Program-made: the position numbers and the translations under genes
From: Flammeovirga sp. SJP92
GTDB taxonomy: Bacteria; Bacteroidota; Bacteroidia; Cytophagales; Flammeovirgaceae
Assembly: GCF_001583495.1 (NCBI RefSeq)
Contig: NZ_LQAQ01000060.1
Span: forward strand, 1-64,000
Direction of reading: 5' to 3'
DNA length: 64,000 nucleotides
The notes under the pieces: model-generated
What the model was told of the DNA's origin: nothing
Databases searched by the model: none
Seen by the model: the letters and a program-made list of their open reading frames with translations, nothing else
In this document: piece after piece, positions 1 to 64,000 of the stretch
Layout: each line of letters starts with the position of its first letter
Position numbering within the stretch: position 1 is the stretch's first letter

Positions 1-2705
1 TAACCGTCCAATACATCGTCTACAGGTGAAGTAGATGACTGCCATACGTAAGCCACATTGTCAACACCTCTTGCATTCATTCCATCTACAATATGACGCC
101 ATGCTGCTTTATACTCGTCTTGTTTGTGATATCCTGCTGGATAATCGCCTCCCGCTGTTTCTTGAGAATTCCAACGTCCATCAAACTCATAACCAATTCT
201 CAAGTAAATTTTCTTGTCAGGGAATGTATTACAGAATAATGCTAATTTATCGATATGTTGCTCATACTGACCGTTTGCAATTCCTTGTAATCCGTTCAGG
301 TTCCAGTTTTCTGTGATTGACATTGCAATAATCAACGCCGATTGATCCCAACCTAATGCAGTGCTTGATGCATTCAAAGGTCCTGAACCCCAATCTGTAT
401 CAACTCCAGTAAAGTTACCGGCATTATCCATACCTGTTGCACCATAGTTTATTCCGTAATTGTCTTGTGTCAACATAAAGAAAGAAACGTATGCTACAGC
501 TGCTGCTGGCTCTGGCATATTACCTTCTCTGTATCCCGACATTGCCGCCAAATCCTGACCGATGGCCAACATAGTCTTTCCATTTTTAGGAGTGAATTTA
601 CCTTCTATTTTATCTCCTAATACAGGTTGTGCTTGTGTAGTAGCAGAAGTCTCTGTACCCAGATCTCCAGAGCCTTCTGCATTCATCGCGTACACATTCA
701 CATAATAATTCGTTTCGGCTTCAAGACCATTAATTGTGGTTTGTGTGGAAGTAGTTGTAACAGAGTCAGAGTAATTTCCTGAAGCTACACTGTATTTTAC
801 TACATAACTTTCCGCATCACTCGCCGCCGACCAGCTTACAGTAATTGATGATGATGAATTACTTGTTGCTGCAATATTTTGAGGAATACCTGGCAATACA
901 CCTTCTACAGGAGGGTTTTCCTCGTCTGGTGGTGTTGTACCGCAATCGCCTGTTGTTAGAATTTGATATAAATTAGCCTCTCCATTCTGATATTTTCCTG
1001 AAGTGATCAAGTTGTTCCACTGCTGTGCAATGTATGCATTCTGCTGTACTCTAGTATCTCCCCAATATCCATTTCCAGCATCTGGCCACATCCATTGCTC
1101 TTGTGATTGCCAGTCTGCATTGATGTATGAAATTGCTCGGATCACATCTTCATTTCCTTCAATAAATGGAATTAATTGATCTTCAAAATACTGTTTCCAC
1201 ATGGCCTCACCAGTCATTGGAGTTTTCAGACCTGGGTTGTCATAAGTCGTAAAAGTATTCTCATCAAAATCATAATACTGTGCTGAAACCTCAGCCATCA
1301 TTACTGGCTTTTGCTTGTTTCTTGCCATATCCAATAAGAACTGAAGGTTTGGACCATTAAAGCCTTCATCATAAAAGAAGAAAGATAAACCAATATAATC
1401 CACATACTCATCTCCAGGATACCAAGCATCAATTGGGTTAGAATTATAAGTGAAGCCGTATGCAGCTGACTGCCAAACATAAGCCACGTTTTCTACTCCC
1501 TGAGCATTTAAACGGTCTACTAAATAACGGTAAGCATTAATGTATTTTGTTGGATCATAGAAGTTCCATGTACCATCAAACTCATAACCAATTCTTAAGA
1601 AAAACGGTGTGGTAGGATTGGCTTTCGCAAAGTTGGCAAACTTATCAATTGAAGCATCATAAACTCCATTTACTACATCTGTTAATCCATTAGGATGGTC
1701 TTCTCCTTTACCATCATTGTCCTCTACCATATACAATCCAATGGCTACAGCTGCTGAAGGGTATTTATCAATACCACATTGAATACACATGTCACCGCTA
1801 CCATAGTTGTTGATGTTTTCCAAACCTGCAAAATCATAAATGTTGGTATAGTTTGTAAAACCTCCAATTGCAGGGAATTGACCTGAACCTACATATTCAT
1901 CTACAGAATTGTTGTCTTGTCCTAAGAACATTAAAATTTTACCATTCTTAGGAGTAAATTTACCAGATACTTTACCTTGCTCATCTGTGGCACCATTGCA
2001 ACTTGATCTAACCTTTTGTACTGGATTAGACTGCTTTGAATCCGTTGCATTTGATGCTGTTAAAGTATAGATATAAGTTCTATCTTCTACAGGGTTGTTT
2101 TCTGAATAAGAAAGACCTGTCACTGCAACATCATCATTAGACAATTCAGTATTTCCCTCTTTTGTAACGATGTTTAAGGTATAAGAAGTAGCGTTATTTA
2201 CACTATTCCATTCAATTACCCATCCGTTTCCTTCATTTCTTGATGAGAGTACAACATTACCCAATTCATCTGAAGGGATATCCTCTTCTGTTGTTATTTG
2301 AAGCGGGCTTGTTTTGGCAGATTTTAAATTTCCATTGTAAGCCAATACCTCAAACGTGTAGGTTGTATTACTTGCAAGGTTCTGACTATTATAAGAAGTA
2401 ACGCCAGCACCTACGGTAGCCACTAGAGTGTTATTTCTATAAATTTCAAAACCTTCTTCATCAGAACTGTTATCGTTCCATTGAATACCTACTGAAGTTT
2501 GTGTTACTGAAGTTGACACCAAGTTAGACGGTGCACTTGGAGGATCGGTTGGGTCTGTTGTCTCATCGCATCCTCCTGATTGTGCTTGGGAAGCACTTTC
2601 CCAGCATCTGCCACAAGCTTCATAAGGGTGTGACGGAGGACAATTTTGAGCATACGTACTCAAGGCTACAAGTGTAGCAAAAAAAAGTAACGTTAGTCTT
2701 TTCAT
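1..2705 (-). CDS. Secreted multimodular protein with FN3 domains and two GH26-like catalytic modules (3' end outside window)
   Basis: The gene starts at ATG 2703-2705 and stays open to the left edge, so about 901 codons are present and the C-terminus is missing. Reading the minus strand gives a signal peptide (MKRLTLLFFATLVALSTYAQ), then a Cys-rich motif (CPPSHPYEACGRCWE, residues about 22-36). Two fibronectin III-like domains follow (about 54-235), then a first catalytic module (about 247-578), another FN3 domain (about 607-690) and a second module (from about 702). Both modules carry LRIGYEFDGxWN, which resembles the acid/base Glu region of clan GH-A family GH26. The first also has KPVMMAEVSA, a plausible nucleophile-Glu strand. 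The family call is from motif resemblance only. It is probably a secreted T9SS cargo acting on a marine polysaccharide; a sorting domain would lie outside the window. Both modules share the entry GKFTPKNGK, which supports internal duplication. Confidence 0.72.
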   Translation of the reverse strand, partial: MKRLTLLFFATLVALSTYAQNCPPSHPYEACGRCWESASQAQSGGCDETTDPTDPPSAPSNLVSTSVTQTSVGIQWNDNSSDEEGFEIYRNNTLVATVGAGVTSYNSQNLASNTTYTFEVLAYNGNLKSAKTSPLQITTEEDIPSDELGNVVLSSRNEGNGWVIEWNSVNNATSYTLNIVTKEGNTELSNDDVAVTGLSYSENNPVEDRTYIYTLTASNATDSKQSNPVQKVRSSCNGATDEQGKVSGKFTPKNGKILMFLGQDNNSVDEYVGSGQFPAIGGFTNYTNIYDFAGLENINNYGSGDMCIQCGIDKYPSAAVAIGLYMVEDNDGKGEDHPNGLTDVVNGVYDASIDKFANFAKANPTTPFFLRIGYEFDGTWNFYDPTKYINAYRYLVDRLNAQGVENVAYVWQSAAYGFTYNSNPIDAWYPGDEYVDYIGLSFFFYDEGFNGPNLQFLLDMARNKQKPVMMAEVSAQYYDFDENTFTTYDNPGLKTPMTGEAMWKQYFEDQLIPFIEGNEDVIRAISYINADWQSQEQWMWPDAGNGYWGDTRVQQNAYIAQQWNNLITSGKYQNGEANLYQILTTGDCGTTPPDEENPPVEGVLPGIPQNIAATSNSSSSITVSWSAASDAESYVVKYSVASGNYSDSVTTTSTQTTINGLEAETNYYVNVYAMNAEGSGDLGTETSATTQAQPVLGDKIEGKFTPKNGKTMLAIGQDLAAMSGYREGNMPEPAAAVAYVSFFMLTQDNYGINYGATGMDNAGNFTGVDTDWGSGPLNASSTALGWDQSALIIAMSITENWNLNGLQGIANGQYEQHIDKLALFCNTFPDKKIYLRIGYEFDGRWNSQETAGGDYPAGYHKQDEYKAAWRHIVDGMNARGVDNVAYVWQSSTSPVDDVLDG

Positions 2706-3205
2706 TTCAATTTTTATTATTTCATTTCATTAAAAAAACACATAGAAATCCGGTGAAAAAGGACCTCTAAATTTTCATAGCTAGATGAGTTTTAAGCTCA
2801 TTTTTATAAGGTGATAGTTTATCTGACCTTATGACTCAAACTTAGTGAATGCGTAATGAATGAAATAATATTCAGCTACTACTAGAATTACAGGAATCCA
2901 TTCTTCAAAAAGAGCAGTTTTGACGTATCATCTTCAATAACAAGCTCTAATCAACGATTTTTAATACTGCAACCATGCTTCATCTCTCCAATATTAATGC
3001 TAATTTTTATTCATTTGAAAGCCTTGTAATGAAGTGCAGTTGAAGTAATTATTTACTGATTTTTATATAAAGATCTAACTTTCTTATCTATACACATTAT
3101 GAATACGACATAAAATGTGAACTCAACGAGTTGTAATGTTGTGTGGATAATGTTAATTTCACGTTATTCTCTTTCAAAAAATAAACTAATTAATTATTCA
3201 AGCTC
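2706..3205. other. 500-bp intergenic region between divergent genes
   Basis: No credible coding sequence is seen. The region must hold the promoters of both flanking genes. It has one exact DnaA box (TTATCCACA on the minus strand, 3142-3150) and one 8/9 match (3088-3096), but not the dense clustering seen near 51.3 kb. I see no clear terminator or riboswitch. Confidence 0.5.
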
Positions 3206-3943
3206 ATGAAAGCAGATATTTTGTTTGTCGTTTTCATCTCCATCTTCTCGCTCACTGCAGTAATTACCCTATTAGGCATCACCAATGTCATCAAAGGCAT
3301 CAGAGAAAAATATTTGACACCTTTATTTTCCGCACTTATCCTTGAAGTTGTTGCTGCGGTAATTTTGCTTTTCAATAATCAGGACTTTACAGGAGAAAAT
3401 ACTATTCCAGAACTCTTTTACAATGAAACAACTGTTGAAAAAACAGATCAGGCCTCACTTGATCAAAATACATTTCTCGATCTTATCCATAAAGGTGAAA
3501 AACTAGACAGTTTACTTAATCTGAAGAATATTGAAATTAATAAACTGAAACATGAAGTTGCGGATTACACAGAAAACACTCAAAAGGATTTCTATTACTA
3601 CATCCAACAAATAGAAAAAATCAGAGTGACTTGCAATGGGAGTATCAACCTTAAAAGCGGTAAAGAAAGTACCCAAAAAGCACTGAAAATTGTTGAGCAA
3701 ATCTTACTGTTGAATGGGCGACTTTCTCAAGAAAAAAACACGAAAGAGGAAATTATCAAAGCTTTCGCAAAGTTCAAAAAAGATAACAACAGAGGCAATA
3801 TTTCTCATAAAATTTACTTACAGGATGTCCCCTTATTCATCAAAGAATATTTGGAAGAAAACTATGAGTTGAAGTTTTATATTTCAAACCCAAAAATACC
3901 CAATGGGGTTTTGGAAAATGAGAAAAAGAAGGAAGAGTCTTGA
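3206..3943 (+). CDS. Hypothetical two-TM membrane protein with coiled-coil region
   Basis: I do not recognise this 245-residue protein. It begins with a hydrophobic helix (about residues 5-27), a short charged loop (IREKYL), and a second helix (about 39-56), so it is probably an inner-membrane protein. The remainder is hydrophilic, with a Leu/Lys/Glu heptad-like stretch at about 95-125 that looks helical or coiled-coil, and a Lys/Glu-rich tail (ENEKKKEES). No catalytic motif is visible. It stands alone: the neighbour to the left is divergent and the neighbour to the right is convergent. The ATG at 3206 is the first in frame and precedes the membrane helix directly. Confidence 0.7.
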   Translation: MKADILFVVFISIFSLTAVITLLGITNVIKGIREKYLTPLFSALILEVVAAVILLFNNQDFTGENTIPELFYNETTVEKTDQASLDQNTFLDLIHKGEKLDSLLNLKNIEINKLKHEVADYTENTQKDFYYYIQQIEKIRVTCNGSINLKSGKESTQKALKIVEQILLLNGRLSQEKNTKEEIIKAFAKFKKDNNRGNISHKIYLQDVPLFIKEYLEENYELKFYISNPKIPNGVLENEKKKEES

Positions 3944-3961
3944 TTTTTAAATTCACCACAA

Positions 3962-3989
3962 AAAAAAGAGACATCTCACTAAAGATGCC
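3962..3989 (-). terminator. Terminator of the 4061-4525 gene
   Basis: On the minus strand the stem GGCATCT / AGATGTC (one G-T pair, 6-base loop) is followed by a run of T. It lies between convergent genes and suits the leftward transcript. Confidence 0.6.
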
Positions 3990-4060
3990 CCTTTAAATTT
4001 AGAATTTCTAATCGAAAATTCATCTAATACTATTTGAGACACTACCCTCAAATAATTTCT

Positions 4061-4525
4061 TTAATCTTGGTAATCAACGATCACACGTTTTGTGATTGAT
4101 TTACCACTTTTGTCAGTATATAAGAGTATATAGATTCCGGTTGTAAGTCCTAATTTTTGTCCCACCTTAAAGGATTTTGCTTCTGACACATTGAATTCTT
4201 TAATCAATGATCCCACAGGCGAGAAGAGTTTGATATTACCGTTTAATGGCACTTCGCCCTCTACGGTAAAAATTCCCTTTTTACTTGGGTTGGGATAAAT
4301 ACTGATACTCAACGCTGATAATTCTTCAGCCAAACCATTGCCTTTGATTCTTGCTCCAGAATTACAATTTGCATCAGCCTGAGCTTGTGTTTCAAAACAC
4401 TGATCACAACTGGCAATTGGTCTGCATGGTGGACATTTTACTGTAATAGCGGCAACATTTTGCTGTGCATGTACACCTATGAAACTTCCGAAGATCAATA
4501 TTAATGTGGTTACTATTTTCTTCAT
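4061..4525 (-). CDS. Small secreted Cys-motif protein with T9SS sorting domain
   Basis: This 154-residue protein consists almost only of three parts. The first is a signal peptide ending at GVHAQQ (about residues 1-21). The second is a short Cys cluster (CPPCRPIASCDQC, about 31-43, then a Cys at about 54). The third is a type A Por secretion sorting domain (from ISIYPNPSKKG, about residue 75, to the end, with the usual GIYILL and ITKRVIV strands). T9SS exports such proteins and usually anchors them to the surface. There is hardly any cargo between the Cys cluster and the sorting domain. The Cys cluster resembles the one at the N-terminus of the GH26-like protein at 1-2705. It lies 54 bp downstream of the di-haem oxidoreductase gene on the same strand, with a hairpin between them. 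Function is unknown. Confidence 0.8.
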   Translation of the reverse strand: MKKIVTTLILIFGSFIGVHAQQNVAAITVKCPPCRPIASCDQCFETQAQADANCNSGARIKGNGLAEELSALSISIYPNPSKKGIFTVEGEVPLNGNIKLFSPVGSLIKEFNVSEAKSFKVGQKLGLTTGIYILLYTDKSGKSITKRVIVDYQD

Positions 4526-4539
4526 TTTTTTATTTTTTG

Positions 4540-4573
4540 AAATGAAGGATCACGTTATCGCAACCCTTCATTT
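4540..4573 (-). terminator. Hairpin between oxidoreductase and small T9SS gene
   Basis: The minus strand can form AAATGAAGG / CCTTCATTT with a 16-base loop, followed by an A/T-rich stretch. It may end part of the oxidoreductase transcript just ahead of the next start codon, or act as an attenuator. Confidence 0.4.
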
Positions 4574-4579
4574 TTGTTT

Positions 4580-7500
4580 TTAAAGTGATTCTATAAACTT
4601 AATGATGTTACTTTTCTCTTCTTCGGTAAGAGCGTTATAAGCCGCTCTAACACCTGACGCATCTCCACCATGTTTTTGGATCGCTTCTTCAAGAGAACTT
4701 GCTGAACCATCATGCATAAACAAGGTCGGAAAACCATTTCTTTCTAATAAGTCGATATTTCGGCCAATACCCCATAATGCTGGTGTTCTGAAATTACCAT
4801 TGTTCACATTGTGTAATTTCATATCTGTATAAGGCCTTATTACTAGATCTCTGAACTCCTTCGGTGCATCACTTCTTGTTTTTTGTGATACTTGATGACA
4901 AGAAGCACAACCAATTTGATTGAAAGCTAATTCTCCTTCTGCTACCCCTGGAATGTTATAAGAATTGGCACTCCTTGTGGGCACTGTCAAGAACTTGGTA
5001 TAAGCTACAATCTGCTCCAAATCTTCTTGAGAAATATCCGTATCTGGATCAATACCATGGTCTTCAATCAGTGCATTACGCGTTTGCTCTTCCACTGTTT
5101 TAGCTCCTCCATCCCATCTTAATCCTACTTCTGCTCCTGCAATCCACTGTAAGAAACCAACTCCATATACCGCTGGTGGCAGACGTGGTCCTCTTGGTGT
5201 TTGAATTACTTCAGGTCCTCTGCCATCTCTAAAGTGACAAGTTCCACAAGTAGTAGAGCCAATTTTTGCTTCTCCTAATTCCACTTGATACTGATTGTAA
5301 CCACCTGCATCACTTCTATTAATTACTCCATGGAATAAATGGTGGCCCTCTAGGAAATCATCTACATCATCTTCACTTTCAACCGTAATAGAATGTTGTG
5401 TAAAAATAGCGTCTCGCTCTAAGTTGTAGTTTCTTTCATTGAAACCAGCTGTAGCTAAACTTGGTAAAATCATTAGTGTTGAAGCCTTGCCTGCTGAAGC
5501 CAATCTTGGATCTCCAAGTGTATTGAAACCTTGACCAATAAAGTAATTCTGTAATGTATTGTAAGTTTGGGCTCCACTACCACCTGCAACAGCTGTAATT
5601 TCATAATTCACCATATTACCATAGTTGTAACCCGGTCCTAGGTCAGCATACGTTGTACCTGATACACCTCCAACTGTAGTAGCATATCTCGGTGCTGGGG
5701 AATCTCCAATATCTAGAATATCAATTCTTACCACCGTTACATCTTGACCTGTATGAGGATGGAATGTACCATTGGCTGATGTCAATTGAGGATCAATTCT
5801 CAAATTATCAGGTCCATCCGTGATTATTGTTTCATAACGGTCCAAATAACGAAGTTGGTCTGCATTGTGAACGGCATCAAAAATAGCTTCAGTAATGCCA
5901 TCGTATGCATGAGGATGTCTGAATCTCATCCAATTGGCTCCAATAGAAGAAATAGTTGGACGTGTTCTTGGGTCAATTCTTTCTCCTTCTGTTGTAAACA
6001 AGGCAGAATACATATACTGATCACCAGGATCGTCTGTCATGTAACCTTTCTTTTTATATCTGAAGAAATAATAGAACTTACCTGCATCTTTGCATTTTAC
6101 AGGTACTTGGCCTGTTTCATTGAGTTTAACACCTTCAAATTCAATCTGATTACATGAACAGAAGAATTCAAAATCAGGGTTACCATCCGCCTGAATACCA
6201 ATCGTTTGGCCATAACTTACTGAAACAGTGGATAAATCTTCCGCTAGATCAAATGTGTAACCATGTGTACCCGGTGCAACTCCAATTACTGGCGTTGGCA
6301 ATGCTGGTGATGGATACAAGACCAAAGGAATATCTCCACATGGATCATCTGAACATTCTTGACAAGGACCGCCACAGTCTACTCTTGTTTCCCCTTGATT
6401 TAGAATTCCATCAGAACAAGTTGGTGCTGGACCTCCTTCTAAAATTGTGACATTACCAAGATCAATAGGGCAGTCGCCACCATTTCCCCATCTTACCATG
6501 ATATGATAAGTACCAGGTGCAAGATCAGCTACCGTAAACCATTCCGAATTATCATTTCTTACATAAGGATATGTTTGTCCTCCATCAATAGAGAATTCGA
6601 ATAATTCTCTTCCTTCAACATCATCATACACAAATGTAATTGTACCATCAGATAGGTTTTCAACAGATTCATTTGTCTTTTGAACAGTTGCATTTGGGTT
6701 TGGAGTACCGTTACACACTACATCGCATGACATACAGTTTGCTCCGCCACAATCTACACCTGTTTCATCTCCGTTTTGAATACCATCCTCACAAGTAGGA
6801 CAATCATTACAACTACTTCCTCCACAGTCTACTCCGGTTTCATCTCCATTTTGAATACCGTCATTACAAGTGGGTACAAAATAGCATTGCGAAACTTGAG
6901 TTACTTTTTCCTGTTCATTACTACCTTGAACTTTTATTGTGTAATCCGTATTTGCAGCAATTTGTACAAAACGTTTGTAATAGCCATCTTCCTGAACATC
7001 TGGTGCATAACACTGGCCATTCAAACATAAATACAATGCCGTTCCAAGGTCTTCACTGTAGTAAAGAATGCCTTGTCCATCAATAATTGTCAGACCAAAA
7101 TCACTACAAGACCCTTCTCCTGGGCCTGATAGACAAGGTGTACAAGAACCTCCACAATCTACACCTGTTTCATCTCCATTTTGAATACCATCAGAACAAG
7201 TGTTTGTAGCCAACTCTTTCACTATATACCACTCGTTTCCTGCTCCTTCACCATTGATATCTCCCTGAGCATTATCTCCCACATAGTAATACAATGGCTG
7301 TCCGTTGAATGTTAATTGAAGTTGCCCTCCACAAGTTCCACTCAACCCAAACTCGCCGGTTACACCTGAAGGTAAAGTAGTTGGCAAAATCAAGTTGGTT
7401 TTTGCATCTGTGATAACATAAGGCCAGTTTTCAGCACAGCCTCCTGTACAATTTGTAAACTCTGAATTGTCATTGGTCCAAGTATAAATAGTCATTGGTG

Positions 7501-8836
7501 CTTGATCTCCATACTGAGCCACCAAATATTCTCCGTGCGTTGTAGAGGTTGCCACTGAAATCACCAAATCCTCATAAGTTGGAAGCGGATCTTCTGTACA
7601 AGTTGGGCAAATACCTCCACAATCGGTTTGGGTTTCATCACCATCACGAATTCCATTTTCACAAGAACCAACAGTTACCGTTCCCAAATCTGCACTACAT
7701 TCACCATTATTCCATTGAACTGAAGCTGGATAACTTCCTGATGTAAGGTTTTGAATTAAAAGCGACTGGTCACTGATTGATGCAGTGTAAACATTGCTTC
7801 CTAACACAAAAGTGATACTGTCATAATCATTACTGACATTATTAAAATTGAAAGTCACTGTTCCGTCTAAAGCACCATCTGAGGTTTCGTTGGTAGTCAC
7901 CACTCCAGTGAAAATTGAAGAAGGATTATTCAGTCCTGTACATGGCAGAGGTTCTCCTGCTTCACCCACAAAGTTGACATAATCAATATTCAGTGCTGCA
8001 TCTCCCGTTTGGAAAATAACTTCAAATGTAGAGCCTTCCTGAATATCAATAGTATGTGAAACCGTTTGATAAGTACCAACCCAACTTCCCGTACTTCCAA
8101 AAGAGATATTTCCTTGGTCCACTCCATTCACAAAAATGGAAATTTCACCTTCTAACTCAGAAGCATACACTAGCTCAACAGATGATGCTGAAGAAGTATT
8201 TGCAATTGAAAAACCTGCTCCTTGTGAAGAAATATATGCCACGCCTTTTCCATTAGAAGCCGATGCATCATCGTAAATAGAAGCACCTCCCAAAATAGAA
8301 GCCATCTCTACCTCTACTTTTCTGGCAGAAACCGGAGGAGGAGTTACTTGACAAGGGGTACACGACCCACCGCAGTCAATACCTGTTTCATCTCCATTTT
8401 GAATGCCATCATCACAAGTTGGTACTGGATCTGGATTGTCTCCTTTGGCTACAGCAACAACGGAATAAACTGGAGAAAGATACTGACCACTCGTATTATC
8501 TTGGATCTTAAGCTGGATAGAGTAAGTCTGTCCAACTTCAATACCAGACACCTCACGTTCCCATCTCGTATTTGATTTTGAACCCGCATTACAATCGCTT
8601 CCTAAGCAGATGTAATTCCAGCCACCGGTCCAATTTTGGTCTTCGAAATAGATCGTTCCCACTCCATCTTCTACCTCAATACCGTATTCTTGAGCAACGG
8701 AAATTGTAGATGAGAAAATAAGAACAAACAAGAGTGGTTTTAGTTTTTGCGATAGGTGAATGCTCTGAATCAAAGCAAACAAAGAGTAAAGCCTTGATGG
8801 CTGTCTCTTCTCATTGAAAGTAATTAATTCATTCAT
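4580..8836 (-). CDS. Secreted multidomain di-haem oxidoreductase (DHOR family) with Cys-rich repeats
   Basis: This 1418-residue exported protein has a signal peptide ending near ISVAQ (about residue 49). The C-terminal part (about 970-1418) is a c-type cytochrome of the DHOR / COG3488 kind. It has two haem motifs, CGTCH (about 1196) and CASCH (about 1310), and a typical end ([13 protein letters not shown], then NIIKFIESL). Upstream is a mosaic. Six repeats of the form [22 protein letters not shown] lie at about 140, 393, 545, 657, 682 and 804. A CBM6/35-like beta domain is at about 171-293. Two related Ig-like units (about 296-390 and 705-800) end in DLGTVTV or DLGNVTI. A PF03640-like unit (about 425-540) has [10 protein letters not shown] and [10 protein letters not shown]. 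Family knowledge: DHOR proteins are predicted peroxidases or thiol oxidoreductases, and substrates are mostly unproven. No T9SS sorting domain is seen at the C-terminus. Confidence 0.85.
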
Positions 8837-9106
8837 TTTTAAAGTTGTAAGTGTAAAATAGCTTTCGCCTTAATCATACTTGATTTGTAGTCGAAAATTT
8901 AGGTATTCACACTAGCCACTCAAAAAAATGAACTACTTTAAGTCTACTTTTAGAAGTACTCAATCGTTACAGAAACTTAATGATATTGTTTTCAATGATC
9001 GTCAAAAAAAGGAGTAGTATTTCCACGTTATTCAAACTCCAATGCAGTACTTCAAATAAGAAATATTAAAAAAGAAACCTCCTACTACAACAAACTATAA
9101 ATCACT
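8837..9106. other. Intergenic region upstream of the oxidoreductase gene
   Basis: AT-rich with no credible coding sequence. It must carry the promoter of the leftward oxidoreductase gene, but I could not pick a convincing TTTG / TAnnTTTG pair. Confidence 0.4.
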
Positions 9107-9160
9107 AAAAAACAACGGAATACCTATTGTTTTACTGAATAAAAAAATAGATACTCCGTT
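9107..9160 (-). terminator. Terminator of the DnaJ-TPR gene
   Basis: An imperfect 15-bp stem (arms 9114-9128 and 9146-9160) is followed on the minus strand by GTTTTTTAG, about 95 bp after the DnaJ-TPR stop codon. Confidence 0.6.
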
Positions 9161-9255
9161 ACTTCATCAACGTTCTGACGTAATAATTTGAATATGAAAT
9201 GAATTGATGAAATGAGTATATCAAACTGAAAAGTAAGAGGTAACTCTACTTCAAA

Positions 9256-10431
9256 CTAAGAAGTTGGTTTAGCACAATATTTAAACAGCATAGTGGTCGA
9301 AGGGATATGTCCTAAACGTTCAGCCTCCACCCAAGCCTCACATGCTTTATCATTTTCACCAATTTTAGAATACATATTCCCTAAAATATAATGCAATGTT
9401 TTGTTTTTTGGACGAAGCCGAAGTGCCCAATTCAAGTCTCTAATGACCTCCTTGTGCCTTTCCAATTGCATTAATAAACGGGCTCTTAAATAGTATAGAT
9501 TAAAATGTGTAGCTGGAATGTCTTCACCATTAAGAATTACGGCATAAGCGGCTCCATAAGTGGAAGCATATTCTTCGGTGGTTACCATTACGCCTTCTGT
9601 TAAAATATCAATTGCTTTTTCTGGGGCATTCAAACCTGAAGAATACACCTCAGAATAGGCCGCGTATGCATCATAATTCCATTTGTTTTTTGTGATCAAT
9701 GTACGGAAAGTTTTCGCACTGTTATTGTACTCTTGGATATTGAATTGAGAAAGTGCTAAATGCCATAACATTTGTTCTGTTAACACATTGTTAGAGCTAT
9801 CTCTTAAATCGGTAAGCAAGTAATGCAATGTAGTGTATTCTTTATCTTCAAAAAGCTGAAGCGAGGTGTTTTTAAGAACAGAGTGAAGACTATCATACAA
9901 TTTACGGTGCTGTGTATACAAGTATTGCATATCATATTCCACAGATTCCAAAATAGTGAAAGCCGTTACGTAATCATTAATCTGAGCGGCTCTTTGTGCT
10001 TTCTGAAGTAACGAATATTCATATGCTATCTGCTCTTCCACTTTCTTGTCTTTGAGGTAGTTATTTACACCTATAAAAGTGATAATCAAGCAAAAGAAGC
10101 CAATCACAGAAACCATCCCCCAACGGACTACTTCTCTGTCTTCTTTCTTTTTAGAAGCATTAGAATAAGCCGGTTGATAGTTTTTGGGTAGTGAAGCTTT
10201 CTTCTTTTTAGTTTTTGATCTTTCCTGAAAAAGCCATGCATCATATAATTCACGTTGGTAGCCATTGGAAAGGTTGTTATAAGCAGTAATAATCAACTTG
10301 AAATATTCCTCCGCGTTCTCGTGATTACTCACATCCGGGTGGTATTTCTTTGCCATTCGTTTGTATGCACGTTTGATTTCACGTTCGGAGGCTTTTTCGT
10401 CAATTTCTAGTATTTGATAATAGGTAAACAT
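9256..10431 (-). CDS. J-domain / TPR membrane protein
   Basis: The protein has 391 residues. The N-terminus is a J domain (about 3-68) with the HPD motif (YHPDVS, about 31-36) that stimulates DnaK ATPase in this family. A Lys-rich linker follows (about 72-95), then one transmembrane helix (GMVSVIGFFCLIITFIG, about 104-121). The C-terminal 260 residues are helical with TPR-like repeats, most clearly near the end (LRLRPKNKTLHYILGNMYSK). The layout suggests a membrane-anchored DnaK co-chaperone with the J domain and possibly the TPRs on opposite sides of the membrane; the topology is inferred. It is divergent from the phosphohexomutase gene, with 181 bp between them, and has its own terminator. 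It is not a canonical DnaJ: the Gly/Phe and zinc-finger regions are absent. Confidence 0.85.
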   Translation of the reverse strand: MFTYYQILEIDEKASEREIKRAYKRMAKKYHPDVSNHENAEEYFKLIITAYNNLSNGYQRELYDAWLFQERSKTKKKKASLPKNYQPAYSNASKKKEDREVVRWGMVSVIGFFCLIITFIGVNNYLKDKKVEEQIAYEYSLLQKAQRAAQINDYVTAFTILESVEYDMQYLYTQHRKLYDSLHSVLKNTSLQLFEDKEYTTLHYLLTDLRDSSNNVLTEQMLWHLALSQFNIQEYNNSAKTFRTLITKNKWNYDAYAAYSEVYSSGLNAPEKAIDILTEGVMVTTEEYASTYGAAYAVILNGEDIPATHFNLYYLRARLLMQLERHKEVIRDLNWALRLRPKNKTLHYILGNMYSKIGENDKACEAWVEAERLGHIPSTTMLFKYCAKPTS

Positions 10432-10612
10432 CTTATAAGTTAAATTCGTTGGGGGTGTTTTGGTTTATTTCAAACGGTTGTAATATTACAAATTAACATT
10501 TTTAAACAATTTTAGAAAGATATTAGAAGTAATTGATATAAATCACCGTTAACATGTTATTGTTTTATATTAATTTGCACGCGTATATACCAATCTTATC
10601 TTATATATTATA

Positions 10613-12337
10613 ATGGATCAAATAATAAACCAAAACGTACAAGCTTGGTTGGAAGGACCTTTTGACGAAGCAACTAAAACAGAAATTAAACGCTTACAAG
10701 CCGAAGACGAACAAGAACTCAAAGAAAGTTTTTATAAATCTCTTGAATTCGGTACAGGTGGTTTACGTGGTATTATGGGTGTAGGTACTAACAGAATGAA
10801 CAAATACACTGTTGGTATGGCTACTCAAGGATTAGCAAATTATGTAAAACAACAAGTAGAAGGTACTCCTAAAGCTGCTATTGCCTATGACTGTAGAAAC
10901 AACAGTTCATTCTTCGCTGAAGTTGCCGCAAACGTACTTGCCGCAAACGGGTTTACAGTTTATTTATTTGATGAACTTCGTGCTACTCCAGAATTATCTT
11001 TTGCAATTAGAGAATTAGGTTGTCACACAGGTATTGTTTTAACGGCCTCTCACAACCCTAAAGAATACAATGGTTTTAAAGCTTACTGGGCAGACGGTGG
11101 TCAAGTTGTACCTCCACATGATGGAAATATCGTTGCTGAAGTAAGAAAAATCGAATCAATCGAAGATGTGAAATGGGAAGGTGGTGCCGGAGAAGTTGTG
11201 AAAATCAACAAAGAGGTAGATGAGCCTTACTTAAACATGTTAGAAGGTTTGGCTGTTTCTCCTGAAGCGATCAAAGCACAGAAAGACTTGAAAATCGTAT
11301 TCACTTCTATTCACGGTACTGGTATCACTATGGTACCTCGTATCTTGGAAAGACTTGGATTCGATAACGTTCATATCATTGAGGAGCAAGCTGTAGTGGA
11401 TGGTAACTTCCCTACTGTAGTTTATCCTAACCCAGAGGAAGCTGAAGCATTGAGCATGGCTTTAGCAAAAGCAAAAGAAATTGATGCGGATATCTTATTG
11501 GGTACTGACCCTGATGCTGACCGTGTGGGTATTGCTATCAAAAACCACAAAGGTGAGTGGACTTTATTGAATGGTAACCAAACTGCCGCTTTATTATTCA
11601 ACTACGTGATTTCTGCTCGTAAGAAAGAAGGTAAAGCACAAGACAATGATTTCGTTTGTAAAACTATTGTAACTACAGACTTAATTGATCGTTTTGCGAA
11701 AGCCAACGGAATGCCTTGCTACAATGTATTGACTGGTTTCAAATACATCGCTGAAGTAATCAAAGAGAAAGAAGGTAAAGAAAACTTCATTGTAGGTGGT
11801 GAGGAGTCTTACGGTTACTTGATCGGTGATTCAGTAAGAGACAAAGATGCTATCGCAGCTTCTTCAATGATCTGTGAAATGGCGGCTTACTATAAAAACG
11901 AAGGTAAATCAATGTTCGATCAACTGATCGACATCTACGTTGAGCATGGTTACTTCAAAGAGAAATTAATCTCAATCACTAAGAAAGGTATGAGCGGTGC
12001 AGAGGAAATCGCGAACATGATGAAAGAACTTCGTGCTAACCCTCCTGCAACAATCAACGGTTCTACTGTGCTTGAAATGAGAGATTACCAATCTTCAGTA
12101 GCTACAGATTTAGTTTCTAAAGAAGAGTGTACTATTGATCTTCCAAAATCAAATGTATTGCAATTCTTCTTAGAAGATGGTACTAAGATTTCTGCTCGTC
12201 CATCTGGTACAGAGCCAAAAATCAAGTTCTACTTCAGTGTAAACACTTCTATTGCTTCTGCAGATGAGTTTGATGCTGCTGATGCTGTATTAGAAGAAAG
12301 AGTTGCTAAGATTATCGAAGATATGAAGCTTAAATAA
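10613..12337 (+). CDS. Phosphohexomutase (phosphoglucomutase/phosphomannomutase family)
   Basis: This 574-residue cytosolic enzyme belongs to the alpha-D-phosphohexomutase superfamily, which interconverts sugar 1- and 6-phosphates. All four signature loops are present: the phospho-serine loop TASHNPKEYNG (Ser146), the Mg2+ loop DPDADR, the sugar loop GGEESYG, and the phosphate loop RPSGTEPKIKFY near the C-terminus. The length and the GTGGLRGIMG motif near the N-terminus match the longer PgcA-type enzymes, so phosphoglucomutase and/or phosphomannomutase activity is expected; sequence alone does not decide. It is a single-gene transcript with its own hairpin. Its codon use is more biased than that of the nearby hypothetical genes, which suggests good expression. 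Confidence 0.93.
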   Translation: MDQIINQNVQAWLEGPFDEATKTEIKRLQAEDEQELKESFYKSLEFGTGGLRGIMGVGTNRMNKYTVGMATQGLANYVKQQVEGTPKAAIAYDCRNNSSFFAEVAANVLAANGFTVYLFDELRATPELSFAIRELGCHTGIVLTASHNPKEYNGFKAYWADGGQVVPPHDGNIVAEVRKIESIEDVKWEGGAGEVVKINKEVDEPYLNMLEGLAVSPEAIKAQKDLKIVFTSIHGTGITMVPRILERLGFDNVHIIEEQAVVDGNFPTVVYPNPEEAEALSMALAKAKEIDADILLGTDPDADRVGIAIKNHKGEWTLLNGNQTAALLFNYVISARKKEGKAQDNDFVCKTIVTTDLIDRFAKANGMPCYNVLTGFKYIAEVIKEKEGKENFIVGGEESYGYLIGDSVRDKDAIAASSMICEMAAYYKNEGKSMFDQLIDIYVEHGYFKEKLISITKKGMSGAEEIANMMKELRANPPATINGSTVLEMRDYQSSVATDLVSKEECTIDLPKSNVLQFFLEDGTKISARPSGTEPKIKFYFSVNTSIASADEFDAADAVLEERVAKIIEDMKLK

Positions 12338-12363
12338 GCGAGAAATCTTAATTGATATTTATT

Positions 12364-12394
12364 GGCCAATAATCCTGAAGGGTTATTGGCCTTT
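12364..12394 (+). terminator. Terminator of the phosphohexomutase gene
   Basis: A perfect 9-bp stem GGCCAATAA / TTATTGGCC (12364-12372, 12383-12391) with a 10-base loop is followed by TTT. The T tract is short, and a MITE-like element begins directly after it. Confidence 0.65.
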
Positions 12395-12395
12395 A

Positions 12396-12555
12396 GAGCA
12401 TGTTTGGAATATATATTTTAGACGTAAAAATTTTCCATTTAAGGTTGTGAGGAAATTAATTTCAGAGAAAATAGTGGTTCTATAGTTGATGAAATTAATA
12501 AACTCATGTTCTTAAAGGGAGAATTTTTACTAAAAGAGATATTTCAAACATGCTC
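12396..12555. mobile_element. MITE-like palindromic element, about 160 bp
   Basis: The ends are near-perfect terminal inverted repeats (GAGCATGTTTGGAATAT on the left, GAGCATGTTTGAAATAT read inward from the right). The pairing continues imperfectly for roughly 70 bp per arm, so the whole element can fold into one long hairpin. Both sides are flanked by TTA (12393-12395 and 12556-12558), a candidate 3-bp target duplication. There is no coding sequence. From memory, the ends and a TNA duplication resemble the IS1031 group of the IS5 family; this needs a search. A non-autonomous transposon is the best reading. Confidence 0.65.
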
Positions 12556-12712
12556 TTATTTTTTAAAAAAGAATAAAAGTGACCTGATTCTTTTAAAAAC
12601 CCTTATAATAAAACAACTTTTCTAAATTCAACTGTCCATTTTCCAACCTCGACTGTTTTACCACGTTTTTAAAGACAAATCAAATTACAGTCTTTTATAA
12701 AACTATGTTTAC

Positions 12713-13072
12713 GTGAAAAAGGTAAAAAAAATCATCGTAAGAGAAGCTCAGTACTTCTTTTTCACCCTAATCCTTATTGGAGCAGGAGCTTTACCTTTTC
12801 TAACTGATCATTTCTCAAATGAGCCTCAAACAATGGTGGCTCAAAACTTATCCAACGACAATATTACTATTTTAAATGAAGAAAAGATTATGATTGAACA
12901 AGTACAACTTAGCCAGTCATCTCTTTTTGATTTGAGCAGAGAAAGCAGAACGGCCGAAGATCATCACACCAGAGGTCTTCATTTTATTTATTTTGCGTAT
13001 GTTTTTCTCATTCTCTTTTTTGTCTATCCGGTAAGGTACAACCTTTACGTTCTCAATTATCTATTAAACTAA
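12713..13072 (+). CDS. Small two-TM hypothetical protein
   Basis: The frame gives 119 residues from a GTG start (12713); the only nearby ATG (12705) is out of frame. It has a Lys-rich N-terminus (KKVKKI), a hydrophobic helix (FFFTLILIGAGALPFL, about residues 15-30), a polar middle with several Asn/Glu, and a second helix (FIYFAYVFLILFFVYP, about 91-106). I do not recognise the family. A well-formed terminator 120 bp downstream supports a real transcript, but no start-site evidence is decisive. Confidence 0.5.
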   Translation: MKKVKKIIVREAQYFFFTLILIGAGALPFLTDHFSNEPQTMVAQNLSNDNITILNEEKIMIEQVQLSQSSLFDLSRESRTAEDHHTRGLHFIYFAYVFLILFFVYPVRYNLYVLNYLLN

Positions 13073-13193
13073 AATGAAAATTGACCATCGGATAACATCA
13101 ATAGAACATTCAAAAATTCATTTAGAATATTATCTCTATTGTTACTATTTAATATATCATCATTCATAAAAACTTAAACCGTACAATACCATC

Positions 13194-13242
13194 AGAGGTT
13201 ACTTATACACCATAACAGTGTCTACGTAACCTCTATTTTTTT
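13194..13242 (+). terminator. Terminator after the small two-TM gene
   Basis: A perfect 9-bp stem AGAGGTTAC / GTAACCTCT (13194-13202, 13226-13234) is followed by ATTTTTTTC. The rest of 13073-13401 shows no other feature. Confidence 0.7.
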
Positions 13243-13401
13243 CACCAAAATACATTAAACAGCATTTTTATGTTGTTTGGCATGAAAAACCTGCCTCTCA
13301 GCTAAAAGTTTTCTTTCTACACTTATTAAATAATAAATTGCTTGTATAAATATATAGAGTTATGTTTTGGCAATGCCAAAGGAACAATAGATCTTACTAT
13401 A

Positions 13402-15915
13402 ATGAGGACATTTAACTATCTTTTATTCATTTTATTTTTAGGCCTTTTCTCTTGTGCCAGCACAAAGGAAAAAAGCTCTAAGGATATTACGATACATTGG
13501 AAACAACGAACAAACGATGTAAATGAAAAAAATGAATCATTTGCTGAATTAACAATTAAAAATGTAGGGAAACAGAATTTAGAAAAAGGCGATTGGGAAC
13601 TTTACTTCAACAATAAGCCTTGTACTAATTTAAATGTTGATCTTGCCGGAAATGATGTGGATATAGAAAAAATCAACGGCGACTTCTTCAAAATTACCCC
13701 TAAAAAATCTTTCAAAGGTTTAGCTACAGGAGATAGTATTATTGTTCCTTTATATACCAATAGTGCAGTTATTAAATATACAGATAGAGCACAAGGATTT
13801 TACTTTGTATTCAATAAAAACAATAAGAAGGATTTTTATACGCCAAGTTATTCTTACAGTGACTTAGAGCCTGAAATGGCAAAAATATCTGAAACTGATA
13901 CTTATGTGGTAGAAACCAAAGAAATCAGATATGAAAATAATAGTAAGTTATCTGAAATTGAATTAAAAACTGCTGATAAGATTATTCCTTCTCCTTTTAA
14001 AGTAACTGAAGGAAAATCAAGCATTGATATTACTACATTAAAACAAATTGAGGCTTCTGCAAAAGCAACTCGTCAAGCTAAGTTATTGCAGAGCTATTTC
14101 AAAGATGCTACTGGAGTTGAATTAGAGATTGTCCCTAAAGCCTCTGAAAGTGCTATCCGATTAACAATCAACAAAGTGAATAGTTCTGAGGAAGCTTATG
14201 TATTAAATATCAATGAGAAAAATATTGAAATTCTAGGTCAAGAAAAAGGGCTTGTTTATGGTATTCAAACTTTAAGAGGTCTTCTTCCAATCAAAGGTGA
14301 ATCCAACAAAATCAAAACCGCAAAGATTCTTGATCAGCCTCGTTTTGAGTACAGAGGTTTTATGTTTGATGTAGCTAGAAACTTCCAAACAAAAGAAACT
14401 ATTAAAAACCTTTTGGATGTGATGTCATTCTATAAAATGAATACACTGCACTTCCACTTAACAGATGATGAAGGCTGGAGAATCGAGCTAAAGAAGTTTC
14501 CTGAATTAACTGAGATTGGAAGTATTCGTAAACACCCTACCTCTGAGTACAGCACATTACCTTCGTATGGTTCAGGTGCTGAAGGAATTGAAAATGTTTC
14601 AAACGGTTATTACACTGTTGAAGATTATATTGAAATCCTTCGTTATGCTGATGAGCGAAATGTAACAATCATTCCTGAAGTAGATCTTCCTGGACATGCA
14701 CGTATTGCCATCAATGCTATGAAATTCAGAGCTGAGAATCTTCGTAAGGTAGAAGGAGATGAAGAAGCAGACAAGTACCTTCTTCATGATCCAAATGATA
14801 AGTCTGAGTATTCTTCTGTACAAGGTTTTAATGACAATACTATCTGTCCTTGCCAAGAGTCTTCTTACAACTTTATTGATGACTTGATTGGTGAATTCAA
14901 AAGTATTTATGCTCAAGCAGGTGTTCCTTTAGAAACAATGCACCTTGGTGGTGATGAAGTGGCACATGGTGTTTGGGAGAAATCACCGCTTTGCCAGGAA
15001 TTCATGAAGGAAAACGGTATCAAAAGTATTAATGAGTTGAAAGGTTTTTATGCTGTGAAGTTGGCTGAGATCGCAAAGTCAAACCAAATCAAATTACAGT
15101 TATGGGATGATATTTTACATCATGCTGAAGGCATGTCACCAGAAAACTTAACACTTAACGCTTGGGATAACTCATGGGGTACTGGTACTGAAGACTTTGG
15201 TTACAAAAGAGCAAATGAAGGTTATGATGTTATCTTGACAAGTGTTTCAAGTCTATATTTCGATATGGCTTACACTAAAGAGGTCAATGAACCTGGCTTC
15301 TACTGGGGGGATTACAACGATACTAGAAATATCTTCAACTACTTGCCTACTAACTTCTTTGAGGTAAGCCATAAACTTCGATTAGGAGGTGAATTAACTG
15401 TTGAAGAAATGAAAGATAAAGAGCGTTTAACCGCAAAAGGGTTATCACACATCAAGGGTATTCAAGGGGCATTATGGTCTGAGACTTTAAAAACTCCTCA
15501 AGATGCCGAATATTTACTTTACCCTAAAATGATGGCATTAGCTGAAAGAGCTTGGTCACAATCATTGGTGAAAAAAGGTGACAAAGAAAAAGAGATTTTC
15601 AAGAATTTGGATCAACAATGGAATGTATTTGCAAACGCTGTTGGACAAAGAGAATTCAACAGGTTAGCTTCTTGGGGACGCCACTTCAGAATTCCTCCTG
15701 TGGGTGTAGAAATTGAAGGTAATGTAGTGAAAGTAAACGTTGCATATCCTGGACTTCAAATTCGATATGCATCTGTGAAAGATACATTAGATAGTGATTC
15801 TAAAGTCTTTACTTCACCAATGAATATTGATGGACCAATTCAGATTGCCGCTTTTGATCAATATGGAAATCATGGAAGAGTTCAAATCATTTCATTGAAT
15901 AAAGAAATTATCTAG
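13402..15915 (+). CDS. Beta-N-acetylhexosaminidase, GH20, lipoprotein
   Basis: The start chosen is ATG 13402, because it puts a lipoprotein signal (MRTFNYLLFILFLGLFSC) at the N-terminus; a TTG 60 bp upstream would add an unlikely leader. The protein is 838 residues. After the lipid-anchored Cys comes a chitobiase-type N-terminal domain (ITIHWKQR region), then a GH20b domain (about 195-310) and the catalytic barrel from about residue 313 (FEYRGFMFDVARN). The catalytic Asp-Glu pair is in LGGDEVAHG (Asp518, Glu519), and HFHLTDDEGWR is also typical. A short beta domain ends the protein. The family removes terminal GlcNAc/GalNAc from chito-oligosaccharides or glycans by substrate-assisted catalysis. 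It could finish the work of the secreted GH18 chitinase at 36829-39666. It is probably in the periplasm or on the surface. Confidence 0.95.
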   Translation: MRTFNYLLFILFLGLFSCASTKEKSSKDITIHWKQRTNDVNEKNESFAELTIKNVGKQNLEKGDWELYFNNKPCTNLNVDLAGNDVDIEKINGDFFKITPKKSFKGLATGDSIIVPLYTNSAVIKYTDRAQGFYFVFNKNNKKDFYTPSYSYSDLEPEMAKISETDTYVVETKEIRYENNSKLSEIELKTADKIIPSPFKVTEGKSSIDITTLKQIEASAKATRQAKLLQSYFKDATGVELEIVPKASESAIRLTINKVNSSEEAYVLNINEKNIEILGQEKGLVYGIQTLRGLLPIKGESNKIKTAKILDQPRFEYRGFMFDVARNFQTKETIKNLLDVMSFYKMNTLHFHLTDDEGWRIELKKFPELTEIGSIRKHPTSEYSTLPSYGSGAEGIENVSNGYYTVEDYIEILRYADERNVTIIPEVDLPGHARIAINAMKFRAENLRKVEGDEEADKYLLHDPNDKSEYSSVQGFNDNTICPCQESSYNFIDDLIGEFKSIYAQAGVPLETMHLGGDEVAHGVWEKSPLCQEFMKENGIKSINELKGFYAVKLAEIAKSNQIKLQLWDDILHHAEGMSPENLTLNAWDNSWGTGTEDFGYKRANEGYDVILTSVSSLYFDMAYTKEVNEPGFYWGDYNDTRNIFNYLPTNFFEVSHKLRLGGELTVEEMKDKERLTAKGLSHIKGIQGALWSETLKTPQDAEYLLYPKMMALAERAWSQSLVKKGDKEKEIFKNLDQQWNVFANAVGQREFNRLASWGRHFRIPPVGVEIEGNVVKVNVAYPGLQIRYASVKDTLDSDSKVFTSPMNIDGPIQIAAFDQYGNHGRVQIISLNKEII

Positions 15916-15995
15916 GGAGTCAGTCAAAAACAGTTTATCACTAGTATTTAAATTTCGCCTGTTAAAAAACAAAATTAACTAACAAACAACCTTTC

Positions 15996-16035
15996 AAAAC
16001 CATTCTTTTTGGCAACATTAAGAATGGTTTTTTTG
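15996..16035 (+). terminator. Terminator of the GH20 gene
   Basis: A perfect 12-bp stem AAAACCATTCTT / AAGAATGGTTTT (15996-16007, 16020-16031) runs into seven T. The remaining 16036-16302 is AT-rich and holds only the candidate promoter of the next gene. Confidence 0.85.
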
Positions 16036-16237
16036 TATAAATAGAACATCAATTCCTCCTTGATAATAGATGTTAAATAAATTTTGAATACCCAAAAATT
16101 GGTCAATTCACTTTCTCACAATACATTAATTTTCTATTAGAATTTACTCAAAATTATATTTCAAAACTTCCACATATAACAATGTAAACAACCTTTTATC
16201 TCGCTCAATAAAAACTTATTACAAAAAATAACTCCAG

Positions 16238-16245
16238 TACATTTG
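16238..16245 (+). promoter_or_regulatory. Candidate -7 box (TACATTTG)
   Basis: This is an exact match to the Bacteroidota TAnnTTTG element, 57 bp before the start codon of the ASH-domain gene. No good -33 TTTG is visible at the right distance. Confidence 0.35.
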
Positions 16246-16302
16246 TCTCACTAATTGTATAAATTTTTTATTAACCTCTCAAATATTTATCAACTAACAC
16301 AC

Positions 16303-19008
16303 ATGATAAAAGATACTTTTACTTTTCTAATTTCAATCCTATTTCTGAGTCAAACATTACCTACTGGAGCACAAGGAAAGTTAGGGCTTTACAGGGTAAA
16401 TAGTGACAATACAGAACAAACTTTAAATGATAAAGACACTATCAATTTTGGTAATTCAGGAGTTTCCTCTTCTATCCTCACACGTCAAATAAAAGTCAAG
16501 AATGAATCCACCACTGAATCATTGAGGATTTATGATATTGCCTTTGATGCTACTGGTATTTTTGGATATTTTCCGGCCTCTGGTGAAATGACAATTGCTC
16601 CTGGTCAGATTGGTAATTTTTATGTTTACTATATGGCTTCTGGAAATATCAATCTTCATGAAGGCTACCTTACTTTTTCCACAACAGATCCTGATGCGTC
16701 ATCAATCAAAATCAATACAGTTGTGAATAAAGAAAATGGTGAACTGAAAGTGAGCTGTGCTGATTACCCCATTGTGAATGGTCAACTAGATCTTGGGGAT
16801 ATTTTAATTGGAGAACGTATCAACTTCACCATTGAAATGGAAAATGTTGGAGAAGGCTATATGTTTGTGGATAAAACAGAATTTGAGTCTGACACTAATA
16901 CGTTTATTTCAACCTACATCAAAAAAGAAGGCTTTAGTAAAGGCACCACATTCAATAATAATCTTTCGTTCAAAGCGATGAAAAAAGGTACTTTTGAAAC
17001 CATCATCAAAAATAAGCTGGAAAGAGGTCAAACTGATGTTCACAACATTAAAGTGATTGGTAATGTATTGGCGCCCGAAGCTGAAATAAGTTATGAAGGT
17101 AAAACTCTTCTAGCGGACAACATCATCAAAGAAGACAATGCTCCCTATGCTGTTCAACATTATACTTTCAATGTCAAAAACAAAGGCAATGCTGATTTGA
17201 CCATCAACGGCGTTACTGTAAAGCAAAATGAAGACAGAGAATACAATATGTCGTATAGTGGTTCTTTTAAAACCATCCAACCCAATGCATCACTTGATTA
17301 TACTTTAGAATTAATTCCTTCAAGTGTCGGAGAAAAACCGGTGGAGTTGACTTTTCATACTACTGATGCTGAAAACTCGGTGATTAAAATTGATTTTTCT
17401 ACTGTAATTGGAGCACCCATTATTCGTTTTGAGGATAAAGAAGGAAAAGAAATTGCACAAAACTTAGGTTTTGATATGAAGGCAACTACAGATAATGCGG
17501 TTGTTATGGATGAAATGTATATCAAAAACATTGGAAATACGGTATTAAGCATCAAAGAATTGAAGGAAGTGTACGACATTTACAATCAATTTTCATTTGA
17601 TTATAATGGAGGTGATATTGGTGTTGACGATCGACAAAAAGTTACATTTACTTATACTCCAAACGGTCATAATACGTCGAAAAATAGTTTTCCAATAGAT
17701 ATTACATCAAATGCTCATGAAAATAATGACATCCGCTTTAGCGTCCACACATCCCATCATTACCATGAAACAGAGCTTAGGTATGAAGGTAATTTAGTAT
17801 CAGAATCCTACCCTATTGATTTCGGACGATTTGATATTAACACAGGAAAAGAGATAGTGCTTTTTGTAAAGAACTCAGGAAACCTACCATTAACAATTCA
17901 AAATGTGAGTTTTAAAAATGACAGTCAAGATAATTTTACAATTAAGGAATACACTCAAACAGAAGTCAAAGCCGGTGAAAATGGGAAAGTAGTTATTCAA
18001 TGTCATTCCACAAAAGCACATCAATATGTGGAAGAAATACTCAAAGTAGAAACAACGGATTACAAAAATCCCATTCAAAATGTGAGACTTACAGCCAATC
18101 CTGTCAAATCTCAATTCTATATGAGCAACCCTGAAAATACGATTACAGTTTGGAATGGAGATATTGAGGAATATGGTCCTCTTCGTTATGAAAATGAGTT
18201 TGAGTACATTTATATTATACAAAACAAAGGAGAGGCTCCGTTGACTGTAAAAGAAATTTCGATTGAAAACAATGATGGATACACATTGGATTTTTCTGGT
18301 TACGAACTTCCTTTTACCCTTCAACCTTCAGGACAAAAAGAAATTACAATGAAGGCTACTCCACATCTTCCAGGAATGTATGATTCAAAAGTAAGCATCA
18401 CTACCGACGAACCGGGTGCCAACAACTTTTCTTATACTGTTAGAATGAATTCCTTACTGCCGGTACTCCAAGTTACGCACAATAATGAGGTCATCATTTC
18501 TGAAAATATCGACTTTGCATCAATGGACTCTTATATGTTTACCTTGATGAATAAAGGATCAGAAATCTTGGATATCACATCAATTGAAATTGAAGACAAT
18601 GATGAGTTTACACTATCTTATGATGAAGCAGTTAATTTCTTAAGACCTCAGGAGACCTTGGAGGTCACCATCTATTACACACCAACAGATCAAATCAGAA
18701 AAGATGGAAAGTTGACAATGAAAACAAATGATTTAAAAGCTGAAGTGTTCTCACTCATTTTAAAAGAAAGAACTATCACGAGCACAAATAACTTGAACAA
18801 CAACTTCTCAATCTACCCCAACCCTGCTCAGGATAAATTATTTATTCAAGGCATCTCACAAAAAGTAGAAGTTAGCATTTTTGATCTCTTTGGAGTGAAA
18901 CATTTAGATATCATTTCTAATGGCACTGTTGACATCAGCCCATTACATTCCGGTATTTACCTCTTACAAATTGAGGGGAAAGTCACAAAAAAAATTATTA
19001 TCCAGTAA
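16303..19008 (+). CDS. Large secreted ASH/HYDIN-like repeat protein with T9SS sorting domain
   Basis: ATG 16303 is chosen because a signal peptide follows directly (MIKDTFTFLISILF, cleavage near TGAQG); a TTG upstream is less likely. The mature protein (about 900 residues in total) is a string of about seven Ig-like beta units of roughly 110 residues. They have the recurring pattern of a conserved NxGxxxLxI strand, then IxPxxxxxFTVxYxP. This is the ASH (ASPM-SPD2-Hydin) or choice-of-anchor D type. The end is a type A T9SS domain (NNFSIYPNPAQDKLFI, then GIYLLQI and KKIIIQ). No enzymatic motif is seen. A structural or adhesive surface role is inferred. It is a monocistronic gene between the GH20 terminator and small unknown genes. 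Confidence 0.85.
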   Translation: MIKDTFTFLISILFLSQTLPTGAQGKLGLYRVNSDNTEQTLNDKDTINFGNSGVSSSILTRQIKVKNESTTESLRIYDIAFDATGIFGYFPASGEMTIAPGQIGNFYVYYMASGNINLHEGYLTFSTTDPDASSIKINTVVNKENGELKVSCADYPIVNGQLDLGDILIGERINFTIEMENVGEGYMFVDKTEFESDTNTFISTYIKKEGFSKGTTFNNNLSFKAMKKGTFETIIKNKLERGQTDVHNIKVIGNVLAPEAEISYEGKTLLADNIIKEDNAPYAVQHYTFNVKNKGNADLTINGVTVKQNEDREYNMSYSGSFKTIQPNASLDYTLELIPSSVGEKPVELTFHTTDAENSVIKIDFSTVIGAPIIRFEDKEGKEIAQNLGFDMKATTDNAVVMDEMYIKNIGNTVLSIKELKEVYDIYNQFSFDYNGGDIGVDDRQKVTFTYTPNGHNTSKNSFPIDITSNAHENNDIRFSVHTSHHYHETELRYEGNLVSESYPIDFGRFDINTGKEIVLFVKNSGNLPLTIQNVSFKNDSQDNFTIKEYTQTEVKAGENGKVVIQCHSTKAHQYVEEILKVETTDYKNPIQNVRLTANPVKSQFYMSNPENTITVWNGDIEEYGPLRYENEFEYIYIIQNKGEAPLTVKEISIENNDGYTLDFSGYELPFTLQPSGQKEITMKATPHLPGMYDSKVSITTDEPGANNFSYTVRMNSLLPVLQVTHNNEVIISENIDFASMDSYMFTLMNKGSEILDITSIEIEDNDEFTLSYDEAVNFLRPQETLEVTIYYTPTDQIRKDGKLTMKTNDLKAEVFSLILKERTITSTNNLNNNFSIYPNPAQDKLFIQGISQKVEVSIFDLFGVKHLDIISNGTVDISPLHSGIYLLQIEGKVTKKIIIQ

Positions 19009-19165
19009 TTTAAAGAAGAACATTTTCGTTTTCAGGCCATTATCCATTGTGAAATAGACTGAAAAGTTAACTTTAGTTTAAGAGATTTGCTTTGAACAAT
19101 AATACTTTAGAATTTTGTATTTGAGGGATCAATGAAAAATGTGATTCCAAATCAAAGAAAAGATT

Positions 19166-19564
19166 ATGCAGAATACGCCAGAATTAAATAGTCAAGGAAA
19201 ATACCTTGGTACAATCACAAAAGACTTTATCAAAGTTTACTCTGTACTTCAAGAGGCTTCCTATCAAGTCAGAAAAAGAAACTTTTCTCAGTATCCAATC
19301 TTTCCTGTAAGCAAAACTCAGGCAAATGTGGGACAACACATTGTAGGACCTCAGCAGAAGGAATTTTTAGAGTGGAATTACAGTGTTTCTTTCGCTGAAG
19401 AATTCCTGCAAAAGGAACTGATTCTTGCTGAGAAATATGAAGAATTCAAAAAGAACTATAAAAATGCAGATGAATTCTGTTGCCTTTTCGTTATTGATGA
19501 AGACTTCGTCAATTTCGTATTCATCCCTTATCCTGTGGATGAGGAAGGGAAAGAGGTATTATAG
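19166..19564 (+). CDS. Conserved-looking cytosolic hypothetical protein
   Basis: This is a 132-residue soluble protein with no signal peptide or membrane helix. The N-terminal third is helical and basic (DFIKVYSVLQEASYQVRKR), followed by a segment with YPIFPVSKTQ and a Trp (LEWNYS). A mixed alpha/beta C-terminus ends FVFIPYPVDEEGKEVL. I have the impression of a small family widespread in Bacteroidota but cannot name it. It starts 157 bp after the ASH-domain gene and is followed by a hairpin, so it may be its own unit. Confidence 0.7.
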   Translation: MQNTPELNSQGKYLGTITKDFIKVYSVLQEASYQVRKRNFSQYPIFPVSKTQANVGQHIVGPQQKEFLEWNYSVSFAEEFLQKELILAEKYEEFKKNYKNADEFCCLFVIDEDFVNFVFIPYPVDEEGKEVL

Positions 19565-19629
19565 AAGTTGATAACATTGACTACTCTAGATGATATAATA
19601 CATTAAAGTCATATCACAGAGGGTCAGGC

Positions 19630-19691
19630 AAAAAAAGATAGGGGCATAAATTTTGAAGCACAGTATTCAGAATTTACTTCCCTATTTTTTT
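19630..19691. terminator. Imperfect long hairpin after the 132-residue gene
   Basis: A7 GATAGGGG pairs with CCCTATTTTTTT across an inner imperfect stem (ATAAATTTTGA / TCAGAATTTA). With A and T tracts at the two ends it could terminate in either direction. Confidence 0.5.
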
Positions 19692-19724
19692 ACATATGTC
19701 CTAGGCTGACATACTTTTTAAATC

Positions 19725-20216
19725 ATGAATAAACTTATTACTTTTTTTTTCTCTCTTCTATTATTAAATAACTTCGCACACTCACAATCCTTATTAAATT
19801 ACTCTTTGAGAGAAACGGTCTCGTCCTCTCTAACCTCTCCTGATTCTGTTCAAATAAACGGGATCAATGGCACTTTAGAATATCATAGTATTCGAAATAG
19901 CTATAAAAGAGGAAGTAAGGGGAAAATTTACAGAATCCAGTTCATGGCTCACAAATACTTCTTTAGTGAAGCTGAAATTCAAGAAATGATTCAATTCTTT
20001 GATGATAAGTACGGACTTTCTTTAAAAGAGAAAGGAGAATATGATGGGTATTGTGATTATGGCTATACCTACAAGGGCATAGAATACTGTTTTGCCTCGG
20101 AGAAAGATTATATCCTCTTTGTCATTAAAGATGAGCACTTTTATGGTAAAAGAAGAAAATCGCTTTTGCGACAGAAAATCAAAAAGCATAACAAAAGGGT
20201 AAACTTTAAGATTTGA
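19725..20216 (+). CDS. Small exported hypothetical protein
   Basis: The protein has 163 residues with a clear signal peptide (MNKLITFFFSLLLLNNFAHS, cleaved near residue 20). The mature part is short and basic at its C-terminus (KRRKSLLRQKIKKHNKRVNF). It has many Tyr residues, including KGEYDGYCDYGYTYKG, and two Cys (about 109 and 119) that could form a disulfide. I do not recognise the family. The gene is followed by a strong bidirectional terminator shared with the convergent ornithine aminotransferase gene. Confidence 0.65.
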   Translation: MNKLITFFFSLLLLNNFAHSQSLLNYSLRETVSSSLTSPDSVQINGINGTLEYHSIRNSYKRGSKGKIYRIQFMAHKYFFSEAEIQEMIQFFDDKYGLSLKEKGEYDGYCDYGYTYKGIEYCFASEKDYILFVIKDEHFYGKRRKSLLRQKIKKHNKRVNFKI

Positions 20217-20289
20217 GTACTCTTTTGATACTGAAAAACAGTACATCATTAACGTTATCTTTTGTAACGAAACTTCTCTTTTAAAAGAG

Positions 20290-20327
20290 AAAAGGGCATT
20301 TAGTTTTGAATAACTAAATGCCCTTTT
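20290..20327. terminator. Strong bidirectional terminator
   Basis: A perfect 16-bp stem (arms 20290-20305 and 20312-20327, core GGGCATTTAGTT) with a 6-base loop and flanking A/T runs lies between convergent genes. Confidence 0.9.
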
Positions 20328-20348
20328 ACTATATTAAGAATCAAATGA

Positions 20349-21590
20349 TTACTTTTCAAAGTTCATTACAACTTCTTCAATGATAGCAATACATTCCATC
20401 AATTGCTCTTCAGTGATTACCAAAGGAGGAGCAAAACGAATGATGTTACCATGTGTTGGCTTAGCTAATAAACCTTTGTCCATTAAAGCATAGCATAGTT
20501 TAGTAGCTGTAGAACTTTCTTCTGTATCATTTACAAGAAGGGCATTCAGTAAACCTTTACCTCTTACACCTAATAATAAATCCGTTTTTCCGCAAAGTTC
20601 TTCCATCTTCGCTCTGAAGATTACACCTAAGTCGTACGCATTTTCAGTAAGCTTTTCATCTTTAAGTACGTTTAAAGCTTCCATCATTACTGCACAAGCT
20701 AATGGGTTACCACCATAAGTTGAACCGTGCTCACCTGGGTTGAAAACATCCATTACCTCATTTGAAGATAAAACAGCTGACACAGGATAGAAACCACCTG
20801 AAATTGCTTTACCTAAGATGATCATATCAGGTTTGATTTCATCATAATCAGAAGCCAACAATTTACCTGTTCTACCCACACCTGTTTGAACCTCGTCTAC
20901 CATAAATAATACATTATGCTTTTTACAAAGTTCTTGTGCTTTTTTCAAATAACCTTCTTCAGGAAGATATACACCCGCTTCACCTTGGATTGGCTCTAAC
21001 CATAAACCTGCAACTTTTGGATTTTGCAATACTTCTTCCAAAGCTGCAATGTCGTTGTAAGGTACTATCTCAAAACCTGGCATGAATGGGCCAAAGTTCG
21101 TTGTTGCTACTGGATCAGTTGAAGCTGAGATGATAGTAGTTGTTCTACCGTGGAAGTTCTTCTCTACACCAACAATGATTGCCTCATTGGCTGGAATACC
21201 TTTCTTCTCGTAACCCCACTTTCTTGCTAATTTGATAGCTGTTTCATTACCTTCTGCACCAGTGTTCATTAGGATTGCTCTTTCGAAACCAAATGTCTCG
21301 CATAGCATTTTTTCAGCAATACCTAACTGATCTGAATAGAAAGCTCTTGATGTCAAAGTAAGCTTTGAAGCTTGCTTCACCATAACATCTAAGATTCTTG
21401 GATGAACGTGACCTTGATTCACTGCACTGTAAGCTGAAAGAAAATCATAGTATTTCTTCCCCTCTACGTCCCATACAAAAACGCCCTCACCTTTCTCTAA
21501 TACAACAGGTAGGGGTGCATAGTTGTGTGCACCATATTTCTTCTCTAAAGCGATTGCTTCTTGTGAAGAGATAGATTTTACTTGTTCCAT
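20349..21590 (-). CDS. rocD: Ornithine aminotransferase
   Basis: This 413-residue class-III PLP aminotransferase transfers the delta-amino group of ornithine to 2-oxoglutarate, giving glutamate semialdehyde (arginine/proline metabolism). The N-terminus (KYGAHNYAPLPVVLEKGEG) and FLSAYSAVNQGH are strongly diagnostic of ornithine aminotransferase rather than acetylornithine or GABA aminotransferase. The cofactor Lys is in ILGKAISGG, and LWLEPIQGEAGV and FMVDEVQTGVGRTG form the PLP site. The length matches the family (about 400). It is cytosolic and stands alone, with a strong terminator downstream. No arginine-catabolism genes are adjacent. Confidence 0.95.
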   Translation of the reverse strand: MEQVKSISSQEAIALEKKYGAHNYAPLPVVLEKGEGVFVWDVEGKKYYDFLSAYSAVNQGHVHPRILDVMVKQASKLTLTSRAFYSDQLGIAEKMLCETFGFERAILMNTGAEGNETAIKLARKWGYEKKGIPANEAIIVGVEKNFHGRTTTIISASTDPVATTNFGPFMPGFEIVPYNDIAALEEVLQNPKVAGLWLEPIQGEAGVYLPEEGYLKKAQELCKKHNVLFMVDEVQTGVGRTGKLLASDYDEIKPDMIILGKAISGGFYPVSAVLSSNEVMDVFNPGEHGSTYGGNPLACAVMMEALNVLKDEKLTENAYDLGVIFRAKMEELCGKTDLLLGVRGKGLLNALLVNDTEESSTATKLCYALMDKGLLAKPTHGNIIRFAPPLVITEEQLMECIAIIEEVVMNFEK

Positions 21591-21672
21591 GACAGTTAAT
21601 CAATTATGAATATTGTGTTTATTATTTTATAGTTCGCCAAATATGAAATTTATTCATCGACTTTCCAAAAAA

Positions 21673-23766
21673 TTAGTCATCACTCCACTCAAAATTATCA
21701 TCTGTAACAGGAACTGAAATTCTATATTCATCCAAGAAGATTTTAAACTCTACTCGTCTGTTCAAACGCTTTTCATCCTCACTTTGGGGATTATATATAA
21801 TTGGATCTTCATCTCCCTTACCGTCAGAAATTACACGGTTCTCTTCCATTTCTCCATAATTGATTAAGAAACGGCGAATAGCCTCTGCTCTTTCTTTTGA
21901 TAATTTCAGGTTGGCTTTTGAGTTGCCATCTGAATCTGTATGTCCTGTGACTAATAATCTGTAATTATCATGTTTCACCAAAAAATCAACTACCAAATGT
22001 AAGTTGTTTTCCATCTCTGGTTTTAGCTTAGAACTTCCAGGATCAAAATCAATCGATGCAAACGACAAGGAACTATTGACAGAAATAGCAGGAATTTGAA
22101 CATGCTTGTCCCCTTCTACAAAAAATATTTCTTCAATCTGAAAAAAGTTATCGCCTTCAATAACCAATAAATATTTCTTCTCATTGACTAATTCAAAATC
22201 AAATGATCCATCCTCACGAATTTCTTTAGGTGCTACCTCTACCCTGTCGGATAAATCAATAATAGTCACCACACCTTTAAATACCTCTCCTGTAGTGGGC
22301 TCTATTACTCTTCCTGAAAAACGTACTGTATTGTTTGGTTTGGCTTCCATTGGAAGTGGAAATGACTGCAGGTCAAGGTTAGGATCGCCTTTCACTCTTG
22401 ATTTAGCATAATAAAGTTGTTTGGCATCAGAGTCTATGGCAAAATAATATTCATCTCCAGGGCCATTCACCAGTGGACCGACATTTTTTGGCTCGGTGAA
22501 TTCCCCATCAACAATAAATGATTTATAAATATCAAATCCACCAAAATTAACGACTCCTAAAGATGAGCTAAAATAAAGGACTGGATATTTCACATGGGGA
22601 TGCGGGCTCAATTCACTTCCTCTAGAGTTAATAAATGGTCCTATGTTTTTTGGTTTTCCCCAATTGCCATCACTTTTCTTTACACTATAGTAGATATCAG
22701 CATTACCAAAACCACCTTTACGGTCAGAAGCGAAGTAAAGCGTATCTTCCGTCATGGATAAAGAGGGATGAGAATCCCAGGCGTAAGAATTAATACCTGG
22801 CCCCATATTTTTAGGTTCGCCCCATGTTCCATCTTCTTTTTTTTGTGAAACATAAATATCACAATCTCCAAAACCATCAGGAGTCATACATCTGATAAAA
22901 TAAAGTGTTTTTCCATCTTTTGTCAGATATGGAGAACCTTCATTATATTTTGTATTGATCGCATCAAATGATTCAGCAGGACCCCACATGTCGAATTCTG
23001 TTTTCTCAGAAACATAAATGTCTTCATTGGCATGTGAAGGATTAAATTGCTGATTGAAAGCAGAAGTATCTCTGCCACTTCTATTACTGGTGAAAAGAAG
23101 TTGATTTTGATCTTCACCACCCAACGTCATTCCGTAATCAGAAAATTGAGAATTGACATAGCTTCCCATATCCACCAGTACATCTTCCGGCGGTTGCAAT
23201 GTATCAATCAGTGCTCTTTTATCTACTAACCTGAAATAGTCATCTAAGTTGGCATAAAGTGGCTTTTCAAAAAGCACCAATTCTTCATAGTGCTTCAAAG
23301 CTTGAGAGAAGTCCCCTCTATAATGTCTTAATAATAGTCTGTATGTTTCTTTAGCTAAGGCTCTGTCACCTTCATGTTCCGATACATTGGCCAAACGCCA
23401 TACAAGATCCATGTCTTCTTTGCGTAAAAAGTTTTGTATACCAAAAGAAGTTACGTAAGTGTATAATAACTCTCTGTATTCGGCCCATTGTTTATTTCTT
23501 TCTAGTCTTAAGATTTGGGCTAAAATTTTCTCATTTCTGTAATATGCAATGCGGTTAATATTTGGAAATTTCAATCCTGGCAATTTGACTACTTTATTAA
23601 TAGAAGTAGGTTCAAATTCCGAAATCTTTAATCCGCTATCTTTTTGTTCCTTATTTTCTGATGCCGCCTTTTTTTTCTTTTTTCTTTGTCCATATATTGG
23701 GTTATGTATGAGCAACAGTAAGGAAAATATAAGGCAAAGTCCGCTTCTAATGAAGGTTTTTTCCAT
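21673..23766 (-). CDS. PorE-like OmpA/PD40/TPR envelope protein
   Basis: The protein has 697 residues with a signal peptide (SLLLLIHNPIYGQ) followed by a Lys-rich patch (RKKKKKAA). It then has a helical TPR-like region (about 60-190) and a beta-propeller of WD40-like PD40 repeats (about 200-460, with GFGDCDIYVS, GGFGNADIYYS and VNFGGFDIYKS). A carboxypeptidase regulatory-like domain follows (about 480-570), then a C-terminal OmpA peptidoglycan-binding domain (about 575-685, with VTGHTDSDGN and RRVEFKIF). This is the domain order of PorE, a T9SS-associated protein that links the secretion machinery to peptidoglycan. PorE is a lipoprotein; this protein has no lipobox, so it is a PorE-like relative of unproven role. 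T9SS cargo genes occur in the same window, but none is in its transcription unit. Confidence 0.88.
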   Translation of the reverse strand: MEKTFIRSGLCLIFSLLLLIHNPIYGQRKKKKKAASENKEQKDSGLKISEFEPTSINKVVKLPGLKFPNINRIAYYRNEKILAQILRLERNKQWAEYRELLYTYVTSFGIQNFLRKEDMDLVWRLANVSEHEGDRALAKETYRLLLRHYRGDFSQALKHYEELVLFEKPLYANLDDYFRLVDKRALIDTLQPPEDVLVDMGSYVNSQFSDYGMTLGGEDQNQLLFTSNRSGRDTSAFNQQFNPSHANEDIYVSEKTEFDMWGPAESFDAINTKYNEGSPYLTKDGKTLYFIRCMTPDGFGDCDIYVSQKKEDGTWGEPKNMGPGINSYAWDSHPSLSMTEDTLYFASDRKGGFGNADIYYSVKKSDGNWGKPKNIGPFINSRGSELSPHPHVKYPVLYFSSSLGVVNFGGFDIYKSFIVDGEFTEPKNVGPLVNGPGDEYYFAIDSDAKQLYYAKSRVKGDPNLDLQSFPLPMEAKPNNTVRFSGRVIEPTTGEVFKGVVTIIDLSDRVEVAPKEIREDGSFDFELVNEKKYLLVIEGDNFFQIEEIFFVEGDKHVQIPAISVNSSLSFASIDFDPGSSKLKPEMENNLHLVVDFLVKHDNYRLLVTGHTDSDGNSKANLKLSKERAEAIRRFLINYGEMEENRVISDGKGDEDPIIYNPQSEDEKRLNRRVEFKIFLDEYRISVPVTDDNFEWSDD

Positions 23767-23946
23767 AGTTTATCTTATCTCTCTATTCCTTTAAGATAAT
23801 CAAAGATGTTAATTAAATTTATTCTTTAGCAAAAATAAGATAATCTCTTAAAATGAAACATATCTATATTTAGTAACGAAAAAAAAATTAATTCCGTACA
23901 ATTGTAAGGAAATACAAAAAAATACCGTCCATTGTTGCGCCACTTT

Positions 23947-23973
23947 TGTCAGTTGAGCATGAAAATATGTCAG
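23947..23973 (+). promoter_or_regulatory. Direct repeat upstream of lon
   Basis: TGTCAG occurs twice with 21-bp spacing (23947-23952 and 23968-23973), about two helix turns apart, within the divergent lon/PorE-like intergenic region. It may be a regulator site; this is inference only. Confidence 0.3.
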
Positions 23974-24059
23974 CATTTGCCATTTAGGTACAATATTGAA
24001 TAATAGTAACCATACTGATTGTGCAGAAAGGCATAATAAAGACAAGACAAACTCAATTT

Positions 24060-26525
24060 ATGAGAAAAACAAAAGATACATTAGCTCAAGGGCTTTTATC
24101 AAATATAAATAACGATGCTGTGATTTCAGTGATTGCTGAAGATGATAGTAGCGAATATCAATTAGACGGAATTACAGAGCTTGAAGTACCAATACTTCCA
24201 TTAAGAAATATGGTACTCTTCCCTAATGTAATTTTACCCATTACCATTGGAAGAGAAAAATCTTTGAAGCTTGTACAGGAGGCATATGACAAAAAGCAAT
24301 TCATCACTGCAATTGCTCAGAAAGATGCTACTGTAGAAGATCCTTCATTTGATGATATGCATAAGTTTGGTACACTTGTTCAGATTGTAAAAATATTACA
24401 ATTACCTGATGGCAACTGTACAATTATTGCTCAAGCTAGAAAGAAAGTTGAACTGATTGACGTTACAACTCAAGACCCTTACTTGAAGGGTAATGTAGCA
24501 GTCAAAGAAGAAGACTTTGAAGATATATCAGCAGATCAGGAGAAAGCATTAGAGTCTTCTTTAAAAGATTCCGCTTATCACCTTTTAAGCTTAAACCGTG
24601 ATATTCCACAAGAAGCTTCTTTGGCTTTAGAGAATATTAAAGGTTTAGAATTTTTAGCCAATTTCATTGCCACAAATATCACTGCAGATGTTAAGGAAAA
24701 AGTAAAAATCCTTAGAATTTCAGAAGGTAAAACCAAAATTGAGAAGCTCCTTAAATTAATGAATAAGGAAGTGAACGTTTTGGAGATCAAAAATGAAATT
24801 GCGGGCAAGACTAATGTAGATATTGATCAACAGCAACGTGATTATTATTTACGTCAGCAAATGAAAGTACTTCAAGGTGAGTTGGGAATGGAAGGTCCTG
24901 ATCAGGAAATTGAAGAGCTTAAAGCACGTGCAGCCAAGAAAGATTGGCCCGATGAAGTAAGAGAGCATTTTTACAAAGAGTTAGCAAAACTTCAACGTTC
25001 TAATCCTGCAGCCGCTGATTTTGCAGTATCTATGAACTACTGTGAGTTTATGTTGGATCTTCCATGGAATAAACTGACGGAGGATTCTTTTGACTTGAAA
25101 AATGCTCAGAAGATCTTGGATAAAGATCATCAGGGATTAGAAAAAGTGAAAGAACGTATTTTAGAATACCTTGCTGTTCTTAAACTTAAAAATGATATCA
25201 AAGGACCTATCTTATGTTTATACGGCCCTCCAGGTGTAGGTAAAACTTCATTAGGGCGTTCGATTGCAAAAGCTTTAGGTAGAGAATATAATAGAATCTC
25301 ACTAGGTGGTTTACATGATGAAACGGAGATTCGTGGTCACCGTAAAACGTATGTAGGTGCTATGCCTGGAAAGATCATTCAAAGCATCAAAAAATCAGGA
25401 GTTTCCAACCCTGTATTTATTTTGGATGAGATTGATAAAATTGGTGCAGACTTCAGAGGAGATCCTTCTTCGGCTTTCTTGGAAGTTTTAGACCCTGAGC
25501 AAAACAGTTCATTCGTGGACAACTACTTAGAGGTTGAATACGACCTTTCAAAAGTGTTATTCATTGCAACTGCCAACTCTTTAGACACTATTCAGCCTGC
25601 GTTGAGAGACCGTATGGAAATCATTGAGATTACAGGCTATACGTTTGAAGAGAAAGAGGAAATTGCTAAGAAACATTTGATTCCTAAACAAAGAAAGGAG
25701 CATGGCTTGAAAGCAAAAGATTTTACACTTTCACCAAAAGGATTGAAATTCTTAATTGAAAACTACACTAGAGAATCTGGTGTCCGTGGACTAGAAAGAA
25801 CAGTTGGTTCTATTGTTAGAAAAGTAGCAAAATCAATCGCACTAGAAGAAAATTATAAAAAGACAATTGGTCCTGACGAAATTGTAAAATTCTTAGGTGC
25901 TCCAATCTTTGAAAGAGAGACTTACCAAGACAATGAATATGCAGGTGTTGTAACAGGTTTAGCTTGGACTTCTGTAGGAGGTGAAATTTTATTTATTGAA
26001 AGTTCATTAAACAGAGGTAAAGGCAGATTGACACTTTCTGGACAGTTAGGAGACGTCATGAAAGAATCAGCAACTACTGCACTGTCATGGTTGAAAGCAA
26101 ATGCCGAACTCTATGGAATAGATTATAGAATTTTCGAAAACTATGATTTACACATCCACGTTCCTGCAGGTGCTGTACCAAAAGACGGACCATCAGCAGG
26201 TATCACAATGCTGACCTCAATGGTTTCTATTTTCACTCAAAGAAAAGTCAAAGCTAAATTGGCAATGACAGGTGAAATCACTTTAAGAGGAAAGGTATTG
26301 CCTGTGGGTGGCATCAAAGAAAAGTTGCTAGCTGCAAAGAGAGCCGGAATTAAAGAAATCATTTTCTCTGAAAGAAACCAGAGGGATGTCAAAGATATTC
26401 CTGAAAAATACACTGAAGGATTAACACTTCATTTTGTTAAAGATGCAAAAGAAGTATTGGACATTGCGTTGTTAAAAGGAAAAGTAGGTGACCCTATTCA
26501 ATTCCAACTTCCAAAAGAAAACTAA
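24060..26525 (+). CDS. lon: ATP-dependent protease Lon
   Basis: ATG 24060 is preferred over a GTG 39 bp upstream. The product (822 residues, typical for LonA) degrades misfolded and regulatory proteins in the cytosol. The N-terminal substrate domain (from LEVPILPLRNMVLFP) is followed by the AAA+ module with Walker A GPPGVGKT (389-396), Walker B VFILDEIDK (about 453) and an arginine-finger region (RDRMEI). The serine protease domain carries KDGPSAGIT (catalytic Ser712) and GGIKEKLLAAKRAG (catalytic Lys755). It is monocistronic with a long upstream region and a strong terminator. Lon genes are often heat-induced; the upstream direct repeat may be relevant. Confidence 0.97.
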   Translation: MRKTKDTLAQGLLSNINNDAVISVIAEDDSSEYQLDGITELEVPILPLRNMVLFPNVILPITIGREKSLKLVQEAYDKKQFITAIAQKDATVEDPSFDDMHKFGTLVQIVKILQLPDGNCTIIAQARKKVELIDVTTQDPYLKGNVAVKEEDFEDISADQEKALESSLKDSAYHLLSLNRDIPQEASLALENIKGLEFLANFIATNITADVKEKVKILRISEGKTKIEKLLKLMNKEVNVLEIKNEIAGKTNVDIDQQQRDYYLRQQMKVLQGELGMEGPDQEIEELKARAAKKDWPDEVREHFYKELAKLQRSNPAAADFAVSMNYCEFMLDLPWNKLTEDSFDLKNAQKILDKDHQGLEKVKERILEYLAVLKLKNDIKGPILCLYGPPGVGKTSLGRSIAKALGREYNRISLGGLHDETEIRGHRKTYVGAMPGKIIQSIKKSGVSNPVFILDEIDKIGADFRGDPSSAFLEVLDPEQNSSFVDNYLEVEYDLSKVLFIATANSLDTIQPALRDRMEIIEITGYTFEEKEEIAKKHLIPKQRKEHGLKAKDFTLSPKGLKFLIENYTRESGVRGLERTVGSIVRKVAKSIALEENYKKTIGPDEIVKFLGAPIFERETYQDNEYAGVVTGLAWTSVGGEILFIESSLNRGKGRLTLSGQLGDVMKESATTALSWLKANAELYGIDYRIFENYDLHIHVPAGAVPKDGPSAGITMLTSMVSIFTQRKVKAKLAMTGEITLRGKVLPVGGIKEKLLAAKRAGIKEIIFSERNQRDVKDIPEKYTEGLTLHFVKDAKEVLDIALLKGKVGDPIQFQLPKEN

Positions 26526-26547
26526 GCTTGTTCCTTCCATAAAGAAC

Positions 26548-26591
26548 AGACTATCTTCATAACAATATGTGAATGAAGGTAGTCTTTTTTC
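26548..26591 (+). terminator. Terminator of lon
   Basis: A 13-bp stem with one G-T pair (arms 26548-26560 and 26573-26585; core AGACTA / TAGTCT) runs into TTTTTT. Confidence 0.85.
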
Positions 26592-26799
26592 TGCTTTCTA
26601 AATAGTGAATATTCACTCACAATGCATTCTTCTCTATAATTGATATAAATTGTAAAAAACATCTTTATATAGTGATATTTTTTCTTTAATCGGAAAAAAA
26701 TGCCTTTTTTTGCATCGAAGTTGAATTGAAAACAGTACCCCATTGTACTGCTTTTTTTTTACTTCTTAACACACAATTACCATAAAAGTAACCAAACGT

Positions 26800-27789
26800 A
26801 TGAGTCCAATAAATGCTGCGATTACCGCTGTAGCAGGCTGGGTTCCTGAAGACAAATTAACAAACCACGATTTAGAAAAAATGGTGGAGACCAGTGATGA
26901 ATGGATCACTTCACGAACAGGAATTAAAGAAAGACGTATTCTGAAAGGAGAAAATAAAGGTACATCTACACTCGCAATCAACGCCGTTCAAGCCTTGCTT
27001 GAAAAAGCAAATGCTAAAGGAGACGAAATTGATTTATTGATATGTGCTACGTCTACACCAGATATGGGTTTTATTTCCACAGCTAACATTGTTTGTGAAG
27101 CTATTAATTCCAATGCTATGAGCTTTGATATTTCTGCAGCTTGTTCAGGATTTATTTATGCTCTGGAAATGGCTTCCAACTTTATAAAGTCTGGGAATTA
27201 CAAAAAAGTAGTTGTTGTAGGTGCTGATAAGATGTCATCTGTAATGGACTACTCGGATAGAAATACATGTATTTTATTCGGTGACGGAGCTGGTGCTGTG
27301 TTACTTGAGCCCAACGAGGAATATGGTTTGATGGATGCGGTCCTTCATTCAGATGGATCAGGCAAAGATCTTTTGAATGTCAAAAGGGGATCTGCTTACC
27401 CATTATCATTACAGCATTTAGCAGAGAATGAGCACTACTTCTACCAAGATGGTAAATCCGTATTCAAACATGCTGTGACTAATATGGCATCTGCGGCCGC
27501 ATCAATCATGGAGAGAAACCAGCTTGAAGCAAAAGATATTGCTTATCTTATCCCGCATCAAGCTAACCTTAGAATTATAGATGCCACTGCCAAGCGTATG
27601 CAACTTGACAAAGAAAGAGTATGTATTAATATTGAAAAATATGGCAATACAACGGGTGCTACAATACCTTTGGTTTTATGGGACTTTGAAAAGAAATTCA
27701 AAAAAGGAGACAATCTTGTTTTTGCCGCATTTGGCGGAGGATTTACATGGGGTTCTCTTTATATAAAATGGGCTTACGATAGCGAGTAA
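26800..27789 (+). CDS. fabH: 3-oxoacyl-ACP synthase III (KAS III)
   Basis: The 329-residue enzyme condenses acetyl- (or branched acyl-) CoA with malonyl-ACP to start fatty acid synthesis. The catalytic triad is visible: Cys115 in ISAACSGF, His253 in IPHQANLRI and Asn283 in YGNTTGATI. ETSDEWITSRTGIKERR near the N-terminus is the CoA-binding signature. The length equals the family norm. In many genomes fabH follows rpmF-plsX; here it is alone between the lon terminator and its own terminator, so it may be one of several fabH paralogues. It is cytosolic. Confidence 0.95.
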   Translation: MSPINAAITAVAGWVPEDKLTNHDLEKMVETSDEWITSRTGIKERRILKGENKGTSTLAINAVQALLEKANAKGDEIDLLICATSTPDMGFISTANIVCEAINSNAMSFDISAACSGFIYALEMASNFIKSGNYKKVVVVGADKMSSVMDYSDRNTCILFGDGAGAVLLEPNEEYGLMDAVLHSDGSGKDLLNVKRGSAYPLSLQHLAENEHYFYQDGKSVFKHAVTNMASAAASIMERNQLEAKDIAYLIPHQANLRIIDATAKRMQLDKERVCINIEKYGNTTGATIPLVLWDFEKKFKKGDNLVFAAFGGGFTWGSLYIKWAYDSE

Positions 27790-27811
27790 AAGGTATTATT
27801 TTAAGACCATG

Positions 27812-27856
27812 AAAAAGCACTTTTTCTAAATTTATAGAAAAAGTGCTTTTTTTTTT
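27812..27856 (+). terminator. Terminator of fabH
   Basis: A perfect 17-bp stem (arms 27812-27828 and 27835-27851, core AAAGCACTTTTTCTA) is followed by a run of T. Confidence 0.9.
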
Positions 27857-28143
27857 AAAAATAAGATTTTATATATTTGTGTATATCAAAAACTTAACCA
27901 TTAAAAATAAAGAGTATAATTAAGCAACTTGGTAAGAATGTCTATTGTGTAGATGTGGTTAAAGAACTATAAATATTTTAATATAACTGGTCATATAACT
28001 TTACTGGAATTTGAAATTATCACATCCAAATTACTAACACCATTAAAAGAGCAGGAACACCACTTACTTAAATTCTTTATTTACAAACGTTTACGGTTAA
28101 GTAGTAAAAACAATTTAGAACCAATACTTAATGATAAATATTC

Positions 28144-29016
28144 ATGCCCAACATAATACTTATAACGAATCCTAAGTCTGGTAATGGTGCCGCGGTAAAA
28201 GCCGCACAAATTACACAGCAGGCCTTGGCGAGCAAAAGTATCAATGTTCATATTGCATACACAGAATACACTGGCCACGCCTCCTTGTTAGCTAAATCTT
28301 TTGTCAATGATTTCGACATTATTGTAGCGATTGGTGGAGATACCACAGTCAACGAAGTTGCTCAAGCTTTGGTGGGTACCGATAAACTTTTCGGGATTAT
28401 TCCGTGTGGTGCAGATAATAGACTGGCACAACATTTTGGAATTCCTGTACGTTTAAAAAAGGCAATCAAAATCATCTACAACCAAAAGGTTAAAAACATT
28501 AATGCTCCTCTGATCAATGATCAGTATTTCTTCTGTAATGCAGGTGTTGGTTTTGATGCTCTCATGGGAAAAAATTTAAAAAGAGTAAATGGAAAAGTTT
28601 TAATCAATTACATTAAAGCTATTTTTAAAGATTTCCAAAATCACTTCCCTGATCAGTACACCATTAATATTAATGGCCAAGAAATCACCTCTAAGGCTTT
28701 TCTTATCACCATCACTGATAGTGATCAATTTGAGAAAGAAAGTTTCGGTAGTTCTTCAGAGAAGATAAACAATGGAAATGTCAAAGCTAAAATTCTCTTC
28801 AAACCATCAATTCGAAGAACCATCAACTCAGGTTTCCGTTTTTTCAAAAAGAAAAGTCCAAATGAAATCTACTTGCAATCGGATGACTTTGTGATTAACT
28901 CTGATAATAAACATCATGAAATTCTAGGACACAAAGATGGTGAACAAAGAAAATGGTCAACACCATTGAATTTTAAAATCAGAAGAGAAGATAGACTTAA
29001 TGTAATTGTGAATTAA
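28144..29016 (+). CDS. Diacylglycerol/sphingosine-kinase-like protein with altered GGDGT motif
   Basis: This 290-residue protein has the fold of the DAGK catalytic family (NPKSGNG near the N-terminus, NAGVGFDAL at about 138, and a terminal GHKDGE segment). Such proteins phosphorylate lipids with ATP at the membrane surface. The nucleotide-binding signature, normally GGDGTxNE, reads GGDTTVNE here (about residues 65-72), and the next motif, usually PxGTxNDxA, reads IPCGADNRLAQ. Either substrate or nucleotide use differs, or activity is lost. It has its own upstream region after the fabH terminator and ends near a convergent unknown gene. A second, clearly different paralogue lies at 52313-53215. 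Confidence 0.85.
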   Translation: MPNIILITNPKSGNGAAVKAAQITQQALASKSINVHIAYTEYTGHASLLAKSFVNDFDIIVAIGGDTTVNEVAQALVGTDKLFGIIPCGADNRLAQHFGIPVRLKKAIKIIYNQKVKNINAPLINDQYFFCNAGVGFDALMGKNLKRVNGKVLINYIKAIFKDFQNHFPDQYTININGQEITSKAFLITITDSDQFEKESFGSSSEKINNGNVKAKILFKPSIRRTINSGFRFFKKKSPNEIYLQSDDFVINSDNKHHEILGHKDGEQRKWSTPLNFKIRREDRLNVIVN

Positions 29017-29170
29017 AACCGAATCTAAAATTACCAATTTCAATTACAGTTCCGGTAATTAAAATGCCTTCAATATCGAAGTTGATATCACCTCTAGGAT
29101 TCAATCTGAGAAGGTGACTATTCCTCTTTCTTACCTACTTAACAATTATCTATGATTACTACGCCTGCTA

Positions 29171-29812
29171 TTACATCATAATTTTATAGCCAAATAATGA
29201 ATTAACCTCTTGCACTGATTTTTCGCCCACCAAATCCAATGCAACGATTTTCTTGTTCTTAAAAGGATGTTTAGGTCCAATACAGCTCACAAATCGATAT
29301 TTCTTTTTGAGATAACCTTCCCCACCCTTTTTGTTGCTGCTAAGACCTACCCTGCTGCTTTGTGCAATTGTCTCATAGGACATCTCTTTTTCCTTCAACC
29401 CAAATTCTACTTCCTGCACATCAACACCACCGATAAAGTGAAAAATCTCAGCAATAACATGCAAAGGGCCACTGATAAATTGCTTGTCACTTTTTCTTTG
29501 GATTCCTCTTATTAATATTCCTCCATAAAAATCTAATGTTCCAAAAGTAATATCAATCCCTGCTCCATGCACATACCACCTTCCCAATGTTTTTTGGTTT
29601 TCATGTTGATGCACGTAAGGGTCTGGATGTTTTTCATGGTGAAAATAAAATTCAATTTCTACAATCCTATAATTTTGAATCCCTGCTTTCAGTACGCAAT
29701 AGTTCATAAGGTAATCTGCAATTCTTTGAAAACATTCTGAGATCTGTTGGTCATTAAGGTTGTTCTGTAATTTTTTTACTTCCTGTACTAATCTATCGAA
29801 AACGAGTCCCAT
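29171..29812 (-). CDS. Hypothetical cytosolic protein
   Basis: I do not recognise this 213-residue protein. It has no signal peptide or membrane helix. It shows an N-terminal helix (FDRLVQEVKKLQ) and a central beta-rich block with many aromatic and His residues (EIEFYFHHEKHPDPY, VHQHENQKTLGRWYVHGAG, GGILIRGI). A basic C-terminal part (KKKYRFVSCIGPKHPFKNKK) follows. The closely spaced His residues could bind metal or nucleic acid, but that is a guess. It is convergent with the lipid-kinase-like gene and divergent from gltX. Confidence 0.7.
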   Translation of the reverse strand: MGLVFDRLVQEVKKLQNNLNDQQISECFQRIADYLMNYCVLKAGIQNYRIVEIEFYFHHEKHPDPYVHQHENQKTLGRWYVHGAGIDITFGTLDFYGGILIRGIQRKSDKQFISGPLHVIAEIFHFIGGVDVQEVEFGLKEKEMSYETIAQSSRVGLSSNKKGGEGYLKKKYRFVSCIGPKHPFKNKKIVALDLVGEKSVQEVNSLFGYKIMM

Positions 29813-30150
29813 TAATATTAAATTGATAATTGTGATGAAGTTATTTTTTAGGTCATAAGGAACCGCACCTGATACTGTAGTATTTCATTTTTAAACGAAA
29901 GGTTTCTTACAAGAATTACGTGAAAAAATGAAGAAAGTATTGGCTATAAATATTCCGTTAGATGTTGGATTCCTGCTAATCAATATACTTTTTTCCTTTC
30001 TCTAGTCCTAGATATTATTAAAACTTTCTATAATGTTCTTAAATCAATTCATATTCTTGAAAGTTCAATATAATATTTAAAACATTTTCGCTCTTATTTG
30101 TTTAGCTTTGCACATTCTAAAAAGAAAAATATAATTTATTAATATAAAAA
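29813..30150. other. 338-bp divergent intergenic region with candidate gltX -7 box
   Basis: No coding sequence is seen. TAGCTTTG (30103-30110) exactly matches TAnnTTTG and lies 41 bp before the gltX start codon. A TTTG -33 box is not obvious. No T-box-like leader was seen. Confidence 0.45.
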
Positions 30151-31695
30151 ATGGAAAATAAGGTAAGAGTACGTTTTGCTCCAAGTCCTACTGGACCTCT
30201 TCACATTGGTGGAGTGCGCACAGCTTTATTTAATTATTTATTTGCCAAACACAATGGCGGTGACTTTTTAGTTCGTATAGAAGATACGGATCAGAGCCGT
30301 TTTGTGGAGGGTGCTGAAGAATATATCCGACAGAGTTTAGAATGGGCAGGTATCGTTGCAGACGAGGCACCATGGAACCCTGGTGATTGTGGTCCTTACC
30401 GACAGTCTGAAAGAAAAGAGATATATAAAGAATATGCTGAGCAGTTGGTAAAAGACGGTCTTGCTTATTATGCATTCGATACTTCTGAAGAATTAGAGGA
30501 AATGCGTGAGCGTTTAAAAGCGGCACGTGTCAATACGCCTCAATACAATTCGATGACACGTACACAAATGACCAACTCTTTGACACTTTCTGAAGAGGAA
30601 GTGAAAGAAAGAATTGAGAGTGGTGCTCCTTACGTTATTCGTTTAAAGGTTCCTAAAAAGGAAGAAATTAGATTGAATGACATGGTACGTGGTTGGGTAA
30701 TGGTACATTCTCATACTATCGATGATAAAATCTTAATGAAGTCGGATGGAATGCCTACTTATCACTTGGCTAACGTTGTAGACGACCACTTAATGGGAAT
30801 CACACACGTGATCAGAGGTGAAGAATGGTTGCCTTCTGCTCCATTGCACGTTTTATTGTACAAATACTTAGGTTGGGAAGATACAATGCCTCGTTTTGCT
30901 CACTTACCATTATTATTGAAGCCTGACGGTAACGGTAAATTAAGCAAGAGAGACGGCGATAAAATGGGCTTCGCTGTATTCCCTTTAGAGTGGAAAGATC
31001 CTCAATCTGGTGATATCTCAAGAGGTTTCAAAGAAGATGGTTTCTTAGCGGATGCTTTCATCAACTTCTTATCATTCTTAGGATGGAACCCAGGTGACGA
31101 GCGTGAATTCTTCACATTACAAGAATTATGTGATGAATTTACAATGGAAAGAGTAACAAAAGCAGGTACTAAATTCGATATCGACAAGGCGAAATGGTAC
31201 AACCAACAATACTTGAAGAATAGACCTGATGCTGAGTTAGCTCAATATTTAATTGCTGATATGACTGCTGAAGGAAAAGAAACAACTCCTGAGAAAGCGG
31301 CATTAGTGGCTAATCAGTTGAAAGAGCGTGTGACTTTCCCTCAAGAAATCTGGAGAGATGGTCGTTTCTATTTCGAGAAGCCTCAAGAATATGATGCGAA
31401 GACTGTAAAGAAAAAATGGAAACCTGAAGGGGTGGCTGTTTTACAAGAATATGCGAGTACAATTGAAAATGCTGAAAGCTTCACTGCTGATGACGCGAAG
31501 GACATTTTCATGAAAGTCTTGGAGAATCACGAAATGAAAATCGGACAAGTAATGCCTGCATTAAGAGTAGCAATCTCTGGTAAAGGTGGCGGTCCTGATT
31601 TGATGATCATGCAAGAAATCTTAGGCAACAAAGAAGTAGCTGAAAGAATTAATATCGCAATTGAAAAAATTAATAAACTAAAGGAAGGCAACTAG
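30151..31695 (+). CDS. gltX: Glutamyl-tRNA synthetase
   Basis: This 514-residue class I aminoacyl-tRNA synthetase charges tRNA-Glu. The N-terminus VRVRFAPSPTGPLHIGG holds the HIGH-type motif (HIGG, residues 18-21), and KLSKR (263-267) is the KMSKS-type motif. RIEDTDQSR is the glutamate-binding signature of bacterial GluRS. The C-terminal anticodon-binding domain ends near MQEILGNKEVAERI. The next gene, glnS, begins 67 bp downstream on the same strand with no terminator between, so the two are probably cotranscribed. Confidence 0.97.
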   Translation: MENKVRVRFAPSPTGPLHIGGVRTALFNYLFAKHNGGDFLVRIEDTDQSRFVEGAEEYIRQSLEWAGIVADEAPWNPGDCGPYRQSERKEIYKEYAEQLVKDGLAYYAFDTSEELEEMRERLKAARVNTPQYNSMTRTQMTNSLTLSEEEVKERIESGAPYVIRLKVPKKEEIRLNDMVRGWVMVHSHTIDDKILMKSDGMPTYHLANVVDDHLMGITHVIRGEEWLPSAPLHVLLYKYLGWEDTMPRFAHLPLLLKPDGNGKLSKRDGDKMGFAVFPLEWKDPQSGDISRGFKEDGFLADAFINFLSFLGWNPGDEREFFTLQELCDEFTMERVTKAGTKFDIDKAKWYNQQYLKNRPDAELAQYLIADMTAEGKETTPEKAALVANQLKERVTFPQEIWRDGRFYFEKPQEYDAKTVKKKWKPEGVAVLQEYASTIENAESFTADDAKDIFMKVLENHEMKIGQVMPALRVAISGKGGGPDLMIMQEILGNKEVAERINIAIEKINKLKEGN

Positions 31696-31762
31696 AGTTT
31701 AGTTTATGATAAAGTGTGATAGGAATCAAAATTTCTATCATGCTTTTATACTCACATTGAAC

Positions 31763-33472
31763 ATGGAAGAAAAAAACACTGAGAAAAGGCTGGACTTTAT
31801 CCGTGAAAAAATCACGAATGAGTTAGCGTCAAATAAAAATGGAGGTAAACTATTATTCCGTTTTCCTCCTGAGCCAAATGGTTATTTACACATTGGCCAC
31901 GCAAAATCAATCTGCTTAAACTTCGGTTTATCACAAGAATTTGAAGGTGCGGGTACCAACCTTCGTTTTGATGATACAAACCCTGCCAAAGAGGATCAGG
32001 AGTATGTTGATTCAATCAAAAGGGACATCGAATGGTTAGGCTTCAACTGGGAAGGCGAACCAAAATTCACTTCTGATTATTTCGACCAACTTTATGATTG
32101 GGCAGTGAAATTAATCAAAGAAGGAAAAGCATATGTAGATGATCAAGCGGCGGACGTAATTGCTTCTCAAAAGGGCACTCCTACTACTCCAGGTACTAAC
32201 TCTCCATTCAGAGAGCGTTCTGTAGAAGAAAACTTGGAGCTTTTTGAAGGCATGAAAGAAGGCAAGTTTGAAGAAGGTTCTAGGGTATTAAGAGCTAAAA
32301 TTGACATGGCTAACCCTAACATGCACCTTCGTGACCCATTCTTATACAGAATCATCAAAAAGGCTCACCATAGAACAGGTGATAAGTGGTGTATCTACCC
32401 TATGTACGATTGGGCACATGGTCAATCAGATTACATTGAGGGAATCACGAACTCACTTTGTACGACTGAATTTGAGGTACACAGACCTTTATACGACTGG
32501 TTCTTGGATCAATTGGCTGATGCTGACAAAACTCGTCCAGAACAAACTGAATTCTCACGTTTGAACTTAAACTACACGGTAATGTCAAAGCGTAAGCTTT
32601 TACAATTGGTGGAAGAAGGAGTTGTAAACGGATGGGATGATCCTCGTATGCCTACTATTTCTGGTTTAAGAAGAAGAGGTTATACGCCTGCTTCTATCAG
32701 AAACTTCGCGAAAACAGTAGGTATTACAAAAAGAGACAACATCATTGATGTTTCTTTATTGGAATATGCGATCAGAGAAGACTTGAACAAAACTGCTCCT
32801 CGTGTAATGGCTGTTTTAGATCCTATTAAATTGGTGATCGACAACTATGAAGAAGGTAAAACAGAGTGGTTAGAAGCGGAAAATAATCCAGAAGATGAAA
32901 ACTCAGGTTCTCGTCAAGTTCCTTTCTCTAAAGAGTTATACATTGAAAGAGAAGACTTCAAAGAAAGTGCTAACCGTAAGTTCTTCCGTTTGACGATTGG
33001 AAAAGAGGTTCGTTTGAAGAACGCTTACATCATCAAAGGGGAAAGCTGCGTGAAGGATGAAGATGGAAATATTACAGAAATCCACTGTACTTATGATCCA
33101 CTTTCTCGTTCGGGTAGCGGTACTGAAGAGTCAAAACGTAAAGTAAAAGGTACTTTACACTGGGTATCAGCAGAGCATGCTGTTGATGCTAAAGTAAACC
33201 TTTACGATCGTTTATTCTCTGATGAAGCTCCTGATTCTCGTAAAGATCCTGAAACTAAGGAAGTGATTGATTTCAAGACTTTCTTAAATCCAGAATCACT
33301 TCAAGTAATTGAAGGTTGTAAAGTAGAACCGTCTTTGAAAGACAACAAAGCTGGCGATAATTTCCAATTCCAAAGAATGGGTTACTTTATCTTAGATCAA
33401 GATTCTACTCCTGAGAATATGATTTTCAACAAGACAGTTGGATTGAGAGATTCTTGGGCAAAAAAGAATTAA
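31763..33472 (+). CDS. glnS: Glutaminyl-tRNA synthetase
   Basis: ATG 31763 ([13 protein letters not shown]) is chosen because family members start close to this point; an ATG 57 bp upstream gives an unusual leader. The 569-residue protein has the GlnRS-type motif [19 protein letters not shown] (HIGH, 43-46), the DDTNPAKED segment and VMSKRKL (about 273-279) as the KMSKS equivalent. It ends with the two beta-barrel anticodon domains typical of GlnRS and ends [13 protein letters not shown]. It charges tRNA-Gln directly, so this organism need not rely only on GatCAB transamidation. A terminator follows. Confidence 0.96.
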
Positions 33473-33492
33473 TCTATTATAGATATAAAATT

Positions 33493-33530
33493 AAAACGGA
33501 GATACTTTTTGAAGCATCTCCGTTTTTTTT
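33493..33530. terminator. Terminator between glnS and the histidine kinase gene
   Basis: A perfect 11-bp stem (arms 33493-33503 and 33516-33526, core ACGGAGAT / ATCTCCGT) ends in TTTTTTTT. It lies between convergent genes and could serve both. Confidence 0.85.
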
Positions 33531-35325
33531 ATAATGTTAATTCTAAATTTTTACTAACTGTAAAAGTAAATTTACTTCCTCCAGTAGGGTTCTCTTCTAC
33601 CCAAATTTTACCATTGTGCTTATCAATGATTTTTTTACAACTGGCTAATCCCAAACCATTTCCTTCAAATTCAGAATAGGTATTCAATCGGGTGAAGGCT
33701 TTGAATATTTCTTCCCTTTTATCTTCATCAATACCTATCCCATTATCAGTCACGGTAAATTGCCAATATTCCGGATCTTCTTTCACCGTTATATTGATGT
33801 AAGTTTCATTGAGTGTGTCTTGAAATTTAAGTGCATTCCCAATTAAATTCTGAAACACTCTATATACTCCTACCCTACTACATAAAATGGTTGGCAGTTT
33901 CTCAACACTGAAATTAACATCATGATCTTCAATCTTGTAATTTAAATCAGCCAATACATCTGTAACTAACTCATTTAAATCTTCCTCTGTTACTTCAAAC
34001 TTTTTATCCAAGCTTCCATAACTCATCAAAGATTCAACTAAACTGTTGAGTCGTTTCACAGATTTACCAATCACCTTTAATACAGGCTCTTGCACTTCTC
34101 CTGCATCGATGGATAGCTGTACTAACTGTGCAACATTGTTAATCGGGCTCCTGATATCATGTGATGCTTGAAACAGCATATCTTTTATTTCCACGTTCTT
34201 TTGCTGTAACTCTGAAGTTGCATTCTGTAATTCTATGATATCAGTAATATCAACAAATGACCCTAGAATTGTCAGAAGGTTTCCTTCCTCATCATATTCA
34301 AAAGGAGAATCTTTGGACCTTAGCCATTTCCATTTACCACATTTGGCTTTGAACCTGTAGACAATAAAGAAAGATTCATTTTCTTTCGCATCACTAAGGC
34401 TTTCCCAATGAGCAAAAATTCTCTCATGGTCTTCAGGGTGAAATAACTCCAAAAGCTCTTCTCTTCCCAATTTTGCATAATCTTCCGATGTGTACCCAAG
34501 CAAATTGATCGCTTGTTCATTGGCAAAAGTGTTTTTACCTGATTTTACATCAAAAATGTAAACTCCATTTTGAGCATTAAGATTGATTTTCCTTAAAAAC
34601 CTTTCTTTTTCCTCCAAAGCAATCTGTGCTTTATAGCCTTCAGTAATATCCCTCGTGATCAAATTAAGTCTTACCACATTTTCTCCATCAAAAACAGGTG
34701 TAACATTTGTCTCATAATACATCATCCCAAAAGGAGCTTTGTAATCAATTTGATAATTCTGAGGTATGCCTGTTTCAAACACTTCTCTCATCTTGGATTC
34801 CGCTTTATTTTGGGAGCCAGGAGGCAAGTAAATCGTACATCTTGTTCCCAAAACTTCATTTTTAGAAAGCCCAGGAGAAACATGATTGATGTATATGATT
34901 TTCAAATCACGGTCAACTTGAAACACGTGATCTGTGTTATGATCAATTAAACTTTTATAATCAACCATATCATCTTCATCACCTTTGTCTATTTCTTTGA
35001 ACAAAAGCGTATACGTCAGTTCATCACCCATGGAATTTTTGGAGATATAAACAGTAGCAGTCATTAAGGTATTATCTTTTTTCAATACCCTAAACTTCTC
35101 AAAAAAGTACTCATCAGATGTTATTCTTCCCACATTATGGGACATAATCTCTTTAAAACTTTTATCACTTACTATTATTTCATCAATATTCCTTTGTAGT
35201 AGATCATCTTCGACGTAGTTTAAAAATTGACATAACGAATTGTTCGTAAATACAATCTCACTTTGATTATTAATTACGATAATTCCGTCATTAAGCTGTT
35301 TTAATAATTTTAAGTAGTGCTGCAA
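33529..35325 (-). CDS. Soluble PAS-domain sensor histidine kinase
   Basis: The protein has 598 residues without signal peptide or membrane helix, so it is likely a cytosolic sensor. Three PAS-like domains precede the kinase (about 5-115, 125-235 and 245-365; the third has GSFVDITD at its end, a PAC-type motif). After a coiled linker comes the dimerisation/phospho-acceptor helix QASHDIRSPINN (His389). The HATPase domain (about 480-595) has an N box NLIGNALKF, G1 DNGIGIDED and G2 GNGLGLASCKKI. It is an orphan kinase: no response regulator gene is adjacent. The PAS ligands are unknown; heme- or flavin-binding residues are not obvious. Confidence 0.93.
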   Translation of the reverse strand: MQHYLKLLKQLNDGIIVINNQSEIVFTNNSLCQFLNYVEDDLLQRNIDEIIVSDKSFKEIMSHNVGRITSDEYFFEKFRVLKKDNTLMTATVYISKNSMGDELTYTLLFKEIDKGDEDDMVDYKSLIDHNTDHVFQVDRDLKIIYINHVSPGLSKNEVLGTRCTIYLPPGSQNKAESKMREVFETGIPQNYQIDYKAPFGMMYYETNVTPVFDGENVVRLNLITRDITEGYKAQIALEEKERFLRKINLNAQNGVYIFDVKSGKNTFANEQAINLLGYTSEDYAKLGREELLELFHPEDHERIFAHWESLSDAKENESFFIVYRFKAKCGKWKWLRSKDSPFEYDEEGNLLTILGSFVDITDIIELQNATSELQQKNVEIKDMLFQASHDIRSPINNVAQLVQLSIDAGEVQEPVLKVIGKSVKRLNSLVESLMSYGSLDKKFEVTEEDLNELVTDVLADLNYKIEDHDVNFSVEKLPTILCSRVGVYRVFQNLIGNALKFQDTLNETYINITVKEDPEYWQFTVTDNGIGIDEDKREEIFKAFTRLNTYSEFEGNGLGLASCKKIIDKHNGKIWVEENPTGGSKFTFTVSKNLELTL

Positions 35326-35452
35326 TTTAAAATAGGTTTCTATGAGTCGGCGAATTGAAATTGAGTATCAACATAGAATTTTAGACCGTAGATTCCAAAA
35401 TTGCTTTTTATTTCTCCCTTAAATTAAAACAGGTTATTAATATTCTTATATT

Positions 35453-36535
35453 TTACAATCCATAAAAGATTGATATTTCACCCCATCCAAAAAGGTTCCC
35501 CTTTCTGAAACTATCGTTGATCACCACCCTGTAATAATGAAACATAAATCGTCCCCAATTAAAGTTTACACCATATACCCAGTTGAGAATCAGAGGATCT
35601 ATTTGGTCTGACTTCAATACATAAGGGCTTGATTCAAACTGGATTAAACTGCCTTGAGCTGTTCCATCATAAAGTAATGCACCTACCTGAAACTCCGTAA
35701 AAAAATAGATCTGTTTCACTTGGTTTAAACTTGGAAGAATACTATTGAAGGTACTTCCTAATCCCTTCTTTGAGTTCTTTTTCTCCCGTGCTTTACTTTT
35801 CTGATTCGAAGCTTTTAATCTTGGCGGATACTTTTGCTTCACACCATATCTGCTGTAATAAGTATCATTATATTTGCCTATTTTGAATTGAAAACCCGAT
35901 AGAAAATAGTTATAAATCGTACCAATATGTGCTTTCCCAATCAGGTTAGTTTCATAGCTTTTTCCATTAAAAGGCAACATTTTCATCACTTCTACATCCA
36001 AATCTAATACTAAGCCATTTCCAATTTGATTATCCCAGCCATTGAAGTCTGTATTTTCTAGAAATAAACTATGCATAAAATTTTGAGTTGCTCCTGCACC
36101 TGCCGCTGGACCTTGGATACCTACATAAAGATTAGTTTCCAACCGAAGTGTTTTCCAATAATTTGATGTTACTTTTTTATAAGTTAAGTACAACAACCCT
36201 GCATAAGGTCTGTCTGTAGAATCTACTTCGTACAATGTTGCATTTTCCGGTGTATGCATGTCTTGTCCTATTGTCAAGCTGAATTCTTTTTGCGTTGATT
36301 TTTCCAGCCCAAAAAGTAGTTTGTCCATTACTTTATTATTAAAGTGATGGCTTGACCATGTCAAATGAATACCATTTGTGAAATTTCGGTCCGACTGTAG
36401 CCAATATTGATAAAAGTCATTTTGAGAAGAAATACTGATGTGTTCACTTTGTTGTTTTCCTAAACTATCAACCTGTCCAAAAACAGTAACTGAGTGTAAA
36501 AAAATGAGAAAAAGAAAGTAGAATAAAAATTTCAT
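35453..36535 (-). CDS. LpxR-like outer-membrane lipid A deacylase (DUF2219)
   Basis: This 360-residue protein has a signal peptide (LFLIFLHSVTVFGQ) and an amphipathic beta-barrel pattern throughout. The family motifs are SQNDFYQYW, SDRNFTNGIHLTW near the N-terminus, DRPYAGLLYLTY (about 114-125), and VGIQGPAAGAGATQNFMH (about 148-165), whose His fits the LpxR catalytic region. LpxR removes the 3'-acyloxyacyl group of lipid A in the outer membrane. An internal Lys/Ser-rich insertion (about 240-265, SNQKSKAREKKNSKK) is unusual for a barrel loop. It is monocistronic, between the kinase gene and the divergent chitinase gene. Confidence 0.85.
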   Translation of the reverse strand: MKFLFYFLFLIFLHSVTVFGQVDSLGKQQSEHISISSQNDFYQYWLQSDRNFTNGIHLTWSSHHFNNKVMDKLLFGLEKSTQKEFSLTIGQDMHTPENATLYEVDSTDRPYAGLLYLTYKKVTSNYWKTLRLETNLYVGIQGPAAGAGATQNFMHSLFLENTDFNGWDNQIGNGLVLDLDVEVMKMLPFNGKSYETNLIGKAHIGTIYNYFLSGFQFKIGKYNDTYYSRYGVKQKYPPRLKASNQKSKAREKKNSKKGLGSTFNSILPSLNQVKQIYFFTEFQVGALLYDGTAQGSLIQFESSPYVLKSDQIDPLILNWVYGVNFNWGRFMFHYYRVVINDSFRKGNLFGWGEISIFYGL

Positions 36536-36828
36536 AAAATGTAGTTTTTGAAGATTACTCTAAAATAAAAAATAATAAAGACAAAACACCTCCTATACAA
36601 TTTCAAAACAGCATGTACCCCATATATAATGCTTGATTTATATAAGAAGGAAAGTATTGTACCCTTACTTTTCTTAATGAATTCAGATGCTGTACCCCCA
36701 TTTATTTGAACTGTACTCCTATTTGCTACCCCATACTCTATTGCGACTAACTGAATCATTTATTTGATTCGTGACATCAACCTTCAGTTCCTCTTCTTAG
36801 AGAATTTATTAACAACACTACTACATAT

Positions 36829-39666
36829 ATGAAAATTTTTAAACTACTACTCTTAGTGGGCATTATCACTATGTATAATGCTACTCACGCAACCACTCTA
36901 TTGACAGCTATGAATGCTTCACCTTGTGATGGTGTTGCAGAGTGGAACTCTTCTTCAACTTACGCTCAAAGCGGTACACAAGTAGTGTACAATGGCAAGC
37001 TTTACAGTTCAAAATGGTGGACACAAGGTGACACGCCAGGTGTAGCGGAGTGGGGACCTTGGGAAGAAATCGGCGTCTGTGATGACAATCAAGCGCCAAG
37101 TGTTGCCTTCACACAGCCTGCCAATAACAGTTCTTTTATACTGGAAGAAACCACCACTATTGATTTCTCTATCACAGCTTCTGATGTAGACGGGACTGTA
37201 GAAAGTACTTCTATCACTATAGACGGTGTAACTTTCTCAGGAAGTTCTCTACAATGGACTCCAAGTACTGCAGGGAATTTCACAGCAACGGCGACTGCTA
37301 TTGACGATAAAGGCAGTGAAAGTAGTACATCTTTGAATTTTAGTATTACTTCTAATCAGCCAGTACCTCCTACAATAAGTTTTACTTCTCCAGGGGATGG
37401 TGAAGTGATTAAAACCTCTGCATTAAGCCCAATCAACATACAGCTTGATGTAAATGATGCGGACGGATCAATTGTCTCTTCCAGCATCACAGTAGACGGG
37501 CAGACTTTCCCTTCTGCTTCAGCATCTTGGACCCCATCATCTTTTGGTACTTACACTATTACAGGTGCTACAACCGATAATGACGGACTGACTGCAAGCA
37601 GTTCTATTTCCATCACGATAGAAGAAACAGTGCAAGGAAATTGTAGTTATCCGGAGTATGCACCTTATCCTTCAACCTATAATACCAATGACATTGTAGT
37701 CTACCAAGGTGATTTATATGAAGCTCAAGTAGACAACCTTTATAATATCACTCCTGGAGAAGCGGATCATTGGTGGAAACCATTAGGTCCTTGTGTTGAT
37801 ACAAATACAGCTCCTGAAATTACTGCAACAGATGCTTCATCAGTAGGTTTAATTGCCACTACTTTAAGTGCCTCAATAATAGACACAGAAGGTGATGCAA
37901 TTACAGCAACTTTCACTGTAGATGGCATTACTTTAAACGCCTCTCAGAATAATGATAATTTCACAGCCCAATGGACTCCTTCTGCTTATGGCAGTTACGC
38001 TGTAGAAATCAATGCTTCGGATGACAAAGGAAAATCAAGCACTGCTTCTTATGTACTCACTATCAGTGAACCACAAGGACCTCAATATCCTGTCATCACT
38101 TCATTCACTCCTGCGGAAAATAAAGTCATCAAACAAACTTCATTATCTGCCATCGCTATTTCATTTGAAGCATCAGATATTGATGGAAGCATTGTTTCTC
38201 ACAGCATTACAGTAGACGGCACTACTTACAACAGTTCTTCTGTTTCATGGACACCTTCTTCATTCGGCAACTATACTATTGTATTTTCTGCTACAGATGA
38301 CGAAGGACTAACAACAGATCAAAGTATCTCAATAATTGTAGAGGAAAACTTAGCATTTACAGATAAAGTACTGGTAGGTTATTGGCACAACTGGAACCTT
38401 TCAAGTGTTCCTTATATCAGATTGAAAGATGTTGATGATAGATACAATGTAATATGTATTGCTTTTGCTGAACCAAAGATCAGAGATATCGACAACACAA
38501 TGGTTTTTGATCCTATCGATATAGACAATTTCCAAAATGAGCCTTCTGATAAATCAAGAGCAGAGTTTAAAGCAGATGTAGCTTACCTGCAAAGCAGAGG
38601 CAAAAAAGTACTCCTATCACTTGGTGGGGCCAACGGAGTGGTTCACCTTGATAATGAAGAAGAGCAGCAAAAATTTGTCACTTCAATGATCAGCTTATGT
38701 GAAACTTACGGCTTTGACGGAGTAGACATTGACCTAGAGGGCTCTTCTTTGACTCTTAATGCAGGTGATGATGATTTCACTAACCCTACCACACCAAGAG
38801 TTTTGAACTTTATAGAAGGAATGCAAGCTATCAAAGCTCATTTCGGTCCTTCATTCCTGTTGACGTCTGCTCCTGAAACTGCTTATGTTCAAGGTGGACA
38901 AACAGCCTACGGCGGATCATGGGGTGGTTACCTTCCAATTCTTCACTCATTAAGAGATCAATTGGATTATGTACACGTACAGCTTTACAACACAGGTAGT
39001 TTGGGTGCTCTCGATGGAAAAGCTTATACACAAGGAACTGCCGACTTTATAGTTGCAATGACAGAAATGTTGTTACAAGGTTTTGAGTCGAAAAGTATTG
39101 CTGGTTTCTTCCCTGCTTTCAGAGAAGATCAAGTGGCATTAGGTCTGCCTGCAAACAAACCTGCTGCACCTGCTGGTGGTTATACTCCCCCCGCAGAAGT
39201 ACAAAAAGCATTGAACTATTTGGTAAACGGTGTTTCTTTCGGTGGAGAATATAAACTGGTAAAAAGTGAAGGCTACCCTGAGCTAAGAGGTATGATGACT
39301 TGGTCAATCAACTGGGATAAAACAACAAATTATGAATATGCTCAGAGTTATGATACTTTCTTCAATGGTAATAATGCTAGAAAAAGATATGAATTGGAGA
39401 CAGAACTTCAAAATACACTTGGCAATGCCTATCCTAACCCTTTCGAGTTTGAATTAAAGATTGATATTGAATTACAAGATAATGAAACAGTCAGTACACA
39501 GATATTTAATGCCAATGGGCAATTAGTGAACTTTAAAGATTTCAAAAATTTAAATAGCGGTATTCATCAACTAACAATTCCAACTAAATCGCTTTCAAAA
39601 GGGATTTACATCATTAAACTAACTACTCATGACCAAGCTAAAGTCTACAGAGTCATCAAACAATAG
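36829..39666 (+). CDS. Multimodular secreted GH18 chitinase with two CBM5/12 domains and T9SS sorting domain
   Basis: The protein has 945 residues with a signal peptide (LLLLVGIITMYNATHA). In order: a CBM5/12 chitin-binding domain (about 31-85, with AEWNSSSTYAQSGTQVVYNG), two Ig-like domains (about 87-262), a second CBM5/12 (about 264-322, YQGDLYEAQ and HWWKPLGPC), two more Ig-like domains (about 325-505), the GH18 barrel (about 511-860) and a type A T9SS domain (from GNAYPNPFEFE). The barrel has SxGG (LLSLGGANG, about 594) and the catalytic FDGVDIDLE (629-637, Glu637). GH18 enzymes cleave chitin with retention. The protein should be exported through T9SS to act outside the cell; the GH20 lipoprotein could then process oligosaccharides. 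Confidence 0.96.
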   Translation: MKIFKLLLLVGIITMYNATHATTLLTAMNASPCDGVAEWNSSSTYAQSGTQVVYNGKLYSSKWWTQGDTPGVAEWGPWEEIGVCDDNQAPSVAFTQPANNSSFILEETTTIDFSITASDVDGTVESTSITIDGVTFSGSSLQWTPSTAGNFTATATAIDDKGSESSTSLNFSITSNQPVPPTISFTSPGDGEVIKTSALSPINIQLDVNDADGSIVSSSITVDGQTFPSASASWTPSSFGTYTITGATTDNDGLTASSSISITIEETVQGNCSYPEYAPYPSTYNTNDIVVYQGDLYEAQVDNLYNITPGEADHWWKPLGPCVDTNTAPEITATDASSVGLIATTLSASIIDTEGDAITATFTVDGITLNASQNNDNFTAQWTPSAYGSYAVEINASDDKGKSSTASYVLTISEPQGPQYPVITSFTPAENKVIKQTSLSAIAISFEASDIDGSIVSHSITVDGTTYNSSSVSWTPSSFGNYTIVFSATDDEGLTTDQSISIIVEENLAFTDKVLVGYWHNWNLSSVPYIRLKDVDDRYNVICIAFAEPKIRDIDNTMVFDPIDIDNFQNEPSDKSRAEFKADVAYLQSRGKKVLLSLGGANGVVHLDNEEEQQKFVTSMISLCETYGFDGVDIDLEGSSLTLNAGDDDFTNPTTPRVLNFIEGMQAIKAHFGPSFLLTSAPETAYVQGGQTAYGGSWGGYLPILHSLRDQLDYVHVQLYNTGSLGALDGKAYTQGTADFIVAMTEMLLQGFESKSIAGFFPAFREDQVALGLPANKPAAPAGGYTPPAEVQKALNYLVNGVSFGGEYKLVKSEGYPELRGMMTWSINWDKTTNYEYAQSYDTFFNGNNARKRYELETELQNTLGNAYPNPFEFELKIDIELQDNETVSTQIFNANGQLVNFKDFKNLNSGIHQLTIPTKSLSKGIYIIKLTTHDQAKVYRVIKQ

Positions 39667-39709
39667 CATAATACTCAAGTAGGAAAAACACAATTATTTA
39701 GTAAGTGGT

Positions 39710-39740
39710 AAAAGCTGTCCTTCATTAGGGCAGCTTTTTG
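39710..39740 (+). terminator. Terminator of the chitinase gene
   Basis: A perfect 11-bp stem AAAAGCTGTCC / GGGCAGCTTTT is seen apart from the final C/G pairing offset; a T run follows. Confidence 0.8.
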
Positions 39741-39772
39741 ATTTTAAACGTTTCTATATTCTTCAACCAAAA

Positions 39773-39805
39773 TTGATTCGAACTCCCCAACATTGGTTAC
39801 CTTTG
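39773..39805 (+). promoter_or_regulatory. Candidate promoter of the DUF819 gene
   Basis: TTG (39773-39775), 22 bp, then TACCTTTG (39798-39805), an exact TAnnTTTG -7 box. The start codon is 26 bp further on. Confidence 0.5.
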
Positions 39806-39830
39806 AGAGAATTTTTAAAACGTTATAAAT

Positions 39831-40958
39831 ATGCTTCAAGCGTTAGTTATGCTTATAGCTCCGATCATTTTGACATGGGGAGCTAAGAAATTTACATGGA
39901 TTGAAAACATTGGAACTGTAATCATTGCTTATGCCTTGGGAATTTTTCTAGGCAACACTTTTTATACAATTGACACAGAAGTTTCTAAAACAGTGGTGGA
40001 TGTTGCTGTGCCTCTGTCTATTGGATTAATGCTTTTATCTTCCAATATGAAGCAATGGGCAACACAAGCAAAGTCTACGATTTTGTCTTTTTTCTGTAAT
40101 TTATTTGGTGTCACAATTGGTGCTACAATAGCTTTTCTTGTCTTTACAGGAACATTGGAAAGTGCCCATTATTTAAGTGGAATGTCGGTTGGACTGTATA
40201 CTGGTGGTACGCCAAACATGTCAGCGATCGGTCTTGCCTTAGAGGTCAACGATGAGGCTTTTGTGTTGATGAATACTGCAGATATGATATTGGGTGGAAT
40301 ATGGATGATATTTTTGATGACCATTGCTAAAAAATTATTTGGTTTTGTTTTGCCTGAATATGATGAAAAAAATGCAATCAATACAGATCTCAATAAGATC
40401 CCCGCACTTCAAGGTCCTTCATTCAAAAATATCTTGTCAAGTATTGGTATTGTTGTATTGATTCTTGGTTTCTGTGTAGGAACTTCTCTCCTAATTTGGG
40501 GCAAGATGGATGAAATTTATATTATTCTTGGTGTCACTTCATTGGCCATTGGTGCTTCTTTCAACTCAAAAGTGAGAAATATAAAAGGAAGCTTCTTAGT
40601 AGGAGAATATTTTGTTCTGCTGTTCTGCATCGGTTTGGGAAGTCTATCCAATTTCGAGAAGTTACTAGCAGATGGTACTTTATATATCGGTTTTGTTGCC
40701 ATCGTCATGTTCACAGGTGTTGTTGTTCATCTTTTATTAGCAAAATATTTTAAAATTGATGTAGACACATTTATTATCACCTCAACAGCCTGCCTGTACG
40801 GACCTGCATTTGTTGGTCCTGTATCGAAAGCCATTAATAATAAGAAAGTTATACTCTCTGGAATGGCCGCTGGAACGCTCGGATATGCCATTGCAAATTA
40901 CTGGGGTATCATTCTTGGCAAGCTCCTTTTGATTTCAACTTATTTCTTAGTTGGGTAA
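39831..40958 (+). CDS. DUF819 family integral membrane protein
   Basis: This 375-residue, very hydrophobic protein has about ten to eleven transmembrane helices. The motif MSVGLYTGGTPNMSAIGLAL (about 117-136) and the later ACLYGPAFVGPVSKAI are typical of the DUF819/YjcL family. These are uncharacterised inner-membrane proteins suspected to be transporters. The gene has its own promoter candidate and ends 86 bp before the nitroreductase gene, which has a separate promoter candidate. The substrate is unknown. Confidence 0.88.
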   Translation: MLQALVMLIAPIILTWGAKKFTWIENIGTVIIAYALGIFLGNTFYTIDTEVSKTVVDVAVPLSIGLMLLSSNMKQWATQAKSTILSFFCNLFGVTIGATIAFLVFTGTLESAHYLSGMSVGLYTGGTPNMSAIGLALEVNDEAFVLMNTADMILGGIWMIFLMTIAKKLFGFVLPEYDEKNAINTDLNKIPALQGPSFKNILSSIGIVVLILGFCVGTSLLIWGKMDEIYIILGVTSLAIGASFNSKVRNIKGSFLVGEYFVLLFCIGLGSLSNFEKLLADGTLYIGFVAIVMFTGVVVHLLLAKYFKIDVDTFIITSTACLYGPAFVGPVSKAINNKKVILSGMAAGTLGYAIANYWGIILGKLLLISTYFLVG

Positions 40959-40973
40959 AATATTGTAAAAACA

Positions 40974-41005
40974 TTTGACGTTTAAACAAATATTGGTTTA
41001 CTTTG
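40974..41005 (+). promoter_or_regulatory. Candidate promoter of the nitroreductase gene
   Basis: TTTG (40974-40977), 20 bp, then TTACTTTG (40998-41005), one mismatch to TAnnTTTG, with start codon 39 bp later. The -7 surroundings resemble those upstream of the DUF819 gene. Confidence 0.5.
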
Positions 41006-41044
41006 AGACGTATTTAATCACTCAATCAAAATAAATCAATTCTT

Positions 41045-41674
41045 ATGAACATTATCGAGAGCCTAAACTGGCGTTACGCAACGAAAAAATTTGACGCATC
41101 AAAAAAAATAGATGAAGCAACAGTTCAAACAATTCTAGAAGCAGGTAATCTTTCTGCATCATCTTATGGTTTACAGCCATGGAAAATTGTTGTTGTAAAA
41201 AATCCTGAATTACGTGAAGCAATTGTACCTCACGCATGGGGACAAAAGCAGGTAGCGGATGCATCGCACCTTATTATTATTGCTCGCACTGCAGATCTTA
41301 CTGTAGAAGACGTAGAAGCATTTATCCAAAATGTTTCTGCAACTAGAGGTATTCCTGCAGAGGCTCTAGGTGAATACAAAGGTATGATGGTAAACACTGT
41401 CTCTAACTTATCTGCAGAAGACAAAGATACTTGGGTCGCAAAGCAAGCTTACATTGTGTTAGGCAACTTACTTACTGCTTGTGCTCAACTTCAAATTGAC
41501 AGTACACCAATGGAAGGTTTTGTTCCTGCTGAAGTAGACAAGGTATTAGGTCTTGACAAATTAGGTTTGAAAAGTACAGTGTTGCTTCCAATTGGTTACA
41601 GAGCCGAAGATGACGATTACCAACATCTTGCTAAGGTTAGAAAACCAATGGACGAAGCAATTGTCACATTATAA
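41045..41674 (+). CDS. Nitroreductase family NAD(P)H-dependent flavoprotein
   Basis: This 209-residue FMN enzyme is of the NfsB/YdjA-like class. The N-terminal RYATKKFDASKKI (about 9-21) and the helix SASSYGLQPWKIVVV bind FMN phosphate and ring. GLKSTVLLPIGYRAEDDDY near the C-terminus is the second FMN loop. Such enzymes reduce quinones or nitroaromatics with NAD(P)H; the physiological substrate is not evident. It is cytosolic, with its own promoter candidate and terminator. Confidence 0.93.
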   Translation: MNIIESLNWRYATKKFDASKKIDEATVQTILEAGNLSASSYGLQPWKIVVVKNPELREAIVPHAWGQKQVADASHLIIIARTADLTVEDVEAFIQNVSATRGIPAEALGEYKGMMVNTVSNLSAEDKDTWVAKQAYIVLGNLLTACAQLQIDSTPMEGFVPAEVDKVLGLDKLGLKSTVLLPIGYRAEDDDYQHLAKVRKPMDEAIVTL

Positions 41675-41716
41675 TATTGGACTGTTTTTTTATTCCAACA
41701 GTATAAAAAAAGAGTC

Positions 41717-41753
41717 AAACCTCTTGTTTCCTTTGGAGATAAGAGGTTTTTTT
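41717..41753 (+). terminator. Terminator of the nitroreductase gene
   Basis: A stem AAACCTCTT / AAGAGGTTT (41717-41725, 41741-41749) is followed by TTTTTT. Confidence 0.75.
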
Positions 41754-41756
41754 CAC

Positions 41757-41788
41757 AAAAAAGCCCACAGATCAACTGCAGGCTTTTT
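41757..41788 (-). terminator. Terminator of the gamma-glutamyl operon
   Basis: On the minus strand AAAAAGCC pairs with GGCTTTTT, with an inner CAG / CTG stem, ending in a T run 17 bp after the last operon gene. Confidence 0.75.
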
Positions 41789-41804
41789 ATGAAAAGTAAA
41801 TCAA

Positions 41805-42992
41805 CTACCCTTCAATCATATTTGTAATAATGATCGGATTGTTCTCCAAGGTTCTATGCACAGGACATTTATTAGCAATTTCCATCAAACGCTTTTTCTG
41901 AGCTTCAGTAAGATCACCTTTTATCTGTATATTTCTGTACAGTTTATCCAGCTTAGCGGTACGCTTGTTCGTATTTTCAGCATCTTTGAGATATTCATTT
42001 TCATGATTCAAATGCACCGTCACTTCCTCTAAAGGAATTTTTTTGTGATCTGCATACATTCTTAAAGTCATGGCTGTACATGCTCCCAAACCTGCTAATA
42101 CAAATTGATAAGGATTGGGCCCTAAATCTTTTCCTCCATCTTCAATAGGCTCATCAGCTATTTGATGGTGAATACCTGCTTTTACCTCAGTCACATATTT
42201 TGTCGTACCAATTCTCACAGCCGTTTGATGTTGAGTTTCCAAAGGGTCTTCCGGTTCCATTTGCACGTATCTTTCCGACCAAGTGGCTATATTATTTCCA
42301 ACATAATAACCATTTTGAGGGTTTGACAAAAAGTGATTGGCATAGTCTAATGAAATGAAACTTTTAGGGTGGAAAGCATTACTATAGATCTTTTCAGCAT
42401 TAGTAATATCTACAATTTCATCATGTGGCGAATGGAAAATAAGTAATGGAATTCTTGTTTTGTGGATGACCTCTTTAATGTTTTGATGTGTTATTTCATT
42501 AAAGAAATCTGCTGTTACTTTAAAATAATTATCTCCTAAAGTCACATCATACAAGCTTGTATCTTCTTTATTAGGAGTACACAGTTTTTGGATATGACTT
42601 GATTTAATAACAGCACTGATGGTTACCACTGCTTCAATACTTGCTACTCGATTTGCAGAAACAATACATGCCGCACCGGCAAGAGAATGTCCTATCAAAA
42701 TTTGTGGAGAACGAAGATGCTCAGCCATATACTCTGTGAGAGCCAGAATATCTTCGTGGTCTGCATAGTATTCATTCTGATGAGAAATCCCTGTAAAGTC
42801 AAGCGTCACCACTGATACTCCCTTTTGATTCAGCCCTCTTTTGATACTGTCAATAACAGAAGTGTCATCCATTCCGCTAAAACAATGAGCAAATAAGGCA
42901 TATGCATGTGTCACCTGATCTGCTGGATCACAAATTTCAGCCTCTATTTCAATTCCTTTCTTATTCTTAAATGTGATTTTTTCTGAAGACAT
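41805..42992 (-). CDS. Alpha/beta-hydrolase and OsmC domain fusion
   Basis: This 395-residue cytosolic protein has two domains. Residues about 1-255 form an alpha/beta hydrolase with the nucleophile elbow IGHSLAGAA (Ser103) and a plausible acid/His near PHDEIVDI and YANHFLSNP. Residues about 265-395 form an OsmC/Ohr domain with its two redox Cys in GLGACTAMTL and ANKCPVHRTL. OsmC proteins reduce organic peroxides through this Cys pair. The fusion is a known architecture in bacteria, but its physiological substrate is unsettled. The start lies 12 bp after the aldehyde dehydrogenase stop, so it is the last gene of the five-gene operon. It may protect against reactive by-products or hydrolyse an ester; both are inference. 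Confidence 0.9.
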   Translation of the reverse strand: MSSEKITFKNKKGIEIEAEICDPADQVTHAYALFAHCFSGMDDTSVIDSIKRGLNQKGVSVVTLDFTGISHQNEYYADHEDILALTEYMAEHLRSPQILIGHSLAGAACIVSANRVASIEAVVTISAVIKSSHIQKLCTPNKEDTSLYDVTLGDNYFKVTADFFNEITHQNIKEVIHKTRIPLLIFHSPHDEIVDITNAEKIYSNAFHPKSFISLDYANHFLSNPQNGYYVGNNIATWSERYVQMEPEDPLETQHQTAVRIGTTKYVTEVKAGIHHQIADEPIEDGGKDLGPNPYQFVLAGLGACTAMTLRMYADHKKIPLEEVTVHLNHENEYLKDAENTNKRTAKLDKLYRNIQIKGDLTEAQKKRLMEIANKCPVHRTLENNPIIITNMIEG

Positions 42993-43004
42993 GATTTATT
43001 GATT

Positions 43005-44375
43005 TTATACTTCTCTCCAATGATATGCTTTAGGTTGTGTGAAAGCTCTGATTCCCTGGGAAGAAAGAGTGGTTCCTACTCCGGATTTATTTCTTCCTGA
43101 CCAAGGTACATTTGGACTTACTCTATCACAACAATTCCAATACACAGTGCCCGTATTCATAATTTTCAATACTTGCTCAGCTCTTGCCTGATCTGTTGAA
43201 AAAACAGCGGAAGTAAGTCCATATTCAGTATCTTTCATTAATTCAATGGCCTCTTCATCATTTTTCACTTTTTGAATTCCAATGATAGGCCCAAATGATT
43301 CTTCTTTCATCACCAGCATTTCATGATTAACTTCTATCAGAATAGTTGGTGCGAAAAAGTTTCCTTTCCCTGCTAATTCATCTCCACCCAATAGCAATTT
43401 AGCTCCTTTTGAGATAGCATCATCGACCTGATTTCTTAATAAATTTAATTGCCCTTTACGAGTCAAAGGACCAATAAAAGTATTTTCTGATTCAGGGTCC
43501 CCTATTACATACCCTTCCACTTCTTCTAAAAAGAATTTAATAAAATCATTATAAATATTTTCATGAACATAAATACGCTCCACTGCACAACAACTTTGTC
43601 CATTATTATAAAATGCACCTTCAGCGGCATTGACTGCGGCAACTTTCACATCCTTCACGTCATCCATGACATAAAGTGGGTCTTTTCCTCCTAGCTCCAA
43701 TTGTACAGGAACCATTTTAGGTGCTACTTCTTTCAGAATATGAAGACCCGTTGGATATGAGCCTGTGAAAAAATAGCCATCAAAAGCCACCTCCAACATG
43801 GCTTGCCCCGTAGATCCATCCCCTACAATACATTGAAATACATTTTCAGGAACACCAGCCTCGTATAACAAATCAGCAAAAGCTAAACCCGTTAAAGTTG
43901 CAAATTCTGAAGGCTTGTAAGCAACGGAATTCCCTGCCACCAATGCATATAAAAATACATTATAACCTACATTATAAGGAAAATTCCAAGCTGAAATATT
44001 GGCCACAACTCCTAAAGGTTCATGTATTATTTTCTCATAGGTGCCTTCCAAACCTTCAATCACATTATCGGCTAACCATTTTTCAGCATTTTGTTTTAAA
44101 TGTTCAATCCGATTATTAGCACCCCTTATTTCATTGTAGGACTGCTGTATAGGCTTGCCTGTTTCTGAAGTTAAAACCTTGGCTAAATTGTCAATATTAC
44201 TTTGTACCAATGCTCCAAATTTTACAATGCAATTCAAACGTTCTGCTACTGTTTTCTGAGACCAAAGTAATTGTCCATGACGTAGTTTATTTAATTTATC
44301 TAGAATGGTTTGAGAAGAATCTTCTTCTACGGATTTCAAAAGCTGTTCATTGGAAGGATTGTAGATATTCATCAT
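43005..44375 (-). CDS. Aldehyde dehydrogenase (NAD(P)+-dependent)
   Basis: This 456-residue ALDH-superfamily protein has the cofactor signature VVANISAWNFPYNVGY, the general-base Glu in LELGGKDP and the catalytic Cys in NNGQSCCAVER. KPSEFA is the cofactor-binding Lys segment. In this operon it follows the PuuD-like hydrolase (7 bp gap), and an alcohol dehydrogenase lies two genes upstream. A likely role is to oxidise a gamma-glutamyl aminoaldehyde to the acid, as PuuC does in putrescine breakdown. Substrate assignment is inference. It is cytosolic. Confidence 0.93.
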   Translation of the reverse strand: MMNIYNPSNEQLLKSVEEDSSQTILDKLNKLRHGQLLWSQKTVAERLNCIVKFGALVQSNIDNLAKVLTSETGKPIQQSYNEIRGANNRIEHLKQNAEKWLADNVIEGLEGTYEKIIHEPLGVVANISAWNFPYNVGYNVFLYALVAGNSVAYKPSEFATLTGLAFADLLYEAGVPENVFQCIVGDGSTGQAMLEVAFDGYFFTGSYPTGLHILKEVAPKMVPVQLELGGKDPLYVMDDVKDVKVAAVNAAEGAFYNNGQSCCAVERIYVHENIYNDFIKFFLEEVEGYVIGDPESENTFIGPLTRKGQLNLLRNQVDDAISKGAKLLLGGDELAGKGNFFAPTILIEVNHEMLVMKEESFGPIIGIQKVKNDEEAIELMKDTEYGLTSAVFSTDQARAEQVLKIMNTGTVYWNCCDRVSPNVPWSGRNKSGVGTTLSSQGIRAFTQPKAYHWREV

Positions 44376-44382
44376 TCAATAT

Positions 44383-45129
44383 TTAAACATGACTTAAAAA
44401 AGTATCTATGATTGGTTTAGAATCTATTATTTCGTTTTGTAAAGTAGGTGTAAATTCAGGATGCCACTGCACCCCCATCACTTTACCAGGTTTCTCTTTT
44501 TTGTAACCGAAGGCCTCTATTAATCCATCATCAGAAGTAGCCCAAATTTCTAGGTCTTTTCCTAAGTCTTTGATTGCTTGATGATGCACAGTGTTTACAT
44601 AGGGATGCTTGTGATCTGCATATAATTCACTGAAAAAAGTATTCTCATTAATGAGTAAAGGATGCTTGATACTGTCGTACTTCTGTGCATCTCTATGATG
44701 GTTAACATCTTCTCTCTGTGATTTTGTATCCTGATAAAGTGTTCCTCCAAAATAAACATTCATCAACTGAAAACCTCTACACACTCCCAAAAGTGGTTTC
44801 CCATTTTTGATGGTATAATCAATAATTTTCAGTTCGTACTCATCTCTGTACCGATCACCTTTCCAAGGACCAATAGGTGTTTCTCCATATGTTTCAGGTG
44901 CTATATCTACTCCTCCTTGTAGAATTACTCCATGAAGCTCTTCTAAAATAGGATAAAGTCTATCGTCTGAGATATCTGGAAGTAAAATGGGTAAAACACC
45001 ATGCTGTGCTACATAATCCATCATATCATTTTCTATATAAGTCAACGATTTTGGACCATAAACGGCACGTTCAACATCGGGATACATAAAACTGGGTGTA
45101 ATTCCTATATTTATCATTCTATAATGCAC
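44383..45129 (-). CDS. Gamma-glutamyl hydrolase, PuuD-like class-I amidotransferase family
   Basis: This 248-residue member of peptidase family C26 has the nucleophile Cys in LLGVCRGFQLMN and the His in MGVQWHPEFTP. HGVILQGGVDIAPETYGE is a typical N-terminal segment. PuuD removes gamma-glutamyl groups from gamma-glutamyl-GABA. Its start overlaps the iron alcohol dehydrogenase gene by 11 bp, which indicates translational coupling. In this operon it would release glutamate and an amino acid at the end of the pathway. It is cytosolic with no signal peptide. Confidence 0.9.
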   Translation of the reverse strand: MHYRMINIGITPSFMYPDVERAVYGPKSLTYIENDMMDYVAQHGVLPILLPDISDDRLYPILEELHGVILQGGVDIAPETYGETPIGPWKGDRYRDEYELKIIDYTIKNGKPLLGVCRGFQLMNVYFGGTLYQDTKSQREDVNHHRDAQKYDSIKHPLLINENTFFSELYADHKHPYVNTVHHQAIKDLGKDLEIWATSDDGLIEAFGYKKEKPGKVMGVQWHPEFTPTLQNEIIDSKPIIDTFLSHV

Positions 45130-46270
45130 TAGTGTAAATGGAGATAAAGTCTTCTTCGGTGGCCACCTTCGGATTGAATGGCAATGTAAAATCTTTCACC
45201 GCCAATGATGCCAAAGGTTTTATATGTTCTTCCTTCACTCCTATCTCCGATAGTTGATTGGGCATTCCAATCTGTTCATTCATCACCTCAATATGATCCA
45301 CCAAGTTTTTACCTTGGTTGCTACCCAAATTCATATTGTATGCCATGATATTGTACTTTTCTTCAAAGCCCTGATAATTGAATTTCAGGCCAAAAGGCAA
45401 ACAGATTGCATTTGCTAATCCATGGTGCGTATCCAGCAAACTGGAAAGTGGATGAGCTAAACTATGGACAATTCCTAAACCTTTCTGAAACGCTACAGCA
45501 CCCATCAACGACCCCATCATCATTTTGGAACGGGAAAACATATCTGGCTCATTCGTGGCTTGAATGATTGATGTGGCAATCAGTTTCATTCCCTGAATGG
45601 CAATACCATCACACATAGGGTTGAAACCTTTGGAAAGGTATGCTTCCATATTGTGCGTTAACGCATCCATTCCTGTAGCAGCGGTAACAAAAGGAGGCAA
45701 GTCCAATGTGAGCATAGGATCTGCGAAAACAATTTTAGCCAAAAGTTTAGGAGAAAAAAGAATCTTCTTTTGTTTGGTGACATCATCCGAAATAATGGCA
45801 CTTCTACCCACTTCACTGCCTGTTCCAGATGTTGTTGGAATGGTAATAAAATGCGGTACTTCTTCTGTGACATATTTGTCGCCACCTATGAGGTCATCAT
45901 AATCAAATAAGTCTCTGTGGTGATTAATTCTTAAAGCAATGGCTCTCGCTACGTCCATAGCCACTCCACCACCAAGACCAATGATTGAATCACATTCATT
46001 TTCTTTATAAAAATCACCTCCTCTGATCACATCTGATTTCACAGGGTTTTTCTGCATTTCAGAATATACCGCTGGAGACAATTCTTGCTGTTCTAATTTC
46101 TGAACGATTTCTTTGAAAAAAGTCAACTCAACCACCGTCCCATCTGTGACAATCAAGGGACGTCTCAAATTATTTGTTTTTAGGTAATCGCCTAATTCGT
46201 TGACTACCCCTACACCAAAACGAATGGTTGTAGGGAAATTGTAAGTGTAAGTTTGATGTATATCGAGCAT
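45119..46270 (-). CDS. Iron-containing alcohol dehydrogenase
   Basis: The 383-residue group III dehydrogenase has the NAD(P) signature GLGGGVAMDVARAIAL and PTTSGTGSEVGRSAI. The metal ligands have the usual spacing: Asp and His in GMDALTHNMEAY, then His residues in HSLAHPLSS and THHGLANAICLPF. It begins 2 bp after the ligase gene stop and overlaps the PuuD-like gene. The classical Puu pathway uses a flavin oxidase (PuuB) at this step on gamma-glutamylputrescine. An alcohol dehydrogenase here suggests the ligase product carries a hydroxyl group. It is cytosolic and iron-dependent; a reductase role in the opposite direction cannot be excluded. Confidence 0.93.
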   Translation of the reverse strand: MLDIHQTYTYNFPTTIRFGVGVVNELGDYLKTNNLRRPLIVTDGTVVELTFFKEIVQKLEQQELSPAVYSEMQKNPVKSDVIRGGDFYKENECDSIIGLGGGVAMDVARAIALRINHHRDLFDYDDLIGGDKYVTEEVPHFITIPTTSGTGSEVGRSAIISDDVTKQKKILFSPKLLAKIVFADPMLTLDLPPFVTAATGMDALTHNMEAYLSKGFNPMCDGIAIQGMKLIATSIIQATNEPDMFSRSKMMMGSLMGAVAFQKGLGIVHSLAHPLSSLLDTHHGLANAICLPFGLKFNYQGFEEKYNIMAYNMNLGSNQGKNLVDHIEVMNEQIGMPNQLSEIGVKEEHIKPLASLAVKDFTLPFNPKVATEEDFISIYTSAL

Positions 46271-46272
46271 AG

Positions 46273-47631
46273 TTAAATAATTTCAAAATAACGTTTAGTT
46301 TCCCAATCAGTCACTTCTTTCATAAACTGTCTCCATTCCCACTCTCGTGACCTAGTAAAGTGATCTATAAATTCCTCCCCAAAAAGTTCTACCATCAAAG
46401 AAGATCCTTTCATTTTCTGCGTTGCTTCCCATAAATTGGAGGGCAATGTGCCGTTTGCTAAATCCTCGTAACCATTGCCTATTGTCTTTGGGGTTTCCAG
46501 CTTCATGTTTTGTTCTATTCCATAAAGCCCACTTGCCAAGCAAGCGGCCATTGCCAAATATGGATTTACATCTGAACCGACTACTCTTGTTTCTAATCGA
46601 CAAGACTTTTCACCATGTGGCAAGGCTCTGAGTGCTGTTGTTCTATTATCTATTGCCCAAGTCAATGTAGTAGGTGCCCAAGCCCCTTCCACCAATCTTT
46701 TGTAACTATTAATAGTTGGTGCCAACATTGGCAACATAAAAGGTAGACAATGCAACTGACCCGCTATATAGCTTTTCATAGTATCACTGATATGATCTTC
46801 TGCTTTGGCCTCATAGAAAAGATTTTTTTGCTTTGAAGCATCCCATAAACTTTGATGTATATGTCCACTACAACCCGGTAAAACACTATTTTGTTTCGCC
46901 ATAAAACTGGCAATTATACCGTGTTTGTAGCCAATCTCCTTTACTCCGGTTTTGAAAAGCGTTGCCCTGTCTGCCGCCTCTACAATTTCACTGTATTGTA
47001 TTGCCGCTTCATATACTCCAGGTCCCGTTTCGGTATGAAGTCCTTCCAATGGTACTTTGAAACTTTCCAACATATCAAACAAATCATGAAAGAATTGGCT
47101 GTTTTCTGAAGCCCTTAGTATAGAATAACCGAACATTCCTTCAGTTAAAGGCTGAATATTCTGAAAGCCTTTTTGATAAAGCTCTTCTGATTTTTGTCGA
47201 AAATTGAACCATTCAAACTCCTGAGAGAAAAAGGGCGTAAATCCTAAATTATGTGCTTTTTCCTGCACTCTTTTTAATAATGCTCTTGGACCTACGGTTT
47301 CATCATCTTTATTTTCTCTGCTGAAATCAGCCAGGAAAAAGGGCAAATCTTCTTCCCATGGAATCTGTCTGAAGGTAGCCACATCAATTCTTGCGGGTGC
47401 ATCAGGGTATCCTGTGTGCCATCCCGTCACTTTAGCGTTATCATAAGATTCATCAGCCATGTCCCAGCCAAAAACAACATCGCAAAAACCGAAGCCTGTT
47501 TTTAATGCTGCTATAAATTTATTGATGTGCATAAATTTACCTCTAAGCACACCATCTATATCTACAATGGCTACTTTTACTTTTGAGTGTCTACTGTCTT
47601 CTAAGAGATCAATTACTTCTTGTTTGGTCAT
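46273..47631 (-). CDS. Glutamine-synthetase-family gamma-glutamyl-amine ligase (PuuA-like)
   Basis: The 452-residue protein has the GS catalytic barrel: TETGPGVYEAAI (glutamate/metal site), SGHIHQSLW (ammonia/ATP region), TLTWAIDNRTTALRALP and CRLETRVVGSDVNPYLA (ATP and glutamate phosphate). The N-terminus (VKVAIVDIDGVLRGKFM) is like PuuA and other gamma-glutamyl amine ligases rather than the true assimilatory GS types. The family joins glutamate to an amine at the expense of ATP. As the first gene of the operon it would prime the amine substrate. Which amine is used is not visible; ethanolamine or another amino alcohol fits the downstream dehydrogenase best, while putrescine remains possible. 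Confidence 0.9.
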   Translation of the reverse strand: MTKQEVIDLLEDSRHSKVKVAIVDIDGVLRGKFMHINKFIAALKTGFGFCDVVFGWDMADESYDNAKVTGWHTGYPDAPARIDVATFRQIPWEEDLPFFLADFSRENKDDETVGPRALLKRVQEKAHNLGFTPFFSQEFEWFNFRQKSEELYQKGFQNIQPLTEGMFGYSILRASENSQFFHDLFDMLESFKVPLEGLHTETGPGVYEAAIQYSEIVEAADRATLFKTGVKEIGYKHGIIASFMAKQNSVLPGCSGHIHQSLWDASKQKNLFYEAKAEDHISDTMKSYIAGQLHCLPFMLPMLAPTINSYKRLVEGAWAPTTLTWAIDNRTTALRALPHGEKSCRLETRVVGSDVNPYLAMAACLASGLYGIEQNMKLETPKTIGNGYEDLANGTLPSNLWEATQKMKGSSLMVELFGEEFIDHFTRSREWEWRQFMKEVTDWETKRYFEII

Positions 47632-47837
47632 AAGTATTAGTCTGAGGGAAAAAAGTTTACTTTATGTGTAAAATAAAATAGTAGCAAAAGGCCGTATTAT
47701 AACCTTTTATTAATGCCCAATAGAAGAGAATATCTATCTGAAATTTTATTTTATAGAAAATAGGTGTAAATAATATTCAAGTTTACTGGGTGTTACTGTT
47801 AACAAAATAGTTGATTTTGAGGAAAAAAAGAAGAGGT

Positions 47838-47867
47838 CAAAAAAAAAGCTCACAAAAACTGTGAGCT
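47838..47867 (-). terminator. Terminator of the tetR-ahpD-like operon
   Basis: On the minus strand AGCTCAC / GTGAGCT (7-base loop) is followed by TTTTTTTTT, 40 bp after the AhpD-like gene. Confidence 0.85.
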
Positions 47868-47906
47868 CATCATAATTATATCATTAAAATAGAAGCAGAA
47901 TACCTC

Positions 47907-48263
47907 CTATTCTTGATTTTCTTTTTCTTCAAAAAGAGCATCCAAATATTCCATGGCTCTTCTTAAATGCGGAATTACAATGGTACCTCCAACAACGTTG
48001 GCAACACCCATGCCTTCTACAATCTGCATTTTAGAATAACCAAGCTCTACACATTTTTCTAAGTGGTACTTCACGCAATCATCGCATCTCAGCACCAAAG
48101 AAGTTGTAAGACCAATCATCTCTTTTGTCTTCTCATCCAATGCACCTTCTGTGTATGTGATCGTGTCGAGACTATAGATCCTTTTGATCACTTTGTCAGA
48201 ATTGTTGATCACTTTTTCGTTTAGAGCAGCCCTTTTGTCTCTGTATTCTTCTAAAATATTCAT
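47907..48263 (-). CDS. AhpD-like carboxymuconolactone decarboxylase family protein
   Basis: This 118-residue protein has the AhpD-type active-site motif, Cys-x2-Cys followed by His (VLRCDDCVKYHLEKC, about residues 50-64), and the helix QIVEGMGVANVVGG. AhpD-class proteins use the Cys pair as a thiol relay for peroxide or redox partners. Many small family members have no proven substrate. The start is 38 bp downstream of the tetR-type gene, with no terminator between, so they are probably cotranscribed and controlled by the operator at 48920-48935. Confidence 0.9.
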   Translation of the reverse strand: MNILEEYRDKRAALNEKVINNSDKVIKRIYSLDTITYTEGALDEKTKEMIGLTTSLVLRCDDCVKYHLEKCVELGYSKMQIVEGMGVANVVGGTIVIPHLRRAMEYLDALFEEKENQE

Positions 48264-48301
48264 ATATGTTTTATCTGTCAGTATGTTCCGTTATTTAACG
48301 T

Positions 48302-48880
48302 TTAAATAAAGCTTAGATTTAAATCAATTAGGTCTTTCATTTCCTTTTTGTCGGCATACACTCTGCGGGTGACATTAATGCCATTCCAGAAATTGATCAA
48401 ATGCCTTGATAATAGTGATGGTGGCAATGTAGATTTGATGATACCTTTTTCTTGAGCAGATTGAAGTGTTTTGATCAAAATACTTTCAAAACGTTTCAAA
48501 TAAAGTACTGCCAATTCTTTCAGCTCATCATCTTTTCCCGTAAATTCTACAATAGAGTTCCCAAGAATACATCCTTTACAATCTTCATCAAAAGAGGCGT
48601 CCACCATATCATAAAACAGTGCTTTCAAGTCTTCGATAGGCTGTGTGCTTTTTTCCAAGCTTTCTTCAAGTCGGTCCAAGCCTGTTTGCTCCATTTGATT
48701 CAAGCCTGCTTTAAAAAGTTCTTTTTTACTTTTGAAAACGTTGTAAAGGCTGCCTTTATTAAGGTTTACTTCTTTGAGAAGGTCGTTGGTGGTGGTTGCT
48801 TCGTAGCCATTTTTCCAAAATAGTGCTATTGTTTTTGAGAGCAATTCACCCTGATCAAAAATTCTGGGTCTACCTGCCAT
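48302..48880 (-). CDS. TetR/AcrR family transcriptional regulator
   Basis: The 192-residue protein has a TetR-type N-terminal HTH (about 10-55; ALFWKNGYEATTTNDLLKEV and NKGSLYNVFKSKKELF). The C-terminal ligand/dimerisation domain contains DCKGCILGN, with two Cys that could sense redox or electrophiles. It is similar in organisation to regulators of small AhpD- or oxidoreductase genes. Its promoter overlaps a perfect palindrome (see the promoter entry), so it most likely represses itself and the AhpD-like gene. Confidence 0.92.
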   Translation of the reverse strand: MAGRPRIFDQGELLSKTIALFWKNGYEATTTNDLLKEVNLNKGSLYNVFKSKKELFKAGLNQMEQTGLDRLEESLEKSTQPIEDLKALFYDMVDASFDEDCKGCILGNSIVEFTGKDDELKELAVLYLKRFESILIKTLQSAQEKGIIKSTLPPSLLSRHLINFWNGINVTRRVYADKKEMKDLIDLNLSFI

Positions 48881-48905
48881 ATAAGGAAATGAATTATTAA
48901 GAATA

Positions 48906-48936
48906 CAAAGTTAGTCTAATTGACCCCAAGGTCAAA
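48906..48936 (-). promoter_or_regulatory. tetR-type promoter with overlapping palindromic operator
   Basis: On the minus strand TTTG (plus 48933-48936), 19 bp, then TAACTTTG (plus 48906-48913) is a full consensus Bacteroidota promoter, ending 26 bp before the start codon. The perfect palindrome TTGACC-N4-GGTCAA (48920-48935) covers the -33 box edge and the spacer. Binding there would block RNA polymerase, so this is the likely operator of the encoded TetR protein. Confidence 0.75.
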
Positions 48937-48974
48937 TATTAAATAAAAATTTTTGACACTTAAGCCAAAAACTT

Positions 48975-49181
48975 TTATTCGAGATGTACTTCTCTTTTAT
49001 CTTCGTGTTTAATTGAATAAATCTTAAACGGTATCACTAAACAATTCAAAAGACAAACACCCAATAAAATTGTTGAATAAATTTTTAAAATTAAGATCTC
49101 AGGAATCACAACATAAGATAAAACAAAAACACCAATCAATGAAAAAATTAGTGCTATGTAATATTTCGATATTTTTTTCAT
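48975..49181 (-). CDS. Small two-TM hypothetical protein
   Basis: The start at 49181 (MKKISKYYIALIF) is preferred over one 54 bp upstream because a basic N-terminus before a TM helix is typical. The 68-residue product has two hydrophobic helices (LIFSLIGVFVLSYVV and STILLGVCLLNCLVIPF) and a charged tail (KHEDKREVHLE). I do not recognise it; it resembles many short membrane proteins. It stands between the TetR operator region and the SulP gene. Confidence 0.5.
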   Translation of the reverse strand: MKKISKYYIALIFSLIGVFVLSYVVIPEILILKIYSTILLGVCLLNCLVIPFKIYSIKHEDKREVHLE

Positions 49182-49280
49182 TTCGTAAGTAAGTCTATAC
49201 ATGTGAGTTACATAAATATAGTCATTTATTACCATAAATCAGCCACTTACATAAGGAATAAAAAGCTTCTGAAAAAAAAT

Positions 49281-49312
49281 GAAGTGCGATTCACTTACAT
49301 TATGAATGTAAG
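49281..49312 (-). terminator. Terminator of the SulP transporter gene
   Basis: Minus strand: CTTACATT / AATGTAAG, a 3-base loop, then a second small stem AAGTG / CACTT, then TTTTTTTT. Confidence 0.6.
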
Positions 49313-49408
49313 ATGGCAGGAAGAAAGAAATATATTTGAGATGATACCATTATAAGTTGGCAAGAAGGTACTACAAAAAGTACAATTACAATGAAGGACT
49401 TGAACTTT

Positions 49409-51121
49409 TTAAACGCTTTGATTGGCTATATTTTTATTCTTGAATGAATAGTTTTCTTTATCATCCAAAAACTGCATCACGTCATACAAGTTGGCAAAAA
49501 GCTGACGTCCTCCTAATTTCTGCACAATATTCATTTTGAAAAGCAAATCACGTACAGGCCCCACTACAGTTGCAAAGTATACTTTTATATTTTGATCCTG
49601 AAATTTGTCAATCTGCAACTCTAATTCATTCAAAGCAGTCACATCAATATAGTTGATACTCTCTGCTTTAATTACCACATATTGAAGATCTTCACGCTCA
49701 CTCGCCCACCTATTGATGGTCTCTAAAACATATTTGATATTACTGAAATAAAGTGGTGCATCAATTCTGACAATCATTGTACCTTCACGCTCCTTGGCAG
49801 TAGCAAATCGAAGTACATTCCTATGGATTTTTGTTCCTTCAATCTTACCAAGAATAACAATATGGGGATACAACGTATGATACATAAACACCGCCATAGA
49901 AACACTAACTCCAGTTAGCAAACCAACAATCACCCCAAACTCCATTGTAGTCAGGAATGTAATCAGCATCACAAAGAACTCTCTCTTCTTCAATAAATAA
50001 TATTTCTTGAAATAATCGAAGCTTAAAAGACTTGGTGTCGCCGCAATAATAATGGCACCTAGAATAGGTTTTGGCAGGTAATAAAAAATATCCGTAAAAA
50101 ATAAAAGTACCAAAGCAATCATCAACGTGGAAACAAGGTTAGAAGCCCTTGTGTTGGCTCCGGAGGATGCGTTGATAGCAGTTCTTGAAAATGAAGAACT
50201 TGCTTGATATCCTCCAAAAAGTGCTCCTATACTATTAGCTAAACCTAAAGCCACAAACTCTCTGTTGGGATCAATGGGTTGTTTAGGATCGTCAATGGAT
50301 TTGATAATACTGTTGGAAACTGTGAAACCAATGATAGCCACCACCAATGAAAGCGGAATGACATCACTGTATACCACAGCTGTAAAATCAGGTAAAATAA
50401 AAGTAGGCAAACCGGAAGGAATAGTACCAACTACCGCAATTCCTTGTGATTCAAAATCAAAGAACAGGCTCATTACAATTCCTAAAACTACAATAATGGG
50501 AGTGCCCAGCTTGCTGAATTTCGTTTTCTTTAAAAGAGAGATGATTACGATCGTTCCGATACCAATCGTAGCTGAAACCCAATGAATAGAAGATATTTGA
50601 GAAAAATAGCTCAATATCTCCTCGTGCAGGTATTTTGATGGTTCTGGTGTGATTCTGAATATGTTTTTCAGTTGACTGAAGGCAATCAATAACGCCGCTG
50701 CTGTAGTAAATCCTTTTAATAAGGGAGCAGAGAAAAAATTAGCAATAAACCCTAACCTCAGGTAACCTGCCACAATTTGAAACAACCCAGAAAGGAATAC
50801 CACCACAAGAATGGTATTGATATAATTTGGTGATGTGGTTAAGATGCCGAGTCCAAGCATACCTGAGGCCAAAAGCATTGAGTCTAACGCCGCTGGTCCT
50901 ATGATTAGTTTCTTGGATGATCCAAAAAGGAAATAAAGAAGCGGTGCAATGAGCGATGCATATAAACCATATTGTACTGGCAAGCCGGCAATTACTGCAT
51001 AAGCCATGCCTTGTGGTATTAATAAAACCCCTGTAGCAAACCCCGCAGACAAATCACCTGAAATGTATTCTTTTTTGTAACTCTTAATAAGAGAGAATAT
51101 ACTTAGTGGATTGTTTGTCAT
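49409..51121 (-). CDS. SulP family anion transporter with STAS domain
   Basis: This 570-residue inner-membrane protein has about 12-14 hydrophobic segments. SulP-type features include the N-terminal DLSAGFATGVLLIPQGMAYA and GLYASLIAPLLYFLFGSS. ASSSFSRTAINASSGANTR (about 308-326) is a conserved transport-core loop. The C-terminal STAS domain (about 430-555) ends with MNIVQKLGG. Family members carry sulfate, bicarbonate or other anions; the specificity cannot be read here. The gene is monocistronic and flanked upstream by the candidate replication origin region. Confidence 0.95.
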   Translation of the reverse strand: MTNNPLSIFSLIKSYKKEYISGDLSAGFATGVLLIPQGMAYAVIAGLPVQYGLYASLIAPLLYFLFGSSKKLIIGPAALDSMLLASGMLGLGILTTSPNYINTILVVVFLSGLFQIVAGYLRLGFIANFFSAPLLKGFTTAAALLIAFSQLKNIFRITPEPSKYLHEEILSYFSQISSIHWVSATIGIGTIVIISLLKKTKFSKLGTPIIVVLGIVMSLFFDFESQGIAVVGTIPSGLPTFILPDFTAVVYSDVIPLSLVVAIIGFTVSNSIIKSIDDPKQPIDPNREFVALGLANSIGALFGGYQASSSFSRTAINASSGANTRASNLVSTLMIALVLLFFTDIFYYLPKPILGAIIIAATPSLLSFDYFKKYYLLKKREFFVMLITFLTTMEFGVIVGLLTGVSVSMAVFMYHTLYPHIVILGKIEGTKIHRNVLRFATAKEREGTMIVRIDAPLYFSNIKYVLETINRWASEREDLQYVVIKAESINYIDVTALNELELQIDKFQDQNIKVYFATVVGPVRDLLFKMNIVQKLGGRQLFANLYDVMQFLDDKENYSFKNKNIANQSV

Positions 51122-51412
51122 CTTCTTCTAATTTTACAATAAGTAGTTGAGCTGTATTAAAGTACATTAAAGCGTTTGGCTATAATACTTATAAACATCG
51201 AAAATTGAATAATTAATTAACACAAGGTTTATTGTGAATAACTTCTGATAAATCGTAAAATTATCCAATTGTTTGTAAATATAGTAAAACAGTTATCAAC
51301 ATTCTGATGTGAATAGCTGTGAATATTGTTGACAACTTCAAATTAACTATTTCATTATCAACGTCATTCTATCACATTACAAATATACAGTGGTATTTTT
51401 TTTATAAAGAAT
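51122..51412. other. Divergent intergenic region with a cluster of DnaA-box-like sites: candidate oriC
   Basis: This is 327 bp between divergent genes without coding content. Against TTATNCACA it contains one exact box on the minus strand (51233-51241). Three 8/9 matches lie at 51293-51301 (plus strand), 51308-51316 (minus) and 51318-51326 (minus). Weaker 7/9 sites are at 51261, 51327 and 51355. AT-rich stretches flank the cluster. Nine genes to the left are leftward and the first two to the right are rightward, as expected for leading-strand genes around an origin. A single exact box also occurs by chance in coding sequence (near 16723), so the cluster is what matters. No dnaA is in view. 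Confidence 0.5.
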
Positions 51413-51420
51413 TATATTTG
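51413..51420 (+). promoter_or_regulatory. Candidate -7 box (TATATTTG) of the phosphatase gene
   Basis: An exact TAnnTTTG match 28 bp before the TTG start; no -33 TTTG is clear. Confidence 0.4.
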
Positions 51421-51448
51421 GTTTTTCATTCATCTTTTATCTTTTATT

Positions 51449-52177
51449 TTGAAATCGATTAAATTAAATACCGATCAATACGTTAGAAGATTTGCTATTG
51501 GCGATATCCATGGATGTTTCAAAACTTTTGAAAATCTTCTTGAGAAAAAAATTAAGATCACGAAGAATGATATCGTGTTCTTGTTAGGAGATTATATTCA
51601 TAAAGGTCCTGATAGTCAAAAAGTAATCGATTACATCAAGAAATTGAGAGATAATGATTTCAATATTTACCCCATTATGGGTAATCATGAAGATGGTCTA
51701 ATCAAAAAACAACATAGTTATAAGCATACTTTTTTCCGTTTTATGGCCAAGTTGACCAAAGGAGAAAAACTTCTTTTGAATGAAGATGAAATGCTCTATT
51801 TCAAAAATAAATCATTTCTGAAAACACTTCCGATTCATATTCAAATAGAAGATTATCACTTTGTACATGCTGGTTTTAATTTTGAGGCCGAAAAGCCAAA
51901 AAGAGATTATGACGCTATGTTGACCATCAGAAAACCTTACCCTACTACTCCCAACAAGATATTTACCAAAAGAAAAGTCGTACACGGACATACTCCAATT
52001 GACCTTTCTGAGGCAAAGAAGATGATTGATGAGGGAAGCCGATTTATCAATTTAGATACTGGCTGTGCTTACCATAAGGGGACAATCCCTGAGCAACGCG
52101 ACCATCAAGGATATCTTTCTTGTTTGAATTTGGATACTTCTGAATTAATTTACGTGAAGAATAAGGATCAGATTTAA
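51449..52177 (+). CDS. Metallophosphoesterase (PPP-type serine/threonine phosphatase)
   Basis: The best start is TTG (51449), because the motif AIGDIHG follows 16 residues later and no ATG lies before it in frame. The 242-residue protein has all calcineurin-type metal motifs: GDIHGCF, LLGDYIHKGPDS and MGNHEDG. VVHGHTPI supplies the further His ligands, and NLDTGCAYHKG ends the core. The family hydrolyses phosphoprotein or diadenosine tetraphosphate substrates with two metals. It is cytosolic and adjacent to the candidate origin; the next gene is 135 bp downstream. Confidence 0.9.
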   Translation: MKSIKLNTDQYVRRFAIGDIHGCFKTFENLLEKKIKITKNDIVFLLGDYIHKGPDSQKVIDYIKKLRDNDFNIYPIMGNHEDGLIKKQHSYKHTFFRFMAKLTKGEKLLLNEDEMLYFKNKSFLKTLPIHIQIEDYHFVHAGFNFEAEKPKRDYDAMLTIRKPYPTTPNKIFTKRKVVHGHTPIDLSEAKKMIDEGSRFINLDTGCAYHKGTIPEQRDHQGYLSCLNLDTSELIYVKNKDQI

Positions 52178-52312
52178 GAGAAATTTTCTGCCATTCTTAA
52201 TGATTGAAAGCCACTTATAACGGAGTTGTTTAGGATTTTAAGAAATGATTTTTTCTCATCAACAAAATGATTAAGTTTACATACTTTATATCATTAAACA
52301 ACAATTGCCCTA

Positions 52313-53215
52313 ATGAAACTTTTACTTGTCGTTAACCCTATCTCAGGTGATATTGATAAAGAACCATTTTTAAATGAAGCTTCTCGTTTTTTAGATCATT
52401 ATGCTATACAATATGAGATCTTTAAAACTACGGGTGTCAATGACCTTGAGGAACTTCAAAAAATAGTCAAAGAGTTTCAACCTACAAAAGTAGCATCTAT
52501 TGGAGGTGATGGCACTACCCTATTTACTTCTATCGCTTTATTGGATACTGGTATACCAATGGGAATCATCCCATTAGGTTCTGCTAATGGCATGGCAGTG
52601 GAGCTTTTTGTAAGTGATGAGCCCATGCAGGCCCTTAGGGATATTTTACTTTCTGAAATGATTGTTGGGTTAGACCTTTTAAAAGTCAACAATGAGCACT
52701 ATTGTCTTCATATTGGCGATGTTGGGGTCAATGCACAGATCGTAAAAGGTTACTCTAGTGATCCTAACCGAGGTATGACTACCTACTTCAAATACTTTAT
52801 TGAGCAGTTGAAAGAAAAGAAAATCATTGATTATCAAATTGAGATTGACGGGAATGTCTATGGCGAAACCGGAATCATGATGGCCATCTGTAATGCTCGA
52901 AAGTTTGGAACAGGTGTACCTTTGAATAGTATCAGCAATCCTTTTGATGGGAAATTTGAACTAGTTGCTATTCCTGAATTAAACTTTGAAGACTTGATCA
53001 TTGTCGGTCTTTCAAAATTTGACGAGAGCTTTTTGGAAGATTCTGAAGGCAACGTCTATGTGGCTGATAAGGCGACGATCCATTTTGATCACCCGCAATT
53101 ATTACAACTTGATGGTGAGGTGATTGGTAAAACCAAAAAACTAGAAATAGAGATCCTTCCTGGAGCGATAAAATATATTTCAAATAAGCACAATCAATTG
53201 CTCAACGATCTATAA
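52313..53215 (+). CDS. Diacylglycerol-kinase-like lipid kinase
   Basis: This 300-residue DAGK catalytic-family protein has VVNPISGD at the N-terminus and SIGGDGTTLF (about 63-72), which keeps the GGDGT core but lacks the usual NE. IIPLGSANGMAVEL replaces the usual PxGTxNDxA motif. DVGVNAQIV and the terminal LQLDGEV segment are also typical. It likely phosphorylates a lipid at the membrane surface; the substrate is unknown. It differs from the paralogue at 28144-29016, where the GGDGT core itself is changed. Its stop overlaps the convergent lysR-type gene by 6 bp. Confidence 0.9.
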   Translation: MKLLLVVNPISGDIDKEPFLNEASRFLDHYAIQYEIFKTTGVNDLEELQKIVKEFQPTKVASIGGDGTTLFTSIALLDTGIPMGIIPLGSANGMAVELFVSDEPMQALRDILLSEMIVGLDLLKVNNEHYCLHIGDVGVNAQIVKGYSSDPNRGMTTYFKYFIEQLKEKKIIDYQIEIDGNVYGETGIMMAICNARKFGTGVPLNSISNPFDGKFELVAIPELNFEDLIIVGLSKFDESFLEDSEGNVYVADKATIHFDHPQLLQLDGEVIGKTKKLEIEILPGAIKYISNKHNQLLNDL

Positions 53216-54070
53216 CCCCTTCACACACCCCTCAATAAAATTTTTCACATTGTGCTTTCTTTTAACTAGGTCTTTGTTCCAAGCCAAATAAATATCTCTT
53301 GTAATTGGCACGTCTTCTATGGGTAGATAAACTACATTTTCTGTTTTGAAAGTTGGCATTGGCATCAATGAAATCCCCATTCCTGAAGCCACTAAAGTAG
53401 AGACCGTTCCGTTATTCGGGGCTGTAAATACTTTTTTGGGTTTGACATTGATCTCTTTGAGCTTTTCTGTAAGTTCATCGTACATGGCACAAAAACTTCT
53501 TTCAATAAAAGGTTCCTCTTTTAGAATGGATAATGGGATGCTTTTTTTATTGGACAACGGATGTTTTTCATTCATTGCAAAAACCAGTTTCTCTATAGTG
53601 ATAAACTGGAAATCAATGTTTTCATGTTCTATTTCATAATCAACAAATAATACATCAAGCTGTTCGTTCAATAATAAGTTGAGCAACTCTGCATCTTTCT
53701 TTTCAACGATATTTACTTCAGAAAACGGATAAGCTGTTTTGTATTGATTAATAGATTCCAGAATGGCATCCAAGAGAATGTTTTGCACAAAACTGATCAA
53801 TATTGGTTCATTTTCTTTTACCTCAAAACCTACTTCTATATCATTCCAGAGTTTTAATAATTCCATTGCCTTAGGTAAAAATAACTCCCCTTCAGGTGTC
53901 AGCTGAACGTTCCTCTTATCTCTTTCAAAAAGCTTAACACCAAAGTGTTCTTCAAGTTTTTTGATCCCCGCCGAAAAGGTTGATTGCACCACGAAAACCT
54001 GTTCTGACGCTTTTGTGAAGTTTAAAGTATTAGCGAGTGCTACGAAGTATTTGATAAACTGTAAGTTCAT
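53210..54070 (-). CDS. LysR family transcriptional regulator
   Basis: This 286-residue protein has the LysR winged HTH at the N-terminus (about 1-60; FVALANTLNFTKASEQVFV, then STFSAGIKKLEEHFGVKLFER). A periplasmic-binding-protein-like effector domain follows (about 88-286). It lies divergent from the unknown gene at 54227, with a palindromic sequence next to its own start. LysR proteins usually control the divergent neighbour and themselves. The effector is unknown. Confidence 0.92.
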   Translation of the reverse strand: MNLQFIKYFVALANTLNFTKASEQVFVVQSTFSAGIKKLEEHFGVKLFERDKRNVQLTPEGELFLPKAMELLKLWNDIEVGFEVKENEPILISFVQNILLDAILESINQYKTAYPFSEVNIVEKKDAELLNLLLNEQLDVLFVDYEIEHENIDFQFITIEKLVFAMNEKHPLSNKKSIPLSILKEEPFIERSFCAMYDELTEKLKEINVKPKKVFTAPNNGTVSTLVASGMGISLMPMPTFKTENVVYLPIEDVPITRDIYLAWNKDLVKRKHNVKNFIEGCVKGL

Positions 54071-54073
54071 AAA

Positions 54074-54099
54074 TCGATATTATAGATTATTATAATCGA
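54074..54099. promoter_or_regulatory. Imperfect palindrome near the LysR start, possible operator
   Basis: TCGAT-A-TTATA and TATAATCGA are inverted arms (one-base insertion) around GATTAT, immediately upstream of the LysR-type gene. This is where LysR self-regulatory sites usually lie. Confidence 0.35.
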
Positions 54100-54132
54100 A
54101 TTAAACTATTTCTACGATAAAAAACAAGCTCG

Positions 54133-54140
54133 TATATTTG
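54133..54140 (+). promoter_or_regulatory. Candidate -7 box (TATATTTG) of the 54227 gene
   Basis: An exact TAnnTTTG match 86 bp before the start codon. A -33 TTTG was not found at the expected spacing. Confidence 0.35.
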
Positions 54141-54226
54141 TATTGTATTCAGGAACAAAGTATTAAGCAAGTGTTCTTGTATGAAAGATTTATATAATTA
54201 TTAATCATTGCATAAGCAAAGTTGTT

Positions 54227-54634
54227 ATGAAATACATCTATTTTTATCTCCGAAACGATGAAAAATCTATTAAATTATTACTTCAAAAAATAGGTTATAA
54301 ATATGATTATAATTCCATTTATAGAAACTCATTTTCGAAGTATAACAGTACAAGAGAACAGTTGGGTCTTTTGAGAAGTGAAATTATTCACTGGCAAAAA
54401 AAACTACTGGACAACGCTGCTATTGATGTTTTGGATAAAGCAAAAATTGATGTATTCTTCGTGAAAGCTTTCCAAGACAATGATGATTTCTTTTCTATCT
54501 CTTTGGTATATCCAGAAGATTGTATTGATAACAGATATGAGATAGTGATTGAAATGTTTAGAGAGATTATAAAGGAAGGTGGTATGGGCAGTATTCGATT
54601 TGATAGAGGTGATTTGCACTTTTATGCTGGATAA
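54227..54634 (+). CDS. Hypothetical protein divergent from LysR regulator
   Basis: The 135-residue product has no signal peptide or TM segment and no recognisable motif. The N-terminal MKYIYFYLRNDEKSIKLLLQ suggests a small beta-alpha fold, and the middle is helical and charged (DVLDKAKIDVFFVKAFQDND). It may be a target of the divergent LysR-type regulator. A strong hairpin terminator follows. Confidence 0.65.
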   Translation: MKYIYFYLRNDEKSIKLLLQKIGYKYDYNSIYRNSFSKYNSTREQLGLLRSEIIHWQKKLLDNAAIDVLDKAKIDVFFVKAFQDNDDFFSISLVYPEDCIDNRYEIVIEMFREIIKEGGMGSIRFDRGDLHFYAG

Positions 54635-54668
54635 TTGAATTTCCCCTTAAAATTCCATAAAAATAAAA

Positions 54669-54697
54669 AGAGACTTACTCATATGGAGTAAGTCTCT
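54669..54697. terminator. Bidirectional terminator between convergent genes
   Basis: A perfect 12-bp stem AGAGACTTACTC / GAGTAAGTCTCT (54669-54680, 54686-54697) lies between the unknown gene and the nuclease gene. The A run on its left is a T tract for the leftward transcript. Confidence 0.75.
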
Positions 54698-54744
54698 AAA
54701 CCAACAGTCCTCTAATAATTAAGATTTTAACATCTTTGGTTTTC

Positions 54745-56913
54745 CTAATTCCCCCAAATCATTTTTGCATATTCAGGGTGATCAATAAATGGATTTCTAT
54801 TACCTTGCGTTTCAAAAATCTGCTGATTTCTGTCTATCTCTTTATCTGAAACCGGGTCATTTGTATGCCATTCCATCATCAACGTTAGGAACCAATCTTT
54901 GAATACTTTATCTGAAGAACCATCCAATACAGTCCCTGCCTGACTGTTATTTTCCCATGATCCAATCTGATCTTCATAACGTGTTGCCATGTACAAGTAC
55001 ATTCTTGCAAAATCGCCTTTATACTCATCAATAGGTTCGAATACTGTTCCTGTATAACCTGATGCTGATGTACCACTTCCTAGTTTTGAACCATTGATTG
55101 AAGTCCATGAAACATTGGCGACAACACCGTGCGGATGATTAGATCTTTTGGTATTAACATAAGCATCCGTTGGAATAATATGATGTGCATCTGACACCAT
55201 TGGAGATTTTTTATCAAACCAGCTTTGAGGCATCACGTGCTCTCTGTTGTAGCAGTATTTTTCTCCTCCACCAGCTTGACCACATTGGTCAAAAATTAAT
55301 TCATATTCGTATTCTCCTTCTTGTCTTCCGTCAGGTACTGATGGATTGTTTGGATCTGGAATGTCACTGTACATATCCCAAATGATTTCAGACTTTTGGT
55401 ACTTGTCATCAGAAGTTTGATAAAGCGTCCAAAGTGCACTGTATCCTTTGTCTTTATGGCCATTAGTAATAATATCTGCTAAAGCCGTTTTTAGAGCATA
55501 CCCTTCTTTTCCATTTGCTTTTCCATAATAATCTCCATCTTCAGGATCTGTTTCCGATCCAGCATCATTACTAATTACAATATTGTCTACTTCTACTTTT
55601 GTAGAGTTTGTGTTACTTCCATGATATACAAATGCTACAGTTACATTGCCACCAAAAGAAGAAAGATTAATATCAGATTCTTTCCAATCCCACCAATCAC
55701 CATCAGGATTTCCAAATACAGGAAGGTCAGCTTGATCAGTTACATCAGACCAAGTAGCAGAAGAAATACTACCGTTATAATTAGAAGAAACCTTTACTTC
55801 CAATACATCAAGATGACCTTCAACAAAGAAACCCGCTGCTGAACGGAACCTCAAACGCAAGTTTTCTTCTGTGATAGTCGGTAATACCAACCAAGCTTCA
55901 GAAGCTTCATCACCTGACTTGTATGCATTAGCAAAAGCATATTTATTACCATTTCCTTCAACTTCCCACTTCACAGTACCCTGCTCATTGCTGTTTGTCC
56001 AATTGTCTAAAGCTACTTCGCCTTCAGACAATTCATCAAAATTCTCATCTAACAATACTTTACCGTCCTCTTCCGGATCAGTCGGGTCTCCTTCATCAGT
56101 AAAGTCCACCATATCCGTTGCCGGGTTATTGATCAATAACTGAGGTGTGCCATTAAATGTTCCTACAATAGCATACATTGTACCTGCACCTTCTGGAATT
56201 TTATCACCAGCAAAATCTGAGAATCCACTATTCCTTAAAATAATATCACTCGATGTTGTCCCATCGTTGAAGTATCTATTTTGAGTTGTTTCATTTTCAG
56301 CATCAGCATAAGTAGTTCCTGTATTATCAGTAGATGTGATATTATTAATTCTTACTTTTCGTCCTAAATAAGCAGATGAATTCTCCTGAATTTCTTTTAC
56401 ACTAGCCGTAATTGCTTCAATAGAATCAACTGTTCCTGTGAACATGTATTGTTCCATTAATGGGCCTGGCACTCTTCCTGCAGCAGGCGCCCCATTGTAA
56501 AGGCTTGGTATACCCAACTGCACATTTCCACCATAAGAACCAAGCACTAAATCATCACAGATAATTCCCACTTGCTGTCCCAATCTATATGTAGAATAAA
56601 GAGGAGCTTTATCCAAACGAATCAATATTCCGCCTGTTTTATCTTGAATATAAAGTTCTTTGTAGATATTTCCTGCTTCATCGTCTGAGATCACTTGACC
56701 AACAATTACTACATCCTCTGGTATTCCTGTAGTATCGTTATCTCTTCCTGAATGCATTGCTTTTAAATCAGCAATTGACATTGTTGCACTCCCCTCTGGA
56801 ATTGGAGTGATTTCTTTATTTTCAGGATCATTGTAGGTTTTGTCTACACAGCCTAAAAAAAGTACGCCTACTACGAGCGTGATAAAATATTTATTGAAAA
56901 AAAACTGTTTCAT
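54745..56913 (-). CDS. Surface lipoprotein: DUF5689, jelly-roll domain and endonuclease I
   Basis: The 722-residue protein has a lipobox (VVGVLFLGC, Cys about 22). A DUF5689-type OB/beta domain (about 45-260, with VVIVGQVISDDEAGN and LYIQDKTGGI) follows, then a choice-of-anchor J-like jelly-roll (about 285-450, ENFDELSEG to KVEVDNIVIS). Residues about 460-722 match endonuclease I: YCYNREHVMPQSWF and DAHHIIPTDAYVNTKRSNHP hold the catalytic His and metal ligands. Endonuclease I enzymes cut DNA, often extracellularly. With the upstream TBDR and DUF5689 lipoprotein, this suggests nucleic acid degradation at the cell surface. It is the last gene of the operon. Confidence 0.9.
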   Translation of the reverse strand: MKQFFFNKYFITLVVGVLFLGCVDKTYNDPENKEITPIPEGSATMSIADLKAMHSGRDNDTTGIPEDVVIVGQVISDDEAGNIYKELYIQDKTGGILIRLDKAPLYSTYRLGQQVGIICDDLVLGSYGGNVQLGIPSLYNGAPAAGRVPGPLMEQYMFTGTVDSIEAITASVKEIQENSSAYLGRKVRINNITSTDNTGTTYADAENETTQNRYFNDGTTSSDIILRNSGFSDFAGDKIPEGAGTMYAIVGTFNGTPQLLINNPATDMVDFTDEGDPTDPEEDGKVLLDENFDELSEGEVALDNWTNSNEQGTVKWEVEGNGNKYAFANAYKSGDEASEAWLVLPTITEENLRLRFRSAAGFFVEGHLDVLEVKVSSNYNGSISSATWSDVTDQADLPVFGNPDGDWWDWKESDINLSSFGGNVTVAFVYHGSNTNSTKVEVDNIVISNDAGSETDPEDGDYYGKANGKEGYALKTALADIITNGHKDKGYSALWTLYQTSDDKYQKSEIIWDMYSDIPDPNNPSVPDGRQEGEYEYELIFDQCGQAGGGEKYCYNREHVMPQSWFDKKSPMVSDAHHIIPTDAYVNTKRSNHPHGVVANVSWTSINGSKLGSGTSASGYTGTVFEPIDEYKGDFARMYLYMATRYEDQIGSWENNSQAGTVLDGSSDKVFKDWFLTLMMEWHTNDPVSDKEIDRNQQIFETQGNRNPFIDHPEYAKMIWGN

Positions 56914-56995
56914 TGATAAGTTTAAATATAAAAAAATTAGAGGTTGAGTACTTCAACTGCTTTGTAACGCTCACTGCGAAGCACTTTCTATAGCT

Positions 56996-57024
56996 CCCCA
57001 CAAAAGTTGCGAGCTTTTGCGGGG
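56996..57024 (-). terminator. GC-rich hairpin between the repeat lipoprotein and nuclease genes
   Basis: The stem CCCCACAAAAG / CTTTTGCGGGG (arms 56996-57006 and 57014-57024, one mismatch) has a 7-base loop but no T run. It is GC-rich against an AT-rich background. It could be an attenuator, an RNA-processing site or a partial terminator that sets nuclease level. Confidence 0.5.
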
Positions 57025-57043
57025 ATAATATCATTTGAATGAA

Positions 57044-60000
57044 TTAGTTGACTGGATCTGGAGTATGAGCTCCTAGACTCGAAACATCATCTTTTGATAA
57101 TGAAGTCCACTCACCGTTAGTTGTAGGATCATTATCACCTACAACGCCAGCTCTTACTGAACCCGATCTAACTAAAGTCACATCTTTACCGAAGTTTACT
57201 CGAACAGGATTAGATGGATCAGTAAGGTCGATATAACCTATTCTGTCGATTTCATTATCACCATTGAATAAACCTACTCTATCGTCTCCGTTGAAGTTAC
57301 AAGCAGTACTGCTTTCATATGTATTCACTCCGTCAGGGGTAATAGCCGCTGATCCATGACGAATAACGAAAGTTGCTCCGTTTGGTAAAGTTCCTTCCAA
57401 TGCTGTATTGCTATTCCAATCCAAGTTTGCATTAGACATTACCTTCACCGAGTAATTTGAAAGATCAACTTCAGCACCTGTACCATTGAAAATTTCCAGG
57501 TATTTGTTGTTTGAAGATCCTTCTATATATTCCGTGAAAATCAAATCAGAGAAACCACTTACTGAATCATCGCCTAGGTTCACACCTGGTGAAACAGCTG
57601 GTTCAACTGGAGTTTCATCATCTTCTTTTTCACTTGCAACTACAGTTACAATATCCCATCCTGTTGCATTGTCAGAGGCATCTGCTGTGTATTGGAATGC
57701 AATATATACAGCACCCAATCCATCTGCTACAAAGGCATTTTTATCTTCACCTCCAGTTGCCGCACGTGTTTCTTCTACTGAGAATTCATTCCAAGTTGCA
57801 GTAGTTGGATTGTCACTGTAGTCAGAAGAGTAGACAACTTTTATTGTTTCAAACCCTTGAGAGAATTTGATTACTTCTGTCAAGTATAAACGAGGAGTTG
57901 TGAAAGCTGAGAAATCAACTGCCGTTTTAGAAATCAACCATGATTTCACTTCTCCTTGCTGGTAAGCATTGATTGAAGCTTTTCCTGATGCAGCCGTCCA
58001 AATCACTGGGCTTTTCAATTCGTTATAAGTTGTAAAGTCAATTGAAGTCCCTGTCAAGTCTGTTCCATTGATTGGTGTCCCTACACCCTCAAATTCCTCT
58101 ACTTTTTCTTCTTCTTCAGTAGCTCCGTCATAAGAGAATGAATTAACTCCTTTTATTCCTGGCAAACCAAAATAAGCTTCTAACGTACCCTTTACCCAAA
58201 CTAATGTATTCATTTTATCAGGATTTTCATTTAAGTTCAATTCATCTCTGATAAAACCTGATGGCAACTGAACTGTGACAATCTTGGCCTGATCTGTCTC
58301 ATCAGCAGCCAATGCCAATACAATATTTGAACCTGATGCACCTGATGCTCCTGGTACGAAACTGCTGTTCATCGATCCTACGATATAACCTTTCACCCAA
58401 GCTTCAGAATCATCTTGTGTAGCTTGTGCTGCTGGTACATTATAAGCATCTGCTAAAGTACCTGTACCTTCTGCATTGTTTGGTACTTCTGGCTCAGCAA
58501 TTGTTGCTCCATCTAATGAGAACTGTGCTACTGATTTCAAACCTGCCAAACCATAATAGGCTTCCAAAGATCCTTCTAACCAAACTTGTGTTCCTACTAG
58601 GTTTGGATTATCTACCAAGTTCAATGAAGTTCTTACAAAACCATCTGGTAATTGAACCGATAACATATTAGTTGAAGCTGTTTCTCCAGCATTTACCGCA
58701 ATCAACAAGTTAGTTGCTACAGCATTATCAGCACCTAGCTTCACTCCATTATCATAAGTTCCTACAATGATACCTTTCACCCACTTGTTACCTTCTGCAT
58801 CTTGATTGTCTTGAGCGGCTGTTACATTATAAGCATCCGTTAAAATACCTGTACCTTCTGCAGCAGGTCGAACTGGAGCTTCAATTTCTTCATCAGAAAC
58901 CTCAACAGAGTTAATTCCCCATGACATTACGGACTCTCCTGTGCCATTGTAAACAAAGGCTACATACACTGTTTCTTCTAATTTAAATTGTGATGTAAAA
59001 TCACCATCTGCCTCTCTTGCAGTTTGTGCTGCAACAGGTGTCCATAATGCTGTTTTAGGATCTCCAGTTCCTTCATAATCTTTTGAGACCATTACTTGAA
59101 CATCTGACTCTGAAGTAAAGAAACTTAACTTCTCCTTAATAGTTAAGAATCGAACAGCATCGTTGGAAATTTGAACTGCTGACTTTGTTATCATCCATGA
59201 AATCGTCGGGTCTTGATTGTAGGCATTTACAACAGCATTTCCATCAACTAATGCCCAATAAGCTGCTGATTCGTTCTCATTCCAAACTGTAAAATCGATG
59301 GCTGTATTTGTTAAACTAGAACCTAAGATTTCAGGACCTGCTCCTTGTACAGTTGGTGCTTCCTCTTCTATTTCAACTTTTTCACCGTCAAAAGAGAATT
59401 TCTCTACAGACTTCACACCCGGTAAGCCATTGTAAGTTTCTAATGTTCCCTCTAACCAAATTGAAGTTCCTAATAAAGCTGCATTCTCAACTAAGTTTAA
59501 AGAAGCTCTTACAAAACCGCTAGGAAGCTGTACTGTAAGCATATTTTGAGTAGAAGTTTCATCTGCATTTACTGCAATAACCAAGTTAAATTCTGATGCA
59601 TTGTCAGTTCCTAACTGAACACCATTATCAAAAGTACCGATAATCATACCTTTCACCCACTTTGCTCCTTCAGCTTCTTGATTGTCTTGAGCGGCTGTTA
59701 CATTATAGGCATTTTCAAGTGTTCCATCACCTTCTGCCGCTGGTTTTTCTGGAGTATCCACTTCCTCTTCCTTCACTTCAACTGTAGAGATATTCCAAGA
59801 CATTACCTTCTCTCCAGTTCCATCATATACAAACGCTACATATGCTGTTTCTTCAATAGGGAATTGAGATGTATAATCACCTTCAGCTTCTCTCGCTACC
59901 TGAGCACTTACGGCTTGCCATGTTGCTGCTTTAGGATCTCCAGTTCCTTCGTAATCTTTAGAAACCATTATTTGAATATCTTCTTCAGCAGTGAAGTACT

Positions 60001-62335
60001 GTAATTTTTCAGTAATTGTGATATAAGAAGTTGTACCTTCTGCTACTTCAACAGCTGACTTTGTAATCATCCATGAAACCGTAGCATCTTTATTGTAAGC
60101 ATTCACATAAGCACTGCCATTTGATGCAGACCAGTAAGCGGCTGATTTACTCTCATTCCAAACCGTGAAATCAATCGTTGTATTGGTTAAGCTAGAACCT
60201 AAAATTTCTGGACCTGCACCTTCAACAGTTGTTGGCTCTTCTGTATCATCATCTCCTTCAATATTTTCTCCATCAAATGAGAATTGAGCTACTCCTTTTA
60301 CACCGGGTAATTGATTATACAATTCCAAAGAACCTTCTACCCAAATTGGAGTACCAGCCAATGCAGGGTTAGCCACTAAATTCAATGATTCTCTTACAAA
60401 CCCACCAGGAAGTTGAACACATACCATATTTTGAGTGGCAGTTTCGTCACTGTTTACGGCAATCAATAAATTGAACTCCGATGCGTTATCAGCACCAGCT
60501 TGGAATCCATTGTTAAATGATCCGACAATAATACCTTTCACCCAATGCTCACCTTCTGCATCTTGGTTGTCTTGAGCTGCCGTTACGTTATAAGCATCTT
60601 CTAAAGTACCACTACCTTCTGCTTCTGGTTTTTCAGGACCTTCAATTTCTTCATCAGAAACTTCTACTGTATAGACGTTCCATGACATCACCTTCTCTCC
60701 TGTTCCGTTATATACAAAAGCAACGTAAGCATTTTCTTCAAGAATAAATTGAGAAGTAAACTCTCCATTGCTTGCTCTTTCTGATTGAGCCTCTAAAGCT
60801 TTCCAAGTCGCTGTTTTAGGATCTCCAGTACCAGAATAATCCGTTGACACCATCACTTGAGCATCTTCTGCTGAAGTAAAGAAATTGAATTTCTCTTCTA
60901 CTGTTAAATAAGCAGTACTCATGCCTGAAATATCAACTGCAGTCTTTGTGATCATCCATGAAGTTGTAGGGTCTTGGTTGTAGGCATTTACATAGGCATT
61001 ACCATTTGATGCAAACCAGAAAGCTGTTGATGCACTTTCATTCCAAACACTGAAATCAATACTTGTATTTGTAAGGTGAGCACCTAAAATATCAGGACCT
61101 GCACCTTCTACTGTATCAGGTTTATCAGGTGTATCTTCTCCTTCAATCGTTTCTCCATCAAAAGAGAATAATGATGTTTCTTTTAAGCCAGGTGCTGAGA
61201 AATAAGGCTCTAAGTCACCTTTCAACCAAACCATTACGCCAATTAATTCTCCATTAGAAGCAATATTCAATGACTCCCTTACAAAACCAGTAGGTAATTG
61301 AACTGGCATACCATTTTTCACATCTGTCTCGTCTTTTGAATCAGCAATCACCAAGTTAGTTCCTGAAGCATTAGCCGTTCCTAAGTTGAAATCATCCAAT
61401 GATTTGCCATTAATAGTTCCTATGATATAACCTTTTACCCATTTCTTAGTCTCACCTTGTGCTTTTTGAGCTTCAGCCACAGTGTAAGCCTCGCTGATTT
61501 CACCTTCTTTCACTTCAAATCTTGCTCCGCTAAGGTTCACATCAGCTGTAGAGTTCAGCGTCAATTGATTTGCTCCATTATAAACCGTAAGAATAGCAGA
61601 AACTTCACCCGAACCCGACGGCATTGTCTCTCCTGCGAAATCGGCAAATTTTGAGTTTCTTACTATGATTGATTTACCTTCAACGTTAGTAAGATTACGA
61701 TTTGTTGCACTAAATGCTCCTTCTGATACATCTGCATAAGTAGAATCTTTATCTACAAACTGAATGTTCTTTACCGTCACCCAAGTATTGTAAAGGTCTG
61801 AAAGATTAGATGGAAGGTTATTCAAATCAATAACAGTTGGAGTTGGCATTTCACCTTTCTCTCCTGCTATGATATGATTGTCAATATCATCTTCATCGAT
61901 ATTTCCCAAACTTCCTTCATATAAGCCTCCCAACTGCATTAAGCCACCATACTGACCTAAATACAAATCTTCTGCTTTGACAACAACTTCTTGTCCCTGA
62001 GCAAAATCAAGATACAAGTTTTGTCTGTTTAATTTCACTTGAATACCCGTCCCTTCTTCATCTTGTATTGTGATGTACTTGTACACGTTACCTTCCTCAT
62101 CAGAAGAAATCACAGTACCTTTAATCACTACTTCCTGTGTTATTTGCATCATCTCCGAATCATCGTACATGGCGATTAACTCTTTGATACTATGCGTCGT
62201 TTCAATTGCATCCGGATCCTCTGGATCTTGTCCAGGTCCTTCAACTTCCTTGCTTGTACAGCCTAAGAAAGCCATTGTAATAAAGCTACCAATTAGTAGT
62301 AATTGAAGAGCTTTTTTGACAGTTTGCGTTTTCAT
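57044..62335 (-). CDS. Giant repeat lipoprotein: DUF5689, DUF6359-like and jelly-roll repeats, lamin-tail domain
   Basis: This 1763-residue protein has a lipoprotein signal (FITMAFLGC, Cys26). A DUF5689-type domain (about 45-275) follows. Five DUF6359-like units (DAYNVTAAQDNQ then WVKGIIVG and VQLPGGFVRESLNL) alternate with four jelly-roll units (GAGPEILGSSLTNT, TISWMITKSAV). The last, lamin-tail-like domain contains DLIFTEYIEGSSNNKYLEIFN (about 1613-1633). No enzyme motif is seen. It is anchored at the surface between the TBDR and nuclease genes, and likely captures substrate for the receptor. No T9SS domain is present. Confidence 0.88.
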   Translation of the reverse strand: MKTQTVKKALQLLLIGSFITMAFLGCTSKEVEGPGQDPEDPDAIETTHSIKELIAMYDDSEMMQITQEVVIKGTVISSDEEGNVYKYITIQDEEGTGIQVKLNRQNLYLDFAQGQEVVVKAEDLYLGQYGGLMQLGGLYEGSLGNIDEDDIDNHIIAGEKGEMPTPTVIDLNNLPSNLSDLYNTWVTVKNIQFVDKDSTYADVSEGAFSATNRNLTNVEGKSIIVRNSKFADFAGETMPSGSGEVSAILTVYNGANQLTLNSTADVNLSGARFEVKEGEISEAYTVAEAQKAQGETKKWVKGYIIGTINGKSLDDFNLGTANASGTNLVIADSKDETDVKNGMPVQLPTGFVRESLNIASNGELIGVMVWLKGDLEPYFSAPGLKETSLFSFDGETIEGEDTPDKPDTVEGAGPDILGAHLTNTSIDFSVWNESASTAFWFASNGNAYVNAYNQDPTTSWMITKTAVDISGMSTAYLTVEEKFNFFTSAEDAQVMVSTDYSGTGDPKTATWKALEAQSERASNGEFTSQFILEENAYVAFVYNGTGEKVMSWNVYTVEVSDEEIEGPEKPEAEGSGTLEDAYNVTAAQDNQDAEGEHWVKGIIVGSFNNGFQAGADNASEFNLLIAVNSDETATQNMVCVQLPGGFVRESLNLVANPALAGTPIWVEGSLELYNQLPGVKGVAQFSFDGENIEGDDDTEEPTTVEGAGPEILGSSLTNTTIDFTVWNESKSAAYWSASNGSAYVNAYNKDATVSWMITKSAVEVAEGTTSYITITEKLQYFTAEEDIQIMVSKDYEGTGDPKAATWQAVSAQVAREAEGDYTSQFPIEETAYVAFVYDGTGEKVMSWNISTVEVKEEEVDTPEKPAAEGDGTLENAYNVTAAQDNQEAEGAKWVKGMIIGTFDNGVQLGTDNASEFNLVIAVNADETSTQNMLTVQLPSGFVRASLNLVENAALLGTSIWLEGTLETYNGLPGVKSVEKFSFDGEKVEIEEEAPTVQGAGPEILGSSLTNTAIDFTVWNENESAAYWALVDGNAVVNAYNQDPTISWMITKSAVQISNDAVRFLTIKEKLSFFTSESDVQVMVSKDYEGTGDPKTALWTPVAAQTAREADGDFTSQFKLEETVYVAFVYNGTGESVMSWGINSVEVSDEEIEAPVRPAAEGTGILTDAYNVTAAQDNQDAEGNKWVKGIIVGTYDNGVKLGADNAVATNLLIAVNAGETASTNMLSVQLPDGFVRTSLNLVDNPNLVGTQVWLEGSLEAYYGLAGLKSVAQFSLDGATIAEPEVPNNAEGTGTLADAYNVPAAQATQDDSEAWVKGYIVGSMNSSFVPGASGASGSNIVLALAADETDQAKIVTVQLPSGFIRDELNLNENPDKMNTLVWVKGTLEAYFGLPGIKGVNSFSYDGATEEEEKVEEFEGVGTPINGTDLTGTSIDFTTYNELKSPVIWTAASGKASINAYQQGEVKSWLISKTAVDFSAFTTPRLYLTEVIKFSQGFETIKVVYSSDYSDNPTTATWNEFSVEETRAATGGEDKNAFVADGLGAVYIAFQYTADASDNATGWDIVTVVASEKEDDETPVEPAVSPGVNLGDDSVSGFSDLIFTEYIEGSSNNKYLEIFNGTGAEVDLSNYSVKVMSNANLDWNSNTALEGTLPNGATFVIRHGSAAITPDGVNTYESSTACNFNGDDRVGLFNGDNEIDRIGYIDLTDPSNPVRVNFGKDVTLVRSGSVRAGVVGDNDPTTNGEWTSLSKDDVSSLGAHTPDPVN
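58430..61500 (-). repeat. Tandem repeats of about 880 bp within the giant lipoprotein gene
   Basis: Homologous landmarks TTGATTGTC (58802), TTGATTGTC (59678) and TTGGTTGTC (60563), each followed by near-identical sequence, are 876 and 885 bp apart. Both distances are multiples of three. The full units (one DUF6359-like plus one jelly-roll domain) are strongly alike at DNA level, so in-frame gain or loss of units is expected. Confidence 0.85.
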
Positions 62336-62395
62336 TGTGATAAAAATGTTTAATGAAATGCTTGTTTTAGATTAAAAAAAAGAGAAAATGTATAA

Positions 62396-62420
62396 AGGTG
62401 AGGCACTCCAGAGAGCACCT
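62396..62420 (-). terminator. Hairpin between the TBDR and lipoprotein genes
   Basis: The minus strand forms AGGTG / CACCT with an inner CTC / GAG stem, without a T run. It may be a processing or attenuation site, as at 56996-57024. Confidence 0.35.
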
Positions 62421-62433
62421 CGTTCATTAATTT

Positions 62434-64000
62434 TTAGAATCTTAAACTCATATTTAAGAAAGCTCTTAAACCTTGAGCGTAATAGTATTTGTTAGGGAAT
62501 TTTTCAGGGTTCTGCCCTTGGAAGTCAAATCGGTATTGCTGGAAACCTGTTGTTGCAATGTTTTGGTTATTCAAAGCATTGTTGACATTCAAGTTGACCT
62601 GAAGAAATTTGTTGTCAAACTTCCAGCTTTTTCCTGCAAAAATATCTACTATAAATGCATCTGGTAATTTCTCCTGATGTAAAATGGCATTGTATTCTTC
62701 ACTTCCTTTATCAATACCTTCCACGGCTCTGTCTGTATATCTAACAGGATTCAAAGTCACATATCGATCTCCTAAGAAGTTCACCTGAAAACCTACATTC
62801 CAATATTTCTTTGACCAATATTCTATACCAATTGTTCCTGCTACTTCAGGAGATGCACCTACTTTTCTACCTTGGTAGAATACTTTTTCGTTCTCAATAA
62901 AAATGATTGAATTGTTATCTACAGTAGCTGTAGCATAAGGGTTCGCATTGTATAAGTAAGAAGCATAAGTACCAGCCGCTTTCACTCTTAATTCACTTGT
63001 GATATTATAAGACAACCCTAGTTCAACACCTGCATGATCCTCTCCGATTCCGGTAAGTGCATAGTTCATAAATGCATTTTGACCATCATCGAAATATGAA
63101 ATCACTTTTGCTAAATCAGAAATTTGTGTATAAAAACCTGTCGCTCTTACCTTCAGCTTTTCACCTCTGTAGTAATAGTTAATATCCCCTGACATTACTT
63201 TAGAAGAAGATAAACCATCCACCGTTTCATTACGCGTTCTCAACGACAAGAATGAATCAATAAATAAAGGAGCTTTAGTATAAGAAGTCGCATTTACAGT
63301 AAAGACATTTCTACCATTTAAGAAGTATTCTCCACCCACTTTAATACCAAAATCAAGGAAGTTCAACTCTTCTGATTTCCCATAAGAAGTTTCAGGGAAA
63401 AGACCTTTCTTACGTTTACTGTCTCTGTACATGCTTGTTTGTGTCACATTACCACCTACATAAACTGATCCTTTATCAAAGGTCTTTTTTACCTGACCCC
63501 ACCATCCTGCAGTTTGAATATGAGCAGTGTAATCATGTCCTATTCTGTCTCCTTCTTTTCTGATCCAAGTAGAATCATTCAAGTTGTTGATGGCCTTTTC
63601 AAGTTCAGCATAATCTCTTTCAGCAAAGTTGTCAATGTCTAGCCAGAAGTCTCCACCTAAAAGATCTTCTACTGTATTGTAATTATTGCCTTCATAATAT
63701 TGATACTGTAAACCTGTAACGATATCTAAAGTCTCATTAGCCTTGAACATAAAAGTAGGATTCACATCAATTCTATGGTAGTCAAGGTGTCTACCTTCAA
63801 TAATATAATGTGATCTATTTCCAGTATATAGTTCGCCATTCGGATGTTTCCAGCTTACTGGCACAGTAGTAGAATTCTCACGGTTAGTATTGTACATGTG
63901 ATCCCAGTTGATTTGCCCAAATGTCCCGTTTTGCCACAACTCTTTCACTTTATCACCAATTTGATCTCCTACGTCGGTTCCTTCATTATAGAAGAAAGAA
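62434..64000 (-). CDS. TonB-dependent receptor, partial (5' end outside window)
   Basis: The minus-strand frame stays open from the stop at 62434 to the right edge, so about 522 C-terminal residues are present. The internal GTG at 63946-63948 is not the start. The protein is rich in alternating aromatic and polar residues (beta-barrel strands). It has the typical TBDR pattern near the end (NLNVNNALNNQNI) and a C-terminal aromatic strand (FLNMSLRF). It imports a ligand across the outer membrane with TonB energy. The following lipoprotein and nuclease genes form an operon, so degradation products of nucleic acids or a related large polymer are likely substrates. Confidence 0.88.
   Translation of the reverse strand, partial: SFFYNEGTDVGDQIGDKVKELWQNGTFGQINWDHMYNTNRENSTTVPVSWKHPNGELYTGNRSHYIIEGRHLDYHRIDVNPTFMFKANETLDIVTGLQYQYYEGNNYNTVEDLLGGDFWLDIDNFAERDYAELEKAINNLNDSTWIRKEGDRIGHDYTAHIQTAGWWGQVKKTFDKGSVYVGGNVTQTSMYRDSKRKKGLFPETSYGKSEELNFLDFGIKVGGEYFLNGRNVFTVNATSYTKAPLFIDSFLSLRTRNETVDGLSSSKVMSGDINYYYRGEKLKVRATGFYTQISDLAKVISYFDDGQNAFMNYALTGIGEDHAGVELGLSYNITSELRVKAAGTYASYLYNANPYATATVDNNSIIFIENEKVFYQGRKVGASPEVAGTIGIEYWSKKYWNVGFQVNFLGDRYVTLNPVRYTDRAVEGIDKGSEEYNAILHQEKLPDAFIVDIFAGKSWKFDNKFLQVNLNVNNALNNQNIATTGFQQYRFDFQGQNPEKFPNKYYYAQGLRAFLNMSLRF

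Follow-up and report, generated by a model that had tools for sequence, protein, structure and literature searches.

The minus-strand operon at positions 47631-43005 of the window (the whole stretch analysed, 64,000 nucleotides of contig NZ_LQAQ01000060.1 of Flammeovirga sp. SJP92) very probably encodes a cobalamin-independent ethanolamine utilization pathway, as predicted from its genes and their context. The route itself is already known from other phyla and, most likely, the Bacteroidota version uses partly different enzymes. Ethanolamine derived from phosphatidylethanolamine, a common membrane lipid, is an abundant source of nitrogen and carbon, and Bacteroidota break down much organic matter. 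The operon points to a B12-independent ethanolamine route in this phylum, and genes bearing family-level names (glutamine synthetase (GS) family, iron-containing alcohol dehydrogenase (ADH), gamma-glutamyl-GABA hydrolase family) could become one annotated pathway in genomes carrying the operon.

In the proposed scheme, ethanolamine would enter through an Eat-type APC permease, whose gene lies elsewhere in the genome, and the GS-like ligase would use ATP to couple ethanolamine to glutamate, forming gamma-glutamylethanolamide. The iron-type ADH (Fe-ADH) would convert the hydroxyl to an aldehyde, the aldehyde dehydrogenase (ALDH) would oxidize the latter to gamma-glutamylglycine, and the PuuD-type C26 hydrolase would release glutamate and glycine; the glutamate tag would shield the amine while oxidation proceeds and would then be recycled. 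GcvP is encoded in the genome. Directly observed are the families of the genes, their site residues and synteny, the linkage of a permease in relatives, the phylogeny and the lack of EutB and PuuB matches; the substrate, each reaction and its place in the order, and the use of glycine are deduced. An earlier note on this DNA had proposed gamma-glutamylation, oxidation of an alcohol and then of an aldehyde, and hydrolysis, with ethanolamine favored over putrescine, and this scheme is backed by genome context, namely the permease family linked in relatives, the lack of EutB and PuuB matches, the loss of the flap Glu and the grouping of the ADH.

Organization and distribution of the operon

Five minus-strand ORFs follow one another in the order GS-like ligase, Fe-ADH, C26 hydrolase, ALDH and hydrolase-OsmC (Table 1), separated by 2, -11, 7 and 12 bp; the genes, order and gaps given in the earlier note were thus reproduced from the ORF coordinates. 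The C26 hydrolase starts with GTG, and an ATG four codons downstream would leave a 1-base gap instead of the overlap.

Table 1. Features of the operon and its 5' flank in the window
Feature	Position	Strand	Details
GS-like gamma-glutamyl-ethanolamide synthetase (predicted)	46273..47631	-	452 aa; Gln-synt_C 312.6 bits
Iron-type alcohol dehydrogenase, predicted gamma-glutamylethanolamide dehydrogenase	45119..46270	-	383 aa; Pfam Fe-ADH + ADH_Fe_C
PuuD-type class-I amidotransferase/peptidase C26, predicted gamma-glutamylglycine hydrolase	44383..45129	-	248 aa; Peptidase_C26 188.8 bits
NAD(P)-type aldehyde dehydrogenase, predicted gamma-glutamyl-aminoacetaldehyde dehydrogenase	43005..44375	-	456 aa; Aldedh 411 bits
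Alpha/beta-hydrolase-OsmC fusion, co-directional, probably outside pathway	41805..42992	-	395 aa; Pfam OsmC, Hydrolase_4
275-bp gap 5' of ligase, likely promoter region (inferred)	47632..47906	-	from ligase start to next minus-strand gene
CMD/AhpD-like protein, genus neighbour, no pathway role given	47907..48263	-	PF02627
TetR-type regulator, genus neighbour; possible regulator (candidate)	48302..48880	-	PF00440, PF16925

The five-gene order is identical in 8/8 other genus genomes of the relatives sample, one of which (G005) has an internal TGA in the ligase frame. The CMD/AhpD-like gene lies 5' of the ligase in 7/8 other genus loci, being absent from L050, and the TetR-type gene is present in 7/8. 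The first four genes were also found as a unit outside the genus, indicating that the arrangement is not due to chance. The OsmC fusion, which the earlier note had counted as the fifth gene of the operon, occurs within 8 kb in the same orientation in none of the best 80 (of 573) other loci; it looks genus-specific, is probably not a pathway member and was set aside as such.

The named loci are the best 80 of 573 confirmed, so counts from them are not frequencies for the phylum. Permease, ligase, Fe-ADH, C26 hydrolase and ALDH lie on one strand in 48 of these best 80 (of 573). Within the same best 80 of 573, the permease is located 5' of the ligase on the same strand in 56 (at most 300 bp away in 52; median gap -4), and 13 have none of the partner genes. 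Across the phylum the Fe-ADH cassette is scattered (8/395 genomes, Fe-ADH match at E <= 1.2e-149). A ligase match of at least 54% identity occurs in 41 phylum genomes, 13 of them with the permease and 8 with the Fe-ADH, evidencing that the ligase alone is not diagnostic; among the 13 with ligase match and permease, five without Fe-ADH carry EutB instead. The Fe-ADH is missing from the stretch read in 6/19 ligase-bearing relatives (G011, G015, G016, G032, G045 and G048).

The permease and the nature of the substrate

The TIGR00908 'ethanolamine permease' equivalog cut-off (381.75 bits) was passed by all 8 ligase-linked permease copies scanned and by 0/14 control genomes. The genome of SJP92 encodes a permease above this cut-off (C14:55339-56640, 443 bits), unlinked to the operon, which forms a clade with two ligase-adjacent permeases (support 100* in a quick tree with permeases thinned to every fourth row). 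A TIGR00908 permease is present in 20/395 phylum genomes, where by match coordinates 7 adjoin EutB and 7 adjoin the ligase; all 8 Fe-ADH genomes are among these 20 and none has EutB, which was found in 12/395. In a 58-genome relatives sample, Fisher tests that ignore kinship gave 0.0019 for permease with ligase and 0.14 for permease with EutB.

The linkage has exceptions. The permease is missing in 3/9 genus members (G002, G007 and G008). EutB and a ligase match are both lacking in 3/20 permease genomes of the relatives sample (G017, G020 and G039), and G009, whose permease belongs to the ligase-linked clade, carries EutB but no close ligase. Two EutB-adjacent permeases are just 45-46% identical to that of SJP92, so specificity could have shifted.

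The EutBC route shares the presumed substrate and, in the seven phylum genomes mentioned, a TIGR00908 permease next to EutB; it was rejected for SJP92, since EutB (PF06751) was not found in its genome by a search that detected the E. coli control.

The same chemistry might act on a different short primary amino alcohol (3-aminopropanol, alaninol or serinol), yielding beta-alanine, alanine or serine plus glutamate and leaving ethanolamine at most a side substrate. Any primary amino alcohol would indeed suit the scheme. In the wider clade, some ligases occur in operons suggesting other amines (L082 and L084, with an aminotransferase and a polyamine-type ABC transporter and no ADH), and IpuC, whose annotation refers to isopropylamide, shares 36.6% identity with the ligase. 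However, the linked permease exceeds the ethanolamine equivalog cut-off and its family adjoins EutB in seven genomes, making this reading rather unlikely. The isopropylamine (IpuC) pathway proper was rejected: the TC1 ipuC locus carries cytochrome P450, ferredoxin and reductase genes, and a scan of 9 proteins from the operon and its flanks found no P450.

The dehydrogenases and the C26 hydrolase

With ethanolamine as the favored substrate, the gene following the ligase would encode the alcohol-oxidizing enzyme. The D-H-H-H pattern of FucO, positions which we take to be its metal ligands, aligns in the Fe-ADH. In the tree, this protein falls together with ADHs from proteobacterial operons of the ethanolamine type, with support 99/99* (operon ADHs thinned to every fifth row); with more outgroups (every sixth row) the value for the same grouping, in which the joint clade also includes Shinella L206, is 92/84, under the star threshold. 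FucO was partial in both trees and YiaY in the 99/99* tree. L075, an ADH of G267 (whose genome has a ligase match at 34%), was excluded from both; in a preliminary tree it fell among proteobacterial-type ADHs, though labelled 'other'. The top-ranked plasmid ADH matches (38-39%) sit in stretches without ligase.

In the C26 hydrolase, the Cys of VCRG and the His/Glu of QWHPE, presumably the catalytic residues, align with PuuD, to which the protein is 28.7% identical. The ALDH is 34.6-36.2% identical to ALDHs of proteobacterial ligase operons and 33.2% to PuuC.

Family models leave some room for a Puu-like or GABA/4-hydroxybutyrate pathway, in which the C26 enzyme would act on gamma-glutamyl-GABA, the ALDH on succinate semialdehyde and the Fe-ADH on 4-hydroxybutyrate. 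The best NCBIfam models, all below cut-off, are 4-hydroxybutyrate dehydrogenase for the Fe-ADH (337/500 bits), PuuD for the hydrolase (89/266 bits) and succinic semialdehyde dehydrogenase PRK09407 for the ALDH (336.6/521 bits), none of the 25 best rows for the ALDH making its cut-off. Nevertheless, an ethanolamine-type permease is linked in relatives, and the ligase, 28.6% identical to PuuA, scores far under the GGputSyn cut-off (NF045547, 191/650 bits). The lack of a PuuB match agrees with this, absence of puuB being a check put forward in the earlier note: none of 28 candidates scored in the SJP92 genome matched PuuB in a search run without positive control. Classical Puu was rejected on these grounds, and the broader reading seems very improbable.

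The ligase

For the GS-like ligase the predicted role is the glutamylation of ethanolamine. Its scores fall under the equivalog cut-offs of GlnA (TIGR00653, 209/429 bits) and type III (208/470) as well as GGputSyn. In the alignment with E. coli GS, the metal, ATP and most glutamate-site residues are retained, whereas the ammonia-site flap residue Glu327 is replaced by Trp318 and Tyr179 by Phe167; Asp50 pairs with a ligase Asp adjoining a large alignment gap. Several query sequences lacked the initiator Met. The protein belongs to an 11-row clade (97*, quick tree, one class of ligase rows (context-1) thinned to every second) in which the ligases are linked to a permease, an Fe-ADH or both. Roseobacter-type ligases, to which 5dm3 is close, form a separate supported clade. 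No relative was found in the viral contigs scanned.

Reading the gene as an ordinary glutamine synthetase among unrelated neighbors has next to no probability, and a true GS was rejected: the Gln-synt_C domain would fit, but the GlnA cut-off is missed, Glu327 is replaced, two further GS matches (frames of 720 and 737 aa, taken as GS III) are present in the genome, and in 48 of the best 80 (of 573) loci the gene is co-linear with these partners.

Relation to known pathways and the Bacteroidota version

The earlier note described gamma-glutamylated ethanolamine catabolism as actinobacterial; the pathway is indeed known, but it is not confined to that group, as PMC10132767 reports it from Phaeobacter, Chromohalobacter and Agrobacterium and indicates that the Phaeobacter operon proteins rise on phosphatidylethanolamine. 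No report of this pathway in Bacteroidota was recognized in the literature searched. A roseobacter plasmid operon (L086), with the gene order of that Phaeobacter operon, resembles the window in having ligase, ADH, ALDH and amidohydrolase, and its iron-containing ADH groups with that of the window. Because of this, the iron-type ADH is not a new part of the pathway, and the proposal that an iron enzyme sets the Bacteroidota version apart was dropped. The differences lie in the ligase (34.8% identical, other supported clade), the ALDH (36%), the hydrolase, which is of the N-formylglutamate amidohydrolase type (PF05013) in L086, and the transporter (TRAP in L086, APC permease in the Bacteroidota version).

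Plasmid operons of Legionella lytica (L079) and Photobacterium sp. DA100 (L080) carry a ligase 47% identical, ALDH, Fe-ADH and amidotransferase in one run; unlike the window, their order is ligase-ALDH-ADH-amidotransferase, the ALDH is nearer the roseobacter type and the ADHs are in the proteobacterial clade. The hydrolase of the window is C26/PuuD, not PF05013 as in L086 or PF00117 alone as in L079 and L211. E. coli Puu shares the glutamylation, the ALDH step and the PuuD-type C26 hydrolase, but the place of the PuuB amine oxidase is held in the window by an ADH. In Streptomyces coelicolor, PMC6529630 describes a similar series (GlnA4/SCO1610-1615), with gamma-glutamylethanolamide synthetase followed by predicted oxidation, ALDH and amidohydrolase, and with a short-chain dehydrogenase (SDR) where the window has Fe-ADH; several Streptomyces clusters also include a putative ethanolamine/amino acid permease.

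Taken at the level of gene families and trees, Bacteroidota would differ from the known versions in ligase lineage, PuuD-type hydrolase, ALDH lineage and APC permease. On balance, we lean towards the view that they built their own version from a proteobacterial-related iron ADH, separate ligase and ALDH lineages, an APC permease and a PuuD-type hydrolase, the latter in some lineages fused to the ALDH (C26-ALDH fusions occur in 6/111 loci examined) and maybe channelling gamma-glutamylglycine. This would be accompanied by a parallel SDR cassette with the same permease, and would provide a cobalamin-free alternative to EutBC at similar frequency (8 vs 12 of 395 genomes). The second cassette is present in two phylum genomes (L211 and L212) as ligase-SDR-ALDH-GATase-permease, with a permease of the same type and SDR-type gene content as in the S. 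coelicolor cluster, and is, judging by that content, a natural swap of Fe-ADH for SDR. This swap and the C26-ALDH fusion offer compact tests of the scheme.

Operon layout and synteny

The five genes of the operon were re-found on the minus strand with the limits and spacings (2, -11, 7 and 12 bp) claimed for them in the earlier note, and encode, in order, the Pfam families Gln-synt_C, Fe-ADH, Peptidase_C26, Aldedh and an alpha/beta-hydrolase-OsmC fusion. This order is kept in 8/8 other Flammeovirga genomes of the relatives sample, the window's own genome measuring 8.49 Mb. The ligase frame of another genus member (L049, genome G005) contains an internal TGA, indicating either a pseudogene or an assembly error.

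A scan of named genomes confirmed at least 573 ligase relatives from 592 matching stretches, of which the best 80 were used. The first four genes recur together: 48/80 of these best loci combine ligase, Fe-ADH, C26 hydrolase and ALDH with an APC permease, all on the same strand and inside 8 kb, and contig ends interrupt several of the others. In 56/80 loci the permease precedes the ligase, at a distance of no more than 300 bp in 52 (median gap -4). The OsmC fusion was found in 0/80 other named loci (best 80 of at least 573 confirmed) and is therefore probably a genus-specific neighbour. C26 and ALDH share one ORF in 6/111 loci (L070, L102, L105, L120, L149, and L164), the L149 copy being shortened. 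The Bacteroidota-type operon was also observed on contigs labelled Beijerinckiaceae (L165) and Bacteriovoracaceae (L173), which may reflect misbinning or transfer.

Coordinates of the operon and of compared gene runs
Feature	Location	Remark
Five-gene operon	window:41805-47631	minus strand
Alpha/beta-hydrolase-OsmC fusion	window:41805-42992	minus strand
C26-ALDH fusion ORF	L070:10443-12542	Pfam-scanned copy
SDR cassette	L211:4300-9901	
SDR cassette	L212:4973-10491	
Second ligase context	L169:6712-11261	

Ligase residues

The ligase scores far under the equivalog cut-offs for GlnA, GGputSyn and type III and, judged by sequence, is not a typical glutamine synthetase. In the alignment with E. coli GlnA the residues for metal and ATP, and most of those at the glutamate site, are retained; Pro stands opposite Asn264 (also non-Asn in the other compared ligases), the flap Glu327 corresponds to Trp318 and Tyr179 to Phe167, and Asp50 pairs with an Asp adjoining a long gap. 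According to passages of PMC6529630, a larger amine was argued for S. coelicolor GlnA4 from loss of the same residues, Glu327 being replaced by Phe in GlnA4 and by Trp in PauA7. Two further Gln-synt_C matches in the window's genome, with 720- and 737-aa frames, were taken for GS III.

Permease and predicted substrate

The predicted substrate, ethanolamine, is named by the permease, since the ligase-linked permeases score over the TIGR00908 ethanolamine permease cut-off (6/6 scanned), as do the window genome's own permease and those of two SDR cassettes. Permeases over this cut-off occur in 20/58 relatives, the own genome included, and in no control genome. Against this reading, the own permease is not linked to the operon, and 3/9 genus members gave no permease match. 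The own copy is 74% identical to a ligase-adjacent copy vs 45-46% to two EutB-adjacent copies, and forms one clade with two ligase-adjacent permeases (support 100, quick tree).

Across 395 evenly sampled phylum genomes, the permease was found in 20, EutB in 12, a ligase match at >=54% identity in 41 and the Fe-ADH in eight (E <= 1.2e-149; next best match 4.5e-81). All eight Fe-ADH genomes carry the permease (Fisher, 9e-12, kinship ignored) and 0/8 carry EutB. By match coordinates, seven permeases adjoin EutB (G445, G438, G304, G414, G153, G266, and G045) and seven the ligase (G216, G180, G090, G351, G145, G442, and G204), and 20/20 permease genomes have EutB or a ligase-family match (E <= 1e-60). 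By itself the ligase is no predictor of the pathway: only 13 of the 41 ligase genomes have the permease and eight the Fe-ADH; five of those 13, without Fe-ADH, carry EutB. In the relatives sample, permease genomes G017, G020, and G039 lack both EutB and a ligase match, and G009, whose permease belongs to the ligase-linked clade, carries EutB but lacks a close ligase. The Fe-ADH is missing from the stretch read in 6/19 ligase-bearing relatives, and one supported ligase clade of 11 rows has other neighbor genes.

Drawn from gene families and context, the steps would be ligation of ethanolamine to glutamate with ATP, giving gamma-glutamylethanolamide, its oxidation to the aldehyde and then to gamma-glutamylglycine, and hydrolysis to glutamate and glycine. 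GcvP is encoded in the genome, so that further use of glycine is possible. A point against this scheme is that the best models for the ADH and ALDH are those for 4-hydroxybutyrate and succinic semialdehyde, both scores being under cut-off.

Comparison with known pathways

The gamma-glutamyl ethanolamine pathway is already known, and the Bacteroidota Fe-ADH cassette is probably a variant of it. According to PMC10132767, proteins of one Phaeobacter MED193 operon rise on phosphatidylethanolamine, the table of risers covering part of the operon's proteins; a legend gives the order RpiR, gamma-glutamylglycine amidohydrolase, TRAP transporter, ligase, ALDH and gamma-glutamylethanolamide dehydrogenase. 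A roseobacter plasmid operon (L086) shares this order, although its gene at the binding-protein position is annotated with a signal domain only, and ends in an iron-containing ADH; the dehydrogenase of MED193 itself is probably of the same kind. An iron enzyme is thus not special to the Bacteroidota version. ADHs from operons of this kind group with the window's ADH in a single clade (99/99 with five outgroups; 92/84 with ten, Shinella L206 included). Against the scheme, none of the top-ranked plasmid ADH matches lies in a ligase operon.

The ligases, in contrast, fall in different supported clades: the window's clade also has ligases from Legionella, Photobacterium, Burkholderia and Shinella and from two alphaproteobacterial operons of a different type, whereas the roseobacter-type ligases group with SDR-linked phylum ligases. 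The latter roseobacter-type ligases are close to PDB 5dm3 (725 bits), presumably from C. salexigens. The hydrolase is C26 in the window, PF05013 in L086 and PF00117 alone in L079 (Legionella lytica plasmid) and L211, and ALDHs of the compared proteobacterial operons are 34.6-36.2% identical to the window's (query). Searches of open-licence PMC papers gave no description of a Fe-ADH cassette that combines an APC permease and a PuuD-type hydrolase with separate lineages of ligase and ALDH and with C26-ALDH fusion.

Two phylum genomes (G120 and G212) carry a ligase-SDR-ALDH-amidotransferase-permease run matching the gene content that a figure legend of PMC6529630 gives for Streptomyces. Its permease, last in the run, is 67-68% identical to the own permease and of the same type; Fe-ADH and SDR therefore appear interchangeable, as would be expected if either oxidizes the gamma-glutamylethanolamide hydroxyl.

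Ligase relatives in other contexts

A second ligase context, represented by L169, was also observed in L138, L140, L150, L152, L159, L163, L170, and L180. It includes a ~347-aa protein in eight loci (the scanned copy, from L169, matched no Pfam family), a HAD-type protein in six (Pfam for L169 alone) and a second protein of ~337 aa in four, in L169 a GS homolog (Gln-synt_N and partial Gln-synt_C); these ligases likely use a different substrate. In L082 and L084, ligases with 44% identity to that of the window have as neighbors a polyamine-type ABC transporter, an N,N-dimethylformamidase-like gene and an aminotransferase, which in L084 is of class III, but no ADH; they probably act on another amine.

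Follow-up and report, generated by a model that had tools for sequence, protein, structure and literature searches.

A conserved palindrome at the promoters of tetR-ahpD and a distant peroxiredoxin gene in Flammeovirga: a putative NemR-like oxidant-defence regulon

Results

The tetR-ahpD locus

The window, which is the whole 64-kb stretch of Flammeovirga sp. SJP92 DNA that was analysed, contains on its minus strand a tetR gene (48302-48880) encoding a TetR-family protein of 192 aa (TetR_N, 5.2e-13, 49 bits with a cut-off of 24; TetR_C_13, 1.9e-10, 41.5 bits with a cut-off of 27). It is followed, after a gap of 38 bp, by an ahpD-like gene on the same strand (47907-48263). The predicted product of this gene has a CMD domain (1.1e-13) and the motif E-x11-C-x2-C-x3-H, features of a putative AhpD (CMD) peroxidase; the motif is present in 9/9 orthologues and is the one known from M. 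tuberculosis AhpD. A terminator-like stem-loop with a T run is found after ahpD at 47846-47868 on the minus strand (10-pair stem, 0.5 expected by chance in the scanned stretch), and would close a two-gene tetR-ahpD operon. Further downstream on the same strand, at 45119-47631, are an iron-alcohol-dehydrogenase-like gene, identified by eye, and a glutamine-synthetase-family gene; a gene of the latter family also comes after ahpD in three other Flammeovirga loci (L036, L039 and L040).

The sequence-only reading had placed a perfect palindrome, TTGACC-N4-GGTCAA, in the promoter region before tetR. The exact match, TTGACCCCAAGGTCAA, is present at 48920-48935 (no strand assigned) with 0 mismatches, and is the sole exact site in the 64-kb window. 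The arms of this site, here called operator O1, are perfect over 6 bp and its four central bases are asymmetric; read toward tetR it is TTTGACC TTGG GGTCAA. The promoter which the palindrome was said to overlap could also be confirmed, as TTTG-N19-TAACTTTG at 48906-48936 on the minus strand, pointing to tetR. The -33 element, TTTG (48933-48936), is common to the outer arm of O1. The -7 element, TAACTTTG (48906-48913), is of the form TAnnTTTG, described as the -7 consensus for Flavobacterium psychrophilum sigma-A (PMC9723704), and the ATG of tetR starts at 48880, 25 bases beyond it. TTTG-N18..21-TAnnTTTG gave one match in the window, with 3.0 expected in shuffles, so that the promoter match by itself proves nothing. 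A sigma-70 promoter scan gave no match at the O1 site, as expected for Bacteroidota promoters. A second, weaker operator, O2 (TTGGCTTAAGTGTCAA, 48953-48968, minus strand), has 9/10 core bases and is situated 33 bp upstream of O1. An 86-aa hydrophobic ORF at 48975-49235, with no Pfam or NCBIfam match, ends just upstream of O2.

Conservation of the operator

Footprinting was performed with nine Flammeovirga genomes, aligned on the operator without gaps. The closest named homologues of tetR are those of F. aprica and two Flammeovirga strains, with 80-83% TetR identity. TTGAC-N6-GTCAA was found before the orthologous tetR in 9/9 genomes, starting 46-82 nt upstream of the ATG. Invariant columns made up 10/10 of the core, 0/6 of the centre and 4/60 of the upstream flank, and on these counts it is TTGAC-N6-GTCAA that is conserved, the centre being variable, rather than TTGACC-N4-GGTCAA in the strict sense. 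The T before the core, which completes TTTG, is present in all nine genomes; a recognisable -7 element 19 bases after TTTG is present in seven, and is missing in G007 and G008. An O2-type site with 8-10/10 core bases lies 33-34 bp upstream of O1 in 6/9 genomes, with the full core in G002 only, and is missing in G004, G007 and G008. The score for the O2 spacing, summed over the nine genomes, was 65, compared with a mean of 31 and a standard deviation of 5 for 283 offsets; the adjacent offsets scored 49 and 47, and the best elsewhere 42. The distance between O1 and O2, about three helical turns, would set two dimers on one face.

The order tetR then ahpD, on the same strand, was observed in 9/9 genomes, directly in six and with a DUF417 gene between the two in three (G001, G002 and G006). 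The DUF417 protein of G006 scored 103.7 bits with Pfam DUF417 and matched NCBIfam RclC weakly (55.7 of 275 bits); a search of the window genome for DUF417 gave no match at E 1e-6. Matches to AhpD were found in 71 of 148 genomes of the order, 7 of these being Flammeovirga. Outside the genus neither tetR nor the peroxiredoxin gene described below was beside AhpD in any of 13 loci inspected, and the link between AhpD and tetR therefore looks recent; the idea of AhpD and tetR as an ancient pair was rejected, for the window's AhpD, on the same 13 loci.

A probable second target in trans

A search of the genome for the exact palindrome had been proposed as a means of defining the regulon. TTGACC-N4-GGTCAA occurs in two places in the 8.49-Mb genome, and the copy other than O1 sits within a SusC-like coding region and was rejected as a target. 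The exact motif fails as a regulon query since it yields only this coding-region site and misses the peroxiredoxin operator. The core, TTGAC-N6-GTCAA, occurs in 13 places, compared with 12 for the reversed control, so these counts are at chance level, and O1 is judged real on its conservation in 9/9 genomes and not on motif counts. Two of the 13 sites are those of tetR and the peroxiredoxin gene, and of the other eleven four were inspected (L001, L061, L095 and L099), all of them inside open reading frames.

The genus-wide scan for further targets used TTTTGAC-N6-GTCAA, and in six genomes copies were found before the same peroxiredoxin gene. A gene search then gave an orthologue in 9/9 genomes, each with the exact core upstream. 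The core starts 33-59 nt upstream of the aligned start in eight genomes; in G002 it is at 110 nt, where the alignment begins only at residue 24, and the distance from the site to the gene's own start codon is about 26 nt. As with tetR, 10/10 core columns were invariant over the nine genomes, compared with 7/60 in the flanks. A paralogue of the peroxiredoxin, 44-54% identical, had the core within 220 nt upstream in 0/9 genomes, the best sites having 3-4 mismatches. The trans target has an AhpC-TSA domain (82.9 bits, cut-off 26) and a WCPYC cysteine motif, as FFRGSWCPYC or FYRGSWCPYC, in all nine genomes; it is thus assigned to the AhpC/TSA peroxiredoxins, with peroxidase activity predicted, and an N-terminal signal peptide was judged by eye. 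TAnnTTTG runs into the operator in all nine peroxiredoxin promoters (TATATTTGACC in eight and TATTTTTGACC in one), so that one and the same TTTG arm has two uses, forming the -33 element before tetR and the last part of the -7 element before the peroxiredoxin gene. Orthologues of the peroxiredoxin were absent at E 1e-25 from 9 of 10 genomes tried outside the genus. At L065 1612-2466 (G006) and L067 1613-2467 (G001) an AraC-type regulator gene and the peroxiredoxin gene are transcribed away from each other, and the operator lies in the gap; the AraC-type identity was checked with Pfam for L067 only. The genus-wide core scans, with a minority of the singleton sites inspected, showed no third target group common to most genomes, as judged from the matches listed. 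Given the further operator copy before a distant peroxidase-type gene, the palindrome appears to label a small group of oxidant-defence genes and not a single operon.

The regulator protein

The structure model of the regulator (mean pLDDT 85) matches many TetR structures. NemR chain A, 4yze_A, was fourth by E-value with a TM of 0.81; among the 50 matches listed, 4l62_A and 2g7s likewise have a TM of 0.81. In the PDB sequence search NemR was a weak match (5e-4), behind 2i10, CifR and others. The best NCBIfam match was AcuR (NF051457), at 54.7 bits far below its cut-off of 247, and the protein was not assigned to that family. The predicted recognition helix, residues 42-49 (KGSLYNVF), is encoded at 48734-48757 on the minus strand, and residues 40-47 read LNKGSLY[NH] in the nine genomes.

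The two cysteines of DCKGCI to which the sequence-only reading had drawn attention are Cys101 and Cys104, the only ones in the protein; the codons of CKGC, a proposed thiol switch, are at 48569-48580 on the minus strand. Cys104 aligns with Cys106 of E. coli NemR, the bleach-sensing cysteine, and was found in 49/49 distinct homologues (from 53 loci). Cys101, which completes a CxxC, is present in 9/9 Flammeovirga proteins compared with 1/40 other homologues, that of the planctomycete locus L006. The model places both cysteines in a lower-confidence loop before helix 105-113; Cys106 of NemR is likewise described as lying within a flexible loop (PMC8748444). In its alignment and its loop position Cys104 thus corresponds to the NemR redox cysteine, and its own redox role is putative. 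The position of NemR Lys175 is Arg in all nine Flammeovirga proteins; Lys175, the proposed partner of Cys106, is reported to be dispensable in a biosensor (PMC8748444). Redox sensing by the regulator's cysteines is plausible, given the alignment of Cys104 with Cys106 of NemR and the near restriction of Cys101 to the genus.

Eleven TetR_N proteins were found in the window genome, and LNKGSLYN occurs in the window's only. The core was not found within 150 nt upstream of any of the other ten genes, the best sites having 2-4 mismatches; for L142 and L144 this check is weak because the chosen start codon cuts into the HTH. Several of these other tetR genes (L145, L147, L139, L142 and L148) have upstream palindromes of their own, such as ACAGTACACTTA-N6-TAAGTGTACTGT (L145) and AAAAATGTCACT-N4-AGTGACATTTTT (L147), which are candidate operators.

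Homologues outside the genus

A CMD/peroxidase-like gene, identified mostly by eye, is directly downstream of the tetR homologue in 17 of 26 non-Flammeovirga loci, L028 included, and second downstream in L029. Two peroxiredoxin genes are present in L013, and also in L028, and the remaining seven loci have other genes downstream. These counts are not independent, since many of the 26 loci come from closely related organisms (Winogradskyella). In scans of three of the CMD-like proteins, L028 alone passed Pfam CMD, and the match to TIGR01926 ('peroxidase-related') was below cut-off in all three. The gene that follows the distant homologue L014 encodes a NemA-type reductase and scores above the cut-off. 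A further 14 homologue loci from outside the genus, L041-L054, have SDR, GAPDH, hydrolase and other genes as neighbours; inspection by eye of about 1.5 kb downstream showed neither a CMD nor a peroxiredoxin gene, and the redox theme is therefore not universal. Palindromes of other sequence, for example TTGTACTAATCAGTACAA, were seen by eye at the same place in several non-genus loci. The CxxC homologue of Mariniblastus (L006 2992-3576) has an upstream gene that by eye is metallo-beta-lactamase/glyoxalase-II-like. In two Bacteroidetes MAGs (L013 2230-4095 and L028 2992-5448) tetR and the peroxiredoxin genes, with CMD in L028, follow one another in a single direct run, much as if the split regulon of Flammeovirga were joined in one operon.

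Discussion

In marine Flammeovirga the palindrome very likely represents a genuine and evolutionarily conserved site at which a NemR-like repressor binds, and the assignment of operator and regulon is well supported by the genome comparison. That comparison brought out the operator, the second site, both target units and the resemblance to NemR; from these we infer DNA binding by the window protein, repression, a thiol-oxidation trigger and a role for each cysteine. The model of an operator over the tetR-ahpD promoter, originally drawn from the one palindrome, gains support from the nine-genome footprinting, the palindrome in the E. coli nemR promoter (see below) and the NemR-like fold, and a conserved palindrome over its own promoter is what would be expected of an autoregulated TetR repressor.

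O1 would be the primary operator of the TetR-family regulator encoded just downstream, and a dimer bound there would cover the -33 element and spacer and so block the tetR-ahpD promoter. A second dimer is probably accommodated by O2, which is present in the window genome and five of its eight relatives. The same regulator would repress in trans the gene for the AhpC/TSA-family peroxiredoxin with its signal peptide, where the -7 element overlaps the operator. If Cys104 becomes oxidised, a step in which the genus-specific Cys101 of the CxxC would assist, the NemR-like regulator may let go of DNA, so that thiol oxidants would lead to production of AhpD and the secreted peroxiredoxin, joined in three species by a DUF417/RclC-like membrane protein. 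We consider it probable that the locus encodes an autoregulated NemR-like repressor of tetR-ahpD, through O1/O2, and of the peroxiredoxin gene in trans, which is freed by thiol oxidation. The fuller picture is held only tentatively, as one possibility: a two-locus oxidant-defence regulon in which a CxxC switch and one operator used in two promoters keep an intracellular AhpD and a secreted peroxiredoxin silent until reactive oxidants, perhaps algal hypohalites, are met. The suggestion that algal hypohalite is the signal in nature is speculative.

The operator could be real and autoregulatory and the signal still be a small molecule, such as an electrophile, quinone, acyl-CoA or epoxide, with the cysteine no more than a structural signature of the family. 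Cys104 is present in every distinct homologue, and the gene partners of these homologues vary widely; the best NCBIfam match, although far below its cut-off, is to AcuR, a regulator of acrylate use; and CssR is a stress-linked TetR protein whose cysteines are reported not to be redox-active (PMC8176726). Against this, the genes linked to the operator belong to thiol-peroxidase families in all nine genomes, the extra Cys101 occurs in the lineage with peroxidase targets, and DUF417, a gene type of bleach regulons, has entered the operon in three of the nine. On balance sensing of a ligand is regarded as unlikely, while deserving some weight.

It is much harder to believe that the adjoining tetR does not encode the repressor, and that some other factor, either another TetR paralogue or a member of another family, occupies the conserved palindromes. 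Two of the other ten TetR_N proteins, L138 and L145, have KGA-type helices like that of NemR, which would give such a factor some basis, but among the 11 genes the core is upstream of the window's tetR only (subject to the doubtful starts of L142 and L144), and the gene for L145 is preceded by a long palindrome of another sequence. Conservation over the nine genomes extends to the recognition helix as well as the operator core, and a box of the same type is found in the promoter of nemR, whose product is a close structural relative. That the palindrome arose by chance, with the TTTG/TTGAC letters supplied by the promoter element and the symmetry accidental, is scarcely credible. The genome-wide counts, about equal to the reversed control, are what chance would give, but this reading is already contradicted by the nine-genome comparison, in which all ten core columns are invariant in two unrelated promoters while the flanks diverge, and by the paralogue control.

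The comparison shows how the TTTG promoter elements of the phylum can, at two different positions, form the basis of an operator half-site. It also supplies a precisely defined operator, a further site, a target at an unlinked locus and specific residues for mutation, so that the redox-switch idea is testable with one protein and three DNA probes. To our knowledge there is no characterised NemR-like oxidant repressor from this Bacteroidota group. A literature search found nothing on such a regulon in Flammeovirga or Bacteroidota; it covered open-access papers and a small part of the matches was looked at, making this silence weak evidence of absence.

Comparison with known systems

The nearest known system is NemR of the E. 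coli nemRA-gloA operon. Both regulators have the TetR fold (TM 0.81), are encoded by the first gene of their operon, are linked to detoxification targets, and have a cysteine in a flexible loop and a palindrome of the form TxGACC-N4-GGTCxA in their own promoter. The K-12 nemR promoter, read from its sequence, contains TAGACC-GACT-GGTCTA, and we take this TAGACC-N4-GGTCTA to be the NemR operator; no published NemR box sequence was found in the literature. O1 has the same spacing and the same GACC/GGTC, and differs by one base per half-site (TTGACC instead of TAGACC). The two proteins are 20.6% identical, and the window regulator has Arg at Lys175 and two cysteines, as CxxC, instead of six. Its targets are a CMD-family AhpD downstream and a peroxiredoxin in trans, in place of NemA and GloA. 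CifR of P. aeruginosa is among the best PDB sequence matches (6nsn, 8.6e-9), is also a structural match and has been solved on its operator. Unlike the regulator proposed here it is not known to be a peroxidase regulator, and its signal is an epoxide; no literature on that signal was found.

Other systems share single features. RcrR of UPEC is described as an oxidant-responsive TetR-family repressor in an operon, rcrARB, with the DUF417 protein RcrB, and RcrB and its homologue RclC as DUF417 proteins of HOCl-response regulons (PMC9600549), which recalls the DUF417 gene in the tetR operon of three of the nine Flammeovirga genomes. RcrR, set beside the window protein by its description, differs in acting through Cys54 and Cys95 with intermolecular disulfides (PMC9600549), and this pair is not found in the window protein. 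AltR of Pantoea, likewise compared by description, is a NemR homologue with an essential cysteine, Cys100, a perfect inverted repeat in its own promoter and copies before other targets (PMC13178969). It differs in its operator (CAATCTAC-N6-GTAGATTG), its thiosulfinate signal and the location of its targets in one clustered tolerance island (PMC13178969). The RclR-rclX system of P. aeruginosa is reported as a bleach regulon with a putative peroxiredoxin (PMC7464077), and differs in that RclR is of the AraC family. CssR (PMC8176726) and the Acidovorax tetR-pqi system (PMC4204640) were rejected as models, the targets described for them being different. The Flammeovirga system would thus be of a known kind, that of the NemR-like autoregulated TetR repressors, and would differ from it in targets, cysteine arrangement and promoter geometry.
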